From contig JARLGV010000082.1 of the NCBI GenBank assembly GCA_031292555.1, positions 1 through 57,676 of the forward strand: 57,676 nt of DNA. The letters are read 5' to 3'. The notes beneath the pieces were generated by a model. The model had not been told where the DNA came from. It worked only from the letters and a program-made list of their open reading frames with translations, and ran no database searches. The DNA comes from Fimbriimonas sp. Its GTDB lineage: Bacteria > Armatimonadota > Fimbriimonadia > Fimbriimonadales > Fimbriimonadaceae. A program made the translations under genes and the position numbers. This document shows positions 1 to 57,676 of this stretch, piece after piece (position 1 is the first letter of the stretch; every line of letters begins with the position of its first letter).

Positions 1-1266
1 AAGGCGATCGGCTACGTTCATAAGGGCGCGCCCCTGGTGGTAGGGGTCGGTCCAAGCATCGCTCTTGCGGGCTCCAGGGGGAGGAATGCCTTCGCGAGAT
101 AGTGTGTGGTACCACCCCCCATATTTGGGGTCGACCTGATGCGCTTCGATGAAAGCCCACTGTTTGAGGAACGCGTTCCAGTATCGATCGGTCTCGCTGC
201 CAAATCGCTCGTGCATGAGCAGAAGGGCATTCAGGGATTCAGCCTGCTCCCACCAGCCTTTGCGTTTCTGATCAGGACGAGTCGGGCCAGTTACCGGATC
301 GCCGTCGCCGTAAAGTCCGGAGTAAGTTTCGTCCCAACCTACGCTGAGAGTGTGATCGACGATCTGCCTCGCAATTTTCCAGGTCCGGCTGTCGTCGGGG
401 ATATCCAACGCCTGCGCCGCCTCGACCAACAGGAAGGCCGTCTCGATGTCGTGCCCGTAAGAGTCCTCTGAAGGAATGACCGTCCAGTCCGGCTGAAAAT
501 AGAGATGGAGATAGCCGTCGGGATGAATCACTTTCTCCATGAGGGTGTCGTAGAGGTGATGCAGTCTAGAACCGAGTTTGGGCAAAGGCCAAACCTCGTA
601 AAGCGCAGAAAACGCCTCGAGCAAGTGGATGTGCGTATTCATTGACTTGAGCCCGTAGACGGTGCCAATCGCGTCCTTACCGGGTCGAAGCCCATATACT
701 AGGGAATCGGGAGCATCTTCCGGACCCCGAATCGGCTTCCCTGTGACGTCAAGCGCCTCGAAATACCCCCCGTTCTCGAAATCGAACGCATGCTTGTCGA
801 GCCACGCGAATGCATTCCTGGCCAGCCCAAGCGATGAGTCGTTAAGGGTCAAGTCGAAAGTCGCGGCCGAAGCGTAAATGGCGAAGGCGATGCCGTAGGT
901 GTGTTTGAACGGCATGGGGCAGCCATTCGCGTTAAGTGCCCAATGGAGCCCGCCATTGGCTTCGTCCCAGAACGTCTCCCGCAGAAAACGCATGCCGTGC
1001 ATGGCGATTGCAGGGAAGTAGGAGTCTTTGTCCGCACACCGCTTTGCGGCCTTGGCGGCCACCCATGTCAGCCGCGACTGATAGACAAGGGATCGGGTCG
1101 CGATCTCTTCTTGCGACCAATCCTCTCGGAAAAACTGATTGAACCCACCGTAGTCTTCGTCAACGGAGCGAGGGAACCACGTATTCAGTACGTGTTGCTT
1201 TAGGTTTGCCTCAACGGCGATGGCGATTCGATGGTAGGTCGCTTGGAGCGACGTCTCATTTTGCAT
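1..1266 (-). CDS. AGE-family sugar epimerase, cellobiose 2-epimerase-like (3' end cut by window edge)
   Basis: The reading frame runs from an ATG at 1266 to the left edge without a stop, giving 422 residues, so only the extreme C-terminus is missing. The family has an (alpha/alpha)6 barrel and epimerises sugars at C2. Seen motifs: N-T-H-I-H-x-L-E-A (about 210-218), S-Y-G-H-D-I-E-T (269-276), K-G-W-W-E-Q-A-E (336-343) and a C-terminal G-G-W-Y-H region. These match the cellobiose 2-epimerase branch better than N-acylglucosamine 2-epimerases. No signal peptide is seen, so the enzyme is probably cytoplasmic, isomerising imported beta-1,4 disaccharides. It is divergent from the hydrolase gene at 1460. 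A stop lies just upstream in frame, so this ATG is the first possible one; no Shine-Dalgarno sequence is visible. Confidence 0.85.
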   Translation of the reverse strand, partial: MQNETSLQATYHRIAIAVEANLKQHVLNTWFPRSVDEDYGGFNQFFREDWSQEEIATRSLVYQSRLTWVAAKAAKRCADKDSYFPAIAMHGMRFLRETFWDEANGGLHWALNANGCPMPFKHTYGIAFAIYASAATFDLTLNDSSLGLARNAFAWLDKHAFDFENGGYFEALDVTGKPIRGPEDAPDSLVYGLRPGKDAIGTVYGLKSMNTHIHLLEAFSALYEVWPLPKLGSRLHHLYDTLMEKVIHPDGYLHLYFQPDWTVIPSEDSYGHDIETAFLLVEAAQALDIPDDSRTWKIARQIVDHTLSVGWDETYSGLYGDGDPVTGPTRPDQKRKGWWEQAESLNALLLMHERFGSETDRYWNAFLKQWAFIEAHQVDPKYGGWYHTLSREGIPPPGARKSDAWTDPYHQGRALMNVADRL

Positions 1267-1446
1267 GCGATACGTCCATGATCATGACAGAAGATATACG
1301 GTCGCGGGAATCGGCCGAGGACGTTGGCCTTCATCGAGCGGATATCGAACGCGCCGTTGCGATCCACTTCTGCCATGCCATGAGACGACCGCAAGAACCC
1401 GGTGTTCCTTGCCTGCGCGCGACACCTCACCCATGGGCCGAAGTGA

Positions 1447-1452
1447 TAAAGT
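1447..1452 (+). promoter_or_regulatory. -10 box (TAAAGT) of a probable leaderless transcript
   Basis: TAAAGT lies 7 bases before the ATG at 1460. The gene has no Shine-Dalgarno sequence, so transcription probably starts at or very near the start codon. No clear -35 was identified. Confidence 0.45.
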
Positions 1453-1459
1453 CGATTCT

Positions 1460-3721
1460 ATGGGGTTGATTGTCATTCGAACATGCATTCGAGCTGGCCT
1501 GCTGATGGCGCCGGTGGTCTCGACATACGCACATGCTCAAGACACACGCGCTTTGGTCAGAGACTGGGACACCTATAGTGACACCTGGGTCGCCATGGAC
1601 GGGCTCCAACGTGCACTGCCGACATTCGACCAAGTTGGTCGGCCACGGACAGGAAGGACTCTGGGAATGTTCTACTTCCTAACTCTCGAGCATGGCCTAG
1701 ATGGGCCGTTCGACAACTCCAAGATCCTGTTGAGCCACCCGGAGGCGTTGAACGATATCCAAAATCCCGCCTGGGGACCGCTGAACACCTCCCACCACTG
1801 GGGTGAACCTCTCTTCGGCTACTATGCGAGCGACGATCGTTGGGTCCTTCGCAAACACGCCCAAATGCTGGCGAATGCGGGAGTCGACATGGTCGTGTTC
1901 GACAACTCAAACGCCGTCACCTACGACAAAGCGCGGAACGCCCTATGCGAAGAGTGGGAGGACATCCGACGCCAAGGCGGAAAGACTCCGCAGATTGCGT
2001 TCCTATGTCCCTTCGGCAATCCAGACGGAATTGGCACCTTGACCCTGGACGAGCTCTACGACACGCTCTACGAGCCCGGAAAGTTCTCAGACCTGTGGTT
2101 CCGCTGGAACGGCAAACCACTTGTGCTGGCAGACCCGTCGTATGCCAATGCCGACGCGTTGGGCAAGGCAGTCCGGCGTCCCGCCGAGCTCGGAACTGGC
2201 AGCTCGCTTGGTCAATCGGTTACGGTCGATAGGCCCATTCGTGCGGTCGGAGGAGAATTTCCAACCTGGGCTACCCGGGACTCCGGCTTTACGATGAGCT
2301 TGTTCCAAGGCGGACCAGGCGGGCTACTGATCGCCAGTCGACACTTCGACAACGTTTCCGACAACGCTACAGTTATGCTTGATGCGGGAAACGTACTTCC
2401 CCGGGGCCATTACTATCTGGAGATTTCGCACGCGGTAGGCAAGATCGGCTGGTGGAGCGTTACCGGGCGTCATGGAGATGGAGCTTACGAGGCGGGACAG
2501 GCAACCTCCGGTCACCGGATCATTCACGTTCTCTATGACGGAGAGGCCGCCCCGGTCACCCTTTTCTGGCCCGAATCGAGACCCGGTGCTAAGGACATCG
2601 AACGTGCCAAGAATATTCGGGAGTTCTTCACCTTTCGGTCTCCGATTGCCCCATACGACCTAACCAATCCGCCGAGAGGCGCTTGGACATGGCTCCAAAA
2701 TTACCCGCAAGCCGTTCAAACCAACCCCGAAGGTCTCAAGGAACAGATTTCCGTCGGCGTGGCCCAGAACTACAACGCGAGCACTCACCTGGCGCCGATG
2801 AGCTTCCCAGGAGCTTTCGGGCGGAGCTATCACGATGGGAAGACCGATACGAGGCCGGACGCCGTACAATACGGCTTCAACTTCGCCGAGCAGTGGAAAC
2901 GAGCTCTCCAGGTCGATCCGCCGTTCGTCTTCGTAACCGGATGGAACGAATGGACGGCCGGTTTCTACGACAAATGGGACCGGTACCAGGCTCCTCCCGC
3001 CATCTTCGTCGATGAGTTCAACGAAGAGAATAGCCGGGACATCGAGCCGATGCGAGGCGGTCACGGCGACGACTACTACTACCAACTAGTCGCTAATGAG
3101 CGCCGGTACAAAGGCGTTCGGGAACTGCCGCCGGTAACTGCTCGAACGATCCGCCTAGACGGCCGCTTCGACGACTGGCAGAGCGTTCAGCCGGAGTACC
3201 GCGACGCGTTCGGCGATACGGTTCACCGTAACGCTCCTGGATTCGGACACGCCGGACCGTACGTCAACGACACCGGGCGAAACGATATCGTGGCAGCAAA
3301 GGTGAGCTACGACAAGGACAACGTGTACTTCTACGTTCGAACAAAGGACCCTCTCTCTCCCTCCACCGACCCGGACTGGATGCTGCTCTACCTCAGCACG
3401 AAGCCCGGCAATCAGACAGGCTGGCTTGGATACGACTTCGTCGTCAACCGGTTGGTCGGGGTTCGCACGACGAGTTTGGAGCGCAGCGTCGACCGTCGAT
3501 ACTCCTGGGAAAAAGTCGCCGATATCCGCTATGTAGCAAGGGCGAACGAGATGGAGCTGGCCATCCCCAGGAGCGTGTTGGGCGTCCATAGCCTCCCGGC
3601 GACGATCGACTTCAAGTGGGCTGACCACTGTTTCCAGAAGGGCGACTGGACCGACTTCGTGCTAAACGGCGATGCCGCTCCCGACGACCGCTTCAACTAT
3701 CGGGCGACTCTACAAAAGTAA
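1460..3721 (+). CDS. Secreted GH99/WbsX-like hydrolase with C-terminal CBM9/DOMON-like domain
   Basis: A 753-residue protein. An upstream in-frame ATG at 1265 overlaps the divergent epimerase, while the ATG at 1460 begins a clear signal peptide (about 1-26, ending A-H-A before Q-D). The catalytic half resembles TIM-barrel hydrolases of the GH71/GH99/WbsX type: W-G-E-P-x-x-G-Y-Y near 115, D-M-V-V-F-D-N-S near 140, and G-W-N-E-W near residue 493, the position of the WNEW signature in WbsX-like proteins. From about 564 (R-L-D-G-R-F-D-D-W) a beta-sandwich domain of the CBM9/DOMON type begins and runs to the end. Substrate is unknown; a mannan- or glycan-directed endo-activity is inferred from the fold only. 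It converges on the gene at 3728 with a 6-base gap. Confidence 0.75.
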   Translation: MGLIVIRTCIRAGLLMAPVVSTYAHAQDTRALVRDWDTYSDTWVAMDGLQRALPTFDQVGRPRTGRTLGMFYFLTLEHGLDGPFDNSKILLSHPEALNDIQNPAWGPLNTSHHWGEPLFGYYASDDRWVLRKHAQMLANAGVDMVVFDNSNAVTYDKARNALCEEWEDIRRQGGKTPQIAFLCPFGNPDGIGTLTLDELYDTLYEPGKFSDLWFRWNGKPLVLADPSYANADALGKAVRRPAELGTGSSLGQSVTVDRPIRAVGGEFPTWATRDSGFTMSLFQGGPGGLLIASRHFDNVSDNATVMLDAGNVLPRGHYYLEISHAVGKIGWWSVTGRHGDGAYEAGQATSGHRIIHVLYDGEAAPVTLFWPESRPGAKDIERAKNIREFFTFRSPIAPYDLTNPPRGAWTWLQNYPQAVQTNPEGLKEQISVGVAQNYNASTHLAPMSFPGAFGRSYHDGKTDTRPDAVQYGFNFAEQWKRALQVDPPFVFVTGWNEWTAGFYDKWDRYQAPPAIFVDEFNEENSRDIEPMRGGHGDDYYYQLVANERRYKGVRELPPVTARTIRLDGRFDDWQSVQPEYRDAFGDTVHRNAPGFGHAGPYVNDTGRNDIVAAKVSYDKDNVYFYVRTKDPLSPSTDPDWMLLYLSTKPGNQTGWLGYDFVVNRLVGVRTTSLERSVDRRYSWEKVADIRYVARANEMELAIPRSVLGVHSLPATIDFKWADHCFQKGDWTDFVLNGDAAPDDRFNYRATLQK

Positions 3722-3727
3722 TCTGCG

Positions 3728-5128
3728 CTATAGTCTCGGAGGCCCGTCCAAAACCAAGGTCGCTGGATAGCTAATCGCGTGACCAATTCGGGTCGCGCCA
3801 TCAGATCGGGCGGTTGCCGAGCCGGCGAGGACCCCTTGGTAGTCGCTTAGGTCAAGCAAGAGCGAATGGGGCGCCCGATTCGCGTCGGGCACCTCTAGAT
3901 TCGTGGCGACCGTCCCTCGGATGTCACCGTCTTCGAATGATGCATCGGACTCGACAGGCACTCCGTTTACTTCAACTTGGATCCGGCGGTTCTCGATTTC
4001 AAGCGCGATGGGAATTGGACCCGAATAGGTATGGATCGCCCCGGACCACTTTCCTAGAGCGGACTCGGGGGTGTCTCGAGAGATCTCACTCGCCGGACTT
4101 TGACTCGTCGGAATACCTAATGCTTCGTGCAGTCTCGCGACTGTTTCGGAAACGATCGGCGAGTCGGAGTTGCAGAGCACGACGATGACGGTCTCCATGG
4201 ATGGAGCGATCAAAAGTCGCGTCGACACCCCATCCATCCCGCCCGAGTGTCCGAAGATCGGGATAGCATCGTTGGGCTTCCCAAGAAACCACCCGAATCC
4301 GTAACCGAGGTCCGCTTCGCCCACTCCCAGCGGCGCCTGCATACTTGCCCTTGTGGATGGAGTCAAGATTGTCGCCTCGGAGAGTCCGAGATGGAACGCT
4401 CCGAAACTGAGGAGGTCCCGCACGCTACAATAGGCTTCCGAAGCGGCGGGGTGGTCGGTGACATAGTGGGGAAGGCGCACCTTCTTCTTGTCGTACCGCA
4501 CCGCGTAGAACGGCGTGTCGACAAATGACGGCGCGAAGAACGCATCCTTCATCCCTAACGGCTCGAACAGGTCGGTTCGAAACACTTCGGTCAACGGACG
4601 CTCTGCCACAGTCTCCGCCGCGAATCCTAGAATGCCGTAGCCGATATTCGAGTACACGTACCTCGTCCCCGGCGGCCGGCAGATATTTCCATAGCGCCCA
4701 ATGGTCTCGATATCCGACGGTGGCCGTCCCAATTCGTCGGCAAAGAAGAACTGGAAGTAAATGGGCAGCCCGGCAGTATGATTGGCAACACGTTTGAACG
4801 TCGCCGCGCCGCGGTCGCCAATCCAGGCAGTAAGGCGTGCCCCACCAAGATAGTCGTTGACCGGCGCATCCAGATCGACCTTCCCCCGCTCCGAGAATCC
4901 CGCCAAGATCGTGGCGATCATCGGCTTCGTAATCGATGCGATGGAGTACGGCGTTCGAGTCGTCGCCGGAACTCCCGCCTCCACATCGGCTAGACCAAAC
5001 GCCGCTTCGTAGACGATGTCTCGTCCGACCTGAACCCCAATTGCCACTGAAGGCACGCCGAGTTCCATCATTCTCGCCGAAACGAACTGCGACACTCCTT
5101 CGAAGTTGTATTTCCCGCAACCTGACAT
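3728..5128 (-). CDS. Serine hydrolase, class C beta-lactamase/esterase family
   Basis: A 466-residue beta-lactamase-fold hydrolase. S-I-T-K at 65-68 is the SxxK nucleophile motif, Y-S-N at 159-161 is the second motif, and H-S-G-G at 294-297 replaces the KTG box, as is common in EstB-like esterases and D-aminopeptidase-type members. The domain ends near 340; the last 120 residues form a lipocalin-like tail often seen in this group. No signal peptide is visible, so the enzyme is probably cytoplasmic. It starts 38 bases after the SDR gene but has a TAGACT box in the gap, so it may be transcribed separately. Its substrate (ester, amide or peptide) cannot be told from sequence. Confidence 0.85.
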   Translation of the reverse strand: MSGCGKYNFEGVSQFVSARMMELGVPSVAIGVQVGRDIVYEAAFGLADVEAGVPATTRTPYSIASITKPMIATILAGFSERGKVDLDAPVNDYLGGARLTAWIGDRGAATFKRVANHTAGLPIYFQFFFADELGRPPSDIETIGRYGNICRPPGTRYVYSNIGYGILGFAAETVAERPLTEVFRTDLFEPLGMKDAFFAPSFVDTPFYAVRYDKKKVRLPHYVTDHPAASEAYCSVRDLLSFGAFHLGLSEATILTPSTRASMQAPLGVGEADLGYGFGWFLGKPNDAIPIFGHSGGMDGVSTRLLIAPSMETVIVVLCNSDSPIVSETVARLHEALGIPTSQSPASEISRDTPESALGKWSGAIHTYSGPIPIALEIENRRIQVEVNGVPVESDASFEDGDIRGTVATNLEVPDANRAPHSLLLDLSDYQGVLAGSATARSDGATRIGHAISYPATLVLDGPPRL

Positions 5129-5139
5129 GAATACGGGTC

Positions 5140-5145
5140 AGTCTA
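5140..5145 (-). promoter_or_regulatory. Possible -10 box (TAGACT) for the 5128 gene
   Basis: On the minus strand TAGACT lies 11 bases before the ATG at 5128, predicting a leader of only a few bases. No Shine-Dalgarno sequence is present. Confidence 0.35.
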
Positions 5146-5166
5146 ACACGATGGAACTTTGGCGGG

Positions 5167-5952
5167 TCATGATCGCTTGGGAAGGGCGCGCGTGGCGCCG
5201 GTCGACATACCCCCGTCGATGAGCAAGGTCTGCCCGGTGATGTAGGCGCTGGCTTCGGAGGCAAGGAACACGACGGCGCCGCGAAGGTCGCTGGGGCGAC
5301 CAGGTCGCTTCAAAGGGATCCGGTCGCTCAGATACTCGACCCATTCCTCGTTCTCGTACATCACCGCGTTTTGTGCCGTTTTGAACCAGCCCGGGGCCAA
5401 ACAGTTCACCGTGATGCCGTGACGCCCCCAGTCGTCGGCGAGGCTCATCGTGAGTTGTTTGACTCCACCTCGACTTGCACCGTAGGGTCCGAGCCCGGCC
5501 GAGCCGGACACGCTCGTGAGAGAGCCGATGTTCACGATCCGGCCGTAACCGGCCGGGATCATTCGTCGAGCGACCGCTTGCGAAACGAAGAAAGTGCCTC
5601 GTAGGTTGGTGTCGAGCACCAGATTCCAGTCATCCCAAGTCACGTCGAGGGCGGGCTTTCGAACGTTGCAGCCGGCGTTGTTCACGAGAATGTCGATCTT
5701 TGCGCTTGCCCGATGAGCGGCATCCACCATTCGTTCGATCGAATCGTGGTCCCGCACGTCGCACTCGAGCGCGGCGCACGAGCGTCCCATCTGCTGGATC
5801 TTTGATTGGAACGCGGCGAGATCCTCCTCCCGGCGGCTTGTGACCACCAGATCCGCCCCCGCTTCGGCCAGGGCCTCCGCGAATATCTGACCCAGTCCGC
5901 GGCTGCATCCGGTAACCAGCGCCGTCCGCCCAGTAAGGTCGAATTCCTTCAC
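5167..5952 (-). CDS. SDR-family oxidoreductase, gluconate 5-dehydrogenase-like, with YxxxR in place of YxxxK
   Basis: A 261-residue classical short-chain dehydrogenase. T-G-C-S-R-G-L-G at 14-21 is the nucleotide-binding glycine motif, N-N-A-G is at 91-94, the catalytic Ser is at 144 and Tyr at 157. The catalytic Lys expected four residues later is Arg161 (codon CGA), which is unusual. Closest in style to gluconate 5-dehydrogenase and 3-oxoacyl-reductase-like SDRs, so a role in sugar or sugar-acid oxidoreduction is likely. It overlaps the upstream alcohol dehydrogenase gene by ATGA (5949-5952), indicating translational coupling and a shared operon. Whether it is active with Arg in the catalytic tetrad is open. 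Confidence 0.88.
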   Translation of the reverse strand: MKEFDLTGRTALVTGCSRGLGQIFAEALAEAGADLVVTSRREEDLAAFQSKIQQMGRSCAALECDVRDHDSIERMVDAAHRASAKIDILVNNAGCNVRKPALDVTWDDWNLVLDTNLRGTFFVSQAVARRMIPAGYGRIVNIGSLTSVSGSAGLGPYGASRGGVKQLTMSLADDWGRHGITVNCLAPGWFKTAQNAVMYENEEWVEYLSDRIPLKRPGRPSDLRGAVVFLASEASAYITGQTLLIDGGMSTGATRALPKRS

Positions 5953-6956
5953 GGCCGAACGATTACCTTCATGAGACCCGGTTCCTGCTTATAGAGCCGA
6001 TCGAAGTACTCCGCCGTCTCGTCGAGCGAGATCTTGGCTGAGATCATCCCGTCGACATTGACGGCGCCGCTTGCGATCAGATCAAGGCACTCCGGGTAGT
6101 CGCCCTCCGAGCCATAGGTTCCGTTAACCGTAATCTGGCGTGTTACGACCTCTTGAAGCGGGAAATCCACGTGGGACGACAAGTTGCCGATGAGGACCAC
6201 GGTGCCCGCCTTCTTGACGCTTCGGATGGCCATGTCGACCGTCGGAGTGATCCCCACCGCTTCGATCGCGCAGTCCAGTTCCATTCCGATCGTCGATTGG
6301 GTGACCATGTCCGCGCCGTGAGCCGCCGCCATCGCGAGTTTTGCTTGGTTGATATCGACGGCGATAACCTCTCCCGCCCCCCTCGCCTTGAGTACCTGGA
6401 CAACGAGCAGTCCGATCATGCCGACTCCGACGACTGCCACTCGGTCTCCGGGCTTGATACACGCTCGATCGACCGCATGGACGGCGACTGAAACTGGTTC
6501 AGCCATGGCCGCTTGTTCATAAGTGAGGCCGTCAGGCAACTTGAAGAGCGAGCGAGCATGTACCGGCAGATATTCAGCGAACGCCCCCTCCTTCCTGAAC
6601 TCGGTGCACGAAACGCCAAACACCTGCCGGTTGTCGCAGAGGTTGGTCTGCCCTCGCTTGCAGTAATCGCACTTGTTGCAGAAGATCACGGACTCGAACG
6701 TCACGCGGTCGCCGACGTTCCAAGCCGAAACACCGCTGCCAAGCTTAACGATCTCGCCGGCGGCCTCATGTCCCATTACGATCGGCGGCAACCTTCGTCC
6801 GGTGCTGCCGTCGAGGCCGTGGACGTCGCTTCCACATATCCCGCAAGCTTTGACGCGGATGAGCACTTCATCCTCTGCTATCTCGGGAACGGGCATCTCG
6901 ACCCGCTCAAATCGTCCGTACTCGACAAGCTGCAGCGCCTTCATGACTCCAATCAT
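5949..6956 (-). CDS. Zinc-dependent medium-chain alcohol/polyol dehydrogenase
   Basis: A 335-residue MDR enzyme of the sorbitol/threonine/galactitol-phosphate dehydrogenase type. The first catalytic-zinc Cys is in C-G-I-C-G-S-D, a G-H-E-A-A-G-E segment follows, and the structural zinc lobe C-x2-C-x2-C-x7-C lies near 90-105. The Rossmann motif is V-G-V-G-M-I-G. Such enzymes oxidise polyols or sugar hydroxyls with NAD(P). It is the first gene of a two-gene operon with the SDR, a pairing that suits stepwise oxidation of one sugar. The ATG at 6956 is used here; a second ATG four codons on (M-K-A-L-Q) is preceded by GGAG and may be the true start. Confidence 0.9.
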   Translation of the reverse strand: MIGVMKALQLVEYGRFERVEMPVPEIAEDEVLIRVKACGICGSDVHGLDGSTGRRLPPIVMGHEAAGEIVKLGSGVSAWNVGDRVTFESVIFCNKCDYCKRGQTNLCDNRQVFGVSCTEFRKEGAFAEYLPVHARSLFKLPDGLTYEQAAMAEPVSVAVHAVDRACIKPGDRVAVVGVGMIGLLVVQVLKARGAGEVIAVDINQAKLAMAAAHGADMVTQSTIGMELDCAIEAVGITPTVDMAIRSVKKAGTVVLIGNLSSHVDFPLQEVVTRQITVNGTYGSEGDYPECLDLIASGAVNVDGMISAKISLDETAEYFDRLYKQEPGLMKVIVRP

Positions 6957-7626
6957 GCACGAATTCCGGTCGTTCTGGGTTGAACTCGCTCAGCTAGTTC
7001 TTCGGACAATCGCGCCAATTCTTTGTGCGGGTAACGGCAGAGTCGTTCGACCGTCTGATATTGCTGTGAGCATCAGCGCCGTCATCTCGATCTCTGCTCT
7101 TTTCACAACGATGATGGACCCATCCACTGGTCCGGCTGGGGCCTGGATGATCCGCCCTGGCCAAGGGATTGGAAAGGTCGGGTTGGGCGACAACTTTCCC
7201 GACGTCGTGAAGCGGATCGGAGAGCCGAGCCACAACCCGGGAGATGGCGATGCCGCGATGGGCCATATCTGGTTGGTTTGGCGCGGTGCGAAAGGCGGTG
7301 AACTGGATGTCTACACCGTACGCGGAGCAGACGATTCCGCATCGAACCCCCAAGCCTTCGTCCGCCAAATCCGAGTCACCTCGACTTCCTTTCATACGTC
7401 TCGAGATCTACGGGTTGGCATGCCTTTGGCCGAGGTAGCGAAGCGGGATCGTGCGGCTAAGCGCGTCCACCTGTCGTCCACGGCGTGCGTCTACGACGAT
7501 GAGCGTTCAGGAATCGCTTTCGAATTCCGCAGATCGGCGGAGAAGGGCGATTGGCGCTGCTTCGCGATCACCGTCCACCCTAGACGAAGCCCGGTTGATC
7601 GGGCATACCTGCCCTTCGATGGCTAA
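6955..7626 (+). CDS. Hypothetical protein, possible exported SmpA-like fold
   Basis: An open frame of 223 residues that I do not recognise. A weakly hydrophobic stretch (about residues 36-55) is followed by G-Q-G-I-G-K-V-x-L-G-D-N-F-P-D-V-V, then R-I-G-E-P. This resembles the repeat logic of SmpA/OmlA and BLIP-like small exported proteins, where a hydrophobic residue-G-x-S-x-x-x-V turn precedes L-G-x-P; a second copy, L-R-V-G-M-P-L-A-E-V, occurs near residue 153. The ATG at 6955 overlaps the divergent dehydrogenase start, so a GTG at 7066 or an ATG at 7111 could be the real start. The end overlaps the toxin gene on the other strand by 4 bases. Confidence 0.5.
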   Translation: MHEFRSFWVELAQLVLRTIAPILCAGNGRVVRPSDIAVSISAVISISALFTTMMDPSTGPAGAWMIRPGQGIGKVGLGDNFPDVVKRIGEPSHNPGDGDAAMGHIWLVWRGAKGGELDVYTVRGADDSASNPQAFVRQIRVTSTSFHTSRDLRVGMPLAEVAKRDRAAKRVHLSSTACVYDDERSGIAFEFRRSAEKGDWRCFAITVHPRRSPVDRAYLPFDG

Positions 7627-7925
7627 GGGTGCGGAGTAATTGTAATTATCGTAATGACCCGATCGCTCGGGCCGTAATGCCAAAACACCCTCCAGGCGGT
7701 TGAGACATTGTTTTCCACGTACGACTCCCATACCTTCACTCCGCTGACTCCCGCGAGGGACTCATAGACATGCGAGTTCAGCCCAGGATGACGGGGATCC
7801 ATCTGCAGCAGACCCAGGCATTTCCTCACTTTTTTCAGCTTAACGAGATCACGCCTGTCCTCGTCGAACTCAAGGTCGCGCAACTCACGCTCGGCACGAG
7901 GCATGAATTTCAGATCGAATCTCAA
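7623..7925 (-). CDS. RelE/ParE-like toxin of a type II toxin-antitoxin pair
   Basis: A 100-residue basic protein. F-M-P-R-A-E-R-E-L-R-D-L near the start and the C-terminal pattern K-V-W-E-S-Y-V-E-N-N, A-W-R-V-F-W, I-I-T-I-T-P-H-P fit the compact RelE/ParE fold, in which a curved beta-sheet carries the active residues near the C-terminus. It overlaps the antitoxin gene upstream by ATGA (7922-7925), so the two are co-translated, antitoxin first, the usual order. Likely role: an mRNA-cleaving or gyrase-directed toxin neutralised by its partner. The family assignment rests on this pattern and the gene pairing, not on a database hit. Confidence 0.6.
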   Translation of the reverse strand: MRFDLKFMPRAERELRDLEFDEDRRDLVKLKKVRKCLGLLQMDPRHPGLNSHVYESLAGVSGVKVWESYVENNVSTAWRVFWHYGPSDRVITIITITPHP

Positions 7926-8257
7926 GGCGCCGTCTCGTCATCCTCGTCGTCAACAAATTGGGTGAAGTCGCCGAGAAAGCGGCCCTCGCCACGTGCGGAC
8001 TGTTCCAATCCCTCTTTCACGGCCGTGAGGGCTTCCTGATTCCGCCACAGCCATAGCTCGCGCTTAGGGATCGTGGCCATTGGAGTCAGAACGATCGTGC
8101 CGTCGTCCAATTCGTTTACTCGATACTGCTCGCCGGCGCGCGCTTTCCCGAGGCTCAGTCGACCTGACTCGTCAAGTTTCCGAACGTCGTTTTGGTAGGA
8201 TATGGGCATCAGGTACTCGATTCTTGGCGGCACCATCCCATTTTGGGGTAGTCCCAT
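7922..8257 (-). CDS. AbrB/MazE-like antitoxin
   Basis: A 111-residue acidic protein. The central R-K-L-D-E-S-G-R-L-S-L-G stretch followed by Y-R-V-N-E-L-D-D-G-T-I-V-L-T-P is the swapped-hairpin DNA-binding pattern of AbrB/MazE/SpoVT proteins. The C-terminal half, with E-L-W-L-W-R-N and a very acidic end (D-D-E-D-D-E), would wrap the toxin. The start at 8257 was chosen because a TAGAAT box lies 6 bases upstream on the minus strand; an ATG at 8263 is inside the spacing and one at 8209 is a shorter alternative. It probably represses its own promoter together with the toxin, as such pairs do. Confidence 0.6.
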   Translation of the reverse strand: MGLPQNGMVPPRIEYLMPISYQNDVRKLDESGRLSLGKARAGEQYRVNELDDGTIVLTPMATIPKRELWLWRNQEALTAVKEGLEQSARGEGRFLGDFTQFVDDEDDETAP

Positions 8258-8263
8258 CAACAT

Positions 8264-8269
8264 ATTCTA
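8264..8269 (-). promoter_or_regulatory. -10 box (TAGAAT) of the toxin-antitoxin operon
   Basis: TAGAAT on the minus strand, 6 bases before the ATG at 8257, consistent with a leaderless message. Confidence 0.45.
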
Positions 8270-8446
8270 CGCCACGGACCCGCTTTCTCCGCCAATGGAT
8301 TTCGCTTGATTTCCACACGGCCATACACGTACTGCTGAACGGCTGTGCAAGTATTCTAGCGAGGCTGAATGTCGAAGGAGATGCGTCGGACAGGTCGACG
8401 CCTTCCCCGCTCCCCACGAAGGAACTCTGCCACACTGCAAAATGAA

Positions 8447-9514
8447 ATGACCAGGTTTGCGATTGTTGGTGGTGGTTGGCGAACTGAGTTCTTCTTGCGG
8501 ATCGCGCGGGAGTTGCCGGAGGAGTTCGAAATCTCGGGCATGCTCGTTCGGAGATCTGAGCGAGCCGAGGAACTGACGAGGCAATGGGGTGTGAAGACCC
8601 ACACGACACTCGACACGCTGCTGGCCGACAAACCGGACTTCGCGGTCACTTCCCTCTCGTGGGACAGCAATCCAGTCTTCTTGAAGGACCTTGCCGAGCG
8701 CGGAGTGCCGGTGCTATCCGAGACGCCTCCCGCTCCCAAGGTCGAAGACATGCTGCCGCTGACCGACCTTGTGAAAGCGGGGGCAAGGATTCAGGTCGCG
8801 GAGCAGTACTCCTTCCAACCCGAGCATGCTGCTCGCCTTTCCGTCATCCGCTCCGGCGTCCTGGGGGACGTCTTCCAGGCCCAGGTTTCGGTGTGCCACG
8901 GTTACCACGGCATCAGCTTGATCCGCCGGTTCCTCGGAATCGACTTTCAACCCGCCAAGATCTCAGCGTACCGCTTGCCGGAAGTCGTGATCGGCGGTCC
9001 CGACCGGAACGGACGCCCACCCAAGGAAGAAACGACTCAGCGGCAAAACCAGTTGATCGCGACGCTCGACTTCGGCGACCGCCAAGCGGTGTTCGACTTC
9101 GTCGGAACCATGTACCACTCCTACATCCGGTCCCATCGAGTGCTCGTTCGAGGCACACGTGGCGAGATCAACTTCGACGACGTGCGGTACCTGGCCGACT
9201 TTCGGACCCCGATTGAATACACGCTTCGACGCGTCGAAGCCGGTCACACCGGGAATCTGGACGGCCACTTCCTACAGGGCATCCTCGCCGGGGAGCGCTG
9301 GGCGTATCGAAACCCGTTCCCGTTTGCGCGGTTGATGGACGACGAGATAGCGATCGCCGCCTGCCTGCGCGGCATGGCCGACTACAGCCAAGGCGGCCCC
9401 GACATCTACTCCCTCGCCGAAGCCTGCCAAGACCACTACCTCTCGATCCTCATGGAGGAATCGGCAAATCGGAATGAGGAGATAACCTCCACGGTCCAGC
9501 CCTGGGCAAGTTGA
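8447..9514 (+). CDS. Gfo/Idh/MocA-family oxidoreductase lacking the EKP lysine
   Basis: A 355-residue protein with an N-terminal Rossmann domain (A-I-V-G-G-G-W-R-T at 5-13) and a C-terminal alpha/beta domain. The frame is open upstream to an ATG at 8369, but those residues are arginine-rich and not family-like, so the M-T-R-F-A-I start is preferred. Family members use NAD(P) to oxidise or reduce sugars, with a conserved E-K-P whose lysine is catalytic. Here the matching place reads S-E-T-P-P-A-P (91-97), so the lysine is absent and the glycine loop is also atypical. This could be a redox-inactive or divergent member. It stands alone, convergent with the GH31 gene. Confidence 0.8.
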   Translation: MTRFAIVGGGWRTEFFLRIARELPEEFEISGMLVRRSERAEELTRQWGVKTHTTLDTLLADKPDFAVTSLSWDSNPVFLKDLAERGVPVLSETPPAPKVEDMLPLTDLVKAGARIQVAEQYSFQPEHAARLSVIRSGVLGDVFQAQVSVCHGYHGISLIRRFLGIDFQPAKISAYRLPEVVIGGPDRNGRPPKEETTQRQNQLIATLDFGDRQAVFDFVGTMYHSYIRSHRVLVRGTRGEINFDDVRYLADFRTPIEYTLRRVEAGHTGNLDGHFLQGILAGERWAYRNPFPFARLMDDEIAIAACLRGMADYSQGGPDIYSLAEACQDHYLSILMEESANRNEEITSTVQPWAS

Positions 9515-9542
9515 CTTTTCGCCCGTAACATGTGACTGGGAC

Positions 9543-9575
9543 GGCACGCCCCCAAGTAGCGGGAGGTTCCGTGCC
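9543..9575. other. Hairpin between convergent genes
   Basis: GGCACG at 9543-9548 pairs with CGTGCC at 9570-9575 around a 21-base loop, in the gap between two converging genes. There is no T-run, so it is at best a weak transcription stop. Confidence 0.25.
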
Positions 9576-9620
9576 TCGCACTGCTGATTCGAAGCGATGC
9601 GGGAGGAGTGCAACGCATGA

Positions 9621-11672
9621 CTAGCCTGAACCAATGTGCTTCCATGTGATCTTTCGAAACGCACTCGGGTAGTTCCCTTCAGTCCGTTCGATGGCTCCGG
9701 TGAGTCCGATTGCCGGGGTAGTCAGCCGCTCCCAAGCGTAATGCCCCTTTTCATAGTCGAATGTCTCGCCGTCATCCTCGTACAGGAGACCGCGCCCCTC
9801 CCCAGGGCCGTAATGTCGGATGATGAGTTCGGAATCGGGACCCAGGGTCGCATTGCGGGCGTTGTCGCCAAGAGTGGGAATTAGCGCGCCCTCCCGAACG
9901 TAAACGGGTATTTCGTCGAGAGCGGGAGCAATGTCGATCGTCTGAGATGAACCGGCGAACTTACCGGAAGCGTACTCGTACCAATTGCCTTTGGGCAACC
10001 TCACCTTGCGGGTCTTCTCGCCGGTCAACATCGGGGCAACCAGGAGGTCGTCTCCCAAGAGATACTGATCGGTCTCCTCCCCGCCATCGACCAGTGACAT
10101 CGGGCGAATCACGGGCGTGCCCCGGAAGTGGTACTGCGCGAAGGCAGTGTACAGATACGGAACGAGCCGAATCCGGAACAGCATTGCTGAGCGCACGGCA
10201 TCCTCAAAGCCGGCAAAGCTCCAGGGCTTGGTGCCGGATGCCCAGGCGTTTAGCTGGGCAATGTGGGAGACGGCCGCCGTTTGCATCCGGCGAACCCACT
10301 CCTCGCCATTGGCCGCATCCCGGGCTTCGGCGCACCAGAGGACCCCCGCCAATCCGGTGCTGACCATTCCGGTGATGTACTCCCGATGATCGTAAGTGTC
10401 GCTATAGAGGGCGAACGGAAAGCGGCTTGCGCCCCCATTCGATCCGCGCACGAGGCCAAAAGTCCGCCGATTTTGGCGCCTGAACATGTCGTCCAGTTCG
10501 CGCTGCCACAGCAAGCCATATATCTGCCGCATGCGAAGACCGCTGAGCCCCGACGGAAACGTCGCATGGTCCGGCCAGAGCCAGTTGTCGAAGCCGTCGA
10601 TCTCGTCGATCTTGTAGCCGCTGACCCCGATGTCGAGGTGGTTCTTGGTGAAGAAGTCGGCGATGGTGCGGGCGGCAGATGGGAGTTGAAGATCGGGCGC
10701 CGGCCCGAGCCAAACCATATGCGATCCATAGTCCGGCTCAAGCGCCTTGAAAATAGGCGAATCGGGCGAAACATATGGATTCGACCAGAGGTTCACATGA
10801 ACGCCTTTGGACCTCAGTCCATCGACAAACGCTGCCGGATTGGGAAACCGCTGGGGGCTCCACGCGAAGGTGCATGGGTAGGACTTGGACTGCCATCCCG
10901 GCTCAAGCCCGAGCACGTCTATCGGAAAGTCGCGCTTCTTGAATTCCGCGACCTCCTGCTCCACATCGGCAGCAGTATCGAGGGATGGCGTCCGATGCCA
11001 AAAGCCCAACGCCCACCTGGGAGGTAGGGCTCCGCCACCGCAGTACAGGTTGTATCGCTCCACCGCCTCCATCGGCGACGGTCCGGCGAAAACGAGGACT
11101 TCGAGGCCAGGGCCTTGAACGCTTGCTTCGACCGCATCCGAAGGCGGCTGGGCATCCCAATTCGGATCGGTGTTACGGTCCCGCGGGGCCGGGTTGTTGG
11201 CGCCTCGTCGGTTACCGACGCCGGCATAGATTGAAACCGGCCTCGAAGTGTTGAAGAGAACCGCGTACCCGGCGCTACTCACGTAGAGCGGTACCGGCGC
11301 ATGCAGTCGGTCCTGACCCGCCGAATAGTGGTCGACTCGAAGGTGATACACACCGCCGCGGCGGTTCGCGCCGTGCATCTGAAGTCCCAGCCCGAACAGC
11401 TTTTCGTCCTTCGCCAGCGGTACGCGTGCGGAAGCGAACTCGTCGGCCACCAGCCCTGTAGCCGACGACAGGTCGATTGGAGGCTTCGCCGAAGCTTCTC
11501 CGAGCCTTCGGAGAGCATCGATTTCCGGAGAATCCTTTGCCGCCGAGAGCAGCGTGGGCGAGTCGGGTTTGCCGATTTGGGCTCGCCAAACGCCGGGCGC
11601 GACATGAGACCATGATATTTCCATCGACTTGACACTTTGGCCCAAAACGAAAGCGGCCATCAGAAAAGGCAT
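9621..11672 (-). CDS. GH31 alpha-glucosidase/alpha-xylosidase, exported
   Basis: A 683-residue glycoside hydrolase of family 31. The catalytic barrel carries the nucleophile motif Y-K-I-D-E-I-D-G near residue 357 and an acid/base aspartate in S-D-T-Y-D-H-R-E-Y near 424. The N-terminal beta-sandwich has the usual F-G-L-G-L-Q segment, and the C-terminal part D-D-L-L-V-A-P-M, then V-Y-V-R-E-G-A-L-I-P is typical. A short N-terminal hydrophobic stretch (M-P-F-L-M-A-A-F-V-L-G) may be a signal peptide. The enzyme would remove alpha-linked glucose or xylose from oligosaccharides. A TAGAAT box lies 5 bases before the ATG. It is divergent from the Gfo gene at 11750 with 77 bases between starts. Confidence 0.92.
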   Translation of the reverse strand: MPFLMAAFVLGQSVKSMEISWSHVAPGVWRAQIGKPDSPTLLSAAKDSPEIDALRRLGEASAKPPIDLSSATGLVADEFASARVPLAKDEKLFGLGLQMHGANRRGGVYHLRVDHYSAGQDRLHAPVPLYVSSAGYAVLFNTSRPVSIYAGVGNRRGANNPAPRDRNTDPNWDAQPPSDAVEASVQGPGLEVLVFAGPSPMEAVERYNLYCGGGALPPRWALGFWHRTPSLDTAADVEQEVAEFKKRDFPIDVLGLEPGWQSKSYPCTFAWSPQRFPNPAAFVDGLRSKGVHVNLWSNPYVSPDSPIFKALEPDYGSHMVWLGPAPDLQLPSAARTIADFFTKNHLDIGVSGYKIDEIDGFDNWLWPDHATFPSGLSGLRMRQIYGLLWQRELDDMFRRQNRRTFGLVRGSNGGASRFPFALYSDTYDHREYITGMVSTGLAGVLWCAEARDAANGEEWVRRMQTAAVSHIAQLNAWASGTKPWSFAGFEDAVRSAMLFRIRLVPYLYTAFAQYHFRGTPVIRPMSLVDGGEETDQYLLGDDLLVAPMLTGEKTRKVRLPKGNWYEYASGKFAGSSQTIDIAPALDEIPVYVREGALIPTLGDNARNATLGPDSELIIRHYGPGEGRGLLYEDDGETFDYEKGHYAWERLTTPAIGLTGAIERTEGNYPSAFRKITWKHIGSG

Positions 11673-11677
11673 ATCAG

Positions 11678-11683
11678 ATTCTA
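11678..11683 (-). promoter_or_regulatory. -10 box (TAGAAT) of the GH31 gene
   Basis: TAGAAT on the minus strand, 5 bases before the ATG at 11672, with no Shine-Dalgarno sequence. Confidence 0.5.
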
Positions 11684-11734
11684 CTGGGACAACGGCGGAA
11701 GTTTGCCTCCGGCATAAGCCGAATTGAAGAGTGA

Positions 11735-11740
11735 TACAAT
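11735..11740 (+). promoter_or_regulatory. -10 box (TACAAT) of the 11750 Gfo gene
   Basis: TACAAT lies 9 bases before the GTG at 11750. With the box at 11678 it forms a short divergent promoter region. Confidence 0.45.
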
Positions 11741-11749
11741 CCGGGCATC

Positions 11750-12814
11750 GTGGAAGATCTAGCGAGCCAAAGGCGGTTGAAAGTGGGAGTGGTCGGCCTT
11801 AATATGGGCCAGGGACATGCGGAGACGTACAAGAAGCTCCCGAATGCCGAGTTAGTCGCGATTTGCGACAAAGATGCGGGCTGGCTTGAGCTTTGCCGCG
11901 AGCGCTGGGAGGCGCCCCATGCATTCTCCGACTATCGTGAGATGCTCGAGTTGGGCGATCTAGAGGCGATCTCGATCGCATTGCCGACGTTCCTGCATTT
12001 GCCGGTCGCCCTAGCCGCCTTCGAAAAGGGAAAGCACGTCCTGGTCGAAAAGCCGATGGCCATGAACGCGGCCGAGGGCGAGCAGATGGCGGCGGCGGCC
12101 AAAGCCGCCGGAAAGACGCTGATGATCAGCCTGAATCAGCGATTCGACGCCGACGTGCAATTCTTGAAGCGCTATATCCAGGAAGGGCACCTCGGAGATG
12201 TCTATTTTGCCCGAACCCTCTGGCGACGACCATTGGGAGGTCTTCCCTCGCCGACTCTCAACAGACCGAGTGGAATCTACTCCGGGCGAAACTGGTTCAA
12301 CGAAGCAGCAAAGGGAGGAGGCGTGCTGCGCGATCTTGGGGCTCATGTCATCGACGTAGCGCTATGGCTGATGGGCTATCCCGAATTGGAGGATGCGGTC
12401 GGTCGTGCCTACACGCAGTTCCTGCCCGACTTTCTGTCTGGAACGCAGCTAATCGGCGACGCAGACGATCATTCTGTAGGATTCGCTCGGTTCAAGAACG
12501 GCGCCAGTCTCCAGATCGAGGCAAGCTTTGGTCAGCACATCGATCACGATGAACTGATTACGGAAGTGTTTGGGTCCAAGGGCGGGGCGATTCGATGGTC
12601 TGGAAGACCGTTGAAGCTGTTCGGACAGGTGAGCGGAGCCTACACAACGACGGAGCCACGGCTCCAAGAAAGGCGGTCGTCGGTCCAGGAGGAGTTTGTC
12701 AGCTCAGTCCTTGAGGGTCGACCGCCGTTGGTTACGCCGGAGCAGGGCATTGCGGCTACCCGCATCATGGATGCCATCTACTCCGGCGGCGGTTCTAGTG
12801 CTTCGCCGAGATAG
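11750..12814 (+). CDS. Gfo/Idh/MocA-family sugar oxidoreductase
   Basis: A 354-residue NAD(P)-dependent oxidoreductase starting with GTG. It has a [11 protein letters not shown] Rossmann loop at 12-22, the catalytic E-K-P-M-A at 100-104, and [14 protein letters not shown] in the substrate domain, where the histidine is the usual catalytic partner. Members act on inositols, glucosides and amino sugars at ring hydroxyls. The last 20 bases overlap the convergent ThuA gene. Trehalose-use systems (ThuA/ThuB) combine exactly these two families to make 3-keto sugars, so a joint role is plausible although the genes lie on opposite strands. Confidence 0.9.
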
Positions 12815-13544
12815 GGTCGGGAGCGCTTTCGACCGGGATCATCGGGGCGCCGTCTTTCCAGATCGTTCCATGGGGCGCCACATACTTTGCGGCGTTCTTG
12901 AGGATGAGCTTGACCGTCTCGTGATGGTAGATTGGGTAGGTTTCGTGACCGGGTTGGAAGTAGAAGATCCTTCCGTTGCCGCGCAGGAACACGCATCCGG
13001 AGCGGAATACGTTGCCGCCTTCGAAGTGGCCGATCATAACCGTCTCACTCGGTTCCGGTATGCCGAACGGTTCTCCGTACATCTCCTCCATGGGAATCTC
13101 GAAATAAGGGCTCTCGATGCCTTTGACGATCGGATGGCCAGGGTTGCAGATCCAGATGCGCTCGCGCTCGTCGGCTTCGCGCCAGCATAGGGAGCAGGTC
13201 GTGCCCATCAGCGACCGAAAGATCTTGGAGTAATGGCCCGAGTGCAAAACGATGAGGCCCATTCCTTCGAGGACGCGCCGCTTGACCTTGTTAACGATCT
13301 CGTCGTCGACCTTGTGGTGGGCGGCATGTCCCCACCATGTGATCACGTCGGTCTCTTCGAGAACTTCGTCTGTAAGGCCGTGCTCCGGCATATCCAGCGT
13401 CGCGATCTTCACATCGAACGCGGGATCTTCCAGGAGCCCGTCGGCGATACATCCATGCATGCCCTTCGGGTAGATCTCGCCAACCTTGGGCATCTCGTGC
13501 TCGTGCACATTCTCGCCCCAAACCGTCACTCTAATTTTGCTCAT
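12795..13544 (-). CDS. ThuA-like domain protein (trehalose-utilisation family)
   Basis: A 249-residue protein with the class I glutamine-amidotransferase-like fold of ThuA. Seen: [10 protein letters not shown] near the N-terminus, [10 protein letters not shown] near 90-100, [10 protein letters not shown] near 126, and [11 protein letters not shown] near 203, where the histidines sit in the active-site cleft of the family. ThuA-like proteins work with Gfo/Idh/MocA enzymes in oxidising disaccharides to keto-sugars. No signal peptide, so cytoplasmic. AAGGAA 6 bases before the ATG is a fair ribosome site, unlike the leaderless genes nearby. Confidence 0.88.
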
Positions 13545-13697
13545 TTGGTTCCTTGAGCAGCCGGATCCGGCATGCCCCCGATGCCGAGATTACCTAAGCT
13601 GAGGCGCCGTTCTTGAGAACATGTATGAACAAGTTCCTCGCGGTTTTAGGGGAGAGAAATGGGGCGACGATGTCCGCATTCAGGCAAGAACATAAAC

Positions 13698-13722
13698 AAA
13701 AAAAGCCCTCCCAATAGGGAGG
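13698..13722 (-). terminator. Rho-independent terminator of the ncRNA candidate
   Basis: On the minus strand CCTCCC-TATT-GGGAGG (13722-13707) is followed by GC and seven T residues. It begins 5 bases after the closing stem of the RNA candidate at 13728-13906 and has no protein gene upstream on that strand, so it most likely ends that RNA. Confidence 0.75.
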
Positions 13723-13727
13723 TTTCA

Positions 13728-13906
13728 GGCGATGTGTCCTTCTAGAACAACAACCACTCTCTCGTCCGACCACGGCTGTTATTTGGACCGCACCCAACGA
13801 ATCCCTCGCGAGGGGATACGCAAAAAATCAGTCCAAAGGACGCTTATTCGGTTTCGCGCACGGCTTACGGAATCTCTCAGGGAAGATCTCCCTCCTGCAC
13901 ATCGCC
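13728..13906 (-). ncRNA. Structured small RNA, 6S-like (candidate ssrS)
   Basis: No protein gene fits here. Read on the minus strand, the 5' end GGCGATGTG (13906-13898) is perfectly complementary to the 3' end CACATCGCC (13736-13728), so 179 nt fold into one long rod. Inside, TTTGGAC pairs with GTCCAAA (13837-13831 with 13788-13782), capped by ATCCC/GGGAT around CTCGCGA. The 5' strand of the large central bubble contains TTCCCTGAG, like the CCCTGAG of 6S RNA, and the 3' strand contains GGTCGGACGAGAG. Length, rod shape, central bubble and the immediate terminator all fit 6S RNA, which binds the housekeeping RNA polymerase holoenzyme. A TACCTT box at 13920-13915 would be its -10. A covariance-model check is not possible here, so the class is tentative; an independent RNA is more secure. 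Confidence 0.5.
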
Positions 13907-13942
13907 TTGTCACTAAGGTATCCGACGCTCCGTTTGACGGCC

Positions 13943-13990
13943 AGTCGTCGGTTTTATGTCATCCATTGTCATGACATAAAACCGACGACT
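13943..13990. repeat. Perfect 20-bp inverted repeat with 8-bp spacer
   Basis: The arm at 13943-13962 is exactly complementary to 13971-13990. The core is TGTCAT-N8-ATGACA, and the same core and spacing recur at 20238-20257. It lies about 50 bp upstream of the RNA candidate and 228 bp upstream of the nitroreductase start. It could be an operator for a dimeric regulator, or a hairpin if transcribed; it lacks a T-run. Confidence 0.7.
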
Positions 13991-14038
13991 TGGCACGTTA
14001 TTGCCCTTCAAGGCAATATGACTGTGCGGCGACGCGCA

Positions 14039-14098
14039 GCGGGATAAATCCGAGATGTACGCCCTTAAGACACATTGAGGGCATCTTTGGAATCCCGT
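14039..14098. other. Long imperfect hairpin in the leader of the nitroreductase gene
   Basis: GCGGGAT (14039-14045) pairs with ATCCCGT (14092-14098), GAT (14054-14056) with ATC (14083-14085), and GCCCTTAA (14061-14068) with TTGAGGGC (14075-14082). A smaller ATTGCC/GGCAAT hairpin lies at about 14000-14017. No known riboswitch class is recognised. The rest of the 13545-14218 gap holds the RNA candidate, its terminator and the inverted repeat. Confidence 0.35.
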
Positions 14099-14218
14099 TG
14101 GAATGGAGGTGCTTCTCAAGGCTTCCGGTCCGGTTCGGGACAGCCGGCCAGGGTTAGCGAGAACGTGTCGCCGCCTTCGCATTTTCTCCCTGTAGCTATA
14201 CAGGTATGAGAGGCTACC

Positions 14219-14782
14219 ATGACGACTCAGGAAGCTATTTACTCCCGGCGAGCAGTACGGGATTTCAAGGACGAACTCATCCCGGAGTCGATTCTGCACG
14301 ATCTCATCGATGCGGCCATTCAGGCGCCCAGCGCAATCAACGCCCAGCCGTGGGCGTTCGTGGTCGTTCAAGATAAAGCGATCCTCGACCACATCTCTCG
14401 TCGGACCAGAGATCTGATGGAGGCCCAGCCGATGTCGGAGGAACTTCGAGCCAAGGTGTTCAAACCGGGCTGGAGCATCTTCTACAACGCAACCACCCTC
14501 ATCGTCGTCTGCGCTCGTCCAGAAGGGTCACACCCAGAGTGGGACTGCTGCCTTGCGGCCGAGAATCTGCTCTTGGCGGCTCGCGACATGGCGATCGGCG
14601 GCTGCATCATCGGATTTGCATGGGCTGCGTTGGCATTACCCGATGTCAAGGAGCTCCTCGGGATTCCCGAGTCGTATGACGCGGTTATGCCCATCATCCT
14701 TGGTTACCCGCGGGAGTTCCCCGCCCCAACCGGCCGACGGTCCCCGGAAATCCTTAGTTGGAAGGTTGCTGCAAGGGCCTAG
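14219..14782 (+). CDS. Nitroreductase-family flavoprotein
   Basis: A 187-residue FMN-dependent oxidoreductase. S-R-R-A-V-R-D-F at 9-16 is the FMN phosphate-binding motif; A-P-S-A-I-N-A-Q-P-W at 36-45 and the later E-N-L-L-L-A-A and G-I-P segments are typical. Such enzymes reduce quinones, nitroaromatics or flavins with NAD(P)H as dimers. GAGAGG six bases before the ATG is a fair ribosome site. It is a single gene with a long structured upstream region and converges on the PII gene with 12 bases between stops. The true substrate is unknown. Confidence 0.9.
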   Translation: MTTQEAIYSRRAVRDFKDELIPESILHDLIDAAIQAPSAINAQPWAFVVVQDKAILDHISRRTRDLMEAQPMSEELRAKVFKPGWSIFYNATTLIVVCARPEGSHPEWDCCLAAENLLLAARDMAIGGCIIGFAWAALALPDVKELLGIPESYDAVMPIILGYPREFPAPTGRRSPEILSWKVAARA

Positions 14783-14794
14783 AGGTCCTTCGCT

Positions 14795-15136
14795 CTAGCT
14801 TAGTGCAGTATCGCCCCGCTCGCCTGTTCGAATGCGAATGGCATCGCCTAGCGGATACGTGAATATCTTCCCGTCTCCAACCTCGCCGGTTCGCGCGACT
14901 TCGAGGATCGCGGCGATGACCGGTTCGACCTCGTGATCGTGGACGACGATTTCGAGTTTATATCGAGGCGTTAGGCTCAACGTATATTGGGAGCCTCGGT
15001 AGGTGTGGGTAATGCCTTTCGACCGTCCCATCCCCTTGACTTCGGTTACCGTCATTCCCGAGATGTCGAGGGCGTGGAGAGCGTCTTGGACGTCTTCCAA
15101 ACGCTGCAAGCGAATGATTGCTTCGATTTTCGTCAT
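14795..15136 (-). CDS. glnK: PII nitrogen regulatory protein
   Basis: A 113-residue PII signal protein, the normal length. The T-loop K-G-M-G-R-S-K-G-I-T-H-T-Y-R-G-S-Q-Y (34-51) keeps both conserved tyrosines, including the uridylylation-site Tyr51. The C-terminal T-G-E-V-G-D-G-K-I-F signature is present. PII trimers sense ATP/ADP and 2-oxoglutarate and block Amt channels or tune nitrogen enzymes. It follows amt by 9 bases on the same strand, the classic amt-glnK operon that marks it as the GlnK type. A putative glnD or sigma-54 site was not seen in the window. Confidence 0.95.
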   Translation of the reverse strand: MTKIEAIIRLQRLEDVQDALHALDISGMTVTEVKGMGRSKGITHTYRGSQYTLSLTPRYKLEIVVHDHEVEPVIAAILEVARTGEVGDGKIFTYPLGDAIRIRTGERGDTALS

Positions 15137-15145
15137 GGATTATTC

Positions 15146-16519
15146 CTATAGGTTGTAGCCCGATTCCCCGTGGAGCGAGAGGTCCAGGCCAGCCTGTTCC
15201 TCGCTCTCGCTGACGCGAACGCCGGTGATCGCCTGCGTGAGTTTCATCAGGACGAACGAGCCAACGAAGGAGAAGACGCCAACGACCAACACTGCAAGGA
15301 GTTGCGTCACGACCAGGCCCAGGCGGCCATTGTTCGACTTGAGGGAGTCCGATACCGACGGGTTGATGACCGCAGTGGCTAGGCACCCAGTCAGGATCGC
15401 TCCGGTCGCCCCTCCCACTCCATGTACACCGACCACATCGAGGGAATCGTCGAACTTCAATTTGAGTTTGATGCCCACGGCGAAGCAGCACAAACTGCCG
15501 ACGACAAGCCCAATGAGGATCGCGGCCATCGGCGTCACATATCCGGCGGCCGGCGTAATCCCGACCAGACCAGCAACCAACCCCGAAGCGGCGCCCAGCG
15601 CTGTTGGCTTGCCGAAGTGGAGCTTCTCGCAGATCAGCCACCCAAGCATGCCGGAAGCGGCGGCGACGTGGGTCGCAACGAATGCAGAGAGCGCGATGTC
15701 GTTGATCGCAAGCGCCGAGCCGGCGTTGAAACCAATCCATCCAACCCAGAGCAATCCGGCTCCTAGCAGAGTCGTCGTCAGATTGTTCGGGAGTATCGGG
15801 TCGTGATGCTCGAGCGCCTTACGCCGCCCCAATGCGATGCATGCCGCCAAAGCAGAAGCTCCGCTTGCCAGATGGACGACTGTGCCGCCGGCAAAGTCCA
15901 GGGCGCCCCGTTGAGAGAGCCACCCGCCCGGATTCCATACCCAGCAGGCGACCGGCGCATAGATGACGACCACCCACATTGTCGTGAACAACATGTAGCC
16001 GCTGAACTTCATCCGCTCGGCGATCGCACCAGAAATCAGGGCGGGCGTGATAATGGCGAACATCATCTGAAACAACATAAACGCGCCTGCCGGTACCGTG
16101 CCTAAGGGCGTGGTGTACGGATAGGCGTCCTTCATGGAGATGCCGTTCCCAAACAGGAACTCGAGGCCGCCAATCAGGCCGTTGGACGTCTTGCCGAACG
16201 AGAGGGAGTAAGTGAGGACGATCCAGACCACACTGACCATTCCCATCATCACGAAGGAGTGCACCATCGTGCTGAGCACGTTCTTCCGGCGCACCATCCC
16301 TCCATAGAACAGCGCAAGCGCCGGCGTCATCAGCAGTACAAGAACAGATGCGACGACCACCCAAAGGGTGTCAGCCTTGTCGATCGCAGCGGGCTTTGGT
16401 CCGGCGCCTTGAGCACAGGCGATCGCACTCATCAGCACGACGGCCAAACTGGTAACTGGACGAGACGGTCGGAAACGCAACGGGCGGCTGGATGGACCTT
16501 GGGCTGGCGATATTGGCAT
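15146..16519 (-). CDS. amt: Ammonium transporter Amt/MEP family
   Basis: A 457-residue inner-membrane ammonium channel. After a signal-like N-terminus (hydrophobic 22-38), eleven transmembrane segments follow. Signatures include A-L-F-Y-G-G-M-V-R near 70-78, the G-A-I-A-E-R-M loop, D-F-A-G-G-T-V-V-H with the first channel histidine region, and D-V-V-G-V-H-G-V-G-G with the second channel histidine. It trimerises and passes ammonium into the cell. It is the first gene of the amt-PII operon, so PII can plug the pore when nitrogen is plentiful. The leader before the ATG has no obvious Shine-Dalgarno sequence. Confidence 0.95.
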   Translation of the reverse strand: MPISPAQGPSSRPLRFRPSRPVTSLAVVLMSAIACAQGAGPKPAAIDKADTLWVVVASVLVLLMTPALALFYGGMVRRKNVLSTMVHSFVMMGMVSVVWIVLTYSLSFGKTSNGLIGGLEFLFGNGISMKDAYPYTTPLGTVPAGAFMLFQMMFAIITPALISGAIAERMKFSGYMLFTTMWVVVIYAPVACWVWNPGGWLSQRGALDFAGGTVVHLASGASALAACIALGRRKALEHHDPILPNNLTTTLLGAGLLWVGWIGFNAGSALAINDIALSAFVATHVAAASGMLGWLICEKLHFGKPTALGAASGLVAGLVGITPAAGYVTPMAAILIGLVVGSLCCFAVGIKLKLKFDDSLDVVGVHGVGGATGAILTGCLATAVINPSVSDSLKSNNGRLGLVVTQLLAVLVVGVFSFVGSFVLMKLTQAITGVRVSESEEQAGLDLSLHGESGYNL

Positions 16520-16689
16520 TTTGAGGGTCGGAATTCAGTTCGCCGGCGCTTGGCCGGCGACTCGTTCATTGTTCGAGCGCACCTAACCCCGCTTGGGCCA
16601 AATTCGCTGTTCGTTGCCGAATTCCGCAGAGTCTTTTACCACGATCATCCAAGAACTCGCTCGTCTGAGGATCTGACATGGGACTGAAT

Positions 16690-17577
16690 TCAGCTATCGA
16701 CAACCTCAACCGCAGGCGGTTGGGTTCTTATGGCAACAACCACAGACACGATGACGATTGCGGCGCCGGCGAGCATACCGACATGGAACCTCTCCGAACG
16801 AACCATCGCGCCGAGCGCCACCGCGATAACCGGCACGATTACGCCAAGGAATGCCACGGTCGTCGCTTGCCACTTTCCAAGGAGCCAGGCAAACAAGCCA
16901 AATGCAAGTCCGGAACTCGCCACGGCGAGATATAAGACAGGAAACGCGCGCGCGAATGTGAAAGGCATGGGGTGACTCGATTCGAGCGACAATGTCGCCA
17001 CCAGGCTGAACGGAACCGCCAACGTCGATCCAACCGCATTGGCGCCGAGCGCGCTTTGCGCCGGACCACGGCGAAGCAAGACGGCGGCCATCGAGCCACA
17101 GGAAGCCGCAATGGCGACAGCAATCAGTCCGGCAACGGAACCCTTCCCTGCCAATTCACCCCAGAAGATGACCGCGACGCCCGCAAATGCCGCAACCGCT
17201 GCCGCCAACCTTTTGGGGCTGAGTTCCTCCATGCCCATAGCGCGCGAACCGATCATGGCGACGACCGGGCTGATCGCATAGACGATGGCGGCAAGGCCAG
17301 AACTAATCGCCTTTTCAGCCCAGTAGAGCAGGGGAAGACTCACCGCAAACTCCAGGAACCCATACCAAAGGGCCGCTTCCAGGGCCTTCCCCTTTGGCCA
17401 CCTTTGCCCGGAAGCAACGAGGATGCCGTTCAGGAGGATGGCAGCCAGGATCAGTCGAAGCGCGCAGGCCCACAACGCCGGAAGCGCATCGTTGCCGATC
17501 CGGATCGCTAGGAAAGTGCTCCCCCAAATCAACGCGCATCCGGCAAATGCCGCGTATGGCATCGCCTCCTTTCTCAT
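16690..17577 (-). CDS. EamA/DMT-family permease
   Basis: A 295-residue membrane protein with about ten transmembrane segments in two EamA halves. W-G-S-T-F-L-A-I-R near residue 18-26 is typical of the first repeat. The family exports amino acids, metabolites or nucleotides. The frame is open upstream to 17913, but that part is the antisense of the 17648 gene, so the M-R-K-E-A start at 17577 is taken; AAAGGAGG sits just inside it and could instead serve an ATG at 17562. A CATACT box lies 7 bases upstream. Its substrate is unknown. Confidence 0.85.
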   Translation of the reverse strand: MRKEAMPYAAFAGCALIWGSTFLAIRIGNDALPALWACALRLILAAILLNGILVASGQRWPKGKALEAALWYGFLEFAVSLPLLYWAEKAISSGLAAIVYAISPVVAMIGSRAMGMEELSPKRLAAAVAAFAGVAVIFWGELAGKGSVAGLIAVAIAASCGSMAAVLLRRGPAQSALGANAVGSTLAVPFSLVATLSLESSHPMPFTFARAFPVLYLAVASSGLAFGLFAWLLGKWQATTVAFLGVIVPVIAVALGAMVRSERFHVGMLAGAAIVIVSVVVAIRTQPPAVEVVDS

Positions 17578-17647
17578 GCGCTTCAGTATGCCGAGACAAG
17601 CAGATATTTGTCTACTTCTCTCCGAATCGACGGAATCTTCAGTTAGG

Positions 17648-18751
17648 TTACTTGGGCCTCCAAGCAAGCGGATCGGTGAAGAGCCCGCTATCGCAGATTG
17701 GGGTTGCGCGTCCTGACAGGTCGACTTGGTAAAAACTGAATATCGGTCGGCTGTGGGCATTTGACTCGGTACCAGCCAGCACATAGATCGACTTACCGTC
17801 TTTGGCAAAGATCGGAGCACGGTTGTAGTGACTAATGCTCGTGAAGCCCAGCGCCTTGGGGTTCTTGCCATTGCTGTCGGACGTGTAGATGTCGTAGGCA
17901 AATGGTTCAGCACGGTCTGAAATGAACACGAGGCGATTGCCGTCGCTCAGTGAAGCAATATCGCTCACCCACGATCCGATCTGCTGGCTGCTGCCGGTTC
18001 GGGGCATGATAGCGGTCGGAACGGAACCGGACCCCACAGAGATCGAAAAGGCGCTGGTCTGAGCCGATTCGCCATGGGCCGATGCAGAATAGACGATCGC
18101 TCGTCCGCCGTCAGTAAAAGTGGGCGAACTCGCACTGTAGTATTTTTCATGCGTCAGCGTCGTAACGTTGCCACTGGCGACATCGAGCAAGCAGATGTCG
18201 AAGTCGTCCCATACCATCCCACCCATGCTGTAGGCCCGATACCGGGCGGCCCGAATGAAGACTATCTGTTTGCCGTCAGGCGAAAAGGCCGGCTCGGAGT
18301 CGCTCGTTCCGGAACCATGCGTGAGACGCACTGCCTTGCCGCCGGCAGCCGGCTCCTCGCATATTTCACCTCGACGATCGGTGGGATTCCATGCCACGTA
18401 CACGATCGACTTGCCGTCAGGCGAGTACTTGGGCGCGGTTAGGATCTCCTTTGATCGATTCAACTCGGTGGCCTTTTTCGTCAAAAAGTCGTACGTGAAC
18501 AATCCGCCGTTGGCCGAGGAGAACACGATGCCCGATCCATCCGGCTTGAGATCGAAGGCTACGTTGGCATGTTCTATCTGATTTCCGCCGATGCCAAATA
18601 ACCCGAGTACCGTAGTGGCGGCGGAAAGGAAGATCCCCAATCCGACAACTGCCAGGCCGACGCCCACCCAGTGTACTGAACTGCGCCCACTAGCTCTTGT
18701 GAGTGGTGGGATGGAAGCAATTGGGTCGGTGTCCGGCTTGTTCTCATTCAT
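17648..18751 (-). CDS. TolB-like PD40 beta-propeller protein, membrane anchored
   Basis: A 367-residue protein. One transmembrane anchor (about 30-55, V-G-V-G-L-A-V-V-G-L-G) follows a short cytoplasmic N-terminus. The rest forms a beta-propeller with WD40-like PD40 blades: Y-S-P-D-G-K-S-I-V-Y, F-S-P-D-G-K-Q-I-V-F, F-T-D-G-G-R-A-I-V-Y and F-A-K-D-G-K-S-I-Y. These resemble TolB and the N-domain of prolyl oligopeptidases but there is no peptidase domain. Function is unknown; a protein- or ligand-binding role outside the membrane is likely. GGGTG five bases before the ATG is a weak ribosome site. Confidence 0.75.
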   Translation of the reverse strand: MNENKPDTDPIASIPPLTRASGRSSVHWVGVGLAVVGLGIFLSAATTVLGLFGIGGNQIEHANVAFDLKPDGSGIVFSSANGGLFTYDFLTKKATELNRSKEILTAPKYSPDGKSIVYVAWNPTDRRGEICEEPAAGGKAVRLTHGSGTSDSEPAFSPDGKQIVFIRAARYRAYSMGGMVWDDFDICLLDVASGNVTTLTHEKYYSASSPTFTDGGRAIVYSASAHGESAQTSAFSISVGSGSVPTAIMPRTGSSQQIGSWVSDIASLSDGNRLVFISDRAEPFAYDIYTSDSNGKNPKALGFTSISHYNRAPIFAKDGKSIYVLAGTESNAHSRPIFSFYQVDLSGRATPICDSGLFTDPLAWRPK

Positions 18752-18876
18752 GTATTCACCCGAGGCTGCGAATCTGTCTCAAGCATGACTCCAAAACCCG
18801 CCGCAAGAGGTCCCAATTCTCTGGGACGGTCATCGATTGAAACGACGAGGCGGAGGGGGGCCCAAATGAAAACACA

Positions 18877-18911
18877 AAGGTCCCTCTCGGCTAGTTGCCG
18901 AGAAGGACCTT
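18877..18911 (-). terminator. Terminator after the prepilin-lipoprotein operon
   Basis: AAGGTCC (18877-18883) pairs with GGACCTT (18905-18911) and CTCGGC with GCCGAG inside it, loop TAGTT. On the minus strand it is followed by TGTGTTTTC, a broken T-run. It lies 50 bases after the lipoprotein stop. Confidence 0.75.
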
Positions 18912-18961
18912 CCGTGCCCTGGCCAGTACCCTATTAGTGGGGAACTCGCCGTTGACGTTAA

Positions 18962-19168
18962 TTACTGAGCGCTTGGCTTGACTTCCTGAGCCTTTGCCGC
19001 ACCGCCGCCCGCTGCCTGGGTTTTGACGCCCATGGCCTGCGCATGCGGAGGAGCTCCGTCCTCAGACTTTACGGTTCCACCGCCAGCCTGGCTGCCGGAA
19101 CAACCGTAAGCCAAGAGGAGGCATCCCGTTACCATCAACGTCATTGTGGTCTTTTTGAGAGTGCTCAT
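18962..19168 (-). CDS. Small lipoprotein, low complexity
   Basis: A 68-residue protein. A lysine-bearing N-terminus, a hydrophobic core and the lipobox L-L-A-Y-G-C (Cys23) mark it as a lipoprotein. The mature part is rich in Gly, Ala, Gln and Lys (G-G-G-T-V, A-G-G-G-A-A-K-A-Q) and looks unfolded. Upstream in-frame residues overlap the pilin gene end, so the ATG at 19168, seven bases after the pilin stop, is preferred. Small lipoproteins of this kind are common directly after DUF1559 genes in Armatimonadota; their role is not known to me. Confidence 0.7.
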   Translation of the reverse strand: MSTLKKTTMTLMVTGCLLLAYGCSGSQAGGGTVKSEDGAPPHAQAMGVKTQAAGGGAAKAQEVKPSAQ

Positions 19169-19175
19169 AGTGTGA

Positions 19176-20012
19176 TTAGTTAGTGATCGTCGGGCTGTAG
19201 TAGTACCACCAGGCGCATCCGTCGTTAGCGGCTGTGCCATCGACCCAAACTTCCTGGCCGATACCGGTGGAGTCGGTCGAAGCCCACGGCGACTTGGCCG
19301 ACGGGTTTACGATGTACTTGGAGTGACCATCCATGAAGGAGTAGTCGCTGCCTCGGCTGTAGACCCACCAGCTGGCGTCGAAGTTGAAGCTATATCCCCA
19401 AGGAGCGTTAACGCAGTGCTTGCCGCCGTCGTCCGCGATGAACATTCCTTCCCAGCCAGCAGCGCTGATCATGAGCGGGAATTCGTTCGCATAGCGAGGC
19501 ATCGTACCGATACCAAGACCCTGGGAGAACAGGATAGTGCCGGCGGGGGTAACCGTGCTGCTCTGAGGCCACTGGTTGAGGTAGCCGTTGTATGTGAGCG
19601 AGTAGGTGTAACCCTGAGCGGCGGTGAGCGAGACGCCGAACACGTCGCTTCGATCCTTGTACGTCAAAGCCGTCGTATAGATCTGATAGTTCTTGATATA
19701 CGGAGCGATGGAGTTGGACCAGAAGCAGTCGCGGGTGGGCGTGTGGCCGAAGACGTCGGCAGGAGTCGTGACGCTAGCGCCAGACCACGCACCGGTAGAC
19801 GGCGTGTAGAACAACGATAGCGGGCTGATGTCATCGTTGTCGCCGAGATACTGCATAACGCCGAGAGTCATCTGCTTGGTGTTGCTGAGCGACTGCGTGT
19901 GCTTGGCGGCTGCCTTGGCTTGAGCGAAGACGGGGAAAAGAATCGATGCAAGAATGGCGATAATCGCAATAACGACCAGAAGTTCAATAAGTGTAAAGGC
20001 TCTTCGAACCAT
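19176..20012 (-). CDS. Prepilin-type N-terminal cleavage/methylation protein, DUF1559 family
   Basis: A 278-residue pseudopilin-like protein. R-R-A-F-T-L-I-E-L-L-V-V-I-A-I at 3-17 is the class III prepilin signal: cleavage would fall before Phe and the Glu five residues on is conserved. The helix continues into a DUF1559-type globular domain ending S-F-M-D-G-H-S-K-Y, the H-X9-DG-like end typical of these proteins. They are thought to form surface fibres or a secretion pseudopilus. The start is fixed by a strong GGAGG five bases before the ATG; a longer in-frame extension to 20120 is rejected. It heads an operon with the small lipoprotein. Confidence 0.9.
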   Translation of the reverse strand: MVRRAFTLIELLVVIAIIAILASILFPVFAQAKAAAKHTQSLSNTKQMTLGVMQYLGDNDDISPLSLFYTPSTGAWSGASVTTPADVFGHTPTRDCFWSNSIAPYIKNYQIYTTALTYKDRSDVFGVSLTAAQGYTYSLTYNGYLNQWPQSSTVTPAGTILFSQGLGIGTMPRYANEFPLMISAAGWEGMFIADDGGKHCVNAPWGYSFNFDASWWVYSRGSDYSFMDGHSKYIVNPSAKSPWASTDSTGIGQEVWVDGTAANDGCAWWYYYSPTITN

Positions 20013-20236
20013 GGAATCCTCCAGAAACGAGATATGCAGTTCTTTGTGGGAACCGCCTGATAAAGATCGAGTGTTGGTAATGATACTAACCTTGCGCATC
20101 TGCAAACCGATTAACGGCAACTAAACTGTGCACGGCGGCGCTTAACCAGCAATTCTCCGTGCCAAATACATGCATTGGGTCAGGGCCTGTATACCAAGAC
20201 TTAGGATAGCTTTTACCCGTTCTGAAAAGAAAAATG

Positions 20237-20258
20237 CTGTCATCGAAAACAATGACAG
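20237..20258. promoter_or_regulatory. Operator-like palindrome CTGTCAT-N8-ATGACAG
   Basis: Seven-base arms with an 8-base spacer, sharing the TGTCAT-N8-ATGACA core with the inverted repeat at 13943-13990. It lies between the divergent prepilin gene (225 bp) and malic enzyme gene (291 bp). Confidence 0.4.
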
Positions 20259-20353
20259 AGCAGATCCGCAATAATACGTGGTTTCGTTCGGTATTCACGG
20301 GTCGAGATCACGTCCTATCCGATTTAGCTCCCTTGCCCGTCTGGGAAGAAGCC

Positions 20354-20374
20354 GGCGATTGGGCACCAATCGCC
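20354..20374. other. Perfect 9-bp hairpin in the prepilin-maeB intergenic region
   Basis: GGCGATTGG-GCA-CCAATCGCC. The 536-base gap 20013-20548 otherwise shows only the palindrome at 20237 and the ribosome site of the malic enzyme; no coding frame there is convincing. Confidence 0.4.
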
Positions 20375-20548
20375 CATTACAAGCAGTAGACACCATCAGG
20401 ACTCCCGATTGCAGAAACTTCGATGGCTGCGATTCGTCCCAAATATATCTCGCTCAAAGACGAGAAGAGCCCACTGGGCCGTCTTTCCGATCGATCAGTC
20501 TCTCACGGCATGGCGTAGAAAGATTCCGAGAGGCTCAAGGAGATTCAG

Positions 20549-22837
<2,289 letters not shown>

Positions 22838-23178
22838 GAACCGGGGGGGCGGTTCGCGCTTCGCAATAAGCGAAGAGTCAGAGCGAGCGAATAGGGTGTG
22901 TGATTGCTGACAAGCAACGAATTCGCCACAGCCGTTCCATGTGTTCCTAGGCCCTCTGTCCCCGGAGTGTCCGAGGATGTGTGGGGAGGTTTCCCGTCAA
23001 CGCGCCGCAGGCTCCGCTGTTTCTGGTCCTTCCAGACCAAGGCTCATGTCACCGAAGGGGGACGCGAATTCGAACCTGAATATCCGACTGCGCCGGCGAC
23101 TTGCGGGGCCAGGGCAAGCCGCCTGCCCTGCTCCGCCGCAATTGGTAACCCGGGACCCGCTTACCGCGCCTCGCACCG
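22838..23178. other. Intergenic region with hairpins, no gene recognised
   Basis: The right arm of the hairpin around the maeB stop ends at 22852 and may act as its transcription end, though no T-run follows. Further hairpins are TGGTC/GACCA at 23024-23039 and CAGGGCA/TGCCCTG at 23110-23130. The open frames here have no family-like features. No tRNA or known riboswitch was recognised. Confidence 0.4.
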
Positions 23179-24312
23179 TTACGGCGCCTGGAAGAAGTGC
23201 TCAAGCGTCAGAGAGTCAAGGTTGACCTTGCCGTCAGCCGACTTCTCCCGTCCAAGGCCGAAGGAGTCGTCGTAGCCCCAGATCGCATTCGGCAGCCCTA
23301 GGTCTCCTATTACCTCGCGCATCGCGTCGAACCATCGGGCTCGGGCATCTTTTGGCGCCACCAGCGGATAGGAGCCAAATTCGCCGAGGAGAACGGGAAC
23401 TTTGTTTTCGACTGCCCAGTTCTTAGCCTTTTCCAGGCGCGACTGTAGATACGGTTTACCGAGTCTCTGCTCGCCATACGATCGAACCGAATCTCGATAC
23501 TGCTCGGGGATCTTGTCGATCATCGCGGCAACCGCCTCCGGGCTCGACGGGAACGGTATGTCGCGCATAGCCTTCTGCTGCTCTCCCGTCCACGTCGCGC
23601 CCTGGTGGGTGTAGAGGAACGGATCGTAGCAGTGGAATGAGTAGATCAGGTTCTTCTCCGGCAACGGCTTCATCGCCGCGAGGGTGTCGATGCCGTTCCA
23701 GCCGGACGACGAGACCAAGATCGTTCGAGCCCGATCGATCTTGCGGACCGCTTCCACCGTCTGTTGCTGGAGCTTGTACCAGACTTCCGGGTTCTGCTGG
23801 AAAATCGGCTCATTCACCAATTCGAAGACCAATGTGCGTTCGTGGCGACCCTTGTAGTGCTGCGCAAGCGCTTCCCAGAATCTAACGAAGCCGGAATTGT
23901 CCTGATTTGGAGCGTCCAGCTTCATTTCGCCGTTATCGTGTAGGTCCCAGAGGACGGCCAAGCCGGCGTTCTCGAGTTTGTCGATGCCTGTGTCGACCAA
24001 CGACAAATTGGTCGGATCCGGAGCTCCGTTCCGGTAGATGACCCCAGGCGAGACGCAAAGACGCACGAATCCGAGATTGATCTTCTTGAAAGCCTGAAGA
24101 TCGTCTTCCACGAGATACGACTTCATCGCATTCGTATCCGTCGGATCGACGTAGCCAAACCAATGCGTGATATTGACGCCCCGAGTCAGTTTCTTCATCA
24201 GGGAATCTGGAACCCCGTTGGCGTTTTGGCCTGGCGCTGCCGAAACGGCGCTCACTGCCGCCAATCCCAGTGCGACGATCCCGATCCACCTACTGAAAAC
24301 GACATTGTTCAT
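23179..24312 (-). CDS. GH5-family glycosidase (endoglucanase/mannanase-like), secreted
   Basis: A 377-residue clan GH-A enzyme. The signal peptide covers about 1-26 (V-A-L-G-L-A-A-V-S-A-V-S-A-A). The acid/base Glu168 lies in E-L-V-N-E-P and the nucleophile Glu311 in V-L-L-G-E-F-G, both GH5 signatures; R-G-V-N-I-T-H-W-F near 44-52 and H-C-Y-D-P-F near 227 also fit. It would cleave beta-1,4-glucans or mannans outside the cell. An in-frame extension to 24381 is rejected because the signal peptide begins at 24312, where AGAGGG is a usable ribosome site. Neighbours on both sides are unrelated, so it is probably a single-gene unit. Confidence 0.93.
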   Translation of the reverse strand: MNNVVFSRWIGIVALGLAAVSAVSAAPGQNANGVPDSLMKKLTRGVNITHWFGYVDPTDTNAMKSYLVEDDLQAFKKINLGFVRLCVSPGVIYRNGAPDPTNLSLVDTGIDKLENAGLAVLWDLHDNGEMKLDAPNQDNSGFVRFWEALAQHYKGRHERTLVFELVNEPIFQQNPEVWYKLQQQTVEAVRKIDRARTILVSSSGWNGIDTLAAMKPLPEKNLIYSFHCYDPFLYTHQGATWTGEQQKAMRDIPFPSSPEAVAAMIDKIPEQYRDSVRSYGEQRLGKPYLQSRLEKAKNWAVENKVPVLLGEFGSYPLVAPKDARARWFDAMREVIGDLGLPNAIWGYDDSFGLGREKSADGKVNLDSLTLEHFFQAP

Positions 24313-24386
24313 ATCCCTCTTCCACTTCCCGTTACATTTGGATAACGCGTTTACCAAGATGTTCCTGTTTACGAACATCATCGGCG

Positions 24387-24392
24387 TAAACT
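24387..24392 (+). promoter_or_regulatory. -10 box (TAAACT) of the small gene at 24400
   Basis: TAAACT lies 7 bases before the ATG at 24400, with no Shine-Dalgarno sequence. Confidence 0.45.
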
Positions 24393-24399
24393 TTGGCCG

Positions 24400-24648
24400 A
24401 TGCGAAAGCCGCCCCTGACCAACCGCGAGAAGATGAAGTTCGTCACGACGTCACAGCAACGGGTGAGGATGGAACTCGTTCTGGACTTCGACCGTCCGAT
24501 CTCGGTCCTGCAGGCTCGTGAATCGGCACGTAAACTAATCGACCATTTGACGATCCAAGTAGAGGGGTTTGAAGCTCCGGTCGAACTCGGCGAAGTGACC
24601 CTGCGATCCGCCGAACTGAAGCGGGCGATCAAGATCCAGGTCGGCTAG
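24400..24648 (+). CDS. Small hypothetical protein (82 residues)
   Basis: I do not recognise this protein. It is charged and soluble, with an even mix of strands and helices suggested by the pattern (R-V-R-M-E-L-V-L-D-F-D, then an A-R-E-S-A-R-K-L-I-D-H-L helix, then T-I-Q-V-E-G-F). It has no signal peptide or Cys motif. Support for it being real comes from the leaderless-type TAAACT box seven bases before the ATG and from its fit between the divergent GH5 gene and the convergent Dph6-like gene, whose end it overlaps by 4 bases. Codon use looks like that of its neighbours. Confidence 0.6.
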   Translation: MRKPPLTNREKMKFVTTSQQRVRMELVLDFDRPISVLQARESARKLIDHLTIQVEGFEAPVELGEVTLRSAELKRAIKIQVG

Positions 24649-25316
24649 GCTTCGTCAACCGCCTGAGCGTCGGCGAAGACGAAACCGCCCCGCTCCACAA
24701 CCGGCCCAATGTGGACGGGAATCGGGGACGAGAACATCGGGCCCGCCGAAACGACGGTGTGAAACTCCCCATATTCGCCGCAAGGATCGATCTGACTCGG
24801 AAGGTCTGCTAGAAGAGATCGATCGAAGGCTCGGCCGGCGAACGAGGCATCCAGTTTCTTTGGATCGACGCATACCAGGTGCGCGACGATCCCTGATTCG
24901 ATCATCTCTGAAGCCAACGCAGGCGTTCCACGTTGCCACAGAGGAAAAACTCCCGTCATTCCGTGTTTCGCCAATTGAACCTCTCTTGGACCGCGGACAT
25001 CTTCGAGAAACAGGTCGCCGTACACAACATGGTCGATTCCCTGCATCTTGATCGATTTGAGAGCCGCATCCATCCGCGACTCGTACACCTCCATCGTGCA
25101 GTCTGCCGGCAAGGGAACCTTCAAACAAGGTACGCCAAGGCGCTGCACCTGGCAGTCAAGAAGGGAGTGGCGAACCCCGTGCATGACCACTCGATCGTAA
25201 GTCTCGCTGATCGTCGTAATCAGTCCGACGACCTCCACGTCGCCCTGCCTTTGGGCTTCGATGAAAGCAAACGCGCTGTCCTTGCCCGAACTCCACGAAA
25301 GGTAAGCCTTCGTCAT
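24645..25316 (-). CDS. Dph6/diphthine-ammonia-ligase-like ATP pyrophosphatase
   Basis: A 223-residue adenine-nucleotide alpha-hydrolase. S-W-S-S-G-K-D-S-A (6-14) is the PP-loop for ATP; G-D-L-F-L-E-D-V-R-G near 98 and D-P-C-G-E-Y-G-E-F-H near 178-187 are conserved in the Dph6 family. Eukaryotic Dph6 amidates diphthine; bacteria lack diphthamide, so this member must adenylate another substrate. An upstream in-frame stretch to 25490 has no family resemblance, so the M-T-K-A-Y-L start is used. AGGA eight bases upstream may be its ribosome site. It is divergent from the large gene at 25392. Confidence 0.85.
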   Translation of the reverse strand: MTKAYLSWSSGKDSAFAFIEAQRQGDVEVVGLITTISETYDRVVMHGVRHSLLDCQVQRLGVPCLKVPLPADCTMEVYESRMDAALKSIKMQGIDHVVYGDLFLEDVRGPREVQLAKHGMTGVFPLWQRGTPALASEMIESGIVAHLVCVDPKKLDASFAGRAFDRSLLADLPSQIDPCGEYGEFHTVVSAGPMFSSPIPVHIGPVVERGGFVFADAQAVDEA

Positions 25317-25391
25317 ACGAGGATCCTGACATAGAGCGCTCTGATTCGGCATGACGCGTGACCCGATATGAAATACTGCGGAGGAAAGCCA

Positions 25392-28300
25392 ATGGACAAT
25401 TCCAGGTTCGGCGTCTCTTCGCCTTCGGTCAAGCGGCTCTTGGCAGCTTCCCTTCTCCTCGCTTCGGCAAGCTGCTTGTGCTTGGGTCAAGCCCAGGGCC
25501 TTGCCGCGATCGATCCGATCGGTTCGCCAGTTTCGCTAGATAGCGTTGGCCTCTATTCGATCGGGTGTAAGTATCGGGACGGACGGACGGTTTCGTACCC
25601 GATCGGCTGGTCGGCAGATTTCGATGAATCAACCGGAGTCGCCTGTCGGCCTTACGGGCAGCAGCATGGACGGCTGGGCATCCTACTCCATTGTCCATGG
25701 AGAAACGGAACCGGCGTTTCGTTTCAAGAGTTTCGGATTCGGATGCCCAGCAAATACCCCGCTACGCTTAACGGTGCGATCGCGCTAGGTACCTACGCGG
25801 TTGGCCGATCGGATGGAGCGACGTTCCGAATCTTCGCCAACGGGCAAAAGTTGCTGGACGAGAACCGAAGGGACGACGCTTGGATGCCCTACTTGCTTGA
25901 TCTTGGCCGATTCGCGGGCCAGACCTTAACCCTCCGATTTGAGACCGATCCCGGCCCGAAGGACGATCCTTCATTCGACTTCGCGCTGTGGGCCGACCGC
26001 AGTCTGACATTCAAGGGCATGGCGACAACCGCGACGACAACCATTCCGCGCCCGTCGCTCAACTTGCTTGCCGCATCGTCCTCTGGAACCCGCGACGTCG
26101 TGCCAACCGACGGCGATGTCGGTTCGGGTTCAACAACCTTGGGACAGAGTACGGCGATCTTCAAGTGGTCCGGTTCAGCCGGAAAGATGGTCTACGCGTG
26201 GCACATGCCAAGCAAGCCGTCCGACCCGCTCCTTGGTGAGTTGACGCTCGAAACGACTTGGGGAACGGGTGCCAACTCTACGCGAACCGTTATCCCATTC
26301 GCCAATTCCGCTACGCTAGCCTGGACGAGCGCCGCCCAGCCGGGCGAGATAAAGCCGCTCCTGGTAGGTGGATCTCCTGGCGTTGAGCGAACGTATCTCG
26401 TCGACGGGAGACCGGCGAAGCTGAGAATCGCCGCCCGATTGGTCGCCAAGAGCCTTGTGTTCGATGTCACGTGCGACCAGCCGTTCATCAGCGAATTCGC
26501 TCCCGGCGGATGGGGTCCGGTCGCCTTCCGAAGCCAAGTGACGGTCCCCTACTATTCGGGCAACATCCAGTACTTGCCCGCCCAAGGACTGTTCGTCAAT
26601 TCGTGTTTGGATTGGACGTTAAGCCAGGCTTCGAGTCTCGAAGGCGGACGAGCGATTTACGGAGCGTTGACCGATGGATCGAGGAACCGGCTTCACGAGC
26701 GGGCTGTCTTTTCGGCATCCTGGCACTTAGCGGGGGCGCTTCCGTCCATTCCCAACCCGCGATCACCCTATATCGGGGATGTCGGCGGAAGGATCGTCCT
26801 CGATACGTGGGGCGGCATGTTTGAAGACATCGCCCATAGCATCAACCAACTTCACGATTACGGAATCGACGACTGCACCGCGATCGTTCATACCTGGCAG
26901 CGTTCCGGCTACGACAACGCTCTCCCTGCCCACATTCCGGCCGATGCCTCCCTCGGAGGCGAGCCGGCGATGCGCGACCTCGTCGACGCGGGGAAACGTG
27001 CGGGATACCGGGTTGCCCTTCATGAAAACTACGTCGACTACTATCCCAACTTTGAGGGTTTCAAGGATAGCGACATCGCCGTCGACTCGAACGGCAAGCG
27101 TGTTCTCGCGTGGTTCCAGCCCGGAACCAAGATTCAGTCGTTCGCAGTAAAGCCCACCGCGATTCTGCGACTCGCCGGCACTCAGTCGCCGGAGATCCAT
27201 CGCCGATACGGGACGAATGCCGACTATCTGGACGTCCATTCTGCAGTACCGCCGTGGTTCCATGTCGACAGCCGCTTCGGCGAGGACGGCGCGGGGACGT
27301 TTCACAAGGTATGGGAAACCCACCGAGACCTGTGGGCGTACGAGCGTGAAACTCACGGCGGGCCGGTCTTCGGCGAAGGCGCGAACCATTGGTATTGGAG
27401 TGGCCTATTGGACGGCACGGAAGCCCAGTTCGGAGTTGGCTGGCCCGCAAATCAAGGGATGACGGCTCCTCTGATGGTCGATTTCGACCTCCTTCGCATC
27501 CATCCGCTCCAGGTTAACCACGGCATGGGCTACTACGAGCGCTGGTGGAGCGATGCCGGTTGGGGAGCAATCCCTCCCATGGAGGTGATGGACCGATACC
27601 GTATGCAAGAAGTGGCATTCGGTCACGCCGGCTTTCTCGCCGCCTCCACCTGGAACCTGCTTCCCTACGCATGGCTGGAGCACAACCTGCTTGGCCCGTT
27701 GACCAAGGCATATGCGGGAATTGCGCCAAAGAGCATCGGATATATGATCGACGGCAAATGGGTCGACGCCGATTCTGCCGCCATTCGAGGTGTGTGGGAC
27801 CGAGTCAGGGTCGTCTATGCCAACGGACTCACGGTTGTGGCGAATTCAAGCGGCACGGATCTCGACTTGGGGTCGATGGTGCTTCCTCCCCTGGGTTGGT
27901 CGGCAACTGGCCCGGGCTTCAAGGCATCGACCGCAAAGCACGGCAACCTGATCGCCGACTACTCGGAGACCGCAGACGAAGTCTTCGCCAATGCGCGGAA
28001 CGCCTCGTTCTGGAGTGTTTCGGGAGTGACCCGGATCCGCCCGGAGGCCTTCGGATTCCAGCAAACCGGGCCTCGTCGCTTTCGGTTGGGCTACCACTGG
28101 CATGTCGGTGAGACGGTGGATCGAGATTACAACCTGTTCGTCCACTTTTCCGATTCCAAGGAAGACCTGAATTACGAAGGCATCCGTTTCCAGGGCGATC
28201 ATCGCCCGAACTTGCCGACGTCGGCGTGGAAGGCTAACTCGGCCATCGAAGACGGCCCCTGGGAAGTCACGATCCCGAGCGGCATTCCAGATGGTATGTA

Positions 28301-28769
28301 TGCCGTCTCGACGGGACTGTGGCTTCCGGGAAGTGGACGACCCAACATCGACGGCCCGACCGACAAATTCGGACGCGTCGTGCTCGGTTCGTTAATCGTC
28401 AAGGATGGCGGACAGACCATTCAGTTTGCCCCCAACCCAGACCATGGCGATCGGCGACGCGCCATATACTCTCGCAACCTGAATCCGTCTGGGGCTGCCG
28501 TCGACTTTGGCGCGGTCCGCACGAATGGAAGCGTCCACATCGTTCGCAAAGGGAACGACTGGATTCTTCAGACCTTCCCGCGAAACGCCGCCTTCGATCT
28601 TGAGCTAAGCGTCGCCAAGTTCGGCATGCCCAAAGAGGTCCGGAGCCTGGGAGTTAAGGCGATGCCGTATCGCCCCGTCGCCAAGAACGGCTACTGGCGC
28701 CTTCCGCTCAACACGGCCCGCGAATACCGTTGGACGACAGCCCATGGTGGCGTCACCCGGAAGCACTGA
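25392..28769 (+). CDS. Large secreted putative glycoside hydrolase (GH101/DUF5696-like barrel)
   Basis: A 1125-residue exported protein. GGAGG seven bases before the ATG at 25392 fixes the start over an ATG at 25368. The signal peptide (L-L-A-A-S-L-L-L-A-S-A) ends near 35. Residues 40-220 look like an NPCBM-type beta-sandwich (F-R-I-F-A-N-G-Q, then L-R-F-E-T-D-P-G). A central TIM-barrel-like region (about 460-800) holds F-E-D-I-A-H-S-I-N-Q-L, V-A-L-H-E-N-Y-V-D-Y-Y, D-Y-L-D-V-H-S-A-V-P-P and G-P-V-F-G-E-G-A-N-H, with likely catalytic acids among D/E of the last two. The C-terminal third is beta-rich. The barrel order recalls GH101 and DUF5696 proteins, but the family and substrate are not certain. 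Confidence 0.65.
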   Translation: MDNSRFGVSSPSVKRLLAASLLLASASCLCLGQAQGLAAIDPIGSPVSLDSVGLYSIGCKYRDGRTVSYPIGWSADFDESTGVACRPYGQQHGRLGILLHCPWRNGTGVSFQEFRIRMPSKYPATLNGAIALGTYAVGRSDGATFRIFANGQKLLDENRRDDAWMPYLLDLGRFAGQTLTLRFETDPGPKDDPSFDFALWADRSLTFKGMATTATTTIPRPSLNLLAASSSGTRDVVPTDGDVGSGSTTLGQSTAIFKWSGSAGKMVYAWHMPSKPSDPLLGELTLETTWGTGANSTRTVIPFANSATLAWTSAAQPGEIKPLLVGGSPGVERTYLVDGRPAKLRIAARLVAKSLVFDVTCDQPFISEFAPGGWGPVAFRSQVTVPYYSGNIQYLPAQGLFVNSCLDWTLSQASSLEGGRAIYGALTDGSRNRLHERAVFSASWHLAGALPSIPNPRSPYIGDVGGRIVLDTWGGMFEDIAHSINQLHDYGIDDCTAIVHTWQRSGYDNALPAHIPADASLGGEPAMRDLVDAGKRAGYRVALHENYVDYYPNFEGFKDSDIAVDSNGKRVLAWFQPGTKIQSFAVKPTAILRLAGTQSPEIHRRYGTNADYLDVHSAVPPWFHVDSRFGEDGAGTFHKVWETHRDLWAYERETHGGPVFGEGANHWYWSGLLDGTEAQFGVGWPANQGMTAPLMVDFDLLRIHPLQVNHGMGYYERWWSDAGWGAIPPMEVMDRYRMQEVAFGHAGFLAASTWNLLPYAWLEHNLLGPLTKAYAGIAPKSIGYMIDGKWVDADSAAIRGVWDRVRVVYANGLTVVANSSGTDLDLGSMVLPPLGWSATGPGFKASTAKHGNLIADYSETADEVFANARNASFWSVSGVTRIRPEAFGFQQTGPRRFRLGYHWHVGETVDRDYNLFVHFSDSKEDLNYEGIRFQGDHRPNLPTSAWKANSAIEDGPWEVTIPSGIPDGMYAVSTGLWLPGSGRPNIDGPTDKFGRVVLGSLIVKDGGQTIQFAPNPDHGDRRRAIYSRNLNPSGAAVDFGAVRTNGSVHIVRKGNDWILQTFPRNAAFDLELSVAKFGMPKEVRSLGVKAMPYRPVAKNGYWRLPLNTAREYRWTTAHGGVTRKH

Positions 28770-28798
28770 ATGCTCAGCATGAGTGGTGCAACAGGGTT

Positions 28799-30643
28799 TC
28801 AGCCCTTTGGGACTGACGCCAGATCTGTGAGGGCAGCTTGGCGGGATTCAGGGGGGGCTTGGCTCGCCTTCACGTCGCTCAGGACCTTGGCAATCGCCGA
28901 ACCGTAGGCTCTTCGCGCCGCGTCAACGTTGCTTTCAACGGCTGCGCTTGCTAAAGGGCGTACCAAGGCAGTTAGCGACGAAGGCGAATCCGACCCTAGT
29001 CGCCAGGACGCTCTCACCAAGCTACGAAGCACTGGCTGCATCGCAAAACTCCATCGATTCGGCGGGGAGAGAGCCTCCAAGGGTGGGCTCCAACGGCGAG
29101 CATCGTCGACGTAAGGGGTGACCCAGTGGAGGCCGCCGCGAGACAGGACGGCGACTGGGTCCGAAAGCAGGCGCTGAATCTGCTCGGAGGAAAGGACCAT
29201 GTTCAAATGGGCGACCTCACCGTTCGGGTCATCCCCCGCCCGAGCGGTCACCTCGATCCCCTCATCCGCGATCCGGATCGTCAGTCCGATTTCGTATGTC
29301 TTCCCCGACGCTTTGACGAATGCGTCGGTAAGCGGTAGGGCTCGGCTCTCACCCCCCAGGGCGGTGGCGTCAACGACCAAGGTGCGCCTCCGATCGACGA
29401 GCACCGCCAACATCGATCGGTCCTGCACCCCGAGCCCAAGGCCGCACATGCCCCCGTCCGGGTTCCGTTCGAAGCCCACTAGACAGCCGACCGTCGGTGA
29501 CGAAATCCCTCGGTGCACCGCGCCGACCAGTCTCGACTGCGGATGGAGCGGGTAGTCCATCCGTAGTGGGTCGAATGCGGGCCGCTCCTTTGGCGGGAAC
29601 TGGAGATTGGTTTGGGAATAAGTCCCCGTCTGCGGGAAGCCGTACGACATCAAGGCATCTCCGTCTTGCTCCCAACCCCAGTCGACGTAGTGGAACGACG
29701 ACTTCCGGGCTCGAACCCATGCATCGAAATCCGAATCCAGTCGACTCGCTCCGAACAACTGCTCGATCAGCCGCTTCGAGTCTTCCTGATAGGCGCGATA
29801 TTTGGCCAGCCGCATGAGTTCGTCCCGCCAGATCCGAAACCGGGCCTCTCGCTCGGGGTCGGATTCGAAGTAGTTGACGAGCAGGAACCCAAGTGCTCGT
29901 CCGCCTCGTTTCTCATCCAGAATATCGCTGGCCTTGAAAGGGCTCTTCGCGTACTCGGTGAGAGCGGAATCGAGCCAGTTGTTGACCGTCGGCTTGTCGA
30001 AGACGGAGACGGTGAGGCGTTGCTTGTCCGCTTCCCAAACGTGATGCGAAATCCCGTCGGCGATCCCTTCATAGAACCAACTCGGCGTCGTCATCGTCGC
30101 GCCGTAGAGACAATCTTGGAACAGGTGGACGCATTCGTGAAGGACGATGTAGCGTTGGTGATATTGAAGCGAACCGCTGGGATAGTTGAAGGCGGCGTTC
30201 AGCCCCTCATAGGTGATGCCGCCGCCGTTGAAGTCCCACTGGATCCCATCGGCATCCATCGCGGTTTTGAGCGACTCCTTGCTTGAGCCGTACACGACCG
30301 CCATCCGTTTCTCGGCGATTCCGGCCGGTTCCCTTCCGAAAAACTCCACGTAGTGCGGATACGCCAGTTCTAGGATGGTCAGGAGGTGCTTCGCCCGGTC
30401 GGGCGGATAATCGGTCTGAAGCGCGTAGTGCCGGCTGACCCACCAGCCGAATCTTGGGACGTTCTTCAGACGGACGCCCGAGAACGTGGCGGGAATCTCG
30501 TTTCCCGTGCCCTGGACGGTGATCGACTGCAGCGTAGAAGTCCGGCCCGATACGACCATGCTGACCGGTGTTTGGGCGGGAGTGGGAATAGGACCACGCG
30601 TGTGGATGGAAAGGGCGAACGCCGCGAGGACCAACTCTATCAT
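28799..30643 (-). CDS. Gluzincin (peptidase MA-like) zinc metallopeptidase, exported
   Basis: A 614-residue protein with a short N-terminal hydrophobic stretch that may be a signal peptide. H-E-C-V-H at 169-173 is the HExxH zinc site, and Y-E-G-I-A-D-G at 191-197 supplies the third ligand Glu192 in the gluzincin E-x3-D pattern, so this is a peptidase MA-fold enzyme. Such proteins are common in this kind of genome as exported proteases of unknown target. The C-terminal 270 residues (after about 340) are beta-rich and may bind the target or a glycan. Two box-like motifs (TATCAT, TAGGTT) lie upstream on the minus strand. Confidence 0.75.
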   Translation of the reverse strand: MIELVLAAFALSIHTRGPIPTPAQTPVSMVVSGRTSTLQSITVQGTGNEIPATFSGVRLKNVPRFGWWVSRHYALQTDYPPDRAKHLLTILELAYPHYVEFFGREPAGIAEKRMAVVYGSSKESLKTAMDADGIQWDFNGGGITYEGLNAAFNYPSGSLQYHQRYIVLHECVHLFQDCLYGATMTTPSWFYEGIADGISHHVWEADKQRLTVSVFDKPTVNNWLDSALTEYAKSPFKASDILDEKRGGRALGFLLVNYFESDPEREARFRIWRDELMRLAKYRAYQEDSKRLIEQLFGASRLDSDFDAWVRARKSSFHYVDWGWEQDGDALMSYGFPQTGTYSQTNLQFPPKERPAFDPLRMDYPLHPQSRLVGAVHRGISSPTVGCLVGFERNPDGGMCGLGLGVQDRSMLAVLVDRRRTLVVDATALGGESRALPLTDAFVKASGKTYEIGLTIRIADEGIEVTARAGDDPNGEVAHLNMVLSSEQIQRLLSDPVAVLSRGGLHWVTPYVDDARRWSPPLEALSPPNRWSFAMQPVLRSLVRASWRLGSDSPSSLTALVRPLASAAVESNVDAARRAYGSAIAKVLSDVKASQAPPESRQAALTDLASVPKG

Positions 30644-30686
30644 CCGGATACCTGTTCCGATGATAACCTAACGTACGGGCATACGG

Positions 30687-31985
30687 TCAGCCGACGACGT
30701 CCCCAAGGACCATGATCGAGCCCATGTACCAGTTCGTCCCATCGTAGATCTTTGGGTCCAACGACGTGATCGAAGCGTTCTCGCGCCTTTGATGAAGGAT
30801 CTGAAGCTTATCAGGCTGATCGGGCAGTATCCGGATCGTCACCGTATGCACCCGATCAGGCAGTCCTTCTGCGATGGGCAGGGCCGCCAAGCGATGATAG
30901 GTACAGTAGGCGTCGAAGCGAGGAGTAGTGAACGGCTTGCCGTCATCGACTTGCACGCTGACCTGCCCGCAGTTCGGCCCGAGTAGGTCGTATATCGACG
31001 CCGTCGTGCCCTTGAACCGGAATGTCAGCGTCTCACCTGGTCTTCCTGCCTGCCAAAGGTCGGGCATCCTCGCCACAAATCGCTTCGCAATGTCGTCGGT
31101 GCCCGGATCGAGATGTTTCCAGCCTGAACTGAGCATCGACCGGCTGATCGGAACCAACCGAGCCCGTTCCCAATTGTCCATCCCTAGGGGAGAGCCCATC
31201 CGATGGCGGAACGGCTTCGTGGGGGAGGCTTCGATCTGGGCAAACCCTCGCTGGATGCACTGCAGATAGATCTCGTGTCCGGTTTCCGGGTATGGATGAA
31301 CGCCGTCGCCGGAGAACACAATTCGACCATCAAGGGCGGCTCGTTCTGAATCGGTCTGCGGCAACGGGCCGGTAAAGAGCAGCTTCCCATCATGGTGCAT
31401 GCGGGCGACTTCGACTCCGAGGTGGATCGACGGTATGCCGTAGTGGTCGGCGACCTCTTCCATGACCCCCGCCGCACGGGGACACTTTCCTGCTACCAGA
31501 TCGCCCAACATTCCTTCAGTCAGGGTGTAGACGAAGCAAATATCGGTGCGTGGGTTGGCGTGCCAAGTCTGACGCACGATCCCCTCGATTCCCTTCCGAA
31601 TTCGATCCTCTGGCGCACCTGAGTCGTTCACCGCGAATTCAACGAAGAGCAGGTCCGGCTTGTGGTCGAGCACATCCTGTTTGAGTCGGAAGACTCCGAG
31701 ATCGGACCCCGTCCCTCCGATCGCCGCGTTTATCTCGACAGACTTGGCGTTCGGAAAGTGGCTTGCGAACCAGGCCATCGTCTTGGGACGCCATCCGTTC
31801 GCCTCGGTGATGCTTCCTCCCAGATAGGCGACCCGGACCTCATTTCCCGCCCGCCACTTCGCCAACGCGTTCGGCAACCCCTCCCGAACCCGGCATTCCA
31901 CCGCCTCCCGCAGAGGCGTCGCACTTTGAGGCTTCGTCGAAGCAACCACTCCCATCATCAGTCCCAACCCAATCGTCAAAACCAT
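30687..31985 (-). CDS. SGNH/GDSL hydrolase (carbohydrate esterase type), exported
   Basis: A 432-residue protein. G-G-S-I-T (56-60) is block I with nucleophile Ser58, F-A-V-N-D-S-G near 118 is the Asn block, and S-G-D-G-V-H-P near 227 holds the Asp/His pair. This is the layout of SGNH esterases that deacetylate xylan or other glycans. The last 150 residues form a second beta-sandwich (T-F-R-F-K-G-T-T-A-S-I-Y-D), as in two-domain acetylxylan esterases. The N-terminus M-V-L-T-I-G-L-G-L-M-M-G-V-V-A is a likely signal peptide. A TAAACT box sits nine bases before the ATG. Confidence 0.85.
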   Translation of the reverse strand: MVLTIGLGLMMGVVASTKPQSATPLREAVECRVREGLPNALAKWRAGNEVRVAYLGGSITEANGWRPKTMAWFASHFPNAKSVEINAAIGGTGSDLGVFRLKQDVLDHKPDLLFVEFAVNDSGAPEDRIRKGIEGIVRQTWHANPRTDICFVYTLTEGMLGDLVAGKCPRAAGVMEEVADHYGIPSIHLGVEVARMHHDGKLLFTGPLPQTDSERAALDGRIVFSGDGVHPYPETGHEIYLQCIQRGFAQIEASPTKPFRHRMGSPLGMDNWERARLVPISRSMLSSGWKHLDPGTDDIAKRFVARMPDLWQAGRPGETLTFRFKGTTASIYDLLGPNCGQVSVQVDDGKPFTTPRFDAYCTYHRLAALPIAEGLPDRVHTVTIRILPDQPDKLQILHQRRENASITSLDPKIYDGTNWYMGSIMVLGDVVG

Positions 31986-31994
31986 CTCATCGGC

Positions 31995-32000
31995 AGTTTA
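31995..32000 (-). promoter_or_regulatory. -10 box (TAAACT) of the SGNH hydrolase gene
   Basis: TAAACT on the minus strand, 9 bases before the ATG at 31985; no Shine-Dalgarno sequence. Confidence 0.4.
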
Positions 32001-32151
32001 GCCCTGCCGGAGGTCTTGTGGGGCGCGCGGCGGACTGACGTGCGGGGGTACAAATTGCGATCCCAGTTCGTTACCGCCGAACTGCCCCACGCCCTGCGAG
32101 CAAACCAATCGGCAACCCGACAGCCCTGGATCGCGTCGGTGTTAGTAAGAG

Positions 32152-33171
32152 ATGACACCATTGATCGCATTGCTGGCCCTTGCTACATCCCAAGGTGACG
32201 CACCCAACCACCGGGGTTGCCGGGTGGGGCTGACCTTGAACGTGTCGGTGAACGGCGGCGTGCCGGAACTCCTCGCAAATGCCAAGGAGGCAAGAAGGCT
32301 GGGATGTGATATCTCAGCGATGTCGGTCAAGTGGTCTGACTTGGAGCCAACGGCCGGCGCCCTCAAAGTCGACAGGCTGAATTGGGACTTGCGAAACACC
32401 GTCAACACCGGTTTTGTGCCGATGCTGACGCTCCAAACGATCGACACCAATAACCGGACGCTACCGGCCGACCTGAAGTCCGAAGCCTGGGACTCGCCCA
32501 AGATGCTTGCCCGTGAGGTGGCCTTTCTGAAAGCGGTCGGGGCCGTGCTCCCCAAGGAGATTGGCGCGGTGATGCTCGGAAACGAAGTCGACGGTTATCT
32601 ACCCTCGCATCCCTCCGAGATCAAGCCCTATCTCGAGTTCTTGCGTGCCGGACGCGAAACGCTCAAAGCCGCTGATCCCGGCGTGCAGGTCGGTGTCACC
32701 ACGATGTTCAACAGTCTCGCCAACGACACCGGGCTCATCTCGCTCATCCAGAAGAACATGGATCTTGTGTCGATGACTTACTATCCGCTCGGGTCGAACT
32801 TCGCCGTGCTGCCCGTCGACGACGTCGGCAAGCACATCGCGAAGATGGTCGCGTTTGCAGGGTCGCGAAAGCTATTCATCCAGGAAGCCGGCTTTCCCGC
32901 CTCGCCGCTTTTGGGCAGTTCCGATGAGAAACAGGTTAAGTTCGTCGACGCTCTCTTCGATGCGATGGTCAAGCACCGGGATCGTCTCATCGGCGTCTGC
33001 TACTTCCTGCTCGTAGATCTGAACGACAAACTCGTCGACTCGCTCGTCGGTTACTACGGCCTCCAATCGGACACCTTTCGAGCCTACTTGTCCACCCTCG
33101 GTCTGAAGAAACAGGACGGCGCCCCACGTCCGTCGTGGGAGGAGTTCAAGAAGCGAGCGACCGGGTACTAG
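32152..33171 (+). CDS. Clan GH-A-type glycosidase, exported
   Basis: A 339-residue TIM-barrel protein. Glu145 in M-L-G-N-E-V-D (the N-E pair after strand 4) and Glu245 in F-I-Q-E-A-G-F-P (strand 7) are the acid/base and nucleophile expected for clan GH-A, exactly 100 residues apart. It recalls GH53-like or GH5/GH39-like enzymes but I cannot fix the family. The first residues M-T-P-L-I-A-L-L-A-L-A-T-S may be a short signal. The substrate could be a galactan or glucan, inferred from fold only. It is divergent from the SGNH esterase with 166 bases between starts, so the two might act on the same polymer. Confidence 0.8.
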   Translation: MTPLIALLALATSQGDAPNHRGCRVGLTLNVSVNGGVPELLANAKEARRLGCDISAMSVKWSDLEPTAGALKVDRLNWDLRNTVNTGFVPMLTLQTIDTNNRTLPADLKSEAWDSPKMLAREVAFLKAVGAVLPKEIGAVMLGNEVDGYLPSHPSEIKPYLEFLRAGRETLKAADPGVQVGVTTMFNSLANDTGLISLIQKNMDLVSMTYYPLGSNFAVLPVDDVGKHIAKMVAFAGSRKLFIQEAGFPASPLLGSSDEKQVKFVDALFDAMVKHRDRLIGVCYFLLVDLNDKLVDSLVGYYGLQSDTFRAYLSTLGLKKQDGAPRPSWEEFKKRATGY

Positions 33172-33505
33172 CTTGATTTGCGCTGGTCGGTCCTGACGTT
33201 TGATCATGGAGGATTCGGCTCAGTGTTGGATTCTATTGACACATCGTGGATGCCTACCAGCTTGCGTGTGGCTCGTTTTGCGAAGAGATTGGAACAACCT
33301 GGATTCCGTTCTGAAGCCACCGTTGGCAAAGTCACAGGAGCATGGAGACCCTCCGGCCCAATCCCATGCACCCCTCGTTGGGAGGCTGACAGAGTCCCGC
33401 CGAGGCGAGTTCGCAGGATGCAATTTCCAATGCGAATAGATGGCATTGGTGGCACTTCGGATCGGCTTTGGCTATATGATATAAACGGTCAGAGTCCCAA
33501 GTCGA
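33172..33505. other. Intergenic region, possible promoter near 33470-33485
   Basis: No convincing gene. An AT-rich block containing TATGATATAAA about 20 bases before the next start could be a -10 region. The overlapping frame 33178-34062 is judged a shadow because it is arginine- and proline-rich and runs into the membrane protein gene. Confidence 0.3.
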
Positions 33506-34678
33506 ATGGAAGCCAGGCACCTATCACATTCGAATGCCCGCACAGGATCCAAGGTGACGACGATTCACATCGCGTTGCTATTGGCCATGGTCTGCGTAGC
33601 GCGCGGGCTTTCCTCGGTGCAGGGCCAATCAGGACCGCCTGCGGGGTACTCCTGGCAGATAACTTGGGCCACCGGTATTACCGCTTCGTTGATCGCGTTG
33701 CAAGAACTGCGGCTGACCAACAGGAGCCATTTAAGGATTTACGGCTCACTGACATTGGGTCTCTGTACGATTGGGTGCTGGCTACCGCTCGTCGGCTTCT
33801 TTCAGGTGAACCACGACTACTGTTGGCCGGTCATCGTCGTGTTGGGCCTGATCATGATCGTGGGCTCCGCCCTTTGCGGTCTGCGCGTCATCCCGATCGC
33901 GACATCCCTCTTCCTCATCGTTTGGTTCTACGGAATCGTTGTCCCTCCTTCGACGATAATGCCGACCGTCAGGCAGGCGGATGGAATTCGATGCGTGCTC
34001 AAGTCGCCGCAGGAGTTGGACTTCCAAACCCTCTCCGGCCAGGACATTTCCCGGGTCATTGACGAGTCGAGAGTCGAGACGAGGGCCTCGGTAGGCTGGC
34101 TGGTTCGCGCGACTTCCCAACCCCGGAGACGCTTCACCCTCGAGATCGCAAAGGAGCACGGCCGAGATCGCTCGTTCGTCGCGATGAATACGGGGGTGCA
34201 GAAGCCAAGTTGGTCGAGGTCCATGGACCTTCAAGTCACCGTTCAACGGTGGCCGGAAACGCCCGCCTGCGAATTGAAAGTTCCAATCGACCCCGCTCCC
34301 AAGGAGGAGACTCGTGCTTCGGGCGGCGGATTCGACGTTTCCACGGGGCCAGTGCAGACAGACGGACCGAAAGACCGGTCACTGATATTCAATCTCACGT
34401 ACGCGCGTAAAATCTCGGCGTTCAATCCCGGCACAACACCGCCCCCTCTGCTGACTGGAGACGAGTTCGGAATCGTCGATGACCTGGGCCACCGGCTCGA
34501 ACCGCTTCTGATGGGTACGGCAACAAAGGCGTACGACGACGGATTTGACCCGGCCGTATGTGTCCTGCTCAGGATCGACGGCATCGATCCAAAGGCCAAG
34601 TTCATCAAGATCCAAGTGTATAGAGACGAAGAAATGGCAAGCCATCGCACCGTTTTCGAATTCGATCGAGTTCCGTAG
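33506..34678 (+). CDS. Hypothetical membrane protein with C-terminal soluble domain
   Basis: A 390-residue protein I do not recognise. Four hydrophobic segments are visible: I-A-L-L-L-A-M-V (22-38), W-A-T-G-I-T-A-S-L-I-A-L (54-66), a G-L-C-T-I-G-C-W-L-P-L-V-G-F-F stretch, and P-V-I-V-V-L-G-L-I-M-I-V-G with I-A-T-S-L-F-L-I-V-W-F after it. From about 165 the protein is soluble, beta-rich and probably on one side of the membrane. A GTG at 33554, after AGGA, is an equally good start and would put the first hydrophobic segment at the N-terminus. Nothing around it suggests a function. Confidence 0.6.
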   Translation: MEARHLSHSNARTGSKVTTIHIALLLAMVCVARGLSSVQGQSGPPAGYSWQITWATGITASLIALQELRLTNRSHLRIYGSLTLGLCTIGCWLPLVGFFQVNHDYCWPVIVVLGLIMIVGSALCGLRVIPIATSLFLIVWFYGIVVPPSTIMPTVRQADGIRCVLKSPQELDFQTLSGQDISRVIDESRVETRASVGWLVRATSQPRRRFTLEIAKEHGRDRSFVAMNTGVQKPSWSRSMDLQVTVQRWPETPACELKVPIDPAPKEETRASGGGFDVSTGPVQTDGPKDRSLIFNLTYARKISAFNPGTTPPPLLTGDEFGIVDDLGHRLEPLLMGTATKAYDDGFDPAVCVLLRIDGIDPKAKFIKIQVYRDEEMASHRTVFEFDRVP

Positions 34679-34888
34679 GGCAAACGATGTCGTTGCATCT
34701 GGATTTTAGCGTCGGAAGGTCTTGGATTCGAATTGCACTGACCGCATGATGGCCCCGGTCAGCGAACCAACTCCGTTGAAGCCGCTCCCATAGGGCGACC
34801 TCCCCGAGAGTAGGGTGCAAGCCCCTTGGGCATCGGCGAACCGAACCCCTTCCGTCCAGAAGCGACGGAATCAACGGCAGACCGAACG

Positions 34889-35932
34889 TTATGTCACCGT
34901 CGAAAGGGCGGTGCACGGATCGAGGCGGAGAATGAACTGGCGTCCGTCGGCGAGGGTGACTCGGACGACCAACTGGCCAGCGTCATTGATCGAAACTGGG
35001 TTGAGGGCAAAGTCAGCGATCACCGATCCGAACAGCGGATCGCCGAAGCCCAGGACGCGGTCCTCGACAGGATCGAGGCCCGCGTATATCCCGAGACTCC
35101 CGCCTTTCGGGGTTCCGAAGAAGACGACTCCCCCTGTTCCATCGATGAGTGCGCCCCGGACGCTCTCGAAAGTCCCCGCAGCATCGATCGCCTGGAGTAG
35201 CCCTTTGGAGTTCGCCGTGAAAACTCCCCATCCGCCATCGCGAACGGCGCCGGCAAACACCACGGTTCCCGTGTTGTTCATCGTCGGGAAGCGGCCGAAC
35301 TCGCGAAACCGATCGCGAGTGTCGGCCACCAGCGAGATGACGCCATGCCTAAAGATACCGATCGCCCCTAGACCGTCGACCATATCGGCACGGAAGAGAA
35401 CCGTACCGCCGTCGGCGACGACCGGGAGGCCTTGGAATGCGCGGAACTCGCTGTCGGCGAGGGCGATTGGAGTAACCCGCGTCGAATCGCAAACGAATAC
35501 ACCGCTCGTTCCGTCAGCCGTGTCCGCCCGGAAGGCGACTGCTCCTTGGTCGTTCATCGTCGGACCCAACGGACCGATGCATTTGAACAGCGAACGAGCG
35601 TCGAGCAGTGAATGTAGTCGACCGTCGACAACCCCTAGCACTCCCTGGCTGCCCGAACTCAGGTCGGCATAGAAACACACGTTGCCGCCGTTGTCGATGT
35701 CCGGGTGGCTGATGACCTCAACCAATGCCCCATCGCCAGTCTCAGCGAGGCACTCAGCCGTACCCTCATCCAACCTAAATACGCCGGATCCACCCTTTCG
35801 AAGGGCCGCCTGGAAGGCAACGACGCCAAAGTTGTTGATGGAAGCGACATAGGGCGCAAAACCGGAAAAGCGATCGCCAGTCTCGGCGATGACCTTGATA
35901 CCAAACCGAGTGTTCATGAAATCTCGCGACAC
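34889..35932 (-). CDS. NxxGxxxF tandem-repeat beta-propeller-like protein
   Basis: A 347-residue protein made of about six repeats of roughly 50 residues. Each holds an N-x-x-G-x-x-x-F block: N-N-F-G-V-V-A-F, N-G-G-N-V-C-F, N-D-Q-G-A-V-A-F, N-N-T-G-T-V-V-F and N-D-A-G-Q-L-V-V. This matches the NxxGxxAF repeat family (choice-of-anchor tandem repeat), usually secreted propellers of unknown role. No signal peptide is visible. The GTG at 35932 is used; the ATG at 35917 is an alternative. The 210-base gap below it contains a TTCCGTC/GACGGAA hairpin near 34850. Confidence 0.7.
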   Translation of the reverse strand: MSRDFMNTRFGIKVIAETGDRFSGFAPYVASINNFGVVAFQAALRKGGSGVFRLDEGTAECLAETGDGALVEVISHPDIDNGGNVCFYADLSSGSQGVLGVVDGRLHSLLDARSLFKCIGPLGPTMNDQGAVAFRADTADGTSGVFVCDSTRVTPIALADSEFRAFQGLPVVADGGTVLFRADMVDGLGAIGIFRHGVISLVADTRDRFREFGRFPTMNNTGTVVFAGAVRDGGWGVFTANSKGLLQAIDAAGTFESVRGALIDGTGGVVFFGTPKGGSLGIYAGLDPVEDRVLGFGDPLFGSVIADFALNPVSINDAGQLVVRVTLADGRQFILRLDPCTALSTVT

Positions 35933-35974
35933 TCATTATCCAGGTTGGGGACTAAAGCCGCGTGCTTCATCCAC

Positions 35975-35980
35975 TAGAAT
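35975..35980 (+). promoter_or_regulatory. -10 box (TAGAAT) of the peptidase E gene
   Basis: TAGAAT lies 5 bases before the ATG at 35986; no Shine-Dalgarno sequence. Confidence 0.5.
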
Positions 35981-35985
35981 CGAGC

Positions 35986-36627
35986 ATGCGCCTCTACCTT
36001 TCTTCCTTTACCCTCGGCGACCGACCCGACGAACTGCTATCCCTCCTGCGCGGCAAGAAGCGAGCGGCGGTGATTGTAAATGCGGCGGACGCCGGCCCTG
36101 AGGAAAGGCGGCCAACATCGGTGGCACGAGAGATCGGGTTCATGGCCAGCCTTGGACTCGAGGCAACCGATGTCGATTTGCGACACTACTTCGGACGTCA
36201 GGACGAACTCGGCGCCGTGCTCGCAGGGTTCGATCTGCTGTGGGTTCGTGGCGGGAACTGCTTTGTTCTCCGGCGCGCACTCCGGATGAGCGGGGCGGAC
36301 GAAATCATCGTCGACCGGCTGTCGCGCGATACCATCGTCTATGCCGGTTACAGTGCCGCGATGGCCGTCCTCGTCCCCCATATGCGAGGCATGGAACTGG
36401 TGGACGATCCGAAGGTAGTTCCCAGCGGCTACGATCCCGAGATCCTCTGGCAAGGGCTGAACCTGCTCCCCTACACCGTTGCTCCGCACTATCGATCCGA
36501 CCATCCTGAATCGCCGATGATCGAAGACGTTGTGGCCTATTTCATCGACAATCATCTGCCCTTCATCGCTCTTCGCGACGGCGAGGCGATTGTGATTGAC
36601 GACGACGGTGATCGGGTCGTGGGATGA
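35986..36627 (+). CDS. Peptidase E-like (S51 family) dipeptidase
   Basis: A 213-residue protein of the S51 fold. R-G-G-N-C-F-V-L near 88-95 matches the GGNTFxL family motif, the nucleophile Ser123 lies in A-G-Y-S-A-A-M (where GxSAG is usual), and His168 in A-P-H-Y-R-S-D-H completes the pair. Members cleave Asp-X dipeptides or cyanophycin dipeptides. The two changes (Cys for Thr, Ala for Gly) put it in a divergent branch. An upstream in-frame start at 35962 is rejected because the TAGAAT box is five bases before this ATG. It is divergent from the NxxGxxxF protein gene. Confidence 0.8.
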   Translation: MRLYLSSFTLGDRPDELLSLLRGKKRAAVIVNAADAGPEERRPTSVAREIGFMASLGLEATDVDLRHYFGRQDELGAVLAGFDLLWVRGGNCFVLRRALRMSGADEIIVDRLSRDTIVYAGYSAAMAVLVPHMRGMELVDDPKVVPSGYDPEILWQGLNLLPYTVAPHYRSDHPESPMIEDVVAYFIDNHLPFIALRDGEAIVIDDDGDRVVG

Positions 36628-36827
36628 ATCTGGGCGACGGATCAAAGCCGAATGATTCGCCCGACGCTGCCGGAAACTGAGGATTGAAGACGGAAGCGGT
36701 CCATCGAATACTCGTTCCTCGTCGCGCTGGACATAAGCCCAGATGGAGCCGCAAGGATATTGAAGCGCTGAGCCGCCAATAGCAGACCGGCGGAGGCTTG
36801 GCGCCATGGGCCAGAATCAGCGCAGTG

Positions 36828-39074
36828 ATGTTTCGAATACATGTTGCCGGTCTGGTCCTGATTTCGGTTGCCGCGCTGCTGCCGGGGGCTCGTGCCCAAA
36901 CGGGCAAGTGGGAGCCGATCGGGCTTTCCGGTGGCGGCGCGATGTACACACCGGCGATCAGCGGGGCGAATCCGAAGCGGATGATGCTCAACTGCGACAT
37001 GAGCGGCGTGTACGTGTCGCAAGACGGCGGGGACGACTGGCAGATGATCAACCATCTGCAGCTTCGGTCGAACACCCGATGCCGCCCGGCGTTCCACCCG
37101 ACCGATCCTCGGACGATCTATGCCGCAAACGGTTGGGCAGGCATGGCGGTCAGCCACGACGGGGGCGAGCACTGGAAGCCGGTCCCGAACCTGGAAGGAA
37201 ATCTGGTAGGGGACATCGCGATCGACGAGGGGAGACCTCAGAATATGATGACGGGAACGGAAGGTCATATCCTCCGCTCCCAAGATGAGGGGCAAACGTG
37301 GGCGGTGTGCAGCGGACCTACGGGGACCTACCTCTCCGCTCACTACGATCAGACGAGCCCGGTGACTAATAGAACCTGCTTCGTCGCGACCACGAAAGGC
37401 ATCTGGCGTTCGAATGACGGAGGATTCTCATGGGAGAAGCGCACGACCTACCTTCCGGAAGAGGCGATCCTCTCGTTCTCGGGCGGATCCGACCGCAAGT
37501 CCGGCCGAGTGGTCCTCTATTGCTCGGTGCCTAGCCACGAATCCAGTGGCCGGTTCACCGGCGGCGTCTATCGGTCATTCGACAAGGGCACGACGTGGCA
37601 GCCGGCAATGGGCGCCGGGATCAATACGGAGACAAAGGCATTCGATCCCTGGTCGATGGGCCCGATCGCCCAATACGCGCACGTCGTAACAACGGACGCC
37701 GATCCGAACAGGGTTTATGCGTGCAACTCCAACACCGGCGTTCCGCCACCTCATCATGCGACGGTCTTCCGGTCTGACGATGCCGGCGAAAGTTGGCATT
37801 CAGTGTTTCAGGCCGACCCTCGATTTCCCGGACTCAACGTGGCGAAGGACTACGTGGTCACAGTCGATGGGCAGTTCTACCAGGACGTTGCCGACATTGC
37901 GGTTTCCGGGTCGGACCCGGACCATATCGTGATGGTGAACGGCGGTTGCCTCTACGCGACTTCCAACGGCGGCAAGGACTGGACTTGCGGACACACCCGT
38001 CCGGCTCCGGAAACCGCCGGCGAAGGTCCGATGTGGTTCTGTACAGGCCTGGTCGTCACCTCTACCTGGAACTACTACGTTGACCCGCTCAGTCCCACCA
38101 TGCACTACATCTGCTACACCGACATCGGCTTCGCCCGATCGTTCGACCGCGGACGCTCTTGGTCGTGGTGGGCGCCGAAGGGGCGCGCACCATGGACTAA
38201 CACGTGCTATCAGTTGGCGTTCGATCCATCGGTGCGCGGTCGAATCTGGGGAGCGTTCTCGGAGATACACGATATCGGGAACGGGAACATCGTCTGGGGC
38301 TCCCATAGCGCCCACGGTAAAGGCGGGATCTGCGTCAGCGACGACCATGGCGCGACATGGAAGGTGAGTAATCAGGGCCTCCCGCTCGCTCCCGCAACGA
38401 GCGTCGTGGTCGACGCAAACAGTCCGGCAGAGCGGAGGATCCTCTATGCGGGGATGTTCGGCGAAGGTGTTTATCGCTCGGACAATGGTGGCTCGACGTG
38501 GATGGCGAAAAACGAGGGTCTGGGCTCGCCCACCAATCGTCGCGTCACCCGAGTGGTCATGGCGTTGGACGGCACCCTCTTCGCAACGATAAGCGCGAAC
38601 TTTAGCAACGGGAAGTTCCAGGACGACGGTGCAGGAATCTATCGGTCGATCGACCGGGGCGAGCATTGGCTGTGCATCAGCCGATCGCAGTCGTTCCTAT
38701 GGCCAAAAGACCTAAACGTCGATCCGCGCGACAGCCGCATCCTGTACGTCGGCGCGGCCGATGCACGGGCCGATCAGGCGGGACTCTGGCGAACGAAGGA
38801 CGGCGGCGCCCACTGGGCGCGGATACTGAAACAGGGCCCCGAGCACTTCGGCGCGTACCTCTCGCCGACCCATCCCGGCTGGATCTACGCCACTCTCACC
38901 GAGGGCGCCCCGAAGGAGGGCCTGTGGCTGAGCAAGGATGACGGCGAAACCTGGAAGCCGATATCAGGCTTACCATTCAGCAACGCCCAACGAGTCGCCT
39001 TCGACCCAACGAACACGGACGCAATCTACGTCACCACCTTCGGCGGCAGCGTCTGGCGCGGTCCAGCAGAATGA
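36828..39074 (+). CDS. Secreted sortilin/VPS10-like beta-propeller, possible GH74-like xyloglucanase
   Basis: A 748-residue exported protein. The signal peptide (V-A-G-L-V-L-I-S-V-A-A-L-L) ends near A-R-A-Q. Many Asp-box (BNR) motifs of the form S-x-D-x-G-x-x-W follow: S-Q-D-G-G-D-D-W, S-H-D-G-G-E-H-W, S-Q-D-E-G-Q-T-W, S-N-D-G-G-F-S-W, S-D-D-A-G-E-S-W, S-D-D-H-G-A-T-W and S-K-D-D-G-E-T-W. This repeat density over two propellers is typical of GH74 xyloglucanases and of sortilin-like proteins. I did not identify the catalytic Asp pair, so enzymatic activity is unproven. An in-frame ATG at 36798 is rejected because it lacks a signal. It may work with the DUF4038 and GH16 genes that follow. Confidence 0.75.
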   Translation: MFRIHVAGLVLISVAALLPGARAQTGKWEPIGLSGGGAMYTPAISGANPKRMMLNCDMSGVYVSQDGGDDWQMINHLQLRSNTRCRPAFHPTDPRTIYAANGWAGMAVSHDGGEHWKPVPNLEGNLVGDIAIDEGRPQNMMTGTEGHILRSQDEGQTWAVCSGPTGTYLSAHYDQTSPVTNRTCFVATTKGIWRSNDGGFSWEKRTTYLPEEAILSFSGGSDRKSGRVVLYCSVPSHESSGRFTGGVYRSFDKGTTWQPAMGAGINTETKAFDPWSMGPIAQYAHVVTTDADPNRVYACNSNTGVPPPHHATVFRSDDAGESWHSVFQADPRFPGLNVAKDYVVTVDGQFYQDVADIAVSGSDPDHIVMVNGGCLYATSNGGKDWTCGHTRPAPETAGEGPMWFCTGLVVTSTWNYYVDPLSPTMHYICYTDIGFARSFDRGRSWSWWAPKGRAPWTNTCYQLAFDPSVRGRIWGAFSEIHDIGNGNIVWGSHSAHGKGGICVSDDHGATWKVSNQGLPLAPATSVVVDANSPAERRILYAGMFGEGVYRSDNGGSTWMAKNEGLGSPTNRRVTRVVMALDGTLFATISANFSNGKFQDDGAGIYRSIDRGEHWLCISRSQSFLWPKDLNVDPRDSRILYVGAADARADQAGLWRTKDGGAHWARILKQGPEHFGAYLSPTHPGWIYATLTEGAPKEGLWLSKDDGETWKPISGLPFSNAQRVAFDPTNTDAIYVTTFGGSVWRGPAE

Positions 39075-39075
39075 A

Positions 39076-39268
39076 GGCGGGGGCTACGAGCGGGGGGCGG
39101 GGAGCGGGCCTCGGACAGGAGTAGTGGAGTGGTGGAGTAGTGGAGTAGTTGTGCATTCACCATGCCTCTCGCCCCACGACCCGCTAGTTCCGCCCCGCTC
39201 CCCTCGTTCAGAGCACCGTCCGACCGGCTCACCGCGCCCCTCGTCCCGCGAACCGCTCGTAGCCCCGC
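39076..39268. repeat. Long imperfect inverted repeat enclosing a GTGGAGTAG tandem
   Basis: GGCGGGGGCTACGAGCGG at 39076-39093 is matched, less one G, by CCGCTCGTAGCCCCGCC at 39252-39268. Between them, GTGGAG/GTAGTGGAG units repeat in tandem (39122-39150). The 20-mer at 39126-39145 recurs at 54684-54703. No coding frame fits the 39075-39385 gap, so this looks like a small non-coding repeat element. Confidence 0.5.
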
Positions 39269-39385
39269 CTCTTGCGCGATCTTATTACACGGCGTATTGT
39301 TGGAGTAGCCGGGAAATGAGATCACGAGGACCGTGCTGCCCATCTCGTTCGTCGGCGTCTTCCGGAGCGTTGGAGCCCAAATTCG

Positions 39386-40636
39386 ATGAAGGACAACCTA
39401 TATCCGATCAAGATCGGGCCGGAAAGCCGGCATGTTGTAGACCGAACGGGGAAACCGTTCCTCATCCAAGGCGAAGCGGCTTGGTCTTTGTTCACCGGCC
39501 TGACTCACCAAGCGGCCGCATACTATATCGAGAACCGGCGGGACAAGGGATTCAACACGCTCATCGTGAACCTGATCGAACACCAGTTCAAAGGCCCCGT
39601 CAACCGTTACGCTGAGGCGCCCTTTCTGACCGCCGGCGATTTCACGACCCCCAACGAGGATTACTTCAGGCGAGTCGATCGAGTCATCGAGATGGCGGAA
39701 AACGAAGGTATTCAAATTCTGCTGGCTCCGATCTACCTGGGATATCCGGGGACGAACGACGGATGGTATGCCGAAGCAATCCGTAACGGCCCAGCGAAGT
39801 GCCGGGAGTGGGGTCGCTACGTCGGCAAACGGTATGCCCTACGCGACAACATTGTTTGGCTTATGGGCGGCGATCGCAACCCAAACCAAGCACTGGAGTT
39901 GGTTAACGAAGTTGCCTACGGCATCCGGGATTTCGATGAGCGTCACCTTATGACGGGGCACACCTTGGAGGAGCACTCGCCGATCGTGGAGTACTCCGAC
40001 GGCGGCTGGATCGACCTCAACTGCACTTATACCTACGGGTCGGTGCAGAAGAAGTTAATGGACGACTATGCCCGGCGACCGCCGATTCCGTTCTTCCTGA
40101 TCGAGAGCGTCTACGAAGGCGAATGGAACGCGTCGGAGGTACAGATCCGGCGACAGGCCTATTGGTCAATCCTGTGCGGCGGGACAGGCCAGATCATGGG
40201 CAACCGACCGATTTGGCTGTTCGATCCCGGATGGCGCGAAGCAATGGAGAGCAAAGGCTCCAACGACATGATGCGTCTCGGCGCCCTGTTCCACTCTCGT
40301 CCTTGGCACGAGCTCGTGCCCGACGTCCGCCACGACGTTGTCCTCGACGGCCTCGGCGAGTTTCGGGGATTTGACTATCTTGCGGCCGCCAGAACCAGAG
40401 ACGGCTCCTGCCTAATCGCCTATATGCCGACCGCGCGTCAGTTCACCGTCGATCTGTCCAAGCTGAAGGGCCCGGACATCACCGCATGGTGGTACGAGCC
40501 CGGCACCGGGAACGCAACTTCCGGTGGTCAATTCGAAGCCAAGGGCACGGTCCCGTTCGTGCCGCCAAATCCCGGCGATTGGGTGATTGTGCTAGACGGC
40601 GGGTCCGGTCCGAGCACCGAACCGGGCCGAAGCTAG
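39386..40636 (+). CDS. DUF4038/apiosidase-like (GH140-type) glycosidase
   Basis: A 416-residue clan GH-A-like protein without a signal peptide, so cytoplasmic. W-L-M-G-G-D-R-N-P near 158-166 with Asp163, and F-F-L-I-E-S-V-Y-E near 236-244 with Glu240, match the catalytic Asp/Glu pair of DUF4038 enzymes, which include the apiosidases of GH140. Residues about 325-410 form a small beta-sandwich (D-I-T-A-W-W-Y-E-P-G-T-G) like the C-terminal Collagen_bind_2-type domain that follows DUF4038. It would release apiose or arabinose-like side chains from imported oligosaccharides. The last 4 bases overlap the convergent GH16 gene. Confidence 0.85.
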   Translation: MKDNLYPIKIGPESRHVVDRTGKPFLIQGEAAWSLFTGLTHQAAAYYIENRRDKGFNTLIVNLIEHQFKGPVNRYAEAPFLTAGDFTTPNEDYFRRVDRVIEMAENEGIQILLAPIYLGYPGTNDGWYAEAIRNGPAKCREWGRYVGKRYALRDNIVWLMGGDRNPNQALELVNEVAYGIRDFDERHLMTGHTLEEHSPIVEYSDGGWIDLNCTYTYGSVQKKLMDDYARRPPIPFFLIESVYEGEWNASEVQIRRQAYWSILCGGTGQIMGNRPIWLFDPGWREAMESKGSNDMMRLGALFHSRPWHELVPDVRHDVVLDGLGEFRGFDYLAAARTRDGSCLIAYMPTARQFTVDLSKLKGPDITAWWYEPGTGNATSGGQFEAKGTVPFVPPNPGDWVIVLDGGSGPSTEPGRS

Positions 40637-41499
40637 GTTCGTTTCTTCCAGGCCCTCAGGTAGGCGATCCGATAGACCGAAGGCAGGTCTGCTTCGTTAG
40701 GAAGCCCGAACCACTCGGGCATCGTTTCACTGTCGATATTCAGGCCAAGCGCTTGATGCCAGTGGGTGTTCGGGCCTTTGCGCACCAGCACCCCATCGTA
40801 ATAGAACTTGAGTTCCTGCGGGTCCCACTCGAAACCGTACACATGGAAGTCGTCGGTAAGCCGGGCCGGCGCCACGAAGGCGCTGCCGAACCCCCAGTGA
40901 TCCTTGTACTCGGGCGTGCGCCAGGAGTGGACGGTGATGTGCATCTTCCGCTCGAATCCAGGCGCGTTTCCGCCGATTTCAAAGATGTCGATCTCGTTGG
41001 CGTGTTCGCCGTCACCCCCGGTGAACCAGAAGGAACTGGATGCCGCCGAGTTCATCACCTTCGCCCGCATCTCGAAGTAGCCGTAGCAGGTTGTGGCGGT
41101 GCTCTTGATGGCAGCCGTAGTAAAGGTGTGATACCCTTGCCCCTTGGGCATCCCCGCCGGCTCCGCCTTACGGGCGTATAGTTCCAGAAACCCGTTATGA
41201 ACGACGCTATTCGCCGGATCAAACCAGCCGGGTTGCCGTCCCTGCCAATCTGGATTCGTGTACTTCCACTTGCGCAGGTCTAGTCCGCCCTCCCGGAACT
41301 CGTCTGTCATCGATTCGTACCGAACCCAACCTCCCACATCTGCCTGGTCGGACAGCGGGTACCGCTCGCTCGTACGTTTCACCGCTTCCGCCGGCATGTT
41401 TGGATGATAGTCCACCCACTTTGCCTTCTGGGCGTCGGTAAGTGGACCTTGCCCAGAGGCAATACTCACTGAATACAGAATCGTAAAGATTAGGTTCAT
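40633..41499 (-). CDS. GH16 beta-glucanase/agarase-like enzyme, secreted
   Basis: A 288-residue family 16 enzyme. E-I-D-I-F-E at 169-174 is the ExDxxE active-site motif with Glu169 as nucleophile and Glu174 as acid/base. The N-terminus M-N-L-I-F-T-I-L-Y-S-V-S-I-A-S-G is a signal peptide. W-K-Y-T-N-P-D-W near 78 and F-E-W-D-P-Q-E-L near 230 fit the jelly-roll strands. Subfamilies act on beta-glucans, agarose, porphyran or carrageenan; the sequence alone does not fix which. A longer in-frame extension to 41775 covers the GH16 leader and the next gene's start and is rejected. No clear box or ribosome site precedes the ATG. Confidence 0.9.
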   Translation of the reverse strand: MNLIFTILYSVSIASGQGPLTDAQKAKWVDYHPNMPAEAVKRTSERYPLSDQADVGGWVRYESMTDEFREGGLDLRKWKYTNPDWQGRQPGWFDPANSVVHNGFLELYARKAEPAGMPKGQGYHTFTTAAIKSTATTCYGYFEMRAKVMNSAASSSFWFTGGDGEHANEIDIFEIGGNAPGFERKMHITVHSWRTPEYKDHWGFGSAFVAPARLTDDFHVYGFEWDPQELKFYYDGVLVRKGPNTHWHQALGLNIDSETMPEWFGLPNEADLPSVYRIAYLRAWKKRT

Positions 41500-41570
41500 C
41501 CGATGTCCCCAAGTACCTATGATGGAGGGATGGGTTGGCGGTTCCCGGCAAATCCGAGTGCGCGTGAGCG

Positions 41571-41576
41571 TATGCT
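41571..41576 (+). promoter_or_regulatory. -10 box (TATGCT) of the zinc-ribbon gene
   Basis: TATGCT lies 6 bases before the GTG at 41583. Confidence 0.4.
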
Positions 41577-41582
41577 GCGGTA

Positions 41583-42095
41583 GTGGCATCCGACCATTGC
41601 TTGTGTACAAGCTGCCGTCGTGAGATCGAGTCAGGATGGGGATTTTGCCCCTATTGCGCAGCGGACAACCGCCGCCCGGAAGCCAGGCACCCGGTGCTCG
41701 ATCATGAGCATAAGTTTCAGATGGCTCAACCCCATTGCGTCGTCTGCGGTCATCTGTACAGCGAGCCATTCGCAATCGGAATGCGACCTCGGGTGCGATT
41801 GGGATGTGCGCTCATCGCGGTTACGCCTTTCCTTGTTCTTGCCGGCCTGATGGTGCCAACTTTGGCTTTCCTTATCCATGGGCCAGCCGGAACATGGGTT
41901 CGGAGCTGGTGGTCCATGACGATTCTGGGCGGGACGTATCAATCCGCCGAGCTTGACCTCGGAACTCTCGTGTCCATTGCCCTCGTCCTCGGCGGTAGCC
42001 TCGGTCTCTTCTACGGCATCGCCCTCCGGTTCAACCTGGACGTGGACTGGGCATTCCCATCTCGCTGGGGCTCAGGCGATTCGGACGAATTGTAG
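41583..42095 (+). CDS. Zinc-ribbon membrane protein, hypothetical
   Basis: A 170-residue protein starting with GTG. Three CxxC knuckles are visible: C8-x-x-C11, C22-x-x-C25 and C52-x-x-C55-G. The first two look like a double zinc ribbon and the third is a half motif. Two transmembrane segments follow: I-A-V-T-P-F-L-V-L-A-G-L-M-V near 78-98 and V-S-I-A-L-V-L-G-G-S-L-G-L-F near 128-145. The name and role are unknown; zinc-ribbon membrane proteins of this size often serve as small accessory or sensor subunits. Two hairpins follow the gene at 42114-42145 and 42192-42224. Confidence 0.65.
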   Translation: MASDHCLCTSCRREIESGWGFCPYCAADNRRPEARHPVLDHEHKFQMAQPHCVVCGHLYSEPFAIGMRPRVRLGCALIAVTPFLVLAGLMVPTLAFLIHGPAGTWVRSWWSMTILGGTYQSAELDLGTLVSIALVLGGSLGLFYGIALRFNLDVDWAFPSRWGSGDSDEL

Positions 42096-42113
42096 GCTCG
42101 ACTGGTCGCGCAA

Positions 42114-42145
42114 GCCGGCCCTCCAGCAAAGTCAGAGAGGCCGGC
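42114..42145 (+). terminator. GC-rich hairpin after the zinc-ribbon gene
   Basis: GCCGGCCCTC (42114-42123) pairs with GAGGCCGGC (42137-42145) with one bulged C. It lacks a T-run, so termination is only inferred. Confidence 0.4.
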
Positions 42146-42191
42146 ATTGGGTAGATACCGGCCACTCGCTCGCATAGGCCTGTCGCCGAAT

Positions 42192-42224
42192 GATCATCCG
42201 GCGACTCTGCATAGCCGGATGATC
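42192..42224 (-). terminator. Perfect 11-bp hairpin after the sugar ABC operon
   Basis: GATCATCCGGC (42192-42202) pairs exactly with GCCGGATGATC (42214-42224) around an 11-base loop, 14 bases beyond the stop of the binding protein gene. No T-run follows on the minus strand. Confidence 0.45.
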
Positions 42225-42238
42225 CCCGCTCCGTGCAC

Positions 42239-43228
42239 CTAATAGATCGAATCTGGGAAGTAGAAATCCTTCGCGTTGTCGGGGGTGATGAGGTCGAGGT
42301 CGATCATCACGTGGCGGGGGATGTATTTTTTGGCGTCGTCCTTTCCTGCGTGGAGTATGCCGGCGACCGTCTGGATTCCAAAGCCGATCATGGAGGGCGG
42401 GTAGGTGATGTCAGCCGGATACAGCGGGTCCTTGTCCATGACTCGCTTTACGATGTCCTTCATGCCTCCGCCACCCAGAATCCAGATGTTCTTGTCCCGG
42501 CCCGCCGCCTTCAGAGCGGTTTCCACGCCGAGCGCCATGTCGTCGTCGCTTGCCCAAATGGCATCGATCTTCGGATTGGACACGAGCATGTTCGCCATCA
42601 CCTTCTCGGCCTTCTCGCGATTCCACATGCCGCTGTCACGCGCAACGACCTGGATGCCCGGGTTGGCCTTGAAGACATCCATCGCTGCGTTGATTCGGTC
42701 GGTATTGACCGTGCTGGGAATGCCTTCGAGGATCGCGATTTTGCCTTGACCGTTGAGCTTCTTGACGATGTACTCCGCCGACTTGCGGCCGAACGCCTTG
42801 TTGTCGCCTTCGACGAACACGTCCGCGACTGGTTTCGTGAAACCGCGGTCCACGTTTACGATTAGGATGCCGGCGTTGTGGAGCTTCTCGGCGATCGGCG
42901 TAAGCGGCGCACTTTCGGTGGCAAGAATCACGAGTGCGTCGACACCCTGCGTCTGCATGTTTTCCAGGCCGCTAATCTGCTCGTTTGGCTCCTTCGCATC
43001 CTGAATCACCCAGTCGATATCGGGGTTATGCTTCGCCGCCTCTTGAGCCCAGTATTTGATCCCGGCCGTCCAGCCGTGATCTGCGGCGGGGATCGAGACC
43101 CCAACTTTAAACCTCTTGGCGGTCGTGCCCGGCCCGGTCGAAGGAGACGAGCCACCCGATTGGCATCCGGCCAGAACCAACACTCCGATGCCGGCGACGG
43201 CGCCGAATAACGCATTCCACTTAGTCAT
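42239..43228 (-). CDS. Sugar ABC transporter substrate-binding lipoprotein (CUT2/RbsB-like)
   Basis: A 329-residue type I periplasmic binding protein. V-L-V-L-A-G-C22 is a lipobox, so the mature protein is membrane-tethered outside the cell. F-K-V-G-V-S-I-P-A-A-D-H-G-W near 39-52 and the Asn/Asp-rich hinge strands match ribose/xylose/galactose-type binders. It delivers the sugar to the permease at 43221, whose gene end it overlaps by 8 bases. GAGGAAGGAAGG before the ATG is a strong ribosome site inside the operon. The sugar is not known; pentose or aldose is likeliest. Confidence 0.92.
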   Translation of the reverse strand: MTKWNALFGAVAGIGVLVLAGCQSGGSSPSTGPGTTAKRFKVGVSIPAADHGWTAGIKYWAQEAAKHNPDIDWVIQDAKEPNEQISGLENMQTQGVDALVILATESAPLTPIAEKLHNAGILIVNVDRGFTKPVADVFVEGDNKAFGRKSAEYIVKKLNGQGKIAILEGIPSTVNTDRINAAMDVFKANPGIQVVARDSGMWNREKAEKVMANMLVSNPKIDAIWASDDDMALGVETALKAAGRDKNIWILGGGGMKDIVKRVMDKDPLYPADITYPPSMIGFGIQTVAGILHAGKDDAKKYIPRHVMIDLDLITPDNAKDFYFPDSIY

Positions 43229-44219
43229 TTTCCTTCCTTCCTCTTTGAATCAGCACGGCGACCAGGATGACGATGCCCCTCACCAGTCCCTGCCAGTTTG
43301 TGTCGATGTGATACGCGGTAATCATATTCGAGATCAGGGTCAATAGCAGCACTCCGACCACGGTTCCCCATATCCTTCCCTTGCCGCCACGCAAACTCGT
43401 TCCGCCGATGACGACCGCGGCGATCGCGTCCAACTCGTAGTACAGACCCACCGAGCCGGTGCCAACCGAGTTCATTTTCGCCGCCACGAGCATCGCTCCC
43501 AGGCCCACTAGCGCCCCAAGAATCGTATAGACGGCGAGACGAACCATTTGAATGTTGATCGCGGAATACTCCGCCGCGCGCGGGTTCGCCCCCACCGCGA
43601 TCACGTAGCGGCCGAAGCGCGTGCGATTCAGCACGAAGCCGGCGCCCAGCGCAACCAAGATGAAGACGACAGCGCTCCAATAGAACAGGACCGGTCCACC
43701 CGAGGCGTCCTTTACGAACGGGATCGGAATGCCTCCGAAGCCGAAGTCCTGCAGGCTCGAAACCTGGGAGCGGATCTCTCCGCCGTCGCCGAGCACCAAA
43801 GCGATCGACCGAAATCCCGCGAGACCGCCCAAGGTCACTACGAACGCGGCGACCCGGCCGTACGCCACGACCAAGCCGTTGAACAAACCGGCCACCGCTC
43901 CGGCCAGAACCGAACCGATGGCCGCGCAGAGGATCGCCTGGTTGGCGCCCATCCCACCGGCGGCGAACTTGTTCGCCAGAAGGATCACGACGGCGCCGCA
44001 CATCGCGGTCATGCTCCCAACCGACAGGTCGATGCCTCCGGCGATGATCACGAGGGTCATGCCGATGGCGATCACGCCGACCGACGCGTCCTGGCTCACC
44101 AGATTCCGCAGATTCTCGACCTGCAGGAAGTTCCCTCCTCGCGTCACGACATTGACGATAAAGAGCAGCACCAACGCGAGGAGCGCTCCGTACTCGCTCA
44201 GCAGATTCGCTCGCTTCAA
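43221..44219 (-). CDS. Sugar ABC transporter permease (CUT2/RbsC-like)
   Basis: A 332-residue inner-membrane permease with about nine to ten transmembrane segments. I-I-A-G-G-I-D-L-S-V-G-S near 59-70 is the hallmark of the RbsC/XylH/MglC group, and V-G-A-N-P-R-A-A-E-Y near 206 and G-G-T-S-L-R-G-G-K-G-R-I-W near 274 are typical cytoplasmic loops. It forms the channel of the sugar importer. It overlaps the ATPase gene by 4 bases (ATGA, 44216-44219) and the binding-protein gene by 8, so the three are co-translated. Confidence 0.95.
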   Translation of the reverse strand: MKRANLLSEYGALLALVLLFIVNVVTRGGNFLQVENLRNLVSQDASVGVIAIGMTLVIIAGGIDLSVGSMTAMCGAVVILLANKFAAGGMGANQAILCAAIGSVLAGAVAGLFNGLVVAYGRVAAFVVTLGGLAGFRSIALVLGDGGEIRSQVSSLQDFGFGGIPIPFVKDASGGPVLFYWSAVVFILVALGAGFVLNRTRFGRYVIAVGANPRAAEYSAINIQMVRLAVYTILGALVGLGAMLVAAKMNSVGTGSVGLYYELDAIAAVVIGGTSLRGGKGRIWGTVVGVLLLTLISNMITAYHIDTNWQGLVRGIVILVAVLIQRGRKEND

Positions 44220-45685
44220 GCCGCCGCCACTCCGGCCGCCAGATGCATTACCGCCTCTTCGCTCATTTCATTCCCTCCAAGTTCCCCCACTACCCTGCCC
44301 TCGCGCATCACTACCGTTCGGTGACAGATTCCCAGAATCTCGGGAAGCTCCGACGAGATAACGATGCAGGCCATACCTTCCGCCGCAAGTCGCTGGATCA
44401 GCTTGTACATCTCGCGCTTTGCCCCAACATCCACGCCTCGCGTCGGCTCGTCCAAGATCAGGATCCTCGGCTTCGTTTCCAGCCATTTCGCGATCGCGAT
44501 CTTCTGCTGGTTCCCGCCGCTGATGCTCAGGACCTCCGAATGGAAATCGCCTGCGCGGATATCCAAGTCAGATCGCCAGGTTTCCGCCGAACTTGACTCC
44601 GCCTTCCGATTCAACACCACGTTGCCATAGGCACGGAGGTTGGCCATCGTGACGTTCTGAATCACATTCAAGCTCAGGTGAAGCCCCAGACCTTTCCGGT
44701 CCTCACTGACGTAGGCGATGCCTAGCTTCATCGCGTCCTTCTGGTTCCTAATCCGTTGTGGCCGACCATCGATGAGGATCTCTCCTCCGGACGCCGGGCG
44801 AGCCCCGACGATCGCTTCCGCAAGTTCGGTTCGGCCTGCACCCACCAGCCCGGCCAGTCCAAGGATCTCTCCTTGCCTGACGGCGAGGTTGGCGCCGCAA
44901 AAACCCCGGAGTTCCAGTGCCGGATCTCCCTCCGGTTGGGCCGTCTTCGGCGGGTAGAAGTCCTGGAGCGGCCGTCCGACCATGAGTCGGGCCAGCTCTG
45001 CCGGATTGGCTCCTCGGGCTTCGACGGTGGTCACCCAAGCTCCATCCCGCAGCACCGTGATACGGTCACAGATGGCGCAAACCTCGGCAAGCCGGTGTGA
45101 GATGTAGAGAACGGTCGTTCCGTGAGCCTTCAGTTTGGCGATCAGTTCGAAGAGCGATTCCGCCTCCGGTTCGCTCAGCACGGCGGTTGGCTCGTCCATG
45201 ATCAGCACGGAGGCATCCACCGCCACCGCTTTCGCGATCTCCACGAGCTGCTTTCCTGCAATGGAGAGGTTCGCAACTTTGTCCGATGCCGAGAAGGTCG
45301 CATGGACTTGCCGCAGGATCTTGTCCGTTTCCTCCACCATCCGGGTCCGAACCAGCAGACCCGCTTTAGTGACTTCGCGACCCAGGAACACGTTCTCCGC
45401 CACCGTGAGTTCGTCGACCAGGTTCAGTTCCTGGTGGATCATGGCGATCCCGTGGCGAAGCGCTTCTCGCACGCCTCCCAATGAAATCGGCGAATCGTCA
45501 AGCTCCATCGTGCCGGATGTCGGCCGCTGCACGCCGCCGAGAATCTTCATAAGCGTGCTCTTTCCGGCTCCGTTCTCGCCCACGATTCCGTGGACTTCGC
45601 CCCGCTCAAAAGACAAAGAGACGCCATCGAGAGCCCTGACCGCAGGGAACTCCATCACTATGTTGTGGACCTCGAGCTTCGGCAC
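44216..45685 (-). CDS. Sugar ABC transporter ATPase, double-NBD (CUT2/RbsA-like)
   Basis: A 489-residue protein with two ABC domains. The first half has G-E-N-G-A-G-K-S-T-L (Walker A) and L-S-I-A-G-K-Q as an altered signature; the second has G-L-V-G-A-G-R-T-E in place of a full Walker A and S-I-S-G-G-N-Q-Q as signature, the usual degenerate pattern of RbsA-type ATPases. It powers the importer. An ATG at 45766 is possible but the GTG at 45685, with TAGAAT seven bases upstream, gives a family-like N-terminus (P-K-L-E-V-H-N-I). It heads the operon and is divergent from the ThuA gene at 45781. Confidence 0.93.
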   Translation of the reverse strand: MPKLEVHNIVMEFPAVRALDGVSLSFERGEVHGIVGENGAGKSTLMKILGGVQRPTSGTMELDDSPISLGGVREALRHGIAMIHQELNLVDELTVAENVFLGREVTKAGLLVRTRMVEETDKILRQVHATFSASDKVANLSIAGKQLVEIAKAVAVDASVLIMDEPTAVLSEPEAESLFELIAKLKAHGTTVLYISHRLAEVCAICDRITVLRDGAWVTTVEARGANPAELARLMVGRPLQDFYPPKTAQPEGDPALELRGFCGANLAVRQGEILGLAGLVGAGRTELAEAIVGARPASGGEILIDGRPQRIRNQKDAMKLGIAYVSEDRKGLGLHLSLNVIQNVTMANLRAYGNVVLNRKAESSSAETWRSDLDIRAGDFHSEVLSISGGNQQKIAIAKWLETKPRILILDEPTRGVDVGAKREMYKLIQRLAAEGMACIVISSELPEILGICHRTVVMREGRVVGELGGNEMSEEAVMHLAAGVAAA

Positions 45686-45692
45686 GTGCAGT

Positions 45693-45698
45693 ATTCTA
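45693..45698 (-). promoter_or_regulatory. -10 box (TAGAAT) of the sugar ABC operon
   Basis: TAGAAT on the minus strand, 7 bases before the GTG at 45685. Confidence 0.5.
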
Positions 45699-45768
45699 AC
45701 CTGCCGTCCCCCGCCTGTGAATCCCGCCGCAGTCTCGCGGCTGATATTGGGATCACGATGGACCACGG

Positions 45769-45774
45769 TATTCT
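45769..45774 (+). promoter_or_regulatory. -10 box (TATTCT) of the ThuA gene
   Basis: TATTCT lies 6 bases before the ATG at 45781. Together with 45693-45698 it makes a 95-base divergent promoter region between importer and ThuA-Gfo genes. Confidence 0.45.
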
Positions 45775-45780
45775 GCGCGA

Positions 45781-46503
45781 ATGCTGATAACGGCCCTTGT
45801 CTTTGCCACTGCGATTCATGGTGCGGTTCCCGCGCGTTCGATCCTCGTCTTCTCCAAAACGGCGGGATTCCGGCACGATTCGATTCCGGTTGGACGCGCT
45901 GCCATCGTGGAGATGGGCGTTGCTCGCGGATGGACGGTCACGTGCAGCGAAGATGCGTCGGAGATCGACTCGGCGAAGCTCAAGTCGTTCGATGCGGTCG
46001 TATTCCTGAGTACGACCGGGACGATCCTGGACGGCAAGCAGGAGAAGGCGCTCATCGGCTTCATCCACGGTGGCGGCGGATTTGTTGGCGTCCACGCCGC
46101 CGCCGACTGCGAATACAAGTGGCCCTGGTACGGCAAGCTAGTAGGGGCGTATTTCGAGCAGCACCCTGCCCAGCAAGATGCCGTCGTCAAGATAGAGGAT
46201 ACGACTCACCCGAGCACCAAGGACCTGCCGAATCCGTGGCGAAGGCGGGACGAGTGGTACGACTATCGGACGAATCCACGCAGCTCCGTTCGCGTGCTTG
46301 CTTGCCTGGATCCGACAAGCTACACCGGGTCGAAGATGCTGCACGACCACCCAATCGTCTGGTGTCAGGAGTTCGAAGGCGGACGGAGTTGGTACACCGG
46401 CATGGGACATACCCAAGAGTCTTACAAGGATCCGGCCTACCTCAAAATGCTCGAAGAGGGAATTGAATGGGCTTGCGGCAAGAGTAAACGGGGCGACCGC
46501 TAA
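45781..46503 (+). CDS. ThuA-like domain protein, exported
   Basis: A 240-residue ThuA-family protein with a signal peptide (M-L-I-T-A-L-V-F-A-T-A-I-H-G-A). The fold marks are V-F-S-K-T-A-G-F-R-H near 23-32, G-G-G-G-F-V-G-V-H-A-A-A-D near 96-108 and Y-T-G-M-G-H-T near 207, where the histidines line the active cleft. Unlike the ThuA at 12795 it is exported. It precedes a Gfo/Idh/MocA gene by 120 bases, a ThuA-Gfo pairing known from trehalose-oxidising systems, and faces the sugar importer, which suggests a common substrate. Confidence 0.88.
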   Translation: MLITALVFATAIHGAVPARSILVFSKTAGFRHDSIPVGRAAIVEMGVARGWTVTCSEDASEIDSAKLKSFDAVVFLSTTGTILDGKQEKALIGFIHGGGGFVGVHAAADCEYKWPWYGKLVGAYFEQHPAQQDAVVKIEDTTHPSTKDLPNPWRRRDEWYDYRTNPRSSVRVLACLDPTSYTGSKMLHDHPIVWCQEFEGGRSWYTGMGHTQESYKDPAYLKMLEEGIEWACGKSKRGDR

Positions 46504-46622
46504 CACCGTAACTTCGTCGGCCAGAGTCACCAAAGCAGGAGATCCCGGGACGATCGCGAAACAATTCACGTGCGAGCGGAGCCGATACAGGTCGAGCCGC
46601 TCCTTTCACAGACGAGAGAATC

Positions 46623-47939
46623 ATGGCAAACGGAATCACGAGAAGAGATGTGTTGCGAGGCTCGGCAGCCGCGGTTGTCGGTTTGGCAGTGGGCAAAGTG
46701 GAAGCGGCCGGTGGACCGCAACTTCGTTCAAAGGGCGACGGCCGCTTGCGGATCGGCATTATTGGATGCGGCGGAAAGGGTTGGAGCGGTATGCAGGACG
46801 CCGCCCGATTCGGAGACATCGTCTCGCTGTGCGATATCGACGCTCAGAATCGCTCCAAGGCGATGCTGGAGCACCCGCGGGCGTCGGCGTTTGACGACTA
46901 TCGCGCCATGTACGACGCGATGCGCGGCAAGCTCGATGCGGTAGTCATCAGCACCCCCGACCATCATCACGCGATCGCCACATCGTTGGCCCTGCACCAC
47001 GGATTGCACACCTACTGTGAAAAGCCGTTGACGCGCACGATTTGGGAGGCGCGGCAGATCGCAAAACTTGCTCGCGAGAAAAAGCTTGCCACTCAGATGG
47101 GAAACCAAAGCACCGCAAGCACCAATATGCGCAAAGTGGCGGCCCACATCCAAGCCGGCACATTCGGCCACGCGAAGGAGGTCTACCTGTGGACTGACCG
47201 TGCCAAAGGGTGGTGGCCCCAGGGCGTCGCGCGCCCCAAGCCATCGAACCCTCCTAAGACGGTCGATTTCGACCTTTGGTTGGGCCCCCGCCCCATACGG
47301 CCGTATGCAGACGGATATCACCCGTTCGCTTGGCGAGGCTGGTGGGACTTCGGAACCGGCTCTTTGGGCGACATGGGTTGCCACATCTTCAACATGCCGT
47401 TCATGGCCCTCGACCTACGCGACCCAGTTGCGGTTCGTGCCGAAACGAGCGGACACAACCGGGACAGTTTCCCGGAATGGGCCATCGTCCACTATGAGTT
47501 CGGAGAACGCAACGGTCGTCCGCCCGTTACTTTGCACTGGCACGACGGCGGAAAGCGGCCGGATCCCGCGCTTGCGCCGGGAATCACCTATAACGGTAAC
47601 GGTTCGCTGGTCGTATGCGAAAAGGCGACGATCTACTGCCCCGACGAATCCAACACGGAATTCCATATCGTTGGCGGGGCCGCCATGCCTGATATCGACG
47701 TTGACGAGTCGCCGGGACACATGGCCGAGTTCATTCGTGCGGCCCAGGGAGGGAAGCCGGCGAGATCCAATTTCCCCGACTACGCCGGTGGCCTAACGGA
47801 AACCGTTCTTCTCGGAAATCTGGCCATTTGGGCGGATGGTCCGCGGCTCGAGTGGGACGCCCACCAGATGCAGGTGAAGGGCACGCATGAGTTCGATTCT
47901 CTCATCAAACCGACCTTCAATTCTGGGTGGGGCGTATAG
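46623..47939 (+). CDS. Tat-exported Gfo/Idh/MocA oxidoreductase
   Basis: A 438-residue oxidoreductase. I-T-R-R-D-V-L-R-G at 5-13 followed by a hydrophobic stretch is a twin-arginine signal, so the folded cofactor-bound protein is exported. The Rossmann motif I-I-G-C-G-G-K-G is at 46-53 and the catalytic E-K-P at 133-135. G-S-L-G-D-M-G-C-H near 247-255 is the substrate-site histidine block. Tat-exported members are typical of periplasmic sugar oxidation in Bacteroidetes, Planctomycetes and Armatimonadota. It pairs with the ThuA gene just upstream. A small hairpin and T-run at 47984-48001 end its transcript. Confidence 0.92.
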   Translation: MANGITRRDVLRGSAAAVVGLAVGKVEAAGGPQLRSKGDGRLRIGIIGCGGKGWSGMQDAARFGDIVSLCDIDAQNRSKAMLEHPRASAFDDYRAMYDAMRGKLDAVVISTPDHHHAIATSLALHHGLHTYCEKPLTRTIWEARQIAKLAREKKLATQMGNQSTASTNMRKVAAHIQAGTFGHAKEVYLWTDRAKGWWPQGVARPKPSNPPKTVDFDLWLGPRPIRPYADGYHPFAWRGWWDFGTGSLGDMGCHIFNMPFMALDLRDPVAVRAETSGHNRDSFPEWAIVHYEFGERNGRPPVTLHWHDGGKRPDPALAPGITYNGNGSLVVCEKATIYCPDESNTEFHIVGGAAMPDIDVDESPGHMAEFIRAAQGGKPARSNFPDYAGGLTETVLLGNLAIWADGPRLEWDAHQMQVKGTHEFDSLIKPTFNSGWGV

Positions 47940-47983
47940 CCGAACTGGCATCAATACGGTCCCGGTAAGGTCCTATTTTCAAT

Positions 47984-48001
47984 AGGTCGTTTGACCTTTT
48001 T
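47984..48001 (+). terminator. Terminator of the ThuA-Gfo unit, with an overlapping alternative hairpin
   Basis: AGGTC (47984-47988) pairs with GACCT (47993-47997), followed by a run of five T ending at 48001. An alternative hairpin, CCTATT/AATAGG at 47972-47986, shares AGG with it. The -10 of the next gene begins at 48006. Confidence 0.45.
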
Positions 48002-48005
48002 GGCA

Positions 48006-48011
48006 TATCAT
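48006..48011 (+). promoter_or_regulatory. -10 box (TATCAT) of the 48020 gene
   Basis: TATCAT lies 8 bases before the ATG at 48020, directly after the terminator of the preceding unit. Confidence 0.4.
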
Positions 48012-48019
48012 GTAGGCCT

Positions 48020-51000
48020 ATGAATGCTATGGCATGCTTTGCCCGCTTGTTCCGCTCAGCACCTAACAAGAGGCGAACTGCCATGCGGCTGCCAATCCTA
48101 TTCCTTGGATGCCTGCTATTGTCTTCAGTGGGGCAGGCTCAGTTGGCATCCTCAGCTTGGCCGAAGTACCGGGCCAACATCGACAATACCGGCGCTTCCT
48201 TGGGATCCGGGGCGACAAACGCAGTCAAATGGACGGCTGCCGTAAGCTTCAGCGTCACGTCGGACTCTTTGGCAATCGGCGCCGATGGGACGATCTATGT
48301 CGGATCGGCAGATGGCAACCTCTATGCGCTCAACGGTAATACCGGCGCCCAAAAGTGGGCCTACCAGACCGGCGGTGAGATAGACGGCTCGCCCGCGATC
48401 GGCTCAGACGGCACTGTTTACGTTGGGTCGTCGGACAACAGCGTGTATGCCCTTGATGGGTCGACTGGCGCCCTAAAGTGGTCCTATGCTACTGGCGACA
48501 TGGTACTCGCCTCCCCCGCCATTGCGACGGACGGCACGATCTACATTGGCAGTCTCGATGGCAGTCTCTACGCGTTGAATCCTGCTACAGGCGTGGTGAA
48601 GTGGACCTTTGCGACGCAATCGTCGGGCAGCGGTATTGCCAGTTGCCCAGCAATCGGTTCGGATGGCACCGTCTATCTCGGAGCGCTTGACGATAATGTC
48701 TACGCGATCAACCCGAAGACGGGAACCGCAAAGTGGACCTTCACCACCGGAAACTGGGTTTGGGCATCGCCGGCTCTCGGTTCCGACGGAAACGTCTATA
48801 TCGGCTCTGAGGACAACACGCTATACGCCCTCAACGCAGCGACGGGAGCCAAAGTATGGACGCTTACGACCGGCGACCAGATCAACTCATCGGCGGCTAT
48901 CGGACCGGACGGGTCCATTTACGTCGGATCAGACGACAACTACCTTTACGCGGTGAAGAACGGGGCGCTTGCCTGGCAGTTCCTCGCAAGCAGCAGCATC
49001 GACTCCTCCCCCACCGTCGATGCTAGTGGAATTGTCTACGTCGGCAGTTGGGACAATAACCTCTATGCAATCGACGGAGGCACCGGCAACCAGATCTGGC
49101 AGTACGCAACCGGTAACTCGGTCGTTGCCTCCCCCGTAATCGGAATCGACGGCACGCTGTATGTCGAGTCGACCGACAACACCGTGTATGCGCTTAAGAG
49201 CGTTCCCCTTTCCTTGACTACGCTCACGTTGAATCCCACTACGGTGTTGGGCGGTACCTCTTCTACCGGCACTGTCTCGCTGAATAGCCCGGCCCCCTCG
49301 GGAGGCGAGACGATCGCGCTTTCAAGCAACATCGGAGCCGCGACGGTACCGGCGACCGTCACCATCGCACAAGGCCAGACGACGGCAACGTTCATGGTGT
49401 CAACATCTTCGGTCGCAACCGCCGCCACAGCAACGATCAAGGCGACTTTGGGAAGCGCATCGCTATCGGCCGCTCTGACGATCAATCCGATTCAACTATC
49501 GAGCCTCACGGTGTCTCCCACATCCGTTTTGGGCGGATCGCCGTCCACCGGAACGCTAACCCTGAATGGGCCTGCCCCGTCGGGCGGCGTCATTGTCGCG
49601 GTCTCTTCAAACAATGCGGCCGCAACCGCGCCGACATCGGTGACAGTGGCGGCCGGAACTACGTCGGCGACGTTCACGATCGCAACGTCGGCGGTAGGTT
49701 CTTCCACGCCCGTCACGATCAGCGGTTCGCTGAACGGCTCGCAGGCATCGGCGACCTTGACCCTTATGCCGGCAGCGGTCACAAGCCTTACGCTCGCGCC
49801 AACCGAAGTGGTCGGAGGCAACCCCTCGACGGGAACCGTAAAGCTGAACGGGCCCTCGCCAGCCGGTGGCGCCGTCGTCAGTCTTACGTCGAGCACTCAA
49901 AGCGCAACTGTCCCGGCGACGGTTACAGTCGCTGCCGGATCGACCTCCGCGACATTCTCGGTAACAACGACGGTCGTCACCTCTACTACGACCGCCACGA
50001 TCTCGGCTACCCTCGGCGGCAGCACCCAAACGGCCACCCTCACGATCGATACGCCGCTACTTCAATCGGTCTCGGTCTCCCCCACAACCGTGGTCGGTGG
50101 AAACGGTTCCGTAGGAACCGTGACTCTCAGCCGGCCTTCCACATCTGGCGGAACAAGCGTTGCCCTGACTGCCACCGGGCCGGCGGCCTCGACTCCCAGT
50201 TCGGTCACGGTAGCGGCCGGTGAGACGACCGCGACGTTCCCAGTCACCACTTCCGGCGTGTCCGTTACAACGACGAGTACAGTCACCGCTTCCCTAAGCA
50301 GCATTAGCGCTACGGCTTCGCTTACGATCAACCCCGCGACACTCACCGGCGTTTCGGTCAACCCGAATCCAATTCCCGGAGGCTCAACTGCTACCGGAAC
50401 GCTGACGCTAAACGGCGCGGCGCCAACCGGCGGTTTGGTGGTCACACTGTCTTCGAGCACGCCCGACGCGACAGTTCCTGGCTCGGTGACGATACCGGCA
50501 GGCGCACAGGGCGCCACGTTCGCGGTTGGAACCAAGGCCGTAACCAAGACGGCCACTGGTACGATTACCGCTCAATTCGGTTCGGTGACCCAAACGGTCG
50601 CGATCTCGGTAGTGCCAGCTTTTCTCTCCTCGGTGACCGTCTCGCCGAAAGAGGTCGTAGGTGCGTCGAAGACAACCGTGACCGGAACGGCCTCCCTTGC
50701 GGGAACGGCGCTAGGAGCAGGTGTGACGGTCAAGTTGAAGAGTTCCAACACTAAAGTTGCAACGGTGCCCGCTTCGGTCCGGATCCTGCCCGGCAAGTCA
50801 TCGGCTATTTTTGCGGTCAATCATCTTCGGGTGACCTCTAGCCAGACGGTGACGATCACGGCTTCATCTGGCACGGTAAGTGTGACGACGGTCTTGACCG
50901 TCGACCCCTTCACCGTCACCGGCCTGACCATCTCCCCCGCATCCGTTGCCGGGGGGAAGACTGCCACCGGCGTGGTGACGCTGAATGCAAAGCCCAAGGC

Positions 51001-51481
51001 GGCGATCTCGGTCACCCTGAGTTCAAATTCCAAGAGCGCCACCGTTCCCGCATCAGTATCGGTCCCCGCCAATGCAACTACCGGCAAGTTTACGATCTCG
51101 ACAAAGGCGGTTTCCGCTGAGGCGACCGCGACGATCACCGCCAAATTGGGCAGCAGTTCGGCACAGGCCAGCCTGAAGATCGAAGCCGCTGTTCTTCGGT
51201 CGATATCGGTCAAGCCGACGACCGTCAAGGGGAGTTCTACGGTTGTCGTGACCGGCACTGTCACTCTCAGCGGCCCCGCACCAACGGGTGGGGCCGTCGT
51301 CAGCTTGTCAAGCTCAAACGCTGCGGCGGCTTCGGTTCCGGCAACGGTTATGGTCGCCGCCGGGCGATCGACCGCTACATTCCTCGTGACCCATAAGAAG
51401 GTCTCGGTGTCCACGTTGGTTACGCTCACGGCGACCCTTCAAGGAGTCACCGTTACGACAAATCTTGGAGTGACGCTGTGA
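48020..51481 (+). CDS. Surface protein: PQQ-type beta-propeller plus eight Ig-like repeats
   Basis: A 1153-residue exported protein; the signal peptide lies after residue 22, so the ATG at 48083, following AGAGG, may be the real start. About 60-395 is an eight- to nine-bladed PQQ-like propeller with W-x-F/Y-x-T-G and D-G-T-I/V-Y-V-G-S repeats (for example G-T-V-Y-V-G-S-S-D-N-S-V-Y). From 395 to the end come eight Ig-like repeats of about 90 residues, each opening L-x-V/L-x-P-T-x-V-x-G-G and ending with a T-L/S-T/L-I-N-P strand. Repeats 6 and 8 carry a short insert (T-V-T-G-T). Such architectures are adhesins or surface stalks. No cofactor site is evident. Confidence 0.82.
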   Translation: MNAMACFARLFRSAPNKRRTAMRLPILFLGCLLLSSVGQAQLASSAWPKYRANIDNTGASLGSGATNAVKWTAAVSFSVTSDSLAIGADGTIYVGSADGNLYALNGNTGAQKWAYQTGGEIDGSPAIGSDGTVYVGSSDNSVYALDGSTGALKWSYATGDMVLASPAIATDGTIYIGSLDGSLYALNPATGVVKWTFATQSSGSGIASCPAIGSDGTVYLGALDDNVYAINPKTGTAKWTFTTGNWVWASPALGSDGNVYIGSEDNTLYALNAATGAKVWTLTTGDQINSSAAIGPDGSIYVGSDDNYLYAVKNGALAWQFLASSSIDSSPTVDASGIVYVGSWDNNLYAIDGGTGNQIWQYATGNSVVASPVIGIDGTLYVESTDNTVYALKSVPLSLTTLTLNPTTVLGGTSSTGTVSLNSPAPSGGETIALSSNIGAATVPATVTIAQGQTTATFMVSTSSVATAATATIKATLGSASLSAALTINPIQLSSLTVSPTSVLGGSPSTGTLTLNGPAPSGGVIVAVSSNNAAATAPTSVTVAAGTTSATFTIATSAVGSSTPVTISGSLNGSQASATLTLMPAAVTSLTLAPTEVVGGNPSTGTVKLNGPSPAGGAVVSLTSSTQSATVPATVTVAAGSTSATFSVTTTVVTSTTTATISATLGGSTQTATLTIDTPLLQSVSVSPTTVVGGNGSVGTVTLSRPSTSGGTSVALTATGPAASTPSSVTVAAGETTATFPVTTSGVSVTTTSTVTASLSSISATASLTINPATLTGVSVNPNPIPGGSTATGTLTLNGAAPTGGLVVTLSSSTPDATVPGSVTIPAGAQGATFAVGTKAVTKTATGTITAQFGSVTQTVAISVVPAFLSSVTVSPKEVVGASKTTVTGTASLAGTALGAGVTVKLKSSNTKVATVPASVRILPGKSSAIFAVNHLRVTSSQTVTITASSGTVSVTTVLTVDPFTVTGLTISPASVAGGKTATGVVTLNAKPKAAISVTLSSNSKSATVPASVSVPANATTGKFTISTKAVSAEATATITAKLGSSSAQASLKIEAAVLRSISVKPTTVKGSSTVVVTGTVTLSGPAPTGGAVVSLSSSNAAAASVPATVMVAAGRSTATFLVTHKKVSVSTLVTLTATLQGVTVTTNLGVTL

Positions 51482-51592
51482 TGCCGCCTGCTGAGTCTGG
51501 GCGAAGAATTGCCTGCGCCTGACCCAAGTCAACCTCCACCCATTCAGCTTCTCTCTCTTTTCGCCTTCCTATTGATATTTTCGGGGACATCG

Positions 51593-54214
51593 ATGAACCT
51601 AAGCCGCTCAACACTAGCTCTCGCTTTCTCGGTGGTAATCGCCAGCCAAACCGCGTCTGGAGTGGATAGCCGTCAAAAGGTCAAGCTCCTGGCAGCCAAC
51701 TTGCAGGAGATCTACACCGGCCGTTTGTTGGTGAAAGTCAACGGCGCCAACCGAATCGAAGGCAAGCCTGCGATTCTGAGCATCCAACAAGCCGGCCGGC
51801 TTTCATTCAAACTCCGCGGTGGCCACCTTCTTGCCGGCATGCCTCACGGTGGATGGACGGTCTGGCAAATTCCCGTGGAAGAGGATCCGCGTGTCGCCGT
51901 ACAGGCGCTTAAGGGCGACCCTGACGTGATCTGTGCCGAACCGGTGAACAAGGTCTATGCCCTTGATCTTCCCGTTCCCAACGATCCCGATTGGGCCTAC
52001 ATCGAGACGAGCACCCAGTACGTGTTGAACCTCGGTTCCGGTTCCGGTTCTGGTTCGGGAAGTTCGGGTGGCGGATCTCACTCCCTCGGCTTCCGGCGCC
52101 TCTGGAACGTTTGGGACATCAATGCGGTGACCGACGACACGGGTGGAGTCGTGTCCGGCGGTTGGGCGGTTTACCCAGGAACCTGGTACACCGCAGCGAC
52201 GAAGCCCGCCGACTGCCCGATCATCGCGTTCGTCGACACGGGCGTGGACATGGACCACCCCGACTTCATCAACGCAGGCGGAACCGGCTCAGATGTGACG
52301 AAGGGCGGACAGATTATCAAGTCGTTGAGCGGCTATTTCACGAACGGGCAGTTTGTTCCCGGTGGCGATCCGACAGACCAAAACGGTCATGGCACGCATG
52401 TGGCAGGAATAGCGATCGCCGCCGGAAACAACGGCGCGTTTGGCGGGAAGGGAATGATCGGCGTTGGATACAACTCACGGGGGATCGTTTTACGCGTTTT
52501 CGACGCGCAGGGGAACTCGACCGACGCCGACGCGGCCGCCGCGATCTACTATGCGGCCGATAAGGGCGCCGCGATCATCAACCTCTCTTTGGGGACCACA
52601 AACTACTCTCAAGTCTTTCAGGATGCGGTGACCTATGCCACCCAAAAGGGATCGCTCGTGGTTTGTGCCGGCAACGAGAGTGGTAGCGGGGGAGGCAGCC
52701 TCGGACCGATCTACCCGGCGGCATGTTCCGGGGCACTTGGTGTGACGGCGAACGCCCCCGGGCTCTATCCGGCAGATGACTACTATGCCGGTTCAGGGAA
52801 CTACGTCGGAATAGCCGCTCCAGGCGGCGATGTTATATCTAGCATCAGTTCCTATATCATCCAGTACGTGTGGTCCACATCGTGCCGCTATGCATGCGAG
52901 TTGAGCCAGAGCTCGCAGGTGATACCGCCTTACACGCTGGACTACACCTACCTAATCGGGACGTCGATGGCATGCCCGCACGTTTCAGGAGCCGCCGGTC
53001 TCTACTACGGCCAGAACGGGATGCATCAGTCCGATGGATTCGCCAACCTCAAGGCATTTCAGGCCCTCCAGATCAGTTCGATGGGTACGGCAGGCGCGCC
53101 TAACGGCGGGTGGGAGCCGTCCCAGGGGTTTGGCTCGCTGGACGTTCAAGGACTCCTGCAACTCTCGCAGAACTCAAATCCCCGCCAGGCGACGGTAGGA
53201 GACGTCACTGGGATCGTCTACTTCGGAGGGGTCGCAACCAAGAACTTGACAGTCGCCGCTACGGAAGTTGCAGCGCCCCACCGGACATTCCGAACCACTA
53301 CCTTTGACGACGGGACATACCGATTCGACTCGTTCCCCGGCGGCGTATACGACATCACGGCGACGGCCTACACGATCACCAAGACGAAACGCGTCATGGT
53401 GACCAACGGTTGCGATATGCCGGGAGTGGACTTCTTCGTCGGGCCGCTTGTGAGCGATCCGACCCCGCCCGTCGTTGCCCGATTCAATTTCCTTGGGAGC
53501 ACAAGGAACTCCATGGATTTCGACCAATGGGGCTACGATACGGAAACGGAGATCGATTCGGTCAAGGCCCAGATCGGCAGCACTCTGGGCGGATCCGATA
53601 TCTTGGCGCCGCAACTCGTGCTGCCAGGCACCACAAAGGTCCACCTAACGGGATTCCTTTTGCCGACCCACTACTATGCGACCTTCAACTATACAAACGG
53701 CATCGGGGGGACAAGCAGAGGCATCCGGGCGGCAGAGATCGACACGGCGGACGCATTTGTTGCCGATGCGAACCCGACAGGAAACCGCCTCCTAAGCCAT
53801 ATCGACGTCACGGCGGGAAGCGCTGGAATGAACAAGGTCGCCTACATCGGAGTGGACCTGTCCAGTCTTGGCAACAATATCTCCAGCATGAAGCTGAATC
53901 TGACAGGGTCGGCGAAAGGATCTGCGGTTCCGGTTGGCGTCTACGGTACAAACAACCCGTCATGGAGTGAGGTCAAGTTGACGTGGAGGAATGCGCCCAC
54001 CATCGTCGGCTCCGCCGTCAGCGATCAGACGGTGAACAAACTGGGGACCTACTCGTGGGACATCACTTCGTTGGCACAGGCAGCAAAGCAAGCGGGAGCC
54101 AAGATGATGACGGTGGCCATCAAGTGCGACGCCCTTTCATCGACGGGGGCAACGTTCAGCAGCCGCCGAGCGAAGCTTTCTGGTCCACTTGTCACCCTGA
54201 CCTCGAATGACTGA
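51593..54214 (+). CDS. Subtilisin-like (S8) serine protease with C-terminal beta domains
   Basis: An 873-residue secreted protease. GGGGA before the ATG supports this start over 51509. Signal peptide to about residue 22, then a propeptide (G-R-L-L-V-K-V-N to about 125). A Gly-Ser stretch (148-160) precedes the catalytic domain: Asp213 in V-D-T-G-V-D, His264 in N-G-H-G-T-H, oxyanion Asn359 in A-G-N-E-S, Ser456 in G-T-S-M-A-C-P. Around 555 a carboxypeptidase-regulatory-like domain follows, and about 730-873 is a DNRLRE/CBM96-like beta-sandwich that may bind glycans or a surface. It lies 111 bases after the surface-protein gene and could process or share a site with it. Confidence 0.92.
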   Translation: MNLSRSTLALAFSVVIASQTASGVDSRQKVKLLAANLQEIYTGRLLVKVNGANRIEGKPAILSIQQAGRLSFKLRGGHLLAGMPHGGWTVWQIPVEEDPRVAVQALKGDPDVICAEPVNKVYALDLPVPNDPDWAYIETSTQYVLNLGSGSGSGSGSSGGGSHSLGFRRLWNVWDINAVTDDTGGVVSGGWAVYPGTWYTAATKPADCPIIAFVDTGVDMDHPDFINAGGTGSDVTKGGQIIKSLSGYFTNGQFVPGGDPTDQNGHGTHVAGIAIAAGNNGAFGGKGMIGVGYNSRGIVLRVFDAQGNSTDADAAAAIYYAADKGAAIINLSLGTTNYSQVFQDAVTYATQKGSLVVCAGNESGSGGGSLGPIYPAACSGALGVTANAPGLYPADDYYAGSGNYVGIAAPGGDVISSISSYIIQYVWSTSCRYACELSQSSQVIPPYTLDYTYLIGTSMACPHVSGAAGLYYGQNGMHQSDGFANLKAFQALQISSMGTAGAPNGGWEPSQGFGSLDVQGLLQLSQNSNPRQATVGDVTGIVYFGGVATKNLTVAATEVAAPHRTFRTTTFDDGTYRFDSFPGGVYDITATAYTITKTKRVMVTNGCDMPGVDFFVGPLVSDPTPPVVARFNFLGSTRNSMDFDQWGYDTETEIDSVKAQIGSTLGGSDILAPQLVLPGTTKVHLTGFLLPTHYYATFNYTNGIGGTSRGIRAAEIDTADAFVADANPTGNRLLSHIDVTAGSAGMNKVAYIGVDLSSLGNNISSMKLNLTGSAKGSAVPVGVYGTNNPSWSEVKLTWRNAPTIVGSAVSDQTVNKLGTYSWDITSLAQAAKQAGAKMMTVAIKCDALSSTGATFSSRRAKLSGPLVTLTSND

Positions 54215-54251
54215 TCGCGGTCAGGCAACTCAAATCGGGTAAGACCTCGGC

Positions 54252-54665
54252 ATGATTCAACCTTCAGCGACAAGCCGAGGCTTCCACCATATCGCCATCC
54301 GGGCTTTCGACTTCGGTGCAACTGTCCACTTCTATGAAGAAGCGATCGGTTGCGTGCGGCGATTCGGGTGGGGTGAGGGCCAGTCAAGCGCCGCTTTGAT
54401 GGACGTGGGGGACGGCAACTACGTCGAGATCTTTGCAGGCCGAGATCCCGGCGAGGTGCCGGAAGGCGGGATTATCCACTTTGCGCTTCGAACTGACAAC
54501 GCGGATGCGGCCTACGCCCGAGCGGTGGCCGGCGGCGCTGCGCCGATGATCGAGCCGAAAGACGTGTCCCCTGCCAACGCCGACCACCCCATCACCTTGC
54601 GAGTGGCATTCGTAAAGGGCCTAAACGGCGAGGTCATCGAGTTCTTTCAGAACGACGAACTCTGA
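54252..54665 (+). CDS. VOC-family (glyoxalase/bleomycin-resistance) metalloprotein
   Basis: A 137-residue vicinal-oxygen-chelate protein, one domain of two beta-alpha-beta-beta-beta modules. Likely metal ligands are His12/13 in F-H-H-I-A-I, Glu in Y-V-E-I-F-A near 59, His in I-I-H-F-A-L near 77 and Glu in G-E-V-I-E-F-F near 131, the usual four positions. Family roles are lactoylglutathione lyase, dioxygenases and drug binding; the specific role is not deducible. TAAGAC at 54240-54245, six bases upstream of the ATG, misses the TANNNT pattern only in its last base. Confidence 0.85.
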   Translation: MIQPSATSRGFHHIAIRAFDFGATVHFYEEAIGCVRRFGWGEGQSSAALMDVGDGNYVEIFAGRDPGEVPEGGIIHFALRTDNADAAYARAVAGGAAPMIEPKDVSPANADHPITLRVAFVKGLNGEVIEFFQNDEL

Positions 54666-54683
54666 GCCGGCCGAGACGCACCG

Positions 54684-54703
54684 GGAGTGGTGGAGTAGTG
54701 GAG
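54684..54703 (+). repeat. Second copy of the GGAGTGGTGGAGTAGTGGAG 20-mer
   Basis: Identical to 39126-39145. Here it lies in the 81-base gap between convergent genes, without the flanking inverted repeat of the first copy. Confidence 0.5.
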
Positions 54704-54746
54704 ATTGCCCTGGGCGAGTCTGCCATCACTCCGGTTCCCCGCGCCC

Positions 54747-55589
54747 TCACCACTGCGTATCCAGCCCAACCCCGGAGAGGGCGAGCAGGTTCCAGACGAC
54801 TTTGTGGGCGTCGATATAGCTGGAGTAGGTCCCTTCGACGGTATAGGCGTCGACGTGAGAGATCGTCACGAGTTTGGCGCACATGTCGGCCATTTCCGAC
54901 CGGTTGAATTCGATCTTCACATGGGTCGGTTCGTCGTAACGCTTCGGCTGAATCGAACCCAGCTTGCGAATACCCTCTTCGGCGGCCCGTTCGATCGCCG
55001 GCCCGGTTTCGCTCGGGTGAATAAGGCGGCCCATGTAGCGGCCGAAACCGTACTTGGTGGTTGCGGTAACGACGCCCGGCACCAACTCGGCAGCCTCTCG
55101 GCATCCCGCATCGTCGGAACTCACCATCACGAGCGGCACGCCGAATCGTCCGGCGACGCCCGCACTGAGGCCCATCTCGCCGGTCAGGACGCCGTTAACC
55201 CACATTCGGTGAACGCCGCCGGAAATCGTATGCTCCATGATTCCCGCGAGGGTGCCCGCCATGCCGTGATAGCCGACGAGAAGGGCGGCATCGAATGAAT
55301 CGTCGATCCCCATCATCATCCCATCGGTTCCGCTGCCATGCCCGCTCACCAGTTCGATGCCGGGTTCGAGATCGTCGATCAACAGGTTCTTACTGTTGCC
55401 GTGCGAGTCCTTTACGACGATCTTGGTGGCCCCTGCCGCGCGGACGCCGCGAATCGCCGCGTTCACGTCGTGGCTCATCATCCGACGTGCAAATGCGAAA
55501 TCAAACGACTTGCCGTCCGGACGGCCGCACTGCGACCAAGAAACGAGACCGGTAATGCCTTCGATGTCTGCCGAGATGTAGACCTTCAC
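54747..55589 (-). CDS. M55-family D-aminopeptidase (DppA-like)
   Basis: A 280-residue zinc aminopeptidase of the DppA type. Predicted ligands match the family: Asp8 and Glu10 in S-A-D-I-E-G, His63 in D-S-H-G, His108 in G-Y-H-G, Glu138 in G-E-M-G, with nucleophile His120 in M-E-H-T. The enzyme forms a self-compartmentalised decamer that cleaves peptides with D-residues such as D-Ala-D-Ala, recycling cell-wall material. No signal peptide, so cytoplasmic. It starts with GTG; a TAACCT box lies seven bases upstream. It converges on the VOC gene, with the 20-mer repeat between them, and sits head-to-tail with serS, whose stop lies 34 bases upstream. Confidence 0.92.
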   Translation of the reverse strand: MKVYISADIEGITGLVSWSQCGRPDGKSFDFAFARRMMSHDVNAAIRGVRAAGATKIVVKDSHGNSKNLLIDDLEPGIELVSGHGSGTDGMMMGIDDSFDAALLVGYHGMAGTLAGIMEHTISGGVHRMWVNGVLTGEMGLSAGVAGRFGVPLVMVSSDDAGCREAAELVPGVVTATTKYGFGRYMGRLIHPSETGPAIERAAEEGIRKLGSIQPKRYDEPTHVKIEFNRSEMADMCAKLVTISHVDAYTVEGTYSSYIDAHKVVWNLLALSGVGLDTQW

Positions 55590-55596
55590 GCGGGAT

Positions 55597-55602
55597 AGGT
55601 TA
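55597..55602 (-). promoter_or_regulatory. -10 box (TAACCT) of the M55 peptidase gene
   Basis: TAACCT on the minus strand, 7 bases before the GTG at 55589. Confidence 0.4.
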
Positions 55603-55622
55603 CCGTCGTTGTCAATCCCCTG

Positions 55623-56897
55623 TTAGGCCGTGATGCGATCAGTACCCACATAGGGTCGAAGCGCTTCCGGCACCACGATCGAACCATCCGGCTGGTAGAA
55701 GGTTTCGAGCACGGCGGAGAAGAGCCTCGGGCAGGCCAAGCCGCTACCATTCAGGATATGAACGAACTCGGGCTTCTCCCCCTGGGCGCGCCGGAATCGA
55801 ATGTTCGCCCTTCGCGATTGATAAGCCTCGAAATTGGAACAACTCGAAATTTCAAGATAGCGTCCGACGCCGGGAGACCAGAGTTCCACGTCGTAGCATT
55901 TGGCGCCCTTCGAACCTAGGTCACCTGTGCAAAGCTCGATAATCCGATAGTGCAGTCCAAGCGTCTTCAAGACGCTTTCCGCATCCTGAACCAACATCTC
56001 CAGTTCAGCGTAGCTCTCCTCCGGCTTGGTGAATTTCACCATCTCGACCTTGTCGAACTGGTGAATTCTCAGCACGCCGCGTGTGTCCTTTCCGGCTGCG
56101 CCGGCCTCCCGCCGGAAACACCCGCTGTATGCCGCAAGTTTGATCGTCAGGTCCTCACCCTTCAGGATTTCGTCTCGATAGATGTTCGTGACTGGCACTT
56201 CAGCGGTCGGAACCAGATACAAATCGTCGTCGACCTTGTACAGGTCTTCTTCGAACTTGGGCAAATTGCCGGTGCCGATCAGGCTGGCCCGGTTCACGAG
56301 GTAAGGCGGATAGATTTCGTAGTAGCCGTTCCGAGTCGTCTGATGATCGATCATGAACGTGAACAGAGCACGTTGGAGTCTGGCGCCCATGCCCGTGTAG
56401 AGCACGAAGCCGCTTCCCGTAATCTTCGCCCCTCGCGGCAAGTCGAGCAACCCCAGTTTATCGGCGATGTCCCAGTGAGCAAGCGGTTCGTGATCGAACT
56501 TCGGCTTTTCGCCCCAAGTTCGCACAAGGACGTTCTCGTCCTCATCCTTCCCATCAGGTACCGATTCATGGGGCAGGTTGGGAAATTGAAGTTCGATCTC
56601 GCGGAGCGCGAAATCGAGTTCTCGCTGCTGAGCCTCACCGGCAGCGATCGCCTCCTTTAGGTCTTTGGTCTGAAGTTTGGCAACTTCCGCCTCGTCCTTT
56701 TTGCCCTGCCCCATGAGCATGCCGATCGACTTGCTGATGCGGTTCATCTCCGCCTGCTTATCTTGCAGTTCGGTCTGGATCTGCCGCCGCTTCAGATCGA
56801 CTTCCAGGAACTCGTCGACCGGCGCAGACAGCCTCTTTCGAGCAATCCCGGCACGGACGACGTCAGGATGATTGCGGATCAGTTCGCGATCTAGCAT
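55623..56897 (-). CDS. serS: Seryl-tRNA synthetase
   Basis: A 424-residue class IIa synthetase of normal length. The N-terminal arm (about 25-100) is a long antiparallel coiled coil ([15 protein letters not shown]) that grips the tRNA-Ser variable arm. Motif 2 is [14 protein letters not shown] and motif 3 [13 protein letters not shown] near 391-403, where Pro replaces the common Gly before Arg, as in many bacterial SerRS. It charges tRNA-Ser with serine. An in-frame ATG at 56954 is rejected because the family begins M-L-D. It is divergent from the SLH gene, and no tRNA gene is seen nearby. Confidence 0.97.
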
Positions 56898-56989
56898 GGG
56901 TTCGATGATTAAACCCCAGATACCTGCGTCAAATTGGCGCCCCAATCCGTCCACAAAAGTTTTCCATAGCGCGTTTTTTGCGCAAATGC

Positions 56990-57018
56990 TTGCATGAATC
57001 CCTTATGTCGGTCATAAT
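56990..57018 (+). promoter_or_regulatory. Sigma-70-type promoter of the SLH protein gene
   Basis: TTGCAT (56990-56995), a 17-base spacer and CATAAT (57013-57018). Transcription would start near 57025, giving a leader of about 180 bases before the ATG at 57204. This is the only start in the window with a clear consensus-like -35. Confidence 0.7.
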
Positions 57019-57024
57019 TTAGAT

Positions 57025-57203
57025 TGACGTGAGGTGAACCTCAAGTCGGACCGACGCAGGATGCACGGACCGGGCGAAACTCCGTGAAGGGTTGGACGCT
57101 CATAGGAAACTCAAGGAAAGTTGTGGGTTTCCGCCCAGAAGGAAAGGGCGCAAGGTCAGAGCAACTGTGATCGGATCAAAAACACAAGGAGCACTGACTA
57201 AGC
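57025..57203 (+). promoter_or_regulatory. Long structured 5' leader of the SLH gene, possible RNA regulatory element
   Basis: Five hairpins in a row: TGAGG/CCTCA (57030-57043), GTCG/CGAC (57045-57055), CACGGA/TCCGTG (57064-57086), GGAAAC/GTTTCC (57105-57132) and CGCCC/GGGCG (57132-57150). Unpaired stretches such as GGGCGAAAC and AGAAGGAAA resemble ligand-binding RNA loops, but no known riboswitch class is matched. AAGGAG lies 12-13 bases before the ATG. It may control translation or stability of an abundant surface protein. Confidence 0.4.
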
Positions 57204-57676
57204 ATGAAGCGAACTCTCAAGTACGCTCTATCCGCTGTCCTGACCGCCGCGATCGTTCTCCCGGCAGTCGCTCAGGACAACTTCCCGGACGTTCCGGACA
57301 ATCATTGGGCATTTGAAGCCCTTCAGCGACTGAAGAAGGACGGCCTTCTCGTCGGTTACCCCGACGGCCTCTTCCGAGGCGGTCGCCCCGCATCCCGCTA
57401 CGAGTTGGCGGTTGCGATTCACGCGGTCTATACGAACCTCAAGAGCGTCACCGACGGTCTGGATTCGCAGATCAAGGCCCTCGGCGACAAGCTGAACGGC
57501 GTTGCATCGACGTCCGACGTTCAGAACGTTCGCGACGCCCTGACCGCCCTTCAGAACCAGGTCGACGGCATGAAGAGCTATGGCGAAGACATCGCCAACC
57601 TCAAGAAGCTGGCTGACAAGTTCGAGAAGGAACTCACGGCCCTCGGCGTTGACGTTGAAGCCCTCAAGAAGGACCT
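57204..57676 (+). CDS. SLH-domain envelope protein, N-terminal part (runs off the window)
   Basis: At least 157 residues; the stop is beyond the right edge. The signal peptide M-K-R-T-L-K-Y-A-L-S-A-V-L-T-A-A-I-V-L-P-A-V-A ends before Q-D. Residues 26-72 are one SLH domain (F-P-D-V-P-D-N-H-W-A-F-E-A-L, then G-L-L-V-G-Y-P-D-G-L-F-R, R-Y-E-L-A-V-A-I). From about 80 a long coiled coil with heptads begins (L-D-S-Q-I-K-A-L, D-V-Q-N-V-R-D-A-L). Proteins with this plan link the outer layer to cell-wall polymer or form OmpM-like porins. The strong promoter and long leader suggest very high expression. Confidence 0.88.
   Translation, partial: MKRTLKYALSAVLTAAIVLPAVAQDNFPDVPDNHWAFEALQRLKKDGLLVGYPDGLFRGGRPASRYELAVAIHAVYTNLKSVTDGLDSQIKALGDKLNGVASTSDVQNVRDALTALQNQVDGMKSYGEDIANLKKLADKFEKELTALGVDVEALKKD

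Follow-up and report, generated by a model that had tools for sequence, protein, structure and literature searches.

Architecture of the RNA locus

The window, by which we mean the whole analysed stretch of 57,676 nucleotides, harbors a structured RNA body of ~180 nt on the minus strand (13728–13908; 5' AAGGCGATG ... CATCGCC 3'), located between genes for an ammonium transporter and a P-II protein on one side and a ThuA-like gene (13544–12795) on the other. The body is supported by covariance-model (CM) homologues in two other genomes, G019 and G251, and by covariation. Its core, minus-strand 13906–13728, measures 179 nt, and the ends GGCGATGTG (13906–13898) and CACATCGCC (13736–13728) pair throughout, in line with the perfect complementarity reported in the first-pass annotation. 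An intrinsic terminator follows at 13700–13722 on the minus strand, with a stem at 13722–13707 and a run of seven U; its placement 5 nt past the closing helix is as originally described. It was also correct that no protein gene lies behind this terminator, as neither strand has an ORF that would explain it. The terminator is strong in the window's species only, with terminator-like hairpins past the RNA also present in G251 and, weakly, in G019.

Indels among the RNA homologues amount to 1, 1, 2 and 6 nt, which, together with the lack of an explanatory ORF on either strand, indicates that the locus is not coding. Coding on the plus strand (an 80-aa ORF, with a similar LIRFRA stretch in G251) was dropped, as the indel lengths are not divisible by three. 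Across the three species, 16 G-U cells as opposed to 2 A-C cells favor the minus strand as the RNA. On this strand, a −10-like hexamer, TACCTT, is found at 13915–13920. In each of the three species the pattern TANNNT (TACCTT, TACTCT and TATCAT) stands exactly as far upstream of AAGGCG, a coincidence reached in 0 of 20,000 shuffles, and this shared spacing leads to a predicted start near 13908. No good −35 box is evident.

Homologues and covariation of the fold

When the genus and other relatives were searched at the DNA level, a homologue emerged in one congener, G019, and no further copy. The G019 copy is syntenic: the order ammonium transporter, P-II, RNA, ThuA-like gene is retained, and the strand of the RNA relative to these genes is unchanged. 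When ThuA was used to trace synteny, G019 alone proved to have an ortholog. The interval from Amt/P-II to ThuA differs between the two genomes (14219–14782 in the window versus 4974–6408 of locus L026 in G019); the window has a nitroreductase before the RNA, and G019 an extra convergent 316-aa ORF past it, without a Pfam match. A CM built from the window and G019 sequences retrieved a third copy (E 5.7e-12) in G251, which belongs to another genus of the same family. This copy is non-syntenic and resides in an unrelated genomic place, whose wider context reads as cytochrome c biogenesis-like.

Searched with the three-sequence CM, 85 family genomes and 291 phylum genomes gave strong matches in 3 genomes only, a 3/291 count behind which diverged copies may have escaped the search. 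A more permissive run across the genus yielded no additional copies. A pattern scan of named genomes gave 19 matches, and the relatives recovered among them were G019 and G251 only. These are two bins, one of an uncultured Armatimonadetes from Umea (CAIUHP01), the other from Lac Pavin (JAIOPU01). The other matches of the exact motif CGAAACCGAN{1,2}TAAG in the 85 family genomes lack flanking structure and were attributed to chance. Viral contigs as well as phage and plasmid records were searched and contained no copy of the RNA.

The fold energy of the 179 nt alone corresponds to a z of −1.47, shifting to −2.49 with the terminator included. Fold energy by itself is weak and unremarkable, and the proof of a structured RNA is comparative. 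Compensatory changes, which the first-pass annotation had suggested seeking in relatives, are indeed found. With the family counting three members, so that every comparative test is based on three sequences, 18 of the 50 pairs in the RNAalifold structure display two-sided changes; shuffles give 8.1, with 18 reached in 0 of 500, and sliding the partners gives 1–5. Paired cells make up 90.7%, compared with 36–45% for slid partners; this percentage exceeds its controls by construction, as the structures were derived from the same sequences, and the two-sided changes carry more weight. An independent RNAalifold run on the three sequences gives 50 pairs with 16 covarying, and a structure drawn by hand before that run leads to the same outcome. 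Hence, the shape is kept across the three species, while most of the letters are not, and the locus almost certainly encodes a real structured RNA.

The closing helix P1 is formed by 13899–13906 (5' strand) and 13728–13735 (3' strand) of the minus strand. It is 100% paired in the three species, with one U-A to C-G pair and two wobble changes. Directly stacked on it is P1b (5' strand 13836–13841, 3' strand 13736–13741), in which every cell is paired and two pairs change on both sides. Between the 5' strands of these helices lie two hairpins. The 5' side hairpin P0 (13858–13898; from RNAalifold) has three two-sided pairs and contains CCCTGAG. The mini-hairpin PL (13842–13857), with the loop GAAACCGAAUAA (13855–13844), is the most conserved segment of the RNA: CGAAACCGA and TAAG are invariant across the three species and the loop is nearly so, while the stem shows a G-C to A-U change. 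Two arms complete the fold, P2/P3 (13785–13834), with the loop UCGCGA in two species and six two-sided pairs over P2 and P3, and hairpin P4 (13748–13781), with five two-sided pairs and a conserved CGG in its loop. This CGG could pair with the CCG of the PL loop, which never varies across the three species. The interior had been pictured earlier as a rod with a large bubble containing CCCTGAG; instead, the fold is multi-branched, also when the single sequence is folded, and CCCTGAG sits inside the 5' side hairpin.

Known RNA families and alternative readings

Several known families can be set aside. ARAGORN reports no tmRNA in the window and Rfam no match to one, which excludes it, and cmscan likewise excludes SRP, the other family named in the first-pass annotation, together with all other Rfam families. 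Low-scoring Rfam matches at gathering and relaxed thresholds, mostly miRNA models on a palindrome upstream of the RNA, were discarded as chance. The original description of the RNA as 6S-like was not supported either, considering the missing Rfam 6S match, a score below 5 bits with a phylum-specific model and a different helix topology. The Rfam 6S covariance model RF00013 has no match in the window or its own genome, nor locally at E ≤ 10, although the same search picks up known controls and detects 6S in 98 of the 201 phylum genomes searched. Among the matches listed, none comes from the window's family, and the sole one at the level of the order lies in G038 (G038:C3:103638-103811). Two matches each were recorded in G061 and G075, which may be paralogous 6S RNAs.

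The phylum-specific 6S model was built from 19 Armatimonadota 6S sequences. It assigns 108 bits to the real 6S of G038, itself in the training set, and, with filters off, less than 5 bits to each of the three RNA homologues. Applied to 41 family genomes, it gave no significant match among those first-look candidates that were scored, which were part of the total. Canonical 6S in the window's family would seem to be either lost or diverged beyond recognition.

The best surviving alternative, in our view still an unlikely one, is that the RNA represents a strongly diverged 6S or a 6S replacement, which would bind the housekeeping RNA polymerase and use the 5' side loop AACCGAAUAA as a template for product RNA. 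Canonical 6S is built from an outer stem that closes the molecule, a large central bulge on the 5' side faced by a hairpin, and a stem at the apex (PMC8414754). The RNA resembles it in its length of ~180 nt, its paired ends, its own terminator, a hairpin on the 3' side and an unpaired CCGA on the 5' side, as Armatimonadota 6S carries CCGA in its 5' bulge. The absence of canonical 6S from the family, within the scope of the two models described above, would also fit. However, neither 6S model recognizes the RNA, and its consensus fold lacks the long rod with a central bulge: the 14-bp closing helix is divided into segments of 8 and 6 bp, the 57-nt 5' segment that would correspond to the bulge holds two hairpins, and two arms branch off beyond. 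CCCTGAG is common to the RNA and 6S, but its position is not comparable. Moreover, the RNA is present in 3 of 291 genomes, whereas 6S would be expected in most. The related idea of a new RNA-polymerase-binding or global regulatory RNA, replacing 6S in an Armatimonadota branch without detectable canonical 6S, appears quite improbable.

Alternatively, the RNA might act in cis, as a leader (a riboswitch-like attenuator) of the ThuA-like gene, with the adjacent terminator serving as expression platform. Within the window this arrangement is suggestive, as the RNA lies directly upstream of that gene on the same strand, with ~150 nt and the terminator separating it from the start codon. Pairing is also conceivable between AGGAGGG, a 5' segment of the RNA, and CCUCCC in one arm of the terminator. 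Terminator-controlled leaders and riboswitches similarly have an intrinsic terminator downstream of a structured domain. In contrast to such systems, the gene downstream of the RNA is not conserved, being convergent in both other genomes. The 316-aa ORF and ~1 kb separate the RNA from ThuA in G019, and in G251 there is no adjacent ThuA, the downstream gene encoding a PEP-CTERM protein. The candidate antiterminator pairing is not conserved either. We consider the leader reading largely refuted and a role in cis very unlikely. Since the neighbours differ between species and no cis gene is conserved, the RNA is better regarded as free-standing.

Upstream of the RNA lies another conserved and strongly structured element (14026–14174), with complementary ends (GCGGCGAC.../...GTCGCCGC). 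It matches 5011–5157 of L026 in G019, where it has kept its place and is conserved as well as the RNA or better. The z of its fold is −3.97 in the window, on the plus strand, and −3.62 in G019, in the orientation of the window's minus strand. RNAalifold on the two sequences leans a little towards the plus strand, with 45 pairs and 6 covarying as against 38 and 3 on the minus strand. The element matches no Rfam family, and ~2 Mb of the congener G013 yielded no further copy. Conceivably it represents another uncatalogued RNA, perhaps transcribed divergently from the first. Between this element and the promoter region of the RNA, a perfect 20-bp inverted repeat, AGTCGTCGGTTTTATGTCAT, with an 8-nt spacer occupies 13943–13990. 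The repeat is degenerate in G019 and was not seen in G251; it is a possible operator.

The conservation, structure, complementary ends and retained place of the upstream element raise the question of whether it forms, with the intervening palindrome and the RNA, one longer RNA or locus. Such a continuous unit is highly improbable for several reasons. Conservation falls to 50–57% between the two elements, and in each of the three species a −10-like box stands immediately before the RNA. A blastn search of the DNA retrieved around the RNA of G251 brought up no counterpart of the element, and the element may sit on the opposite strand. Lastly, a retron or mobile RNA was rejected, as neither a reverse transcriptase nor a transposase was identified in the examined flanks.

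Proposed nature of the RNA

The RNA is new, lineage-restricted, free-standing and previously uncatalogued. The first-pass annotation had mentioned a novel RNA class as its second option, and it is this option that the comparison supports well, in the form of a structured RNA that stands alone and carries its own terminator. A predicted free-standing RNA gene with defined fold, start and terminator end is backed by the covariation, the asymmetry between the strands, the shared promoter spacing and the terminator. We propose, with a probability of roughly 0.7 and on the strength of sequence comparison, that this minus-strand gene produces a multi-branched structured RNA of ~180–210 nt that would function as a trans-acting regulator. 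A close parallel is found in the unclassified lineage-specific structured sRNAs of bacteria, which likewise have stand-alone genes, with a predicted promoter and a terminator, and display loops held on conserved helices; the difference is that the present RNA matches no Rfam family.

According to this proposal, transcription from the minus strand would start near 13908 and end at the intrinsic terminator. In the folded transcript, a domain on the 5' side and two arms would accompany a closing helix in which P1 is stacked on P1b. The helices would hold out two conserved single-stranded loops, PL with GAAACCGAAUAA and the CGG-bearing loop of P4, and these may touch each other. Regulation probably takes place in trans, with a target RNA or a protein likely to be contacted through the invariant PL loop. 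The evidence for any particular mechanism is weak, and even the best-placed one is tentative. This is base pairing with target RNAs, a conceivable mode of action that seems a little more probable than an interaction with a protein, be it RNA polymerase or another.

Our search of the literature for a dedicated study of non-coding RNAs in Armatimonadota found none. With the RNA described here, this phylum gains a structured RNA family backed by covariation. The RNA also raises the question of what, if anything, replaces 6S in the window's family, where both Rfam and a phylum-specific model detect none. Should the element at 14026–14174 prove to be a second structured RNA alongside the first, this intergenic region would constitute an RNA-rich locus.
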